From Alphaproteobacteria bacterium (GTDB lineage: Bacteria > Pseudomonadota > Alphaproteobacteria > UBA9219 > RGZA01): DNA of 34,626 nt. The first letter of the stretch is position 1; each line of letters opens with the position of its first letter. Made by a program: the position numbers and the translations under genes. The notes beneath the pieces are model-generated. The model ran no database searches and was not told the DNA's origin. It worked only from the letters and a program-made list of their open reading frames with translations. Shown piece after piece: positions 1 to 34,626 of this stretch. The stretch lies in contig JANQEX010000022.1 of NCBI GenBank assembly GCA_028278105.1, positions 1 through 34,626 on the forward strand. The letters run 5' to 3'.

Positions 1-33
1 ACAGATAACTGCTCATTCCGGCGGAAGCCGGAA

Positions 34-83
34 TCCAGCAACCGCCGAAGGCGGTTGCATGTTGCCGAAGGCAACATGCTGGA
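34..83. repeat. 50-bp three-way-junction palindromic repeat, copy 1
   Basis: TCCAGCAACCGCCGAAGGCGGTTGCATGTTGCCGAAGGCAACATGCTGGA; second copy at 24323-24372 (45/50 identical). Confidence 0.85.
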
Positions 84-288
84 CCCCGGCTGGAGCCTGA
101 GCCTGCGACCTGGCTTCGCTAAAGCTACGCCGGGCCGTTTTGCAATCTCGCCCTGCGTAGCCAAAGGCGAAGCAGGGAAGCAGGGGCCGGGGTGAGAAGC
201 AGTTTTTTGAATGAAATACCTGTTTAATTCAGACCAGACCCTGATTCCTCAAATCATCAAATGAGTCCTGACCCTAGTTTTATTATTA

Positions 289-323
289 AACAAACTGGGT
301 CCCCGCTTTCGCGGGGACGCCTG
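289..323. repeat. 35-bp REP-like hairpin AACAAACTGGGTCCCCGCTTTCGCGGGGACGCCTG
   Basis: Perfect 8-bp stem; second copy at 32082-32116 with 32/35 identity. Confidence 0.88.
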
Positions 324-442
324 GTTTTGGAGCCCTCGCCAGAGCCTATCCCCGCGCAGGCGGGGACGAGCAAGAATATTCAGCAACATGCATCACCACC
401 ATTGGTTTTGGCGCGCCGCCAAACTCATGCTAAAACCAGATC

Positions 443-1561
443 ATGAACCGCCTTGAACGTTACCTTTTTACCCAGTTCCTGGGCACGGTGCTGTTTACCT
501 GCTTTGCCGTGACGCTGGTGGTGTGGTTTTCGCAGGCCGTGCGGATGCTGTCGCTGGTGATTAATTACGGCGGCTCGCTGGGAGCATTTCTGAAACTCAT
601 GCTCCTGCTGCTGCCCACGTTCTTGCCGCTGCTGCTGCCCATCTGCCTGACGATTGGCCTGTTGTTCGTCTATCAACGTCTGGTTTCGGAAAGCGAGCTT
701 GTGGTGATGCGCGCGGCGGGGCTTAGCCCCCTTGCGCTTGCCCGCCCGGCGCTGAATCTTGCCGCGATTCTCGCCCTGATTGGTTATTTTTTAACGCTCT
801 ACATCGCCCCCATCGCCAATCATGAATTCGTGCGGCTGCAATACAAGATACGCGGCGACCTGTCGGTGCTGATGCTGCATACCGGCAGTTTCAACGACAT
901 CACGCAGGGCCTGACCTTTTACGCCCGCGAGCGCGGCAAGGATGGCGAATTGAAGGGACTGCTCATCCACGACACGCGCAAGGAAGGCCGCCCGGTGACC
1001 ATCATGGCCGATGCGGGCGAACTGGTGCATGCCCCCGAAGGCCCGCGCATTCTGGTGCATAACGGCATGCGGCAGGAGATGGAAAGCGCAACCGGCCAGC
1101 TCTCGCAGCTTTCCTTCGACAGCTACATGGTGGACCTTTCCAGCGTGGGCGACAATTTCAGCGAACGCTGGGTGGAGCCGCGCGAGCGCAGCCTGGCGCA
1201 ACTTCTGGCTCCGCCCGTCACGCAAGACGATATCAACATGCGCTCCAGCTTTATCGCCGAGTTGCATATGCGTTTCGCGCTCCCCTTCCTTTCCATTACC
1301 TTCACGCTGATCGCCTGCGCCGCCGTGCTGACAGGGCCGTTTGACCGGCGCGGCCTGCTGCGGCGCGTGGCGCTGGCGGCGGCCGGCGTGGTGGCGCTGG
1401 AGGCCGCCGTGCTGGCCGTCTTCAACCTGATGGCCAAGCAGCCCTGGATGGGCGTTTTACTTTACATGCTGGCGCTGGGGCCGCTCCCCATTCTATACAG
1501 GCGCCTCGCGGACGGCGCCCCGCCCCGCCCCGCGTCCGGCCGCGCAAGCGAGGCAACATGA
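443..1561 (+). CDS. lptF: LPS export ABC transporter permease LptF
   Basis: 372 aa YjgP/YjgQ-family membrane protein (MNRLERYLFTQFLGTVLFTC..., 'SESELVVMRAAGLSP'); ATGA overlap with lptG. Confidence 0.93.
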   Translation: MNRLERYLFTQFLGTVLFTCFAVTLVVWFSQAVRMLSLVINYGGSLGAFLKLMLLLLPTFLPLLLPICLTIGLLFVYQRLVSESELVVMRAAGLSPLALARPALNLAAILALIGYFLTLYIAPIANHEFVRLQYKIRGDLSVLMLHTGSFNDITQGLTFYARERGKDGELKGLLIHDTRKEGRPVTIMADAGELVHAPEGPRILVHNGMRQEMESATGQLSQLSFDSYMVDLSSVGDNFSERWVEPRERSLAQLLAPPVTQDDINMRSSFIAELHMRFALPFLSITFTLIACAAVLTGPFDRRGLLRRVALAAAGVVALEAAVLAVFNLMAKQPWMGVLLYMLALGPLPILYRRLADGAPPRPASGRASEAT

Positions 1562-2637
1562 TCAAAACGCTTTCCTTCTACATCGCCCGGCATTATCTGG
1601 CCGTTTTTCTGGTTATTCTGGCGGCGTTTCTGGGCATCGTGTTCATTTTCGACGTGATCGAGCTTTTGCGCCGCTCGGCCTCGAAAAACGTTGAGTTCGG
1701 CGTGGTGCTGACCATGGGGCTTTTGCACCTGCCGGACATCATGCAGAAAATCCTTCCCTTCATCGCCCTGTTCGCCGCCATGCTGACGCTATGGCGGCTG
1801 ACCCGCACGCAGGAGCTGATTATCGTGCGAGCCACGGGCGTGTCGGTCTGGCAGTTCCTCGCGCCCATGCTGGTCGTGACGCTGGTGATGGGCTTGCTGT
1901 ATCTTTTTGCCGTCAACCCGCTTGGCGCGCTGATGAAACGCACCTACCGCGAGATGGAGAACAGGTATATCGAAAACACGGCCCTTGACCTTTCCTCGGC
2001 GGGGTTGTGGCTCCGGCAAAAAGACGACGCCAGAAATATTCTGCTGCATGCCGACAGCGTAAGCCTGGAGCCCTTCACCATCATGCCGCTGATTGCCTTT
2101 TTTTACGATGCCGGCGGGCATTATCTGGGCCGGATGGATGCGGAATCCGCGCGGCTGGAAGATGGCGCCTGGACCGTTTCGAACGGCTGGATGAACCGGA
2201 AAGGCCGTCCGCCGGAAAAAATCACGCAAACGCGCCTGCCCACCACCTTGTCGCTCGGCAAAATACAGGAAAGCATGTCCGCGCCCGGCGCCGTTTCGTT
2301 CTGGGACATTCCCGCCTTTATTAAAGCGCTGGAGGCCACCGGCTTTTCCGGCCTGCGCCACCGCATGCTTTTTGCCGGTCTGGTCGCCCAGCCGCTGTTT
2401 CTTTGCGCCATGGTCATGACCGCCGCCTGCTTTTCGCTAAGCATGTCGCGCCGGGGGTATGCCTTTTATTCGGCCCTGGGCGGGCTTTTTGCAGGAAGCT
2501 TCGCTTTCGGCTTTAATGACGTGGTGCAGGCATTGGGCGCCAACCAGGCCCTGCCGGTATGGCTGGCCGCCTTTGCCGTGCCATTGATTACCGTCAGTGT
2601 GGCCACCGCCGCGCTGTTTCATCTTGAGGATGGGTAA
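1558..2637 (+). CDS. lptG: LPS export ABC transporter permease LptG
   Basis: 359 aa YjgP/YjgQ-family protein ('RTQELIIVRATGVSVWQFL'); directly follows lptF. Confidence 0.93.
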   Translation: MIKTLSFYIARHYLAVFLVILAAFLGIVFIFDVIELLRRSASKNVEFGVVLTMGLLHLPDIMQKILPFIALFAAMLTLWRLTRTQELIIVRATGVSVWQFLAPMLVVTLVMGLLYLFAVNPLGALMKRTYREMENRYIENTALDLSSAGLWLRQKDDARNILLHADSVSLEPFTIMPLIAFFYDAGGHYLGRMDAESARLEDGAWTVSNGWMNRKGRPPEKITQTRLPTTLSLGKIQESMSAPGAVSFWDIPAFIKALEATGFSGLRHRMLFAGLVAQPLFLCAMVMTAACFSLSMSRRGYAFYSALGGLFAGSFAFGFNDVVQALGANQALPVWLAAFAVPLITVSVATAALFHLEDG

Positions 2638-2667
2638 GAATGATGACGGGGAGTGACAAAATCTTTT

Positions 2668-2789
2668 CCCCTCCCCTTGAGGGAGGGGATCAAGGGGTGG
2701 GGTTTATTGGTTGCCATTCGGCATCACCGGAAAGAACAAAAGAATCCGACACTTCACCCCACCCCCAACCCCTCCCTCAAGGGGAGGGG
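2668..2789. repeat. Paired inverted CCCCTCCCCTTGAGGGAGGGG element between lptG and surA
   Basis: Two ~33-bp arms in inverted orientation around ~55 bp of spacer. Confidence 0.9.
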
Positions 2790-2798
2790 CGTTCTGTC

Positions 2799-4046
2799 AT
2801 GCGGCGTCAGCGGTTTTTTCCCCTGACCGGCTTTATCTATCTTGCAATTATTCCATTGATTATATTGGCAACCATTCAACCCGCCCAAGCCATCGGCATT
2901 GCCGCCGTGGTGAATGACGAAGCCATCACGGAAGCCGATCTCGCCAATCGCGTGGCGCTGGTGTTTCTCAGCTCCGGCCTGCCGCAGGACGCCGAAAGCC
3001 GCAAGCGCATCGCCGGCCGCGTTCTGCAAAACCTGATCGACGAGCACCTGCAAATGCAGGTTGCGCGGCGCTACGGCATTGAGGTGGCGCAGGACGAAAT
3101 CAAGGCCGCCATGGGCAAAATGGCCGCCCAGAACCGCATGAGCCCGGAGCAGATGGAGGCCTATCTGGAAAGCCGCGGCATTCCCAGACAGACCATGATC
3201 GACCAGGTGAAGGCCAACCTGTCGTGGCGGCATGTGGCCCAGCGCGTGCTGCGCCCGCAAGTGGCCGTGGGCGACGACGAGGTGAACGCCGCCCTCGAAC
3301 GCCTGAAAGCCAATGAAGGCAAGCCCGAATATCAGATGAGCGAGATTTTTCTGGCCGTGAACAGTCCCGCCGACGAGGACCGTGTGCGCCAACTGGCCGG
3401 GAATCTGGTTACGCGCATCAAGGAAGGCGCGCCGTTTGGCGCGGTGGCGCAGCAGTTTTCGCAAGGCATCGGCGCCATCAACGGCGGCGACATGGGCTGG
3501 ATTCAGCCCGGCCAGCTTCAGGGCGAACTGGACCGCGCCGTGCGCGGGCTTGAAGTCGGCATGATCTCGCTTCCCATCCGCACCGCCGATGGCTTTCATA
3601 TTCTCGGCAAGCGCGACCAGCGCAGGATCAGCGCATCCGACCCCAACGCCACCGAAATGCATCTGATGCAGGCCAGCATGCCGTTGAAGGGCCGCACGTC
3701 TTCGGACATCGAGAGATTCATCAAAACCGCGAAAACCTGCGAAAGCCTGAAGCGGCCCGAAGGCCATCCGGGCTGGAGCATCGCCGATCTCGGCACGAAG
3801 AAAGCCGGAGCCCTGCCCGAATGGCTCGCGCGCATGGCCCGCAACCAGGCCGTGAACGAGCCGGGCGCGGTGGTGGCCAAAAGCGGTTACGCCATCGTGC
3901 TTTACGTTTGCGCGCGCGCCGAGCGCGGCAGCAACCGGGACGCGGTCATCAACAGCATCGGCTTTGAAAAGCTTCAGCTTCAGGCCCAGCGCCTGTTGCG
4001 CGACTTGCGCCGCAGCGCATTGATCGACATTCGAACAACGGGGTGA
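2799..4046 (+). CDS. surA: Periplasmic peptidyl-prolyl isomerase / OMP chaperone SurA
   Basis: SurA_N-like 'AAVVNDEAITEADLANRVALV' and parvulin 'FGAVAQQFSQGIGAINGGDMGWIQPGQL'. The ORF opens at 2640, but its first ~50 codons are a palindromic repeat; ATG at 2799 precedes a plausible signal peptide (MRRQRFFPLTGFIYLAIIPLIIL). Confidence 0.88.
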   Translation: MRRQRFFPLTGFIYLAIIPLIILATIQPAQAIGIAAVVNDEAITEADLANRVALVFLSSGLPQDAESRKRIAGRVLQNLIDEHLQMQVARRYGIEVAQDEIKAAMGKMAAQNRMSPEQMEAYLESRGIPRQTMIDQVKANLSWRHVAQRVLRPQVAVGDDEVNAALERLKANEGKPEYQMSEIFLAVNSPADEDRVRQLAGNLVTRIKEGAPFGAVAQQFSQGIGAINGGDMGWIQPGQLQGELDRAVRGLEVGMISLPIRTADGFHILGKRDQRRISASDPNATEMHLMQASMPLKGRTSSDIERFIKTAKTCESLKRPEGHPGWSIADLGTKKAGALPEWLARMARNQAVNEPGAVVAKSGYAIVLYVCARAERGSNRDAVINSIGFEKLQLQAQRLLRDLRRSALIDIRTTG

Positions 4047-4047
4047 C

Positions 4048-5067
4048 ATGGCTCTGTTCCGCTCCAACGCGCCAGCACCTCCGCCCCTTGCCGTCAGCAT
4101 GGGCGAGCCGGCCGGCGTGGGGCTGGAATGCGCGCTGAAAGCCTGGCGCGCCCGCAAGACGGAGCGGCTGAAACCCTTTTTCCTCCTGGCCAATGTGAAC
4201 GCCCTGCGCAGGCATGCCGAAGCCTGCGGGCTGAACGCGCCCTTGCGCGAAATCACCGTTCCCGAAGAAGCGCCCGCGCTGTTCAACAAAGCCCTGCCGG
4301 TGATGCCTCTGGCGCTTGACGGCATGCTGGAATTCGGCAAGCCCAATCCCATCCACACCGGCGCGGTGATCGAGAGCATCCGCCGGGCCGTGATGCTGGC
4401 CTGGGAAGGCAAGGCGGCGGGGGTGGTGACCCTGCCCTTCCAGAAGGTGACGATCTACCAGGCGGGGTTCCGTTTTCCGGGGCATACCGAATACCTGGCC
4501 GATCTTTGCAAGACGAAATCCTTCGCCATGATGCTGGATTCACCGGGGCTGCGCGTGGCGGTGACGTCCACCCATGTGGCGCTGCGCGCCGCCATCAAGA
4601 TGACCACGCAGGCGCGCATCGCCGAAACCGGCATGATCGTGGACAAGGGCCTGCGCAATCTTTACGCCATCAAGGAACCGCGCATCGCCGTGGCGGGACT
4701 GAATCCGCATGCGGGCGAAGGCGGCGCCATGGGGAATGAAGAGCGGGAGATCATCGCCCCCGCCATCGAGAGTCTGCGGCAGGCGGGCGTGAACGTCACC
4801 GGCCCTCACCCGCCCGATACGCTGTTTAGCGAGCCAAGGCGCGCCAATTACGACTGCGCGATCTGCCATTATCATGACCAGGGCCTGATCCCGCTGAAGA
4901 CGCTGGATTTCCATGGCGGCGTGAACGTGACCCTGGGACTGCCCGTCATCCGCACCTCGCCCGACCATGGCACGGGTCTGGACATCGCGGGCCGGGGAAA
5001 GGCCAATCCCTCCAGCACCATCGCCGCGCTCCGGCTCGCCGCGCGCCTGGCCGCCAACAAAAAATGA
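4048..5067 (+). CDS. pdxA: 4-hydroxythreonine-4-phosphate dehydrogenase PdxA
   Basis: 'VSMGEPAGVGLE', 'FPGHTEYLADL', 'CHYHDQGLIPLK', 'RTSPDHGTGLDIAG'. Confidence 0.95.
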   Translation: MALFRSNAPAPPPLAVSMGEPAGVGLECALKAWRARKTERLKPFFLLANVNALRRHAEACGLNAPLREITVPEEAPALFNKALPVMPLALDGMLEFGKPNPIHTGAVIESIRRAVMLAWEGKAAGVVTLPFQKVTIYQAGFRFPGHTEYLADLCKTKSFAMMLDSPGLRVAVTSTHVALRAAIKMTTQARIAETGMIVDKGLRNLYAIKEPRIAVAGLNPHAGEGGAMGNEEREIIAPAIESLRQAGVNVTGPHPPDTLFSEPRRANYDCAICHYHDQGLIPLKTLDFHGGVNVTLGLPVIRTSPDHGTGLDIAGRGKANPSSTIAALRLAARLAANKK

Positions 5068-5894
5068 GCGGTGATCTCCCTTCCCTCCGCGACGTTATCG
5101 CGCAGCACGGACTTGGCGCGCGCAAAAGCCTCGGCCAGCATTTTCTGCTGGACCTGAACCTGACGCGCCGGATCGCCCGCGAAGCGGGCGATCTGGAAGG
5201 CGTGTGCGTGGTGGAAGTGGGTCCGGGCCCCGGCGGACTGACCCGCGCCCTGCTGGACACAAACGCCAGGGCCGTCCTGGCCATCGAGAAAGACCCGCGC
5301 TGCCTTGAGGCGTTGCAGGTCCTGGCCGAAAGGTCAAACCGCCGCCTGCGCCTGATTGAAGGCGACGCGCTGGAGATCGACCCCGTGGACCTGACGCCCG
5401 CGCCGCGCGCGATTGTCGCCAATCTTCCCTATAATGTGGGAACGGCGCTCCTGGTGGCCTGGCTGCGCCGCGCCGGGGAATATGAGCGTCTTGTCCTGAT
5501 GTTCCAGAAAGAGGTCGCGGAGCGCATCGTGGCGCAGCCGCGACGCGCCGCCTATGGACGCCTGTCGGTGCTGTGCCAGTCCTGCTGCGATTGCAGGATT
5601 CTGTTCACCCTTCCCGCGCGGGCCTTCACGCCGCCGCCCAGGGTGGACTCGGCCGTCATCTGCCTGACGCCGAAAAAGACGCCGCTTCCCGTTCCTCTTG
5701 ACGCGCTGGAACGCGAAACCGCCCTCGCCTTTGGCCAGCGGCGCAAGATGCTGCGAAGCATATTCAAAACCAGCCTGAGCGAAGCCGATTTCGCCAACCT
5801 TGGCCTTTCGCCGAAAGCGCGGGCCGAAGAACTGACAATCGCCCAGCACACGGCGCTTGCCAAAAAGCTCATGGAAATTCCGCATGGCGAATGA
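5064..5894 (+). CDS. rsmA: 16S rRNA (adenine1518-N6/adenine1519-N6)-dimethyltransferase RsmA/KsgA
   Basis: 'KSLGQHFLLDLNLTRRIA', 'VVEVGPGPGGLTRALL', 'ANLPYNVGT'; ATGA overlap with pdxA. Confidence 0.95.
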   Translation: MSGDLPSLRDVIAQHGLGARKSLGQHFLLDLNLTRRIAREAGDLEGVCVVEVGPGPGGLTRALLDTNARAVLAIEKDPRCLEALQVLAERSNRRLRLIEGDALEIDPVDLTPAPRAIVANLPYNVGTALLVAWLRRAGEYERLVLMFQKEVAERIVAQPRRAAYGRLSVLCQSCCDCRILFTLPARAFTPPPRVDSAVICLTPKKTPLPVPLDALERETALAFGQRRKMLRSIFKTSLSEADFANLGLSPKARAEELTIAQHTALAKKLMEIPHGE

Positions 5895-6011
5895 TGCGTT
5901 TGGGAATCCGCCGTGTTTGATTTTGATTTGAATTTATTCCATTGTATTTCGTGCTACCGCCGCAAGGCGCGTTACGGTAATATGACGGCCTGATCCGCCC
6001 GGAGTTCGCGC

Positions 6012-6746
6012 ATGAAGGCGCAAAGCGCTTTCTTCATCATCGCCCTTGTTCTCGCGCTTGCGCTGGCGGGTTTTTTCGCCTTCAAGGCCTATGACAAGCC
6101 GAAGCTGAGCGCCGAGGACAAGAAAATCCTGCGCACGCATCTTCTGGAGAACGAGCGCGCCCGCCTGATGAAGGATGCGGAAAAGGCGCGGGCCCGGCGC
6201 AAGACCGAGCAGCAGCGCAAGCTTGAAGAAATAAGGGAAAATTATGAAAGAGTCCGCGCCGAGGAAATACAGCGCGCCATCGACAAGAAGAAGGTGGAAG
6301 AGCGGCGCATCGCCGGAAGGCTCGCGGCCAGGGGCGGCTTTGCCACTCTTTTGTCGCTGATGGACCACGCCGGCATCACCACGCTGAAAAGCCCCGGCAA
6401 CTATACCATCTTCGCGCCGAGCGATACCGCCTTCGCCCGGCTTTCAAAACCGCGCCTGAGCGAACTGCAAGACCCCGCCAACCGCGACATGCTGAAAAAT
6501 CTGCTGGCCTACCATATCCTGAACGGCAATTTTCTGCTGAAAAAGGTCAAGGGCCGTAAGGCCGCGCCCAATGCCTTGCAAGGCGAGGTTCTGCATATTG
6601 ACGGCACGGCGGAGCCCGTGACGGTCGAGGGCGTCAAGATCACCGGCTCCGACATCGAACCCACCAACGGCACCGTTTATTATCTGGATTCCGTGCTGGT
6701 GCCCCCCGGCATCCTTCACCCGCCGCCGGAACCGGAAGAAGAATAG
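6012..6746 (+). CDS. Membrane-anchored coiled-coil protein with C-terminal fasciclin (FAS1) domain
   Basis: N-terminal TM segment (AFFIIALVLALALAGFFAF), charged helical region (~residues 40-105), FAS1 motifs 'NYTIFAPSDTAFARL', 'LLAYHIL', 'NGTVYYLDSVLVPP'. Confidence 0.8.
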   Translation: MKAQSAFFIIALVLALALAGFFAFKAYDKPKLSAEDKKILRTHLLENERARLMKDAEKARARRKTEQQRKLEEIRENYERVRAEEIQRAIDKKKVEERRIAGRLAARGGFATLLSLMDHAGITTLKSPGNYTIFAPSDTAFARLSKPRLSELQDPANRDMLKNLLAYHILNGNFLLKKVKGRKAAPNALQGEVLHIDGTAEPVTVEGVKITGSDIEPTNGTVYYLDSVLVPPGILHPPPEPEEE

Positions 6747-6851
6747 CCCGGTACCTGCCCCTGTCGGCGGGCGGCGTCTTGATACCAACGGCCTTATAAA
6801 CGGATTCATCCCATAGGGAGAGCCGTCATGCCGCGGCTCGCCTTCAAACGG

Positions 6852-7502
6852 CTACACCCCCTGCTGTAACTGCCTGACGAAGTCGGCCAGGCCTTCCTGG
6901 CGGCGGCGGTGCAGGCGTTCGGATTCCAGTATGGCGCGCACCTTTTCCACGGAATCCCTCAGGTTGCGGTTGACGACCACATAATCGTATTCCGCCCAGT
7001 GGCTCATTTCATCGCTGGCCCTTTCCATGCGGCGGCCGATCTCGGCCTTGTCGTCCCGCGCGCGGGCGATCAGGCGGCGCTCCAGCTCGCGCGCCGAGGG
7101 CGGCAGGATGAAGACGCTGACAAGATCATCGCGCGCCTTTTCGGCAAGCTGCTGGGTGCCCTGCCAGTCGATATCGAACAGCACGTCGCCGCCCATGCGC
7201 AGGCTTTGCTCCACCGGCTCGCGCGGGGTGCCGTACATGTTGTCGAACACGCGGGCGAACTCCAGAAGCTCGCCGCGATTGACCATGAGATTGAATTCTT
7301 CCCCGGACACGAAGTGGTAATCCACCCCCGCCACCTCGCCGGGGCGTTTTTTGCGCGTGGTGCAGGATACCGACATGCTGACATTGGAATCCGCCGCCAG
7401 AATGGCGCGCGAGATGGTGGTTTTCCCCGCGCCGGAGGGGCTGCTGAGCACCAGCATCAGGCCGCGCCGCTTGATTTCGCCGAAAGGATGGGATGAGGTC
7501 AT
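6852..7502 (-). CDS. gmk: Guanylate kinase
   Basis: 'LMLVLSSPSGAGKTTISRAIL', 'SCTTRKKRPGEVAGVDYHFVS'. Start trimmed from ORF end 7568 to the internal Met (MTSSHPFGEIKRRG...). Confidence 0.93.
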   Translation of the reverse strand: MTSSHPFGEIKRRGLMLVLSSPSGAGKTTISRAILAADSNVSMSVSCTTRKKRPGEVAGVDYHFVSGEEFNLMVNRGELLEFARVFDNMYGTPREPVEQSLRMGGDVLFDIDWQGTQQLAEKARDDLVSVFILPPSARELERRLIARARDDKAEIGRRMERASDEMSHWAEYDYVVVNRNLRDSVEKVRAILESERLHRRRQEGLADFVRQLQQGV

Positions 7503-7539
7503 ATCTGTAAGGAACCTTGTTACCGGCAGAAGGGCCATC

Positions 7540-8316
7540 ATGCAAAATCCGAAGCATGTTGTCATCACCGGCGCATCCAGCGGCCTTGGGCGGGCTTTGG
7601 CCAGACGTTACGCCGCCGCTGGCCTGCGCATGGGCCTGATTGCGCGGCGCGCGGCCCTGTTGCAGGAGCTTGCGGCCGAACTGAAAGTCCGGGGCGCGGA
7701 TGTATGGACCGCCGCCCTGGATGTGCGGGACGCCGAATCCATGAAGAAAAGACTTGAGGAAGAAGACGCCCGCGCGCCCATTGAGCTTCTGATCGCCAAT
7801 GCCGGAATCTCCGCCGGCACGTTCGGCGCGGGCGAGAGCGCGGAACAGACCCGCATGATCCTCGCCACGAATTTCGATGGCGCGCTGAACGCGGTCCTGC
7901 CCGTCATTCCGCTGATGACGGCGCGGGGACGCGGGCAGATCGCCCTTGTTTCCTCCATCGCCGGCTTTCGCGGTTTTCCCGGCGCGCCCGCCTATTGCGC
8001 CAGCAAGGCGGCGCAGCGCATCTGGGGCGAGGGACTGCGCGGCGAGCTTGGGCCGAAGGGCGTGGAGGTAAACGTGATCTGCCCCGGCTATGTCGATACG
8101 CCCATGACGCAAGGCAATCCCTTTCCCATGCCCTTTATCATGAGCGCCGGGCGCGCGGCCGCTATCACGGAAAAAGGCCTGCGGAAAAACCGCGCCCGCA
8201 TCGCCTATCCCTGGCCGATGGGTGCGGCGGCGTGGCTTCTGGCCGCCCTGCCGCCCGCCTGGACCGACCCTCTTCTAAAAAGGGCCCCGAAAAAACCCGC
8301 GATGAAAAGGGCATAA
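7540..8316 (+). CDS. Short-chain dehydrogenase/reductase
   Basis: 'VVITGASSGLGRALARRYA', 'NAG', 'YCASKAA'. Start set at ATG 7540; the upstream part of the ORF is antisense to gmk. Confidence 0.88.
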   Translation: MQNPKHVVITGASSGLGRALARRYAAAGLRMGLIARRAALLQELAAELKVRGADVWTAALDVRDAESMKKRLEEEDARAPIELLIANAGISAGTFGAGESAEQTRMILATNFDGALNAVLPVIPLMTARGRGQIALVSSIAGFRGFPGAPAYCASKAAQRIWGEGLRGELGPKGVEVNVICPGYVDTPMTQGNPFPMPFIMSAGRAAAITEKGLRKNRARIAYPWPMGAAAWLLAALPPAWTDPLLKRAPKKPAMKRA

Positions 8317-8424
8317 AGTTTTTTTGTTGACCCCCTGGACCCTTGCGATCCTCCAAACCCTTCCCCCCCTTGCGCCACCGGCGCGGCCTGCTATAAACGC
8401 GCCACGACGAGTAGTAGGAACCTC

Positions 8425-8847
<423 letters not shown>

Positions 8848-8935
8848 GATTGCGTTGTAAGCAAAGAACGACGAATGGCGTCATTGCAGGGAGGCCGGCG
8901 ACCCGGCTTCAAGGCTTTACGGTTGGGAAAGAGAA

Positions 8936-9089
8936 CCCCTCACCAGCAAGAACTAAGAGTTTAGCCGCTACGCGCCCAAACCCAAGTTCTTGCAACCTCT
9001 CCCTTCCGCCTCCGCTCTACGAGCTACGGCGGACGAATCTCCTTCAAGGACCTCGCCGTAGCTTTAGCGAAAGCGGGCAAGGGGAGAGG
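8936..9089. repeat. Composite palindromic element (GCAAGA..TTTAG module plus CCGCC..GGCGG module)
   Basis: Shares the CCTCACCAGCAAGA(A/G)CTAAG(A/G)GTTTAG module with 19472-19555 (opposite orientation) and the TTCCGCCTCCGCTCT.CGAGCTACGGCGGACG module with 9204+ and 33245+. Confidence 0.85.
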
Positions 9090-9097
9090 AAGAATCT

Positions 9098-9292
9098 CCC
9101 CTCCCCTTGAGGGAGGGGATCAAGGGGTGGGGTCCGCCGGTTGCCCATAGCGTAAATGGCAAGGCTTTGAAGGTACCACGCTCCACCCCTCCCCCAACCC
9201 CTCCCTTCCGCCTCCGCTCTGCGAGCTACGGCGGACGGGCTTGCTCCAAGGACCTCGGCGTAGCCGAAGGCGAAGACGGGCAAGGGGAGGGG
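9098..9292. repeat. ~195-bp composite palindromic element
   Basis: CCCCTCCCCTTGAGGGAGGGGATCAAGGGGTGGGG arm, spacer, inverted arm carrying a nested CCGCC..GGCGG module; homologous along its length to 33137-33331. Confidence 0.88.
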
Positions 9293-9344
9293 AGATCGGT
9301 TGTCCTTTTTCTAAAAGTGCTTTTGAAATTGGCCATAATATTCT

Positions 9345-9384
9345 GGATTGCTTCGCCCCGCCTTCGGCGGGGCTCGCAATGACG
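9345..9384. repeat. GGATTGCTTCGCCCCG..CGGGGCTCGCAATGACG REP-like repeat
   Basis: Hairpin; related copies at 12911-12948 and 13689-13729. Confidence 0.85.
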
Positions 9385-9441
9385 CGGTCAACATGACATC
9401 CCCTTTTACCGTCGGCGCCTTTACGCTATCTCTCTCCCGCC

Positions 9442-12024
9442 ATGCCTGAGAAAATCATCGCCTTCATTGTCGAGGCCGCGCGCAAGCATGCGCGGATCGT
9501 GGCGGCGTTGTTGCTGCCGCTGGCACTGGCCGCGGCTTTTTACGCGGCGACGCATTTTTCGATCAACACCGACGTGACCACGCTGCTGGACGACACGGCG
9601 GAATGGCGGCAGAACGAGATTGCCTTTTTAAAGGCCTTTCCCGAACGGGACGACGTGCTGGTGATCGTCGTCGACGGGCCCGACGGCGTCTCAACCGGAC
9701 TTGCCGCCGAAAAAATCGCCCACGCCCTGAAGGACCGGCCCGACCTTTTCAAAACCGTGCGGCGGCCGGAGGCCCATCCCTATTTCACGCACTACGGGCT
9801 GTTGCTTCTGCCCCTGCCCGACCTTGCCGACGCGACCGACCAGATCATCCGCGCCCAGCCGTTATTGGCGACGCTGGCCGCCGATCCCTCGCCGCGCGGG
9901 CTGTTCGGTCTTTTGAACACCATGGCCGACGCCGTAAAGGCGGGCGCGGCGCAGGTTGCGGATATGAATGTCCTGCTTCAGCGGCTGCACAGGGTTTTGC
10001 AAAAGGTTCTGGCGCATCCAGGGGCCGGGGATGCGTGGGCGGGTCTTTTCGCTTCGGAAAATCCATCAAAGTTTGAGCGGCGGCGCTTTGTCCTCGCCCG
10101 GCCTGTTCTGGATTACGCGGCCCTGTCGCCGGGCGCGGCCGCCAGCGATTTTGTGCGCAAGACGGTAACGGTTCAGGACCTTGAAAACCTCCACGGGGTG
10201 AATGTGCGCCTGACCGGCCCGGTTGCGCTGGCGGACGAGGAATTCGCCTCGGTCACCGACGGCATGCAACTGGCCCTGGCGGTATCTTTGGTTCTGATCC
10301 TCTTCATTCTTCTGGCGAGCCTGCGCAGTTTCCGGCTGATCGTTCCCATTTTGATTACGCTTCTTTGCGGACTAGCCATGACCACGGCCCTTGCGCTGAT
10401 GATGGTGAAGGCGCTCAACCTGATTTCGGTGGCTTTCGCGGTGATGTTCGCGGGCATCGCGGTTGATTTCGGGATTCAGTTCGGCGTGCGCTTTCGTGAC
10501 GCGCATCACGCCTGTCCCCGCCAGGACGACGCCCTGCGGGCCACCGCCAGGCGCATTGCCCTGCCGCTGACCCTGGCCGCGCTTTCGACCGCCGCGGCCT
10601 TTCTGGCCTTCACGCCCACCAGTTATCGCGGCCTGGCCGAGCTGGGGCTTATTGCCGGTTGCGGCATGCTGATCGCCTTCATCCTGAACCTGACCCTCTT
10701 GCCCGCGCTGCTTTGCTTCACCCGCCCACGCCCGGAACCGGAGGCCGTGGGCTTCGGCGTGGCCGCGCCTCTTGACGCGATGATTGAAACAAAGCGCCGG
10801 AACGTGCGGACGCTGTTCGCGGCGCTGGCGGCGATTGGCCTTTTGCTTTGCTTTTTTCTGCGCTTCGACTTCGACCCCCTGAACCTGAAGGACCCGCAGA
10901 CGGAATCCGTTTCCACCATGATGGATCTGTTGAATGATCCCGACACCACGCCCTATACCATCGACATCCTTGCCCCGTCGGAAAGCGACGCTGAAACGAT
11001 GGCCGAAAAGCTTGCCGCCCTGCCTGAAGTGGACAAGGCGCTGACCCTGCAATCGCTCATGCCGCAGGATCAGCCTGAAAAACTGGCTCTTCTGCAAGAC
11101 GTCCGCAGCTTGCTGGCGGTCGGACTGCATCCCGCCACGGTTCTGCCGCCGCCCGGCGCGGAAGAAATCCGCCAAACGGCGCTGGGCCTTGCCGGAAAGT
11201 TGAAGGAACTGGGTCAAGACAGCGCCAGCGCTTCTCTTTTTTCCGAAGACCTGCGGCGGTTTGCCGCCTTGTCCAACGATACCTTGCGGACATCTTCCGC
11301 CAGCATGCGGCGGGAAACGCAGAAGGCTTTGGCCGAGTTGGAGCAACGCCTGACCCCTCACGCGATTGATGCTTCCGGCATTCCCGGCGATCTCCGCGCG
11401 CAATGGGTCACACCGGACGGCCGCGCGCGCATCGAGGTTTATCCCAAGGGCGATCCAGGAAAGCGCGGCGTGCTGGAGCAATTCGCAAAAGCCGTGCGCG
11501 CCCTTGCGCCGGGAGCCACCGGCATGGTGGTTTCGATTCAGGAATCATCGAAAACGATTCGCCTGGCTTTTGTTCAGGCCGCCGTTTATTCCGGTGTGAC
11601 AACCTTTATCCTGCTTCTTCTATTTCTTCGCAATTTTATACACAGCCTGTTTGTAATTGCGCCTCTCGTCCTTGCTTTTATCCTGACTCTTGGCACGGCG
11701 GCGGCTGTCAATCTTCCCATCAATTTCGCAAATATCATTGCCTTGCCGCTGTTATTGGGGCTCGGCGTTTCCTATTCCATCTATTTCGTCGTGTACTGGA
11801 TTCAGGGTCAGAAGCATCCCTTGACTTCCAGCATGGCTCGCGCGGTGCTTGCGAGTGCGGCCACAACCTTTGTGGCTTTTGGGTCACTCTCTCTTTCAAA
11901 TCATCTCGGCACATCATCAATGGGACTGCTTTTGGCGCTTTCCCTGTTTTACGTTTTGTTTACGACTTTCCTTTTCACCCCTGCCTTGTTAGGAAAACCG
12001 GACGCGGAGCACAAGAGTGTGTGA
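9442..12024 (+). CDS. hpnN: MMPL-family RND transporter, HpnN (hopanoid transporter)-like
   Basis: 860 aa, two sets of TM helices; 'LRAQPLLATLAADPSPRGL'-type segment typical of HpnN proteins; MMPL 'MFAGIAVDFGIQFGVRFRD'. Confidence 0.7.
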   Translation: MPEKIIAFIVEAARKHARIVAALLLPLALAAAFYAATHFSINTDVTTLLDDTAEWRQNEIAFLKAFPERDDVLVIVVDGPDGVSTGLAAEKIAHALKDRPDLFKTVRRPEAHPYFTHYGLLLLPLPDLADATDQIIRAQPLLATLAADPSPRGLFGLLNTMADAVKAGAAQVADMNVLLQRLHRVLQKVLAHPGAGDAWAGLFASENPSKFERRRFVLARPVLDYAALSPGAAASDFVRKTVTVQDLENLHGVNVRLTGPVALADEEFASVTDGMQLALAVSLVLILFILLASLRSFRLIVPILITLLCGLAMTTALALMMVKALNLISVAFAVMFAGIAVDFGIQFGVRFRDAHHACPRQDDALRATARRIALPLTLAALSTAAAFLAFTPTSYRGLAELGLIAGCGMLIAFILNLTLLPALLCFTRPRPEPEAVGFGVAAPLDAMIETKRRNVRTLFAALAAIGLLLCFFLRFDFDPLNLKDPQTESVSTMMDLLNDPDTTPYTIDILAPSESDAETMAEKLAALPEVDKALTLQSLMPQDQPEKLALLQDVRSLLAVGLHPATVLPPPGAEEIRQTALGLAGKLKELGQDSASASLFSEDLRRFAALSNDTLRTSSASMRRETQKALAELEQRLTPHAIDASGIPGDLRAQWVTPDGRARIEVYPKGDPGKRGVLEQFAKAVRALAPGATGMVVSIQESSKTIRLAFVQAAVYSGVTTFILLLLFLRNFIHSLFVIAPLVLAFILTLGTAAAVNLPINFANIIALPLLLGLGVSYSIYFVVYWIQGQKHPLTSSMARAVLASAATTFVAFGSLSLSNHLGTSSMGLLLALSLFYVLFTTFLFTPALLGKPDAEHKSV

Positions 12025-12108
12025 CCAAACCGCCATGGTGTGATTCAGGACTCCTTGACCATTATTCGCCATATTCACCCTTCCCGTTAAGCCGGACCGA
12101 CGCTCCTG

Positions 12109-12894
12109 ATGACCAACGCCGACAAGATTCATCCCTTCCTTGCGCTGACGGCAGCCCTGTTGCTGTTGGGCAGTCTTGCCGCCTGCGCCACGCCCCCCAG
12201 CGATCCGCAGGAGCGCGCGGAGTTTGAAGCGACCAACGACCCGCTGGAACCGCTCAACCGCACGGTGTTCGAATTCAACCAGTTCCTCGACCGCATTCTG
12301 CTCAAGCCCGCCGCCAAGGTTTACGTGCATGTGATGCCCGATTTTGCCCGCGAGGTGGTGCACAACATCCTGCAAAACGCGGGCGAGCCCGTGACCTTCA
12401 TGAACGCCGCGCTGCAAGGCCGTTTCCACGACGCCGGTAAAACCGCCAGCCGCTTTCTTGTCAATACGGTGGCGGGCCTTGGCGGCGTGGCCGATCTCGG
12501 TACCGGGAACGGGCTTGACCGGGTGAATGCCGATTTCGGCCAGACGCTTCATGTGTGGGGCATGCCGGAAGGTCCCTTCCTGATGCTGCCCGTTTTCGGC
12601 CCTTCGAACCCGCGTGATGCCGTGGGCTTTGCCGTGGACAGCATTGCCGAACCCTGGTCCCATGTGGTGTATGCCGCTTCGGGCAACGGCGATTCCAACC
12701 GCTATACCATTTCGAAGATTGCCGCCAGCGCGCTTGACCAGCGCTCGCGCAACCTGGACACGCTGGACGCGCTGGAAAAAAGCTCGATTGACTTTTACGC
12801 CCAGCTTCGCAGCGTGAGCCGCCAGCATCGCCGTCACATGCTTGGCATCGTCGACGAGCCTCCCGCGGATATCGGTCGCATGAGCCGGGAGTAG
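12109..12894 (+). CDS. mlaA: MlaA/VacJ-family lipoprotein
   Basis: Lipobox-like 'LGSLAACA', 'DPLEPLNRTVFEFNQFLDRILLKPAAKVY', 'FLVNTVAGLGGVADLGT'. Confidence 0.92.
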   Translation: MTNADKIHPFLALTAALLLLGSLAACATPPSDPQERAEFEATNDPLEPLNRTVFEFNQFLDRILLKPAAKVYVHVMPDFAREVVHNILQNAGEPVTFMNAALQGRFHDAGKTASRFLVNTVAGLGGVADLGTGNGLDRVNADFGQTLHVWGMPEGPFLMLPVFGPSNPRDAVGFAVDSIAEPWSHVVYAASGNGDSNRYTISKIAASALDQRSRNLDTLDALEKSSIDFYAQLRSVSRQHRRHMLGIVDEPPADIGRMSRE

Positions 12895-12910
12895 CGGTCC
12901 ATTCGGCCTC

Positions 12911-12948
12911 CGTCATTGCGAGCCCCGCATGGCGGGACGAAGCAATCC
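12911..12948. repeat. CGTCATTGCGAGCCCCGCATGGCGGGACGAAGCAATCC REP-like repeat between convergent mlaA and ATP12 gene
   Basis: Same family as 9345-9384, opposite orientation. Confidence 0.85.
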
Positions 12949-12963
12949 AATGACGATCCGGCT

Positions 12964-13662
12964 TTATTCCGCTTTCAACAGCCTGAACCAGTTTTCCACT
13001 GCCTGCAAATCGGCGCGGATGGCCTTATGCCGCCTTTCCATCTCATGATCAAGGCCCCAGACTTGCGCCTGGAACAGGCTTTCCAGCTCGGACAGGACAA
13101 AGACCCGCGCGGCGCCGAAAACCTGCTCGCAAAGGCCAAGCGCCAGCACCAGCGAGCCGCTGCTTGAGGCCGCCTCATGCAGGCCCATAAAGGGCCAGTT
13201 GGCCAGGCTTTCGATTTTCTTCTCCAGCGCATGGCGGGATTCCGCGGGCTGTGCCGGCGCGCTCACGCCGCGGGCGGTGTTCAGCCGCGCGCCGCAGAAG
13301 GCGTGAAGCCAGTCCAGCGGCGGCTGCCATTCGGCGTCCTGGTGGGCGCGAAGCTCCGGCGGGCTTTCGGCGCGCAGGCAGAGCAGATCGGTATCCACGT
13401 AATTCAGCAGGCGCGCCGTCATTGCCGGACGCTGCGCGGGCAGAAGATCAATTACCGTGGCCGCCATTTGCGTCAGCGGCATGGAACGGGGATCGATATT
13501 GTCCCGCTGCGCTTCCCATTCGCCCGCCACGGCCAAGGCCAGCGCCGATGTGGGCAACGCCAGCAACCCGCCCCCCGGCGTATGCGCGGGCCGGCCGTCC
13601 AGCACGATATGAAAACCCGTGTCGCCGCGCGCGGGGACGGCGTGCTTATAGAAGCGTTTCAT
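12964..13662 (-). CDS. ATP12-family F1-ATPase assembly chaperone
   Basis: 'KRFYKHAVPARGDTGFHIVLDGRPAHTPGGGLLALPTSALALAVAGEWEAQRDNIDPRSMPLTQMAATVID' matches the ATP12 family. Start trimmed to the internal Met (MKRFYK). Confidence 0.88.
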   Translation of the reverse strand: MKRFYKHAVPARGDTGFHIVLDGRPAHTPGGGLLALPTSALALAVAGEWEAQRDNIDPRSMPLTQMAATVIDLLPAQRPAMTARLLNYVDTDLLCLRAESPPELRAHQDAEWQPPLDWLHAFCGARLNTARGVSAPAQPAESRHALEKKIESLANWPFMGLHEAASSSGSLVLALGLCEQVFGAARVFVLSELESLFQAQVWGLDHEMERRHKAIRADLQAVENWFRLLKAE

Positions 13663-13688
13663 GAGATAACACACTCTATCCTGAAACC

Positions 13689-13729
13689 GTCATCGCGGGA
13701 CCCGCCGAAGACGGGGCGAAGCAATGATG
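13689..13729. repeat. GTCATCGCGGGACCCGCCGAAGACGGGGCGAAGCAATGATG REP-like repeat
   Basis: Same family, partly degenerate. Confidence 0.75.
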
Positions 13730-13748
13730 CACTCAGGATTGTAGCCCT

Positions 13749-15827
13749 TTACTTGCCCAGCAGGCCTTTCAGGCTGTCGATGGTGTTTTTCAGGTCCGGC
13801 GCCTGCCGGGTTCCGCCCGGCGGAGCCGCCGCGCCGGAGGCGTCGTCCTTCTTTTTGAGAACATCGCCGGACCGGATGTCCTTGATGGTTTTGCGGATAT
13901 CCTTGTAGGTTTCCTTGGCCTTGTCGCGCAGATCCTTGATGATCTGCTTGGTCTTGGGCGGGTCGACCATGATGGGCCGCGGATTGCCGAGCGCCGCCAC
14001 GCAGGGATTGCCGCCGACGTTGTCATGCACGCGCGGCACGCCGGTGGAAATCTTCTGCCCCGGCCTGAGAACGCCCTTCAAGGCCTTTTGCAGCACCGCG
14101 TCGGCCTGCGGCTCATAGGAAAGCTCCGCCAACGGCCCCTTGACCCTTATGGGCGTGGCGGTCGTCAGGCTGGTCACGGTCGTGGCGCCCTTGGGCACCG
14201 GGCGAAGAAGCAGGTCCGCCGTCATGCCGCCAAGATCGACCGAACCCTGTCCGCCCACGGTGGCGTAGTTGCTTTCCAGCAGCAGGTCCCTGGTGGTGAG
14301 AATGCCGTCCGTGGCGTTAAAGCGCGCCACGGCGCAGACAAGCCTTGGCTTTTCCCTGGTCGCCGCGGGAAGAAGAACTTTCACCAGCGCGCCGGCAAGA
14401 CCCGCGCTGTTTTGCCAGTCCACATCGCCCTTATCCAGCACCAACTCTATCGTGCCGCCAAGACCGGGCAGGAATCCTTCGGGCGACAGGCCGCGGCCCG
14501 TGACGTCGAACGTAATATCGCCCTGCGCCGCCACCGGCGATTTTGAGCCAAAGCTTTCCGCCAGTTTTGCGATATCGACATTCTTCGCGTGCAGGGCAAT
14601 GCGCGAAACCGGCGTGGCCTGCGCCGCATCCACCGACAGCCTGCCCCGCCACGGCACGTCGTGATAGGTGAGGTTAAGCGGATCGAGCGTAAGGACTCCG
14701 TTCCGCAATTTCATGCGGGTGGAAAAATTGCCGATCACCGTATCGGGATTGGCCACTAGTTTCCTTGTGCTGAGCGCCAGATTGGCGTTGAACCTGCGAA
14801 GGAATGCCAGACTGGGCGTGGACGCCGCGATGGGCGTGGCCAGCAGGCGGCCCCCGGCGGCCGTGCGCGGCGGGGGCGTCAATTTGGTAAGGTCAATCTC
14901 CGGCGCCGTCAGCCGCCCGCCGATATGCGGCAGGCTTCCCGAAAGATCGGCCTGCAATTCGCCGCTGAGCCGCAAGCCCATCGCCTCGGCTTTCAGGGCT
15001 TCCAGCTTGTAGGTTTTTCCACGCCAGCTAAAGTCTGTCTTGAGGTCGTAATCCTGCGGGCCATAGGACAGTTTCAGGTCCAGCGGCAGGACCGCGCCTT
15101 CCCTGACTTCACGCAGGTTTTTTTGCACGGCCAGATCGAGCGCGAAAGCCGTGCCGTTCACCTGCCCCCGCCCCGCCGCGCGGAAAGACGCCCCGGCCGG
15201 AATTTTGATCTCCGCCCTTGAAAGGATGATTTCCTGGCTCTTGCCGCCGGGACGGCCGGCATGGGTGATGGTGGCGTTGCTGAGTTCGATGGAGTTGATG
15301 GCGAAGCTGTCGATGCTGAAATCGGGCTTGCGGCCTTCCCTGACCGCCGCTTCAAGCTCGTCCTTCAGATTGGCCTTTGGCTTTGCCGTGCCGGTTTGTT
15401 TGTCTTTTGCGCCTGCTGCGGTGGCCGCCAGCGGCAGATCCCAGTTGTTTTTGCCTTGCGCATTGGTGACAAGATTGAGATTGAGGTCCGAAAGGGCCAC
15501 GCGGCGCACGTCCACCTTGCGCTCCAGAAGCGCCCGCCAATTGACGGAAACGAAAATCGTGCCCACATCGGCAAAATCCTTGCCGCCGAAACCTTCAGGA
15601 TTGCCGATGCTGACTTTTTTGAGGCTGAGCGCCAGCCCGTCGCGCAGATCGACGCCGACCGGACCCGCCACCACCACCTCGCGGCCAAGCCTGGCGCTGA
15701 CCTGCCGCATAACCTGTTCCTTGAAGGCATCGGCGTCGAAGGTGGCAAGGAAAATGCCGATGCCGATCACCGGCACGACGATGACGAGGGCGACAAGCGC
15801 GCCCAGGATTTTGAGAAGGCCTTTCAT
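13749..15827 (-). CDS. AsmA-family protein
   Basis: 692 aa; N-terminal TM plus 'SARLGREVVVAGPVGVDLRDGLALSLKKVSIGNPEGFGG', C-terminal AsmA-like 'LAGALVKVLLP'. Confidence 0.82.
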   Translation of the reverse strand: MKGLLKILGALVALVIVVPVIGIGIFLATFDADAFKEQVMRQVSARLGREVVVAGPVGVDLRDGLALSLKKVSIGNPEGFGGKDFADVGTIFVSVNWRALLERKVDVRRVALSDLNLNLVTNAQGKNNWDLPLAATAAGAKDKQTGTAKPKANLKDELEAAVREGRKPDFSIDSFAINSIELSNATITHAGRPGGKSQEIILSRAEIKIPAGASFRAAGRGQVNGTAFALDLAVQKNLREVREGAVLPLDLKLSYGPQDYDLKTDFSWRGKTYKLEALKAEAMGLRLSGELQADLSGSLPHIGGRLTAPEIDLTKLTPPPRTAAGGRLLATPIAASTPSLAFLRRFNANLALSTRKLVANPDTVIGNFSTRMKLRNGVLTLDPLNLTYHDVPWRGRLSVDAAQATPVSRIALHAKNVDIAKLAESFGSKSPVAAQGDITFDVTGRGLSPEGFLPGLGGTIELVLDKGDVDWQNSAGLAGALVKVLLPAATREKPRLVCAVARFNATDGILTTRDLLLESNYATVGGQGSVDLGGMTADLLLRPVPKGATTVTSLTTATPIRVKGPLAELSYEPQADAVLQKALKGVLRPGQKISTGVPRVHDNVGGNPCVAALGNPRPIMVDPPKTKQIIKDLRDKAKETYKDIRKTIKDIRSGDVLKKKDDASGAAAPPGGTRQAPDLKNTIDSLKGLLGK

Positions 15828-15860
15828 GGCTTGCTCCTTAATATTATTTTCCGCACTTGT

Positions 15861-16844
15861 TTAGAGCTTCCCGCGGTAAGATGCAAACGGATCGCCGTCA
15901 TTTTGCGGAAATTCGAAGAACTTCCAGCTTCCCGCCATATCAACAGGCAGGGGCGCGGTCACGTCGATCAGCTTGCGGCCTTTTTTCGAACGCGGATGCG
16001 GGATAATCAACCGCCGCGCATGCAGATGCAGACGGGCGATGTCCGGCGCGCCGCTCCAGCCGCCCCTGGCGTAAAGTTCATCCCCCAAAATGGGCGTTTC
16101 TATGGCCTGCATGTGCGCGCGCAACTGGTGGGTGCGCCCGGTCAGGGGCCACAGCGCCACAAAAGCCGCCCGGCGCGCGCTTTCCACCACCTGATAAAGC
16201 GTGATGGCCGGTTTGCCCTCTTTTCTATCCACCACCATTTTCTCGCCCTTGCCCTTGGCGAGCGGCAGGGAAATCTTTCCCTGTCCCGGCTTCGGCACGC
16301 CTTCGGTGAGAGCCCAGTAATATTTGCGCGTGGAGCGGAGCCGGAAACTCCCGGCCAGAGCCGCCGCGGCGAATTCATTTTTGGCCAGAACCAGAACGCC
16401 GCTGGTGTCCTTATCCAGGCGATGGACAAGGCGCGGCTTCCGCGCCTCGCCATAAATGGCGCGCAGAAATCCGTCCAGATGCCGCGACAGACCCGTGCCG
16501 CCCTGCACCGCCAGTCCCGCGGGCTTGTTGATGACAAGAACGTCGCCGTCTTCATAAAGAACGCTGTCTTGCAGGTTGCGCCGCTCGCGCCTTGTGGGCG
16601 GAACGGATTCGGCTTTTGCGGGAGCCTGCAACGCTTCGCCGGGCAAGGGTGGGATGCGAAGCGCCTGTCCCGCCTCAAGCCGCTGACTGGCCTTGGCCCG
16701 CTTGCCCGCGACGCGCACCTGTCCGGTGCGAAGAATCTTTTCCAGCCGGCCATGCGTCAGGCCCGGATAATGGCGGCGAAACCAGCGGTCGAGACGCAAG
16801 CCGTTTTCGTCTTCGGTGATTTTAATTGTCTGAACGGAAAGCAT
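15861..16844 (-). CDS. RluA-family 23S rRNA pseudouridine synthase (RluC/D-like)
   Basis: N-terminal S4 domain, 'KPAGLAVQGGTG', 'LVHRLDKDTSGVLVLAKN', 'LTGRTHQLRAHM'. The ORF runs to 17513, but 'MLSVQTIKITEDENGLRLDRWFRRHYPG' starts at 16844. Confidence 0.92.
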   Translation of the reverse strand: MLSVQTIKITEDENGLRLDRWFRRHYPGLTHGRLEKILRTGQVRVAGKRAKASQRLEAGQALRIPPLPGEALQAPAKAESVPPTRRERRNLQDSVLYEDGDVLVINKPAGLAVQGGTGLSRHLDGFLRAIYGEARKPRLVHRLDKDTSGVLVLAKNEFAAAALAGSFRLRSTRKYYWALTEGVPKPGQGKISLPLAKGKGEKMVVDRKEGKPAITLYQVVESARRAAFVALWPLTGRTHQLRAHMQAIETPILGDELYARGGWSGAPDIARLHLHARRLIIPHPRSKKGRKLIDVTAPLPVDMAGSWKFFEFPQNDGDPFASYRGKL

Positions 16845-16928
16845 TTGCGGGCCAGCAACAATTTCTTCATCATTGGCATAGCACATTCGCCCCCGTCCCG
16901 GCCACCATCCAGCGACAGAAGATTTGCC

Positions 16929-17879
16929 ATGCCGCCCTTTCCCGCCAAGCTTATCAAGCCCCGGCCCCTTCACCCCCGCTCGCAGATCGGCATCGTGTCG
17001 CCCGCGCGGCATGCCCTGCCCGACGTGATCCAGAGCGGCAAGGCCATTCTGGAAAACATGGGCTATACGGTTTTCGTGCATCCGCAGAACGCGGAACAGG
17101 ACTTTCAGCTTGCCGGCTCCGACGAGGCGCGGGCCGACGCCATCATGGACATGGTGGAAGACCCCTCCATCGACGCCATTCTGGCCCCGCGCGGCGGCAT
17201 TGGATCCTACCGGGTGATCCCGCATCTGAAATTCGACGTGATCGCCGAGCATCCCAAAATCTTCTGCGGCTTTTCCGACCTGACCACGCTTTTGAATACC
17301 ATCACCCTGCGCACGGGACTCGTGACCTTTCATGGCCCGCTTTTGATGAACTTCCTCGGCGAGCACGACGCCTACAACCTGAATTTCTTCATCAAGATGG
17401 CCAGCGGCAAGGTCGTGCCCGGAGAAACGCAGGAGTTCATGCGCACCCAAAGCCTGCGCGACGGCGCGGCGGAAGGACGGCTGATGGGCGGCAACATCAC
17501 CCTGTTGCAGCACATGATCGGCACCAAGGATGATGTTTCAACCGATGGCGCGATTTTGTTTATCGAGGATGACTCGGCCGAAAGGCTCAGCGGCCTCGAC
17601 CGCAAGCTCTGGCATCTCCGCAATGCCGGAAAATTCCAGCGCATCGCGGGGCTGATCGTGGGCGAGTTCGCCGGATTTCAGGAGGACCCCCATGGCGACT
17701 GGGGCCACGGCATCAACGAGCTGGTCATGGACCTCGTGCCCTCGCATGTGCCGGTTTGCGTCAACTTCCCCTGCGGGCACGCCAACACCATGACGACTCT
17801 GCCCCTTGGCGTGCGGGTGAAGTTTGAAACCTCCGCAAAAGGTACGCTTTTGACGCTGGGCGAAAGTCCGTTTGCCTGA
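16929..17879 (+). CDS. LD-carboxypeptidase (peptidase S66)
   Basis: 'QIGIVSPARHALPD', 'AILAPRGGIGSYRVIPHLKFDVI', 'FCGFSDLTTLLN', 'FIEDDSAERLSGLDRKLW'. Start set at ATG 16929; most of the 872 aa ORF upstream is antisense to rluA/asmA. Confidence 0.9.
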   Translation: MPPFPAKLIKPRPLHPRSQIGIVSPARHALPDVIQSGKAILENMGYTVFVHPQNAEQDFQLAGSDEARADAIMDMVEDPSIDAILAPRGGIGSYRVIPHLKFDVIAEHPKIFCGFSDLTTLLNTITLRTGLVTFHGPLLMNFLGEHDAYNLNFFIKMASGKVVPGETQEFMRTQSLRDGAAEGRLMGGNITLLQHMIGTKDDVSTDGAILFIEDDSAERLSGLDRKLWHLRNAGKFQRIAGLIVGEFAGFQEDPHGDWGHGINELVMDLVPSHVPVCVNFPCGHANTMTTLPLGVRVKFETSAKGTLLTLGESPFA

Positions 17880-17970
17880 CGCTCTCGTTCGTGTTAGAGT
17901 CCTTTTTTCAGAACAATCCGGGATCACTTTTGGCGCAAGGAGCCTGGCCCTTGCGCGGACGGAGGAGTGT

Positions 17971-19431
17971 GTGAACGCTGGAATTTCACTGGAGATGCTG
18001 GCCTTCAATCTCAAGTTGATAGGCCACAAAAGCCGCAAAAAGGTTTTGATCAGCGCGGGCAGGCTGGAAAACAAAAAGCGGATGCTTCCCGCCATCCAAC
18101 AGTTTCTGACCCTTGAAGTCGACATCTACACGACCCCCGGCACTCATAAATTCCTGTCCGATTGCGGCATCCCGACGACGCAAATTCACAAAATAACCGA
18201 CCGTCTCGCGCCGAACATCCTGACTTTCCTCAAGGAAAACCGCTTCGACCTCGTCATCAACGTTCTGACCGGCGACGAGGATTACGATGAAGCCTCGGAC
18301 GCCAAGCTGATCCGAAAGCTTTGCATCGAAAACGGCATCCCGCTGATCACCGATTGCGACGTGGGCATCGCCACCCTTGAGCAAATCGTCGCCGACACGG
18401 CCAAAGGCACGTTCCGCTACCGCCTCGCCGACAATACCGAGCCCTGGAACCTTCGCCTGCATTTCATGGAAAAGGTCGAAAGCCTGGGCGGGTTCGCCAA
18501 TCACCACGCCCATTTCGACAAGGCCTACCTGATCAACATGGAAAATCTGCGCATGTCGCAGGTGGACATGCAGAAGAAATGGGAAATCTACCGTTATCTG
18601 AAAGAGAATTATACGCATGACGATCTGATTGAGCGCATCAGCCGCGGCCTGGAGAAGATGATCGCGCAAGGCGTCACCTATTGCCGCACCATGGTGGACG
18701 CCGACAGCACGGTGGGCCTGCTGCCCGTCACGGCGGCCATGGAAGTGAAAAAGCTCTATGCGGGAAAGATTACGTTCGAGGTCGGCGTGCAGCCGTTGCA
18801 GGGCGTACTTGATTCCGCCTCTTTCGAACAATATGCCGAGGCCTGCCGTCTCGCCGATTATTGCGGCGGGCTGCCGTCCCGGGACCGGCCGCGTCCTGAG
18901 GCGCATCTGGATATCGTTCTTGATCTGGCCAGGCGTCTGGGCAAGCCGGTGGACGTGCATGTGGATCAGGAAAACAACCCTCTTGAGGATGAGACCGAAC
19001 TGCTGGCCGCCAAAACCATCGAACACGGGATGCAGGGCCGTGTTTACGCCATCCACGCGATTTCCGTCAGCGCCAAGGACGAGCGCGAGCAGGGCCGCAT
19101 TATCGAAAAAGTGGCCGAGGCTGATCTCGGCGTGGTTGTTTGTCCGGGTGCTGCGCTAAGCATGAAGCCGCTGCCCATGCAGGCGCCGCTTCACAACTCC
19201 ATCGCGCCCTTTTCCAGGCTCCGGGAAGCCGGCGTGCGCTGCTATATGGGCGTCGACAACATTCACGACCTGTTTATGCCCATGACCGACGGCGACATCT
19301 GGACCGAATGCCGCATGCTGATGGAGGCCTGCCGCTTCTACGATATCGACGCGGTGGCGGACTGGGCCTGCGCGAAACCGCCCGCAGCCGCCTTGTTCCG
19401 GCCAAAGGCCACCCGCACAAGCGCGGCGTGA
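17971..19431 (+). CDS. MGS-like (CPSase allosteric-type) domain fused to cytosine-deaminase-like amidohydrolase barrel
   Basis: N-terminal half: 'KKVLISAGRLENKKRM...IYTTPGTHKFLSDCGIPTTQIHKI...FDLVINVLTGDEDYDEASDAKLIRKLCIENGIPLITDCDVGIATLEQI'. C-terminal half: 'HHAHFDKAYL', 'VDVHVDQENNP', 'IHAISVS', 'CPGAALSMKP', 'GVDNIHDLFMPM'. GTG at 17971 is preceded by GGAGGAG (17961-17967). Confidence 0.82.
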   Translation: MNAGISLEMLAFNLKLIGHKSRKKVLISAGRLENKKRMLPAIQQFLTLEVDIYTTPGTHKFLSDCGIPTTQIHKITDRLAPNILTFLKENRFDLVINVLTGDEDYDEASDAKLIRKLCIENGIPLITDCDVGIATLEQIVADTAKGTFRYRLADNTEPWNLRLHFMEKVESLGGFANHHAHFDKAYLINMENLRMSQVDMQKKWEIYRYLKENYTHDDLIERISRGLEKMIAQGVTYCRTMVDADSTVGLLPVTAAMEVKKLYAGKITFEVGVQPLQGVLDSASFEQYAEACRLADYCGGLPSRDRPRPEAHLDIVLDLARRLGKPVDVHVDQENNPLEDETELLAAKTIEHGMQGRVYAIHAISVSAKDEREQGRIIEKVAEADLGVVVCPGAALSMKPLPMQAPLHNSIAPFSRLREAGVRCYMGVDNIHDLFMPMTDGDIWTECRMLMEACRFYDIDAVADWACAKPPAAALFRPKATRTSAA

Positions 19432-19471
19432 AGGGAAATGGGCTGAATATGACATATAGGCTATAAAACCA

Positions 19472-19589
19472 ACCCCTCTCCCCCTTGGGGGAGAGGTTGC
19501 AAGAGCTTGGGTTTAGATGCGAAGCAGCTAAACCCTTAGCTCTTGCTGGTGAGGGAGTACCCTCCCCTAACCCCTCCCAGAGGGAGGGG
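19472..19589. repeat. Composite palindromic element downstream of the MGS-amidohydrolase gene
   Basis: CCCCTCTCCCCC arm, GCAAGAGCTTGGGTTTAG...CTAAACCCTTAGCTCTTGC long hairpin, then CCTCCCCTAACCCCTCCCAGAGGGAGGGG. Confidence 0.85.
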
Positions 19590-19601
19590 AATAAAAATCA
19601 C

Positions 19602-19637
19602 ATCCCCCTCCCTTTGGGAGGGGGATATATTTTTTCC
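19602..19637 (+). terminator. Perfect hairpin ATCCCCCTCCC-TTT-GGGAGGGGGAT followed by a T-rich tract; repeat-derived candidate terminator
   Basis: 11-bp perfect stem, 3-nt loop, followed by ATATTTTTT. Confidence 0.45.
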
Positions 19638-19711
19638 GTTTGTGCCAAAATTTTTTCCCTCCAAAAAATCAACCCTTCTCAACCACAATTCGGCATGCCA
19701 CAATCCGGGCT

Positions 19712-20359
19712 ATGCCCACCTCCCCCCTGCCGGGCGTTCCTGAAACGCCCGACCCGATTTTTGGCATTCTCTTCGGGCTAGGCCTTTGCCTCGCCGCCTA
19801 TCTGCTGGGAAGCATTCCCTTCGGCCTGCTGCTGGGCAAGGGCTTCGGGCTTGGCGATATCCGCAAGACCGGCTCCGGCAATATCGGCGCGACCAATGTT
19901 CTGCGCGCCGGCAACAAGCCCTTGGCGCTTGCCGTCCTGCTGCTGGATGGCGGCAAGGGCGTGTTGGCCGTGCTGGCGGGCCGCGCCATGAATATCGATG
20001 AGGCCCTGCCCGTTCTGCTTGGCATGTGCGCGGTGATGGGGCATGTGTTTCCGGTATGGCTGAAATTCAGGGGCGGCAAGGGCGTGGCGACATCCCTTGG
20101 CGTGATGACCGCGCTTCACTGGCCCATCGGCCTTTGCATGATGGCTGCCTGGCTGGTGATGGCCGCCCTCTTCCGCTATTCATCTTTTTCGGCCTTATGC
20201 GCCTTCGCCGCGGCGCCCGTATTGGCCTGGTATTTCGGGAAGGACATCCTGATCATGCCCGCGCTGGCCCTGGCGGCGCTGATTGCCCTTATGCACCGCG
20301 AGAATATCCGGCGGCTCCTTGCGCGCACCGAAACCAAGATCGGGCAAAAGGCGCAATGA
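19712..20359 (+). CDS. plsY: Glycerol-3-phosphate acyltransferase PlsY
   Basis: 'YLLGSIPFGLLLGK', 'DIRKTGSGNIGATNVLRAGNK', 'KFRGGKGVATSLGV'. Confidence 0.95.
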   Translation: MPTSPLPGVPETPDPIFGILFGLGLCLAAYLLGSIPFGLLLGKGFGLGDIRKTGSGNIGATNVLRAGNKPLALAVLLLDGGKGVLAVLAGRAMNIDEALPVLLGMCAVMGHVFPVWLKFRGGKGVATSLGVMTALHWPIGLCMMAAWLVMAALFRYSSFSALCAFAAAPVLAWYFGKDILIMPALALAALIALMHRENIRRLLARTETKIGQKAQ

Positions 20360-21465
20360 CCACGCTGCAAACCCTGGACCGTGACGAGCGGCTTGACTGG
20401 CTTTGCCTGTTCCGCTCCGAAAATGTGGGGCCGATCACTTTTCACCGGCTGATCGCGCGCTGCGGCGGCGCGAAGAACGCCCTTGCCCGCCTGCCGGACA
20501 TGGCGGCGCGCGGCGGCAAGCGCATCCAGCCCTATGCGCGCGACAAGGCGGAAGCCGAGCTTGACGCGCTGGAAGAGGCGGGCGGCTTCATGCTGGCAAG
20601 CTGCGAGCCGGGTTATCCCCGCGCCCTGGCGGCGATTGAAGACGCACCGCCCGTTGTCAGCGTGCTGGGCCGGCGTGATGTTCTGGACAAGCCGCGCCGC
20701 CTTGCCATGGTGGGATCGCGCAACGCCTCGTTGAACGGACGGCAATTCGCCGAACGGCTCGCGCGTGATTGCGGGCAGGCGGGCTTCACGATTGTGTCGG
20801 GCCTTGCGCGCGGCATTGACGCCGCCGCCCATCGCGGCGGGCTGGCCGGCGGAACCATCGCGGTTCTCGGCTGCGGCGTCGATATCGCCTATCCCGAAGA
20901 AAACCGCCCGCTATACGAGGAAATCCGCGAGGCGGGCGCGCTGGTCAGCGAATGCGTTCTGGGCGCGGCCCCTTCGGCGCGCCAGTTCCCGCGGCGCAAC
21001 CGCATCATATCCGGCCTCAGCGAGGGCGTCGTGGTGGTGGAGGCGGTGCAGGCTTCGGGTTCCCTCATCACCGCCCGGCTTGCGCTGGAGCAGGGGCGCG
21101 AGGTCTTTGCCGTTCCCGGCTCGCCGCTTGATCCGCGCTGTGCTGGAACCAACAACCTTCTGCGTCAGGGCGCGCGGATGGCTGAAAACGCGCAGGATGT
21201 CATAAACGAGTTGGAAGGCGGCGGGCTCCGCCTTGCCGAACCCGCCTCCGGCTTTACCGAAACGCAAGAGATGCTGGACGAGGCCGATATCAATCACGCG
21301 CGGGCGAAGCTGCTGGAGATTCTCGGCCCCAGCCCCTTGCAACTCAACGACGTGATCCGCGACGCGGGACTGCCGGTCGCGGCCATCCTGGTTGCGCTTT
21401 TGGAACTGGAACTGGCCGGAAAAGCCGAGCGCCAGCCGGGCGGTCACGTCTGTTTGTTGACGTAA
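20356..21465 (+). CDS. dprA: DNA-protecting protein DprA
   Basis: 'LAMVGSRNASLNGRQFAERLARDCGQAGFTIVSGLARGIDAAAHRGGL', C-terminal winged-helix-like region. ATGA overlap with plsY; ORF start trimmed from 20026. Confidence 0.95.
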   Translation: MTTLQTLDRDERLDWLCLFRSENVGPITFHRLIARCGGAKNALARLPDMAARGGKRIQPYARDKAEAELDALEEAGGFMLASCEPGYPRALAAIEDAPPVVSVLGRRDVLDKPRRLAMVGSRNASLNGRQFAERLARDCGQAGFTIVSGLARGIDAAAHRGGLAGGTIAVLGCGVDIAYPEENRPLYEEIREAGALVSECVLGAAPSARQFPRRNRIISGLSEGVVVVEAVQASGSLITARLALEQGREVFAVPGSPLDPRCAGTNNLLRQGARMAENAQDVINELEGGGLRLAEPASGFTETQEMLDEADINHARAKLLEILGPSPLQLNDVIRDAGLPVAAILVALLELELAGKAERQPGGHVCLLT

Positions 21466-21547
21466 CGCCGTCAAATACGCTACACGCCTCATCCGCTAAT
21501 TGTTTTTTAACCGCGGGCCGTTACATGGCCTGTCAGGGAAGATTGTC

Positions 21548-24229
21548 TTGTCCGAAAGCAAGCTCGTCATCGTTGAATCGCCCGCCAAGGCGAAAACCAT
21601 CAATAAATATCTGGGCAGCGGCTTCAAGGTGCTGGCCTCGTTCGGCCATATCCGCGACCTGCCGCCCAAGGATGGGTCCGTGCGCCCGGACGAGGACTTC
21701 GCCATGGACTGGGAACTGGGCGGCCGCGCCGCCCGGCCGGTAGGCGACATCGCCAGGGCGATGAAAGAGGCCGACACGCTTTACCTCGCCTCGGACCCCG
21801 ACCGCGAGGGCGAGGCCATTGCCTGGCACGTGCATGAGGAGCTGGCGCGCCGGAGCCTCCTGAAAGGCAAAAAGGTTCACCGCATCGCCTTCAACGAGAT
21901 CACCAGGCCGGCGGTGAAGGCCGCGCTCGCGGCGCCACGCGACCTTGATGAAAACCTGATCGACGCCTATATGGCCCGCCGCGCGCTGGATTATCTGGTG
22001 GGCTTTTCGCTGTCGCCCGTCCTGTGGCGCAAGCTGCCGGGCGCGCGCTCGGCCGGGCGCGTGCAATCCGTCGCCCTGCGCCTGATCTGCGAGCGCGAGG
22101 AGGAGATTGAAAAATTCGTCCCGCGGGAATACTGGACGATTGAAGCGGTATTCCTCACCGCCAGGGGCGAGAAAATCTTCGCCCGCCTTTCGCGGTTCGA
22201 CGGCGGGAAGGTTGAAAAATTCAGCTTCACGAACGAGGCCGATGCGAAAGCCGCCCTGGCCGCGCTGGAGCCCCTGCTCTGGAAAGTGGGCAGCGTGGAG
22301 CACCGCGAGGTGCGGCGCAACCCCTACCCGCCCTTCACCACCTCCACCTTGCAGATGGAGGCCTCGCGCAAGCTGGGACTTTCCGCGACGCGCACCATGC
22401 GCATCGCGCAAAACCTGTATGAGGGTCTGGAGATCGCGGGCGAAACCGTCGGCCTCATCACCTATATGCGCACCGACGGCGTGACGCTGTCGCAGGAGGC
22501 CGTCACCGGCGCGCGGAGCGTCATCGCGGCGCAATACGGCAAAAACTATCTTCCCGCCAGCCCCCGCCTGTACAAGACGGTGGCCAAAACGGCGCAGGAG
22601 GCGCATGAGGCCATTCGTCCCACCGACCTGGCCCGCCTGCCCGCCTCGCTGGCGAAGCATCTGGAGCCGGACGCGCTGAAACTCTACACCCTTATCTGGC
22701 AACGCACCGTGGCCAGCCAGATGGAAAGCGCGCTGCTGGACCAGGTGAGCGTGGATATCGAAAGCGGCGCGCACGCTTTTCGCGCCAGCGGGTCGGTGGT
22801 GGTGTTTGATGGTCATCTGCGCGCCTATGAGGATGAAAAGGACGACAGCGTTTCCGGCAAGGAAGAGGAATCTTCCGCCCGCCTGCCGGCCGTGAATACC
22901 GGTCAGAAGCTGGAAAAGGAAACCCTTGTCCCCAACCAGCATTTCACCGAACCGCCGCCGCGCTACTCGGAAGCCAGTTTGATCAAAAAGCTGGAGGAAC
23001 TCGGCATCGGCCGCCCCTCCACCTATGTCAGCATCATCCAGGTGTTGCAGGACCGCGATTACGTCACGCTGGAAAAGCGCCGCTTCATGCCCGAAGACCG
23101 CGGGCGGCTCGTCACGGCCTTCCTGACGAATTTCTTCGAGCATTACGTGGAATACGGCTTCACCGCCAATCTGGAAGAGAAGCTGGACGACATCGCCGCG
23201 GGCTCGCTGAACTGGAAAAAGCTGCTGCGTGAATTCTGGGATGATTTTTCCGCCGCCATCGGCGGCACCAGGGATTTGAAGGTCAGCGACGTGATCGACG
23301 CCATCGACGCGCAACTGGGTCCGCATTTCTTCGTGCCCACGCCGGAGGATCCCGAACCAAGAGTCTGCAAGGCCTGCGGTACCGGCCGCCTTGGGCTGAA
23401 GCTGGGGCGGCATGGGGCCTTTATTGGCTGTTCCAATTATCCCGAATGCAAATATACAAGGCCGCTTGTGGCCGGCGGCGGCGACGCCTTGCGGCAGGAA
23501 GGACCGAAAATTCTTGGCAAGGATCCCGCAACCGGCGGCGAGGTAAGCCTGCGCAGCGGCCCCTATGGCCCCTATGTGCAGCTTGACCCGCCACCCGGCA
23601 GCGTCCCGGCGCCGGAGCCGGAGCCGGAAGAAAAACCCGCCAAGGGCAAGAAAAAGAAAGCGAAGAAACCCAAGGGACCAAAGCCCAAACGCGCCTCGCT
23701 GCCCAAAGGCGTCGACGCGCAAACCGTTGATCTTGAAAAAGCGCTTTCATGGCTGGCTTTGCCGCGCGACGTGGGCAAGCATCCCGACACGGGCGAGATG
23801 ATCCAGGCCGGCCTTGGCCGCTTTGGCCCTTACTTGAAACTGGGCACGACTTACAAATCTCTCACAAAGGAAGACGATGTTCTGACCATCGGCCTGAACC
23901 GCGCCACGGTGCTGATCGCCGAAGCGCTGGAAAAGAAAAAAGCCATGGCCGGACGCGAACTCGGAAAGCATCCCGAAGACGGCAATCCCGTCACGGTGCA
24001 ACCCGGCCGCTTTGGTCCTTATGTAAGGCACGGCAAGACCTACGCCAACCTGCCCAAAGACAAAACCCCCGACGGCACAACCTTTGAAGAGGCGCTGGAG
24101 CTGTTAAAGCAAAAGGCGGGCGGCAAAAAAGCCAAAACCGCCGCCCATGAAGACGGCAAGAAAAAAGCGTTTGCAAAACCGGCGAAGAAACGCGCCACCA
24201 AAGCCAGGACAACAAGAAAAAAGGCATGA
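21548..24229 (+). CDS. topA: DNA topoisomerase I
   Basis: 'KLVIVESPAKAKTINKYLG', Toprim 'LASDPDREGEAIAWH', 'GLITYMRTDG', zinc finger 'CKACGTGRLGLKLGRHGAFIGCSNYPEC', Lys-rich tail. Probable TTG start at 21548 (or TTG 21500). Confidence 0.95.
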   Translation: MSESKLVIVESPAKAKTINKYLGSGFKVLASFGHIRDLPPKDGSVRPDEDFAMDWELGGRAARPVGDIARAMKEADTLYLASDPDREGEAIAWHVHEELARRSLLKGKKVHRIAFNEITRPAVKAALAAPRDLDENLIDAYMARRALDYLVGFSLSPVLWRKLPGARSAGRVQSVALRLICEREEEIEKFVPREYWTIEAVFLTARGEKIFARLSRFDGGKVEKFSFTNEADAKAALAALEPLLWKVGSVEHREVRRNPYPPFTTSTLQMEASRKLGLSATRTMRIAQNLYEGLEIAGETVGLITYMRTDGVTLSQEAVTGARSVIAAQYGKNYLPASPRLYKTVAKTAQEAHEAIRPTDLARLPASLAKHLEPDALKLYTLIWQRTVASQMESALLDQVSVDIESGAHAFRASGSVVVFDGHLRAYEDEKDDSVSGKEEESSARLPAVNTGQKLEKETLVPNQHFTEPPPRYSEASLIKKLEELGIGRPSTYVSIIQVLQDRDYVTLEKRRFMPEDRGRLVTAFLTNFFEHYVEYGFTANLEEKLDDIAAGSLNWKKLLREFWDDFSAAIGGTRDLKVSDVIDAIDAQLGPHFFVPTPEDPEPRVCKACGTGRLGLKLGRHGAFIGCSNYPECKYTRPLVAGGGDALRQEGPKILGKDPATGGEVSLRSGPYGPYVQLDPPPGSVPAPEPEPEEKPAKGKKKKAKKPKGPKPKRASLPKGVDAQTVDLEKALSWLALPRDVGKHPDTGEMIQAGLGRFGPYLKLGTTYKSLTKEDDVLTIGLNRATVLIAEALEKKKAMAGRELGKHPEDGNPVTVQPGRFGPYVRHGKTYANLPKDKTPDGTTFEEALELLKQKAGGKKAKTAAHEDGKKKAFAKPAKKRATKARTTRKKA

Positions 24230-24249
24230 TTTCCTCTCCCCTTGCACCC

Positions 24250-24315
24250 CTTCGCCAAGGCTACGGCGAGGTCTTGGCGTACCCGTCGCGCCGAAGCTTT
24301 TGCGGAGGCGGAAAA
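24250..24315. repeat. TTCGCC..GGCTACGGCGAGGTCTTGGCGTACCCGTCGCGCCGAAGCTT repeat, copy 1
   Basis: Near-identical copies at 34362-34435 and 34571-34626 in the same orientation. Confidence 0.88.
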
Positions 24316-24322
24316 TCCGGAA

Positions 24323-24372
24323 TCCAGCAACCGCCGAAGGTGGTTACATGTTGCCTATGGCAACACGCTGGA
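24323..24372. repeat. 50-bp three-way-junction palindromic repeat, copy 2
   Basis: TCCAGCAACCGCCGAAGGTGGTTACATGTTGCCTATGGCAACACGCTGGA. Confidence 0.85.
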
Positions 24373-24387
24373 TGCCAGCTTTCGGTA

Positions 24388-24491
24388 GTGTCTCACTTTG
24401 GAAATCACCCCCGCGAAGGCGGGGGTCCCATTTGATTAAAAACAATGGGATGCCCGCCTGCGCGGGCATGATATTTTTCAAACTGAGACAC
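24388..24491. repeat. Branched inverted-repeat element upstream of rnr
   Basis: Outer arms GTGTCTCACTTTGGAAAT / ATTTTTCAAACTGAGACAC enclose hairpins ACCCCCGCGAAGGCGGGGGT, TCCCATT..AATGGGA and TGCCCGCCTGCGCGGGCA. Confidence 0.8.
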
Positions 24492-24519
24492 CACCCAGCT
24501 TTCGCTGGCATGATATTTT

Positions 24520-26511
24520 ATGTTAGTTTCGATTAAACTCCAACAGATCCGCATCTCAATATTCCCCATCTTGAAAAAACGCTCCCCCAAAAAATTTCAC
24601 AAAAAATACGGCCCTGCGGCGCGGCGGCTGCCGCCGCATGTCAAGGACAGCGGGAACGAAAAAACACGCGGCAAAAACAAAGACTTCAAAGAGCGCGAGG
24701 ACATCACCCGCCTTGTCGGCATGATCGAAAAAACCGGCCCTGCGCTTCACCTGCGCCCCGCCAGCCGGAAAATCCCCGGTGAATTCGTCCTTGCGCCAAA
24801 ACAGGATATTCCCGCCAAACCCGGCGAGCTGGCATTGGCCGAGGTCATCCCTGACCCGCGCTTCGGGCCAAAACGGGTGAAGCTTCTGGAAAATCTTGGC
24901 CCTTTCGACGCGCCGGGCGCCGTCAGCCTGATGGCCATCGCGGGGCAGGACATTCCCTTCACCTTTCCCGCCCCGGTTCTGGCCGAGGCCGAGGCGCTGA
25001 AACCCGCCACGCCGGAAGAGCGCGAGGATTTGCGGAACTTTTCCCTTGTTACCATCGACGGCAAAGACGCCCGCGATTTCGACGACGCGGTTTTCGCCGA
25101 AGCCGACAATGATCCCGCCAACGAAGGCGGCTGGAAACTGATCGTGGCGATTGCCGATGTTTCCTGTTATGTACGGGCCGGCACAAGGCTGGACCGCGAG
25201 GCGTACAGGCGCGGCAATTCGGTTTACTTCCCCGACCGTGTCGTGCCCATGCTGCCCGAAGCGCTGTCGAACGAACTCTGTTCCCTAAAGCCCAGGGTGG
25301 ACCGCGCCTGTCTCGCCGCGCACCTGACCATCGACCGGCACGGCGCGCTGTTAAAGTTTCGCTTCAACCGCGCCGTGATGCGTTCCGCCGCGCGCCTGAC
25401 CTATGAGCAGGTTCAGGCGGCCGCCAACGGCAATCCCGATCCCATCGCCGCCGGGCTGATGGACAAGGCGATCATGCCGCTTTACGCCGCCTATGCGGTT
25501 CTGCTGCGGGCGCGCAAAAAACGCGGCGCGCTGGACCTCGACATTCAGGAAAACCATATCCGCCTCGGCAAGGACGGGCGCGTGGCGCATATCGGCCCGC
25601 GCGAGCGGCTGGATTCCCACAAGCTGATCGAGGAATTCATGGTGCTGGCCAATGTGGCGGCGGCCACCGCCCTGCAGGACGCGGGCATGGCCGGGCTTTA
25701 CCGCGTGCATGATGCTCCCAGCGCCGAAAAGATTGAATCCCTGCGCGAATTCCTGAAAGGGTTCGGCATCAACCTGCCGCCCGGCAAGCAGCTTCGCCCC
25801 ATCGATCTGGCCCGCGTTCTGGAGAAATTCATCGGCACCGGCCATGCGCCGGTGATGAACGAGGTCATGCTGCGCAACCAGTCGCAGGCCGTCTACAGCG
25901 CCGGGAATACCGGCCATTTCGGCCTGGCTCTCGCGCGCTATGCCCATTTCACCTCGCCCATCCGGCGCTATGCCGATCTGGTGGCGCACCGGGCCCTGGT
26001 GCGCCTGTTCCGTCTTGGCGAAGGCGGCTTGACGAATGATGAAAGGAGCGCGCTGGAAGAAACCGGGCTGCATATCTCGCGCACCGAGCGCCGCGCGATT
26101 GAGGCCGAGCGCGAGGCGCAGGACCGCTACGCCTCGCTTTACATGGCCGAACAGGTTGGCGGCATTTTTGAAGGCCGCATCAGCGGCGTGACGCGGTCGG
26201 GCGTTTTCGTGCGCCTGGCCGGGACGGGCGCGGACGGACTGCTGCCCATGTCGTCCCTGCCGTCCGATTTTTACCTGTTCGATGAAAAGCACCACCGTTT
26301 GCGCGGCCGGCATCACGGCAGGATTTTCCGGCTGGCCGATGTGTTGCGCGTACGGCTGATCGCGGCCGACCCGCTGACCGGCAGCCTGCGCTTCGCCCTT
26401 GCGGAAAGCGACAGCTTCGAACGCCGTTCCACCGCCGAAACCGGGAATCGCCCCCCGCGCCGGGGCGAAAAACATCGCCGCTCCCGTTCCAGACAAGGGC
26501 GGAAATTTTAG
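24520..26511 (+). CDS. rnr: Ribonuclease R (short N-terminus)
   Basis: RNB motif 'TIDGKDARDFDDAVFAE', 'YAHFTSPIRRYADLVAHRAL', C-terminal S1 domain. 663 aa; N-terminal HTH/first cold-shock domain not evident. Confidence 0.92.
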   Translation: MLVSIKLQQIRISIFPILKKRSPKKFHKKYGPAARRLPPHVKDSGNEKTRGKNKDFKEREDITRLVGMIEKTGPALHLRPASRKIPGEFVLAPKQDIPAKPGELALAEVIPDPRFGPKRVKLLENLGPFDAPGAVSLMAIAGQDIPFTFPAPVLAEAEALKPATPEEREDLRNFSLVTIDGKDARDFDDAVFAEADNDPANEGGWKLIVAIADVSCYVRAGTRLDREAYRRGNSVYFPDRVVPMLPEALSNELCSLKPRVDRACLAAHLTIDRHGALLKFRFNRAVMRSAARLTYEQVQAAANGNPDPIAAGLMDKAIMPLYAAYAVLLRARKKRGALDLDIQENHIRLGKDGRVAHIGPRERLDSHKLIEEFMVLANVAAATALQDAGMAGLYRVHDAPSAEKIESLREFLKGFGINLPPGKQLRPIDLARVLEKFIGTGHAPVMNEVMLRNQSQAVYSAGNTGHFGLALARYAHFTSPIRRYADLVAHRALVRLFRLGEGGLTNDERSALEETGLHISRTERRAIEAEREAQDRYASLYMAEQVGGIFEGRISGVTRSGVFVRLAGTGADGLLPMSSLPSDFYLFDEKHHRLRGRHHGRIFRLADVLRVRLIAADPLTGSLRFALAESDSFERRSTAETGNRPPRRGEKHRRSRSRQGRKF

Positions 26512-26679
26512 CAAAGCCTTTACTTTTTGTGGCCTTGCGGCAACAATTTGACGCCAGCCTGACCCGTTATTGCCAAAATCATGCAACTTGGCTAGGAAAC
26601 AGAGGCTCAAGATATTAACCTTACAAATCCTTTCGGTGAGTTGCCCGCGCCGCCCGGAGCGAGGTTCAAGGGGAAAAGC

Positions 26680-28161
26680 ATGAACAGACCCAGCCGTCTT
26701 ATTTTTACCGCCGCAGCCCTTGTCCTTGCTGCGGCGCCCCTCCTTGCCGAGGAACCGCCCAACGACGATCTGCTGCGCCCCATGATCGTCCGCCCGGTCG
26801 ACGGCTCTTCCGCTTCCGCCAGCACGTCCGCAAGCCCCTCCCCCAGTCATGTTCCCGCGCCGGTGGAAACAACGGCGCCGCCGCCTTCGGCCTCCGAAAC
26901 AATGCTGGTTAACCAAACAACCTATACTCAGACAGCCGCCGCCGAACCGCCGAAGCTCAAGCTGCCGCCGCCGCCTTCGGCCAGCTCCGGCCTTTCGGTT
27001 CCGCCCACCCGCACGGTGGCGCTTTCTCCCGGAGGGCGTAATCTGTTCGCCGATTTCGGTCCGCCCAGCGGGTCGGTGGTGTCGGACCGCGTGTTCCAGC
27101 TTCGTGACGAGACCATTGCTCTCCGCCGCAATATCGACAAGGACGCCGCCGAATTCAACGAATTGCGCGACAAGGGAGCGGCGGGAGCCATTCAGTATCA
27201 CGCGACCGTCGCCGCCATCAACGCCCGGCTGGAATCCGGAACCACGCGCGGCAATCCCATCTTGCTGCGCCAGTGGAGCGAGGCCGAGCAAAGCCTGAGC
27301 GAAGGGGATTACTCCATCTCGCGCCTGAACGTGATCGCCACGAATCTTGCCGCCAACAGCGCCACGGCCGCCTATCTGTTGCAGGCCGCGCGCGCCACTT
27401 TCGAGCTGGCCGGCGCGGTGGATGAAGACCATAGCCAACTCGCCATGATCCGCGACGAGGTGGCCCGCGCCACCGTCTCCATCGACGGCATGCGCGGCGA
27501 GGTGCATGAGGACATCAAGCGCCAGACCACCTATCAGGCGCGCGAGCGCCAGAATCTTCAGGTGCTGGCGCTGGCCATCAACCGGGGCGAGTTGATCCGC
27601 AACAGCCTCGCGGGACAGGCGGTGGTGGTTGCCAATCCCTCCTCTCTCGGCAGCCTGCCGGGCAGTTCGCTTGACTACAGCGGCTATCCCTCGCTGAATG
27701 GCGATGCCGTCATGATCCCGGTGACGCCCGCGGCCATACCGGCCGTGCCGGTGAAAAAGACGCCGCTTTCAAAACGCAGAAAACCCTCCCCCGCGCCGGC
27801 GGCAGCCCTGGCCCCGCCGCGCCCGCGGGCAAAAGCCGCCGTGCCCGCCGCCGATCCGCTGGGGCAATTGCTGGTCCTGGTGCGCTTCAACCAGGAAGAC
27901 GTGGCGTATGAGCAGCAGCTTTACCAGGCCGTGAGCGACGCGCTGGAAGTCAAGCCCGGCGCCGCCTTTACCGTGGTGGCCGTGACGCCCAAATCGGAAG
28001 ACCCCGCCGCCATCGGCTCGGATACCGAAGCCGCGCAGCGCCATGCCGATGAAGTCAAGAACTCCCTTGTGCAACTCGGCCTGCAACCCGGCAGCATTTC
28101 CATGAGCGGTATTTCATCCGGCAGCGCCCGGTCGCCGGAAGTGCATATTTACGTCCGCTAA
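26680..28161 (+). CDS. Secreted hypothetical protein with OmpA-like C-terminal domain
   Basis: Signal peptide (MNRPSRLIFTAAALVLAAAPLLAEE), Pro/Ser/Ala-rich low-complexity region, C-terminal 'VLVRFNQEDVAYEQQLYQAVSDALEV...AQRHADEVKNSLVQLGLQPGSISMSGISS...EVHIYVR'. Confidence 0.7.
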   Translation: MNRPSRLIFTAAALVLAAAPLLAEEPPNDDLLRPMIVRPVDGSSASASTSASPSPSHVPAPVETTAPPPSASETMLVNQTTYTQTAAAEPPKLKLPPPPSASSGLSVPPTRTVALSPGGRNLFADFGPPSGSVVSDRVFQLRDETIALRRNIDKDAAEFNELRDKGAAGAIQYHATVAAINARLESGTTRGNPILLRQWSEAEQSLSEGDYSISRLNVIATNLAANSATAAYLLQAARATFELAGAVDEDHSQLAMIRDEVARATVSIDGMRGEVHEDIKRQTTYQARERQNLQVLALAINRGELIRNSLAGQAVVVANPSSLGSLPGSSLDYSGYPSLNGDAVMIPVTPAAIPAVPVKKTPLSKRRKPSPAPAAALAPPRPRAKAAVPAADPLGQLLVLVRFNQEDVAYEQQLYQAVSDALEVKPGAAFTVVAVTPKSEDPAAIGSDTEAAQRHADEVKNSLVQLGLQPGSISMSGISSGSARSPEVHIYVR

Positions 28162-30030
28162 ATCAGGGACGGCTTCTACAAGTCCCCTTACCGAATTGCC
28201 CAGATAAACGGTTTCGGCTTTGTCCAGATCGGCGGAGCGTAAAACAGCCTCCCGCGCCTGGCCGGAATCAAGCAACGCGGCCCTCAGGCAACCGGGAAGC
28301 AATCCGCAGGAAAGCGGCGGGGTCAGGAGCTTTTCCTCACCCGGAATCCTGACGAACAGGTTGGTGAAACTGCCCTCGGTCAATTCGCCTTTTGAATTGA
28401 AAAACAGGATTTCGTCACAGCCTTCGGCCTGGGCCCCCTTACGCGCGTCATCGTAAAATTCCCGCGCGGTGGTTTTATGGGCAAGCTGCCAGGACGCGGC
28501 ATCCACGGGCTGGCCGGCAAGGCGGAAACGCAGGACTTTATCGGGCGCGTTTACCGGAGTTTCGGGCAGGGATACGCTGGTGATTTCAAAATCACCGGCG
28601 CGATTCAGCAAAAGACGCACGCGAAGAACCGGAGCGCCTTGCGCTTTCGCGTGATCTTCCAGCGCGGCGAAGATTTTATCCCCGTCACAGATAAAACCAA
28701 AATGCGTGGCGCTGGCCGTCAGCCGCGCCCTGTGCCGCTCTTCCAGCCATATCCCCTTGCCCTTTTCCCAGCGCATGGTCTCGATAAGCCGGATGTTTTC
28801 CGGGGGATCCGCGGGGCGTAAATCCCCGCTTCCGCGGGAATAACATTGTTGCAAAAACCGCATTTTCAGGAGCGCTTCGGCATATTCGGCCTTGGCCTCC
28901 GAATCATGGACAACCCCGCCGCCGATTCCGATCTCGGCCTGCCCCGCCGTATCCACCGCAACGGTGCGAATGGCCACATTGAACCGGGCTGAACCATCAG
29001 GCCCGAAATGGCCGATGGCCCCCGTATACACGCCGCGCGGCGAGGACTCCAGTTCCGCGATGATTTCCTGCGTCCTGATTTTCGGCGCGCCGGTGACCGA
29101 GCCCGGCGGGAACAGGGCGCGAACCAGTTCCGCCGCGCCTGTATTCCTTTTCAGCCGCGCTTCCACGGTGGAGGTCATTTGATGAAGGGTGGGATGTGTT
29201 TCGACCTCGAACAGCTTCGGAACCTTCACGCTGCCGGTTTCCGCGACGCGGCCAAGATCATTGCGCATCAGGTCGACGATCATCAGGTTCTCGGCGCGGG
29301 ATTTTTCACTTTGCGCGAGGCCTGTCCTTTCCTTCCGGTCCAGCGTGGCATCGTCATGCCGCGGCGCCGTCCCTTTCATGGGCCTTGTGACCAGATACCC
29401 GTCCTGTAGCGAAAAAAACAGTTCCGGCGAGCAGGAGATAACCTGAAAATCAGGAGTTTCGATATAAGCCCCGCAACTAGTGGGCTGGGCAGCGCGCAGG
29501 CGGCCGTAAAGCCCGCGCGGATCGGCGCAGGAAAACCGCGCCCGGAAGGTAAGGTTGACCTGATAGACATCTCCCGCCTCGATATGGGCCTTGACCCTGT
29601 CAAAGCGCTTGCGATAGGCGGCTTCATCCCATTCAACGCTTAAATTCCCCTCCCTCCGGGAGGGGTTAGGGGAGGGAAAAACGTAAGGAAACCCTAAGCA
29701 TCCTGGTTTTTCAGAGCTTCCCTCCTCTTTATCCCCTCTCCGTCTTCGCTCTTCAAGATTTGGCGGACAGGCTTGCCCCTCAAAAACGCCGAACCACAAT
29801 AACGGAAAACCGCGCCGCTCCGGCATAAGCGCGGCCAGCTTCGGCTCCAGCGCATATGAAAGCTCGTAAGAAAAAAAGCCGGCCGCGTGAAAGCCGGAAG
29901 CGAGCGCCGCTTCAAGCTGTGCCAGGGCAGGCTCAACCTCGTCCGGCCGGCCGGCGCGGATCACGCGGCGCGGATTTTCAAAAACAAGCGGCGGTTTTCC
30001 CGCTCCCTGCTCAAGTATCACGCACGTCAT
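28114..30030 (-). CDS. pabB: Aminodeoxychorismate synthase component I fused to class IV aminotransferase (PabB-PabC)
   Basis: Chorismate-binding motifs 'YQVNLTFRARF', 'TRPMKGTAPR', 'PPGSVTGAPKIRTQEII', 'GAIGHFGPDG'; C-terminal class IV aminotransferase 'LIETMRWEKGKGIWLEERHRARL', 'FNSKGELTEGSFTNLFV'. Contains an in-frame repeat insertion at ~29640-29780. Confidence 0.92.
   Translation of the reverse strand: MTCVILEQGAGKPPLVFENPRRVIRAGRPDEVEPALAQLEAALASGFHAAGFFSYELSYALEPKLAALMPERRGFPLLWFGVFEGQACPPNLEERRRRGDKEEGSSEKPGCLGFPYVFPSPNPSRREGNLSVEWDEAAYRKRFDRVKAHIEAGDVYQVNLTFRARFSCADPRGLYGRLRAAQPTSCGAYIETPDFQVISCSPELFFSLQDGYLVTRPMKGTAPRHDDATLDRKERTGLAQSEKSRAENLMIVDLMRNDLGRVAETGSVKVPKLFEVETHPTLHQMTSTVEARLKRNTGAAELVRALFPPGSVTGAPKIRTQEIIAELESSPRGVYTGAIGHFGPDGSARFNVAIRTVAVDTAGQAEIGIGGGVVHDSEAKAEYAEALLKMRFLQQCYSRGSGDLRPADPPENIRLIETMRWEKGKGIWLEERHRARLTASATHFGFICDGDKIFAALEDHAKAQGAPVLRVRLLLNRAGDFEITSVSLPETPVNAPDKVLRFRLAGQPVDAASWQLAHKTTAREFYDDARKGAQAEGCDEILFFNSKGELTEGSFTNLFVRIPGEEKLLTPPLSCGLLPGCLRAALLDSGQAREAVLRSADLDKAETVYLGNSVRGLVEAVPDLADVNMHFRRPGAAG
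29640..29780. repeat. Composite palindromic element inserted in the pabB coding region
   Basis: CCCCTCCCTCCGGGAGGGGTTAGGGGAGGG arm (29647-29676) and CCCCTCTCCGTCTTCGCTCT...TGGCGGACAGGCTTGCCCCT module (29733-29780). Confidence 0.85.
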
Positions 30031-30036
30031 CAGCCG

Positions 30037-31982
<1,946 letters not shown>

Positions 31983-32081
31983 TGATGCCGAGAATGCTTC
32001 GCCGCGCAAAAACTGTCAAATCATTCTTCACGGGCCTTCTCCGAAGGCAGGAGCCCATTTTATTTATCAAATTAAACGCAT

Positions 32082-32116
32082 AACAAACTGGGCCCCCGCT
32101 TGCGCGGGGGCGCCTG
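32082..32116. repeat. 35-bp REP-like hairpin, copy 2
   Basis: AACAAACTGGGCCCCCGCTTGCGCGGGGGCGCCTG. Confidence 0.88.
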
Positions 32117-32136
32117 CATACATCGCAGCATTATTG

Positions 32137-33072
32137 TTATCCATTATCCAATAATGCCTTGGCCGCCTCTACCGCCTCGTCCACGCCAATCGCCTGCATC
32201 AGCGCGGCGTAATCTTCCGTTTTGTCCATGCCCAAAAAAGACGCGCCGCGAATAAAGCCCGCCCGCGGGCCGAAAGGGCGGTATTCGGCGTCGTTGCTGG
32301 GACCAAAAAGGCCAAGCGTGGGAATGCCCATCGTCGCCGCGATATGCATCAGCCCGGAATCATTGGCAAGGCACAGGTTGCAACGGGCAAGACAGGCCGC
32401 CGCCTCCAGCGGATCCGTTTTGCCCGTCAGGTCATGCACCTTATGCGTCCTTGAAAGTCCGGCGGCAAGGGATGCGGTTTTCCCCTCCTCGCCGGGCGCG
32501 GCGAAAACGGCGATGGCGGCTCCTTTCAGCTCTCCTTCTTCCGTCAGGCGCCGTGCCGCTTCAACGAATTTTTCGGCCGGCCATTGCTTGCCGCTCCAGT
32601 TGGCCGTGGGGCACAGGGCCAGGACGGGACCTTGCGCGGGAAGAAGCACGGCCGCTTTTTCTTCGGCTTCCTTCGTCAGCCAGATTTTGCCGAAGGACGG
32701 CAGTGAACCCATCATCCCCGCAAGCTGCTCGGCCTTTTGCCGGCCCGACGGACCGCCGGGAAAACGGTAAACCTTCTTTGCCAGCACAAGGTATGAAACG
32801 GCGGAATTGCGGATATCCACCACCGCATCCCAGTAAGTGCCGATTGTCTTCAGCCATAGCACCGGCCAGTGCAGCCCGCCCTTTTTCTTGTCCAGAACAA
32901 TCAGCCGCTTCAGTCCCGGCACACCCGCGAACAAGGGCGCGGGCAAGGGTCCGCAGGCGATGGTGACGTCCGGCGTCATCAGGCGCTTGCGCGCCACTTC
33001 CAGCACGCCGGTGGAGATCGCCGCGTCACCAAGACGGTTGGAGGTGATGAAAAGAAGATTGGCCGACGTCAT
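32137..33072 (-). CDS. Glycosyltransferase family 9 (heptosyltransferase-like)
   Basis: 'LLFITSNRLGDAAISTGVL', 'ALCPTANWSGKQWPAEKFVEAARRL', 'CLANDSGLMHIAATMGIPTLGLFGPS'. Confidence 0.9.
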   Translation of the reverse strand: MTSANLLFITSNRLGDAAISTGVLEVARKRLMTPDVTIACGPLPAPLFAGVPGLKRLIVLDKKKGGLHWPVLWLKTIGTYWDAVVDIRNSAVSYLVLAKKVYRFPGGPSGRQKAEQLAGMMGSLPSFGKIWLTKEAEEKAAVLLPAQGPVLALCPTANWSGKQWPAEKFVEAARRLTEEGELKGAAIAVFAAPGEEGKTASLAAGLSRTHKVHDLTGKTDPLEAAACLARCNLCLANDSGLMHIAATMGIPTLGLFGPSNDAEYRPFGPRAGFIRGASFLGMDKTEDYAALMQAIGVDEAVEAAKALLDNG

Positions 33073-33136
33073 TATTTTGTAAAATGCATAATTAAGGACT
33101 ATAGGACGAAACCTGATGCAACCAAGAAACCCAACT

Positions 33137-33331
33137 CCCCTCCCCTTGAGGGAGGGGCCGGGGGTGGGGTGGAGCGTTGTAGCTTCAAGGCCTTACCGCT
33201 TACGCGCGTGACAACCGTAAGACCCCACCCCTTGATCCCCTCCCTTCCGCCTTCGCTCTGCGAGCTTCGGCGGACGAGCTTCCTTATAAGGACCCCGCCG
33301 TAGCCTTGGCGTAGGCGGGCAAGGGGAGGGG
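33137..33331. repeat. ~195-bp composite palindromic element, second full-length copy
   Basis: Same outer arms and nested module as 9098-9292; the spacer matches the reverse complement of the 9098-9292 spacer. Confidence 0.88.
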
Positions 33332-33420
33332 AAAATTTCCTGCCAGCAAAAGATTTCTCCCGTTAGCTATAAACGATACAAGAACGCGCTCCAACCCCTT
33401 GTTTTTCGCATGTTTGCGCC

Positions 33421-34323
33421 ATGGTCAAACCTGCGGGAAAGCCCTATTTTGTATTAATGGCGAATTCCGACGAGACAAAGATCGCCCGGCTTTCCAGCCG
33501 CACCGTGCTGCGCCTTTCCGGGCCGGACCGCGTATCCTTCCTGCAAAATCTTGTCAGCCAGGATATGGCGCTGGCCGAAAGGGGCCAGCCGCTTTTCACC
33601 TGCCTGCTGACGCCGCAGGGAAAATACCTGTTCGACTTTTTCGTGCTGCCGGAAGAAGACGCGCTGCTGCTGGATATTGAAGCCGACCGCGCCGGTGACT
33701 TCATCGACCGGCTAGGCAAATACCGCCTGCGCGCCGATGTGAATTTGGAACCGCTGGGCGACGAATGCGCCATTTTCGCGCTATGGGACAGGAAAAGCGG
33801 CGATGCCCGCGCCTTTGCCGATCCGCGCCTGCCCGCCCTTGGCCAGCGCATCGTGGCCGGGGCGCACCACCTGCCCGCCGTCAACGCGCGGGAAAGCGAT
33901 TACCGCGAGCATCGCTACAGACACGGCATTCCCGAAGGCGGGCATGAAATCGCGGTGGGCGGCGCTTCGCTGCTGGAGCTGAATTTTGACGTGCTGAACG
34001 GCGTGAGCTTTTCAAAAGGCTGTTATCTGGGACAGGAATTGACGGCCCGCACCCATTACCGGGGGCTGGTGAAGCGGCGTTATCTGCCCTTTGGCCTTGA
34101 AGGCGTTCTGCCTGAAAAATTCGGAACCATTCTTCATGGCGGGTTCGAGATCGGCGTGGTGCGCGCGGTGGGCGAGCTTTACGGGCTGGGCCTGTTCAAC
34201 CTTTCCGCCGTAAAGCCCTTTCTGCATGGCGAGGAAACCCTGATCCACGATAACACAACCTATCAGGTTTACGTGCCGGACTGGCTGAAAGAGGCTTACG
34301 GGAAAGCGGAAACGGCGGAATAG
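33421..34323 (+). CDS. ygfZ: YgfZ/GcvT-domain folate-binding protein
   Basis: 'FLQNLVSQDM', signature 'KGCYLGQELTARTHYRG'; start could be Met at 33457. Confidence 0.88.
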   Translation: MVKPAGKPYFVLMANSDETKIARLSSRTVLRLSGPDRVSFLQNLVSQDMALAERGQPLFTCLLTPQGKYLFDFFVLPEEDALLLDIEADRAGDFIDRLGKYRLRADVNLEPLGDECAIFALWDRKSGDARAFADPRLPALGQRIVAGAHHLPAVNARESDYREHRYRHGIPEGGHEIAVGGASLLELNFDVLNGVSFSKGCYLGQELTARTHYRGLVKRRYLPFGLEGVLPEKFGTILHGGFEIGVVRAVGELYGLGLFNLSAVKPFLHGEETLIHDNTTYQVYVPDWLKEAYGKAETAE

Positions 34324-34361
34324 GGCTAGGTTCAATGGACAATTACCAACACGAACATTCC

Positions 34362-34435
34362 CGCGCCCGGCTTCGCCTGCGGCTACGCCGAGGTCTTGGC
34401 GTACCCGTCGCGCCGAAGCTTGCGGAGGCGGAAAA
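34362..34435. repeat. GGTCTTGGCGTACCCGTCGCGCCGAAGCTTGCGGAGGCGGAAAA repeat, copy 2
   Basis: Same as 24250-24315. Confidence 0.88.
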
Positions 34436-34550
34436 GCGGGAATCCCATTTATTTTCAGGAACAAACTGGATTCCGGGTCGTGGTTGCTGCGCAACCTTGC
34501 CCGGAATGTTCGTTTAGGGTCTGAACTCAATTAGAAATGAATCAAACCAA

Positions 34551-34626
34551 ACAGATAACTGCTCATTCCGGCGCCCGGCTTCGCCTTCGGCTACGCCGGG
34601 GTCTTGGCGCACCCGTCGCGCCGAAG
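34551..34626. repeat. Terminal repeat: 23 bp identical to window positions 1-23, followed by copy 3 of the GGTCTTGGCG.ACCCGTCGCGCCGAAG repeat, cut by the window end
   Basis: ACAGATAACTGCTCATTCCGGCG at 1-23 and 34551-34573. Confidence 0.9.

Follow-up and report, generated by a model that had tools for sequence, protein, structure and literature searches.

The gene fusing a methylglyoxal synthase-like (MGS) domain to an amidohydrolase of the NCBIfam family PRK06886 (AHase) described here lies where a relative of its alphaproteobacterial source carries pyrB and pyrC. Taken as a whole, the observations are best explained by assuming, as seems probable, that PRK06886 AHase replaces aspartate transcarbamylase (ATCase) and dihydroorotase (DHOase) by converting argininosuccinate to dihydroorotate and ornithine, gated by the MGS domain where present. 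With slightly less assurance, this reaction, catalyzed by an MGS-regulated or stand-alone AHase, can be regarded as a second de novo entry into pyrimidine synthesis in several bacterial phyla, an entry that would be free of carbamoyl phosphate in carriers without carbamoyl phosphate synthetase (CPSase) and transcarbamylases, with the guanidino carbon of arginine becoming C2 of uracil.

The MGS-amidohydrolase fusion and its family

The window, i.e., the whole stretch of DNA analyzed, spans 34,626 nucleotides. Positions 17971-19431 (+ strand) encode a product of 486 residues, with the start and length being those given in an earlier note on this DNA. The GTG start codon at 17971 is preceded by GGAGG at 17961-17965 and is backed by homologues whose N-terminus is MNDGISLEMLAFNLK. 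The MGS-like domain proposed in the earlier note was borne out by matches to Pfam MGS (PF02142; residues 38-127, E=4e-15, 56.1 bits versus a gathering cut-off of 24.1) and to the MGS part of NCBIfam carB (residues 22-142, E=1e-11). Pfam Amidohydro_1 matched residues 174-455 (E=3e-9) and NCBIfam PRK06886 (NF005365) matched residues 160-467 (E=2e-133, 444 bits versus a curated cut-off of 340). According to Pfam and NCBIfam, the product comprises the MGS domain and AHase alone, without the ATP-grasp CPSase and DHOase domains that flank MGS in CAD-type proteins. The features of the gene are as follows.

17971..19431, + strand: MGS-amidohydrolase fusion gene, 486 aa, encoding the proposed argininosuccinate-to-dihydroorotate enzyme (ORF, Pfam, NCBIfam)
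18034..18396, + strand: MGS-like allosteric domain, residues 22-142, related to the C-terminal domain of the CPSase large subunit (Pfam, NCBIfam, profile)
18448..19380, + strand: PRK06886 amidohydrolase barrel, residues 160-470 (NCBIfam, profile, AlphaFold2 model)
18505..18513, + strand: HxH metal ligands H179 and H181 (invariant in 80/80 family members)
18958..18969, + strand: H330-V-D-Q333, metal His and Gln at the position of the CodA catalytic Glu (family alignment)
19054..19056, + strand: H362, metal/general-base His (family alignment)
19255..19260, + strand: D429-N430, metal Asp and AtzC-like Asn (family alignment, profile)

When a profile of 36 homologues was compared with solved structures, the top match was AtzC (N-isopropylammelide isopropylaminohydrolase; PDB 2qt3, 4cqb; 4e-35), with CodA being second, and the MGS part matched the CPSase structures 2yvq and 1a9x. 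Structure prediction had also been suggested in the earlier note; the AlphaFold2 model obtained (mean pLDDT 87, pTM 0.71) has the deaminases of cytosine and 5-methylcytosine, together with AtzC, as PDB matches, with TM values of 0.61-0.66 (by target).

The family was surveyed in one scan of 85,488 genomes, which revealed 78 AHase loci. Approximately 38 of these contain the full fusion (Hyphomicrobiales, Hyphomonadaceae, Caulobacter, metagenome-assembled genomes (MAGs) labelled Campylobacterales, Desulfobacterales, Planctomycetota and others), and approximately 40 contain stand-alone hydrolases (Bacteroidota, including Blattabacterium and Saprospira; Sutterellaceae; Necropsobacter; Patescibacteria). 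AHase sequences are monophyletic relative to CodA-like proteins (support 100/100), with fused (98/95) and stand-alone (98/99) forms comprising separate clades. Because full-length copies (50-85% identity) exist in some 38 other genomes and the fused forms constitute one supported clade, the fusion reported earlier is real, reflecting neither chance nor an assembly product. As to whether it belongs to a common, already characterized family, a possibility likewise raised earlier, recurrence in dozens of genomes was seen but characterization was not, NCBIfam listing PRK06886 (NF005365) as 'hypothetical protein.'

Comparison of the active site with those of CodA and AtzC

The metal motifs HAHFDK, VHVDQ, IHAIS and GVDNIHD, pointed out in the earlier note, vary little or not at all among family members. 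Indeed, H179, H181, H330, H362 and D429 are kept as in CodA in both the fusion and stand-alone clades. At the position of the CodA catalytic Glu (Glu217), however, 78 of 80 AHase family members present Gln (Gln333). As such, the earlier assignment to the CodA type stands for the fold and metal ligands (CodA, PDB 1k6w) but not for the active site. AHase also scores far below CodA family cut-offs (fusion gene versus PRK09230: 69 bits, cut-off 483), and AHase family members have either the MGS domain or nothing in place of the N-terminal sandwich of CodA. A cytosine deaminase reading was dropped on the basis of the Glu-to-Gln change and genomic context. The rest of the active-site signature (N335, K203-W204, Q274, D305, K348, E351-H352 and H408-N409) is common to both clades, which suggests, at the level of sequence, that fused and stand-alone forms catalyze one and the same reaction.

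AtzC and the AHase family have the HxHxDK, KTIE(N/H)G and DN motifs in common, and the AtzC fold, metal site and Asp-Asn pair are present in the fusion protein, as judged by profile, alignment and model. The chemistry proposed below is also akin to that of AtzC, since both would involve hydrolysis of an exocyclic alkylamine off a ring. By contrast, identity is only approximately 22%, AtzC is a catabolic triazine enzyme without an MGS domain, and K203-W204, Q274, K348, E351-H352 and H408-N409 are specific to the AHase family. Genomic context moreover argues for an AHase substrate other than N-isopropylammelide.

ATCase and DHOase in AHase carriers

Examination of gene order in the window revealed ldcA-[MGS-AHase]-plsY-dprA-topA, with the corresponding region in a relative of the same family without AHase reading ldcA-pyrB-pyrC-plsY-dprA-topA. 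The fusion gene is thus found in the same ldcA-to-plsY slot as is pyrB-pyrC in the relative. The edges of this slot are listed below.

16953..17879 (start approximate), + strand: ldcA, encoding LD-carboxypeptidase; bounds the pyrBC slot on the left, upstream of the fusion gene (gene order)
19712..20359, + strand: plsY; bounds the pyrBC slot on the right, downstream of the fusion gene, with dprA, topA and rnr coming next (gene order)

The link to pyrimidine biosynthesis drawn in the earlier note was therefore in the right area. Its comparison with CAD, in which MGS lies beside a dihydroorotase, holds functionally, as the fusion gene occupies the pyrB-pyrC slot, but not in terms of homology to PyrC, as no match to TIGR00857 or TIGR00856 at E<=1e-3 was found anywhere in the genome carrying the fusion gene. 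What the earlier reading missed was the replacement of ATCase together with DHOase and the tie to argininosuccinate. Between the fusion gene and plsY, positions 19471-19640 of the window contain dense GC-rich palindromic repeats, and terminator-like sites in this region exceed expectation (13 versus 5.2).

Across AHase genomes, pyrC_multi scored over the cut-off in 0/59 (20 + 39 genomes) and pyrC_dimer in 0/21. ATCase (TIGR00670) was over the cut-off in 1/59 (0/21 + 1/38), with a second genome being near the cut-off. When ten carbamoyltransferase-type proteins were typed by NCBIfam, seven proved to be ornithine/N-acetylornithine carbamoyltransferases, two (from two MAGs) were ATCases and one was ArgG. 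In the source genome, the sole TIGR00670 match is its own ornithine transcarbamylase, typed as such by NCBIfam (340 bits, cut-off 281). As controls, 395 genomes sampled from the same class were searched, 269 of which had pyrC over the cut-off, and ATCase was over the cut-off in 14/14 control genomes, including that of Caulobacter vibrioides; the AHase carrier Caulobacter sp. SLTY contains neither pyrC nor ATCase. Pooling the pyrC counts (0/59 carriers versus 269/393) gave a p of about 1e-26, a value that ignores relatedness and is indicative only; the class sample alone includes just two AHase genomes and is too small (p=0.10). Dihydroorotate dehydrogenase (DHODH) was present in all 27 AHase genomes searched.

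Single gene absences carry little weight, as draft assemblies and MAGs account for many of the AHase genomes. Two MAGs are exceptions, with one (L054) containing an intact AHase together with a true ATCase and the other, a Euryhalocaulis MAG (L073), containing an ATCase/DHOase-like pair. In the latter, the AHase sequence (8001-9456) is broken, being split between two frames, either because the gene decayed once redundant or because the assembly is in error. Full-length pyrC-like matches below the cut-off (190-253 bits) were seen in four MAGs, and a truncated pyrC-like fragment, also below the cut-off, in one further genome (G409). In at least 13 carriers, no CarB was over the cut-off and no transcarbamylase match was found, such that entry into the canonical pathway is impossible for them. 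It is very likely that the AHase family functionally replaces ATCase plus DHOase.

Arginine and pyrimidine genes near AHase

Genes of arginine and pyrimidine metabolism were identified in the vicinity of AHase in several lineages. The Patescibacteria contig L091 contains argG-MGS, AHase, a DHODH-like gene, pyrE and pyrF, in that order, and a single contig (L072) holds, inside a 15-kb stretch, pyrK, two pyrD genes, udk, AHase, argH and argG-MGS. At L095, two arginine-dihydrolase/dimethylargininase-like genes surround AHase, together with argG-MGS, a DHODH-like gene and pyrF. The argH gene adjoins AHase in 11 loci, mostly from Bacteroidia, as does pyrE in Sutterellaceae. In Weeksellaceae (L075-L093), AHase is followed by a conserved pair of genes encoding an arginine-deiminase-like protein (approximately 304 aa, unnamed in NCBIfam) and CtlX, a citrulline hydrolase.

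In Patescibacteria-type genomes, ArgG carries a CarB-like MGS domain as a C-terminal fusion (L091, 6801-8438; L072, 13224-14870; L095, 8760-10367). This is a second MGS fusion, on an enzyme feeding the proposed route. The DHODH-like proteins of approximately 360 aa encoded beside AHase (L091, 9422-10504; L095, 4984-6060) score far below every DHODH equivalog cut-off, and possibly represent a divergent DHODH for that route. A reading in terms of purine or folate metabolism, based on the resemblance of neighbors of approximately 210, 360 and 546 aa to PurN, PurM and PurH, was abandoned when these proved to be PyrE, DHODH-like and ArgG-MGS, respectively.

Two genomes of Saprospira grandis, one of them complete, contain ArgH yet are without ArgG, CarB over the cut-off or any transcarbamylase. 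In Blattabacterium AMAZOsp, CarB, N-acetylornithine carbamoyltransferase, ArgG, PyrD and PyrE are present, and a search of the whole chromosome for ArgH, ATCase and DHOase found none; the Blattabacterium ArgG score was just below the cut-off. Among the genomes searched for both, ArgG and ArgH were both under the cut-off only in a Desulfobacterales MAG. Argininosuccinate is the compound common to ArgG and ArgH, and we infer that it is, quite likely, the AHase substrate.

The MGS domain as a candidate nucleotide sensor

MGS residues K35, T55, T58, K74 and N97 correspond to E. coli CarB K954, T974, T977, K993 and N1015. In each of the 13 fusions aligned, five of the six CarB effector residues are present, with T1017 being Leu or Met. 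K954, T974, N1015 and T1017 are residues of the nucleotide effector site in addition to the other two. Thr977 and Lys993 are reported to be crucial for UMP control of CPSase (PMC6245113). The MGS domains of ArgG-MGS and MGS-AHase cluster together, apart from the sampled CarB domains (95/91), and hence a CarB-like sensor was apparently placed on two enzymes that would belong to a single branch.

With five of the six effector residues retained, nucleotide gating, as the earlier note had surmised, is likely, and it is likely too, judging by sequence, that the MGS domain senses a pyrimidine nucleotide. A response to UMP, IMP or ornithine would each be compatible with the sequence. The fused MGS would accordingly be a CarB-derived nucleotide sensor, probably for UMP, acting on the committed step.

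A proposed route from argininosuccinate to dihydroorotate

In the route proposed here, argininosuccinate would arise either from citrulline and aspartate through ArgG or from arginine and fumarate through ArgH working in reverse. Argininosuccinate forms cyclic anhydrides, the six-membered one being dihydroorotate with an ornithyl-amino group at C2. AHase would close the aspartyl beta-carboxylate onto the guanidine and then hydrolyze the exocyclic C-N bond, much like the AtzC-catalyzed release of isopropylamine from a triazine ring, to yield L-dihydroorotate and L-ornithine. The computed mass balance is exact (argininosuccinate, C10H18N4O6 = dihydroorotate, C5H6N2O4 + ornithine, C5H12N2O2). From the genomic evidence, dihydroorotate is somewhat more probably than otherwise the direct AHase product. 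PyrD, PyrE and PyrF would convert it to UMP. In alphaproteobacteria such as the source, ornithine transcarbamylase would use carbamoyl phosphate to regenerate citrulline from ornithine; in the Saprospira and Patescibacteria found here, without CPSase or transcarbamylases, arginine would instead provide uracil C2 through its guanidino carbon.

The same pathway could also rely on other chemistry, with linear argininosuccinate being hydrolyzed to N-carbamoyl-L-aspartate and ornithine and the ring being closed in a second half-reaction or by an unrecognized cyclase. Hydrolysis of a guanidine is simple for an amidohydrolase fold and the same genomic evidence applies, yet this is unlikely, given that no DHOase was over the cut-off in 59 genomes and none was found in the complete Blattabacterium AMAZOsp chromosome, meaning that a separate cyclase would need to be new and universal among carriers. 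It is more doubtful still that AHase acts solely as a non-orthologous dihydroorotase, with an ornithine-type transcarbamylase having widened its specificity to make carbamoyl-aspartate. Such a role would suit a gene in the pyrBC slot, a fold that includes DHOases and an MGS domain beside a DHOase, reminiscent of CAD. However, the 13 or more carriers with neither a transcarbamylase match nor CarB over the cut-off would have no maker of carbamoyl-aspartate from carbamoyl phosphate, the ground on which a plain DHOase plus a promiscuous transcarbamylase was ruled out, and the ArgG, ArgH and arginine-dihydrolase neighbors would be left unexplained. Finally, AHase could be, in line with the earlier note, an MGS-gated enzyme that deaminates or hydrolyzes a base or ureide, with the carriers being pyrimidine auxotrophs that rely on salvage. 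This agrees with the CodA/AtzC fold but is highly improbable, considering the Gln at the position of CodA Glu217 in 78/80 members, the retention of DHODH in 27/27 genomes, which makes salvage alone unlikely, the pyrD, pyrE and pyrF genes adjoining AHase in some lineages, and the presence among carriers of Hyphomicrobium, which grows on mineral C1 media.

Relation to known systems

Like the canonical pathway (CPSase, PyrB and PyrC, or CAD), conversion of argininosuccinate by AHase would feed dihydroorotate to PyrD, PyrE and PyrF and would place an MGS-type allosteric domain on the committed step. The two differ in that ATCase and DHOase are absent here, in that aspartate is proposed to enter via ArgG (or fumarate via ArgH) rather than via ATCase, and in that carbamoyl phosphate would be dispensable in some carriers. 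The MGS fold and five of six nucleotide-site residues are those of the allosteric domain of the CPSase large subunit (1a9x, 2yvq), but the domain has moved onto AHase or ArgG, with T1017 being Leu in the family. In Thermococcus kodakarensis, ArcE and ArcB generate carbamoyl phosphate using citrulline derived from arginine, and pyrimidine synthesis continues to run through ATCase (PMC13260591). In that arginine synthetase route, as in the one proposed here, arginine can supply pyrimidines without CPSase; in the latter, by contrast, both carbamoyl phosphate and ATCase would be dispensable.

A search of the open-access literature for the PRK06886 family, MGS-amidohydrolases, alternative DHOase or pyrimidine routes and Saprospira pyrimidines revealed no prior report, although one may exist among preprints or in subscription journals. 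In textbook accounts, the way to UMP universally leads through ATCase and dihydroorotase, and carbamoyl phosphate is the obligatory donor. A widespread alternative, if true, would redraw this map by adding a second, partly carbamoyl-phosphate-free entry, would give the uncharacterized PRK06886 family a name, would tie pyrimidine supply to arginine in carriers and would account for the gaps seen in the genomes of Blattabacterium, Saprospira, Hyphomicrobium, Sutterellaceae and Patescibacteria.

The retention of ArgG and loss of ArgH in some Blattabacterium strains has so far been read as host-symbiont collaboration (PMC9603385). If the proposed route is true, retention of ArgG for pyrimidines would offer an alternative reason in strains without ArgH. 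In Blattabacterium AMAZOsp, itself without ArgH, ArgG (L156, 9382-11184) is 601 aa long and includes an N-terminal stretch of approximately 200 aa that lies outside any NCBIfam match.

Follow-up and report, generated by a model that had tools for sequence, protein, structure and literature searches.

An in-frame palindromic repeat in a pabB-pabC fusion gene, and further in-gene copies of the same element family in an alphaproteobacterial genome

A palindromic element present in many copies in this alphaproteobacterial genome lies in frame within the pabB-pabC fusion gene (here pabBC), where, with loss of most of the native linker, it would very probably form a translated loop that the enzyme tolerates. 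The gene lies in the window, by which we mean the whole stretch of 34,626 nucleotides that was analyzed. A reading of this DNA made from the sequence alone had placed a palindromic repeat in frame inside pabB at 29640-29780, and this was borne out by an open reading frame (ORF) of 638 aa and by dozens of matches elsewhere in the genome.

RESULTS

The host gene. The pabBC ORF runs on the minus strand from an ATG at 30030 to a stop at 28114 in a single uninterrupted frame and encodes aminodeoxychorismate synthase component I joined to aminodeoxychorismate lyase. Pfam places Chorismate_bind at residues 136-389 and Aminotran_4 at residues 415-618, PDB matches were also obtained, and solved PabB structures match the fold of the protein in a Foldseek comparison with its AlphaFold model. 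The gene and the parts of its insert are as follows.

28114..30030, minus strand: pabB-pabC fusion gene, host of the insert (ORF, Pfam, PDB matches, Foldseek)
29640..29776, minus strand: element-derived in-frame segment, residues ~85-131 (genome-wide matches, survey, pLDDT)
29644..29676, plus strand: left terminal arm AATTCCCCTCCCTCCGGGAGGGGTTAGGGGAGGG, a hairpin and one strand of the stem of the large palindrome (66 pattern sites, 63 stricter)
29677..29719, no strand assigned: private loop or middle of the pabBC copy (no match to other copies)
29720..29776, plus strand: first half of the nested 85-bp module, TCCGCCTTCGCTCT...GGCGGAC.GGCTTGC (genome matches)

Upstream, thiC (30037-31911, minus strand) and a TPP riboswitch (31879-31987; Rfam RF00059), the only Rfam match in the window, adjoin pabBC at 30037-31987. 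The start of pabBC lies 6 bp past thiC, so that this folate gene may be cotranscribed with thiC and thus come under thiamine control.

The insert in pabBC. Comparison of 29640-29776 with its own genome returned 52 matches, with E values for the left arm down to 7e-12 and a second matching block at 29720-29779; the 43-bp middle (29677-29719) had no matches elsewhere in the genome. The matching blocks are 90 to 97% identical over 33 to 42 nt to dozens of intergenic copies, and the two blocks keep the order that they have in complete elements. The left end of the pabBC copy is intact; on the right, the copy lacks its terminal arm and, of the nested module, the second half. The sequence-only reading had equated both the arm and the module with those of intergenic copies at 9098 and 33137. 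This stands for the nested module, which recurs in copies at ~9000-9300 and ~33120-33350, but not for the arm, given that the arms there are of a sister subtype and the closest arm in the window is an inverted one at 19560-19592 (97%, 33 nt).

An insert of ~45 residues between parts of PabB, with the frame kept open, had likewise been proposed, and it corresponds to residues ~85-131. Alignment to relatives served to define it, as had been anticipated: in same-family orthologs the corresponding position is taken by an unrelated linker of ~31 residues, and the linkers of 43 further alphaproteobacterial orthologs vary in length, are unrelated in sequence, and lack the repeat at the insert site. 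No target duplication is visible at the pabBC insert. The net length gain of pabBC over same-family orthologs is only ~16-20 aa, which is less than the length of the element and suggests that the insertion was accompanied, or later followed, by loss of the native linker. The simpler picture of a clean insertion into pabB was rejected for this reason, since the element mostly replaces a variable native linker and has no right end; with the linker gone and the copy truncated on the right, there is no clean empty site for pabBC.

In the AlphaFold model, pLDDT falls to ~40-59 across the insert and exceeds 90 in the parts around it, and the insert is thus predicted to be a disordered loop amid well-predicted PabB parts. 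Of the tolerated surface loop suggested from the sequence, the loop agrees with this predicted model; for the rest, we infer that the insert is translated, that the enzyme tolerates it, and that insertion preceded deletion. A special RNA fold of the insert was considered and rejected, the z scores being unremarkable (-1.6 for RNA, -1.0 for DNA).

Anatomy and copy number of the element family. The genome comprises 2.05 Mb in 119 contigs at 61% GC. A search with the left-arm pattern found 66 sites against 4 for a reversed-pattern control, and the arm thus recurs far beyond chance; a stricter pattern found 63 sites here, 12 in the congener G001, 9 in G004 of the same family, and few elsewhere in the order. 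The nested 85-bp module has ~46 genome matches. Complete compact copies are palindromes, mostly of 83-121 bp, with mirrored arms that each carry a hairpin. Within an arm, the hairpin CCCCTCCCnnnGGGAGGGG precedes a stem strand that reads TTAGGGGAGGG or ATCAAGGGGTGGGG; the right arm mirrors the left, and the ends of the element are of the AATTCCCCTCCC type. Composite copies, which carry GGGTC-rich loops and have the nested module set into an outer hairpin, reach 200 to ~330 bp. The copies in the window to which we refer are listed below.

2667..2789, no strand assigned: complete compact copy of the sister subtype, intergenic
8911..9300, no strand assigned: composite cluster of element modules, intergenic
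19560..19592, minus strand: closest same-arm copy in the window, intergenic (97% complementary over 33 nt)
33121..33350, no strand assigned: composite element with nested module, intergenic

The window also holds other palindromic repeat families, at 25-91 and 24314-24380 and at 34356-34626 (GGAATCCAGCAACCGCCGAAGGCGGTTGC...; TTCGCC...GGCGAGGTCTTGGCG...).

The survey covered an unbiased 754-kb sample (37% of the genome, ~74% of it called coding) together with the loci around all matches, and the in-gene count that it yields is a minimum. Nearly all of the 120 element intervals in the sample are intergenic, and 2 lie within genes. In gene calling by codon score, the weak codon bias of pabBC shifts its called start to a position past the insert; the in-gene census therefore used a scan for ORFs that span element copies, which could miss insertions that disrupt genes.

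In-frame copies in other genes. The sequence-only reading had pointed to a search for other ORFs containing the element, and this search was productive. On the evidence of the ORF-spanning scan, Pfam, and relatives, at least four further genes carry the element in frame: valS, rsmB, the gene for a BioC-like methyltransferase, and a methyltransferase-GT9 fusion gene. The frame is preserved in every in-gene copy found, and these copies use more than one reading frame of the element.

In valS, the insert adds a net ~38 aa ahead of the LTRDEDVLDTWFSS motif, and PF00133 (residues 25-624) spans it. The insert is missing from valS of G001 to G010 and G012, and G011 has an unrelated, longer loop at the site. 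The site in G001 reads YGKAVELKRDED and is insert-free. Separately, valS of G001 (L316, contig C176) has a frameshift ~50 residues upstream of the empty site, possibly an assembly error or a real lesion. A complete composite element lies ahead of LKLTPARHGADGFF in rsmB, and a complete element in the BioC-like methyltransferase splits the methyltransferase domain into residues 50-110 and 152-204. The methyltransferase-GT9 fusion carries a 42-aa insert that is absent from G001 and G006. At this locus (L292:8618-10195), a methyltransferase-like domain is fused to glycosyltransferase family 9, and the fusion itself occurs without the element in G001 and G006.

The congener G001 thus offers clean empty sites for valS and for the methyltransferase-GT9 fusion. 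The reverse case is prmC, which contains a complete in-frame element in G001 and is uninterrupted in the source genome. Presence and absence in both directions indicate, from sequence comparison, that insertion of the element is recent and repeated and that it went on after the source species and G001 split.

Several candidates were rejected. Long ORFs across elements in L017, L022, L029, L145, and others proved to be antisense or in the wrong frame, and at L216 (OTCase) and L218 the element lies upstream of the gene start. Downstream of the element at L218 (1831-4500), glycosyltransferase and KDO-transferase-like sequences share one open frame.

Other palindromes in the same loops. At the site of the source genome's rsmB element, G001 has a different repeated palindrome (VIPAKAGIQ...MPAFAGMT). 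A second in-frame insert of the PAKAGI/PAFAGM type was seen near the N terminus of G001 rsmB (L324, L360). In G009, prmC (L331/L357) has another multicopy repeat in the same loop as the G001 prmC element; it is in frame and 86% identical to another copy over 73 bp. That different repeats recur in the same loops speaks for loops that tolerate insertion and not for some trait of a single element. We lean, with modest confidence, toward the broader view that several unrelated palindrome families recurrently and independently enter the same tolerant loops (rsmB, prmC) in different species of this alphaproteobacterial order, with differences between congeners.

Mobility. Searches for a Y1/RAYT transposase (PF01797) gave 0 matches in the source genome (G000) and in G001, and control genomes were positive. 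Mobilization by a RAYT/REP system was rejected given that the source genome has no Y1 transposase. Among 26 complete copies there was no excess of flanking direct repeats, a weak test of target duplication in that C-run edges are ambiguous.

DISCUSSION

We propose that a GC-rich, modular palindromic repeat, MITE-like and presumably nonautonomous, entered PabB at the variable linker that joins its N-terminal part to the chorismate-binding domain. Its right end and most of the native linker would later have been lost, with the frame kept throughout, and the insert would now be transcribed and translated as a disordered loop of ~47 residues that the enzyme tolerates. Insertions into genes are presumably almost all eliminated, and the rare ones that fall in frame in a loop may survive. 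For GC-rich elements, 2 to 3 open frames would be expected from composition alone. Complete compact elements have 2.71 of 6 frames open compared to 2.40 +/- 0.21 in dinucleotide shuffles; selection for open frames inside the element was rejected, given that the shuffles are nearly as open. The open-frame count is what base composition predicts, so that no special coding design is needed, and frame retention would be best explained as survivorship.

That composition alone opens frames in such elements also favors a different explanation, in which pabBC is decaying or the segment is untranslated, either because translation of PabB begins only after the insert or because the frame of a pseudogene is open by chance. 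The codon bias of pabBC is weak, which fits this as well. We nonetheless consider it unlikely, given that both flanks of the insert share one stop-free frame of 638 aa, that pabBC keeps all the residues invariant across 44 orthologs, such as K219 of the P-x-K-G-T motif and the PLP lysine K519, and that the intact invariant columns include 46, 50, and 51, which lie in the N-terminal part ahead of the insert. The same pattern is seen in valS, an essential tRNA synthetase gene. The history of the gene bears on its constraint. In the tree, pabBC pairs with a Rhodoplanes protein (support 100/99), apart from the same-family orthologs, and its closest relative by identity is the Rhodoplanes serenus protein (~61%, compared to ~46-50% for the same-family orthologs). 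It is possible on these sequence grounds that pabBC was horizontally acquired, perhaps lately, and this possibility together with the weak codon bias means that the gene could be under relaxed constraint. If the position in the tree reflects transfer, insertion of the element postdates it.

We also considered that the insert has been recruited, so that the loop it adds would serve to improve or regulate the enzyme. In-frame retention in several housekeeping genes and the different repeats held by the rsmB and prmC loops in other species would be compatible with recruitment, but tolerance predicts repeated use of one loop equally well, and the pabBC insert is an unconserved, low-confidence loop with a private middle. 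Recruitment is therefore improbable in our judgment. We regard as more improbable still that repeats joined two unrelated pieces in a metagenome-like assembly. The 119 contigs, several of which end within such elements (e.g., C87, C55, and C22), make an artefact of this kind conceivable; against it, the two halves of pabBC share a frame and belong to one protein family, as its N- and C-terminal parts, a search of the genome found no second copy of pabBC, the middle of the insert is private, and five genes of the source genome and prmC of G001 behave alike. Finally, ortholog linkers do vary in length and sequence, but an ordinary native loop that merely resembles the repeat is contradicted so directly by the DNA identity, in two blocks and in complete-element order, that we give it almost no credence.

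Our preferred reading, a palindromic element tolerated in frame, would matter beyond this gene. Most descriptions of protein-coding palindromes come from Rickettsia and Wolbachia. A GC-rich family apart from these, whose insertions in genes such as valS, rsmB, and prmC can be dated, would show a wider supply of new loops to housekeeping proteins by small mobile DNA, and presence or absence in congeners gives natural pairs, with and without the element, for testing loop neutrality. It also calls for caution in the annotation and assembly of genomes that carry such elements.

Among known systems, REP/BIME sequences with their RAYT, in which the REPs are extragenic (PMC3733652), resemble the element as high-copy, mainly intergenic palindromes. 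The element is much longer, its genome has no Y1 transposase, and no GTAG/CGTC end tag was seen. Bacterial MITEs with open frames, such as the 107-bp form of Correia and ERIC/RU-1 (PMC2229807), are likewise small, bear inverted repeats, are noncoding by themselves, and occasionally give in-frame fusions, whereas no target duplication was detected for the element described here. The Rickettsia palindromic elements (RPE) are reported to occur in frame within conserved genes and at exposed sites (PMC2229807, PMC3767692, and PMC10969869). The sequence-only reading had likened the pabB insert to them, a comparison that the behavior of the element supports through the four additional genes, two with empty sites in G001. 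Like RPE and the Wolbachia palindromic elements (WPE), the family has many intergenic copies and some in frame in conserved genes, places the latter in loops, and has no visible mobility gene; its compact copies have the general size and shape of such elements (a palindrome of ~100-150 bp with terminal inverted repeats), and orthologs without the element exist. It differs in its GC-rich sequence, in a 61% GC genome, in its modular build, which includes the nested 85-bp module and composites of up to ~330 bp, and in that few of its copies lie within genes (2 of the 120 sampled intervals) and those that do are read in more than one frame. We therefore file the element as a putative new family of the RPE-like kind, placed there by its behavior.
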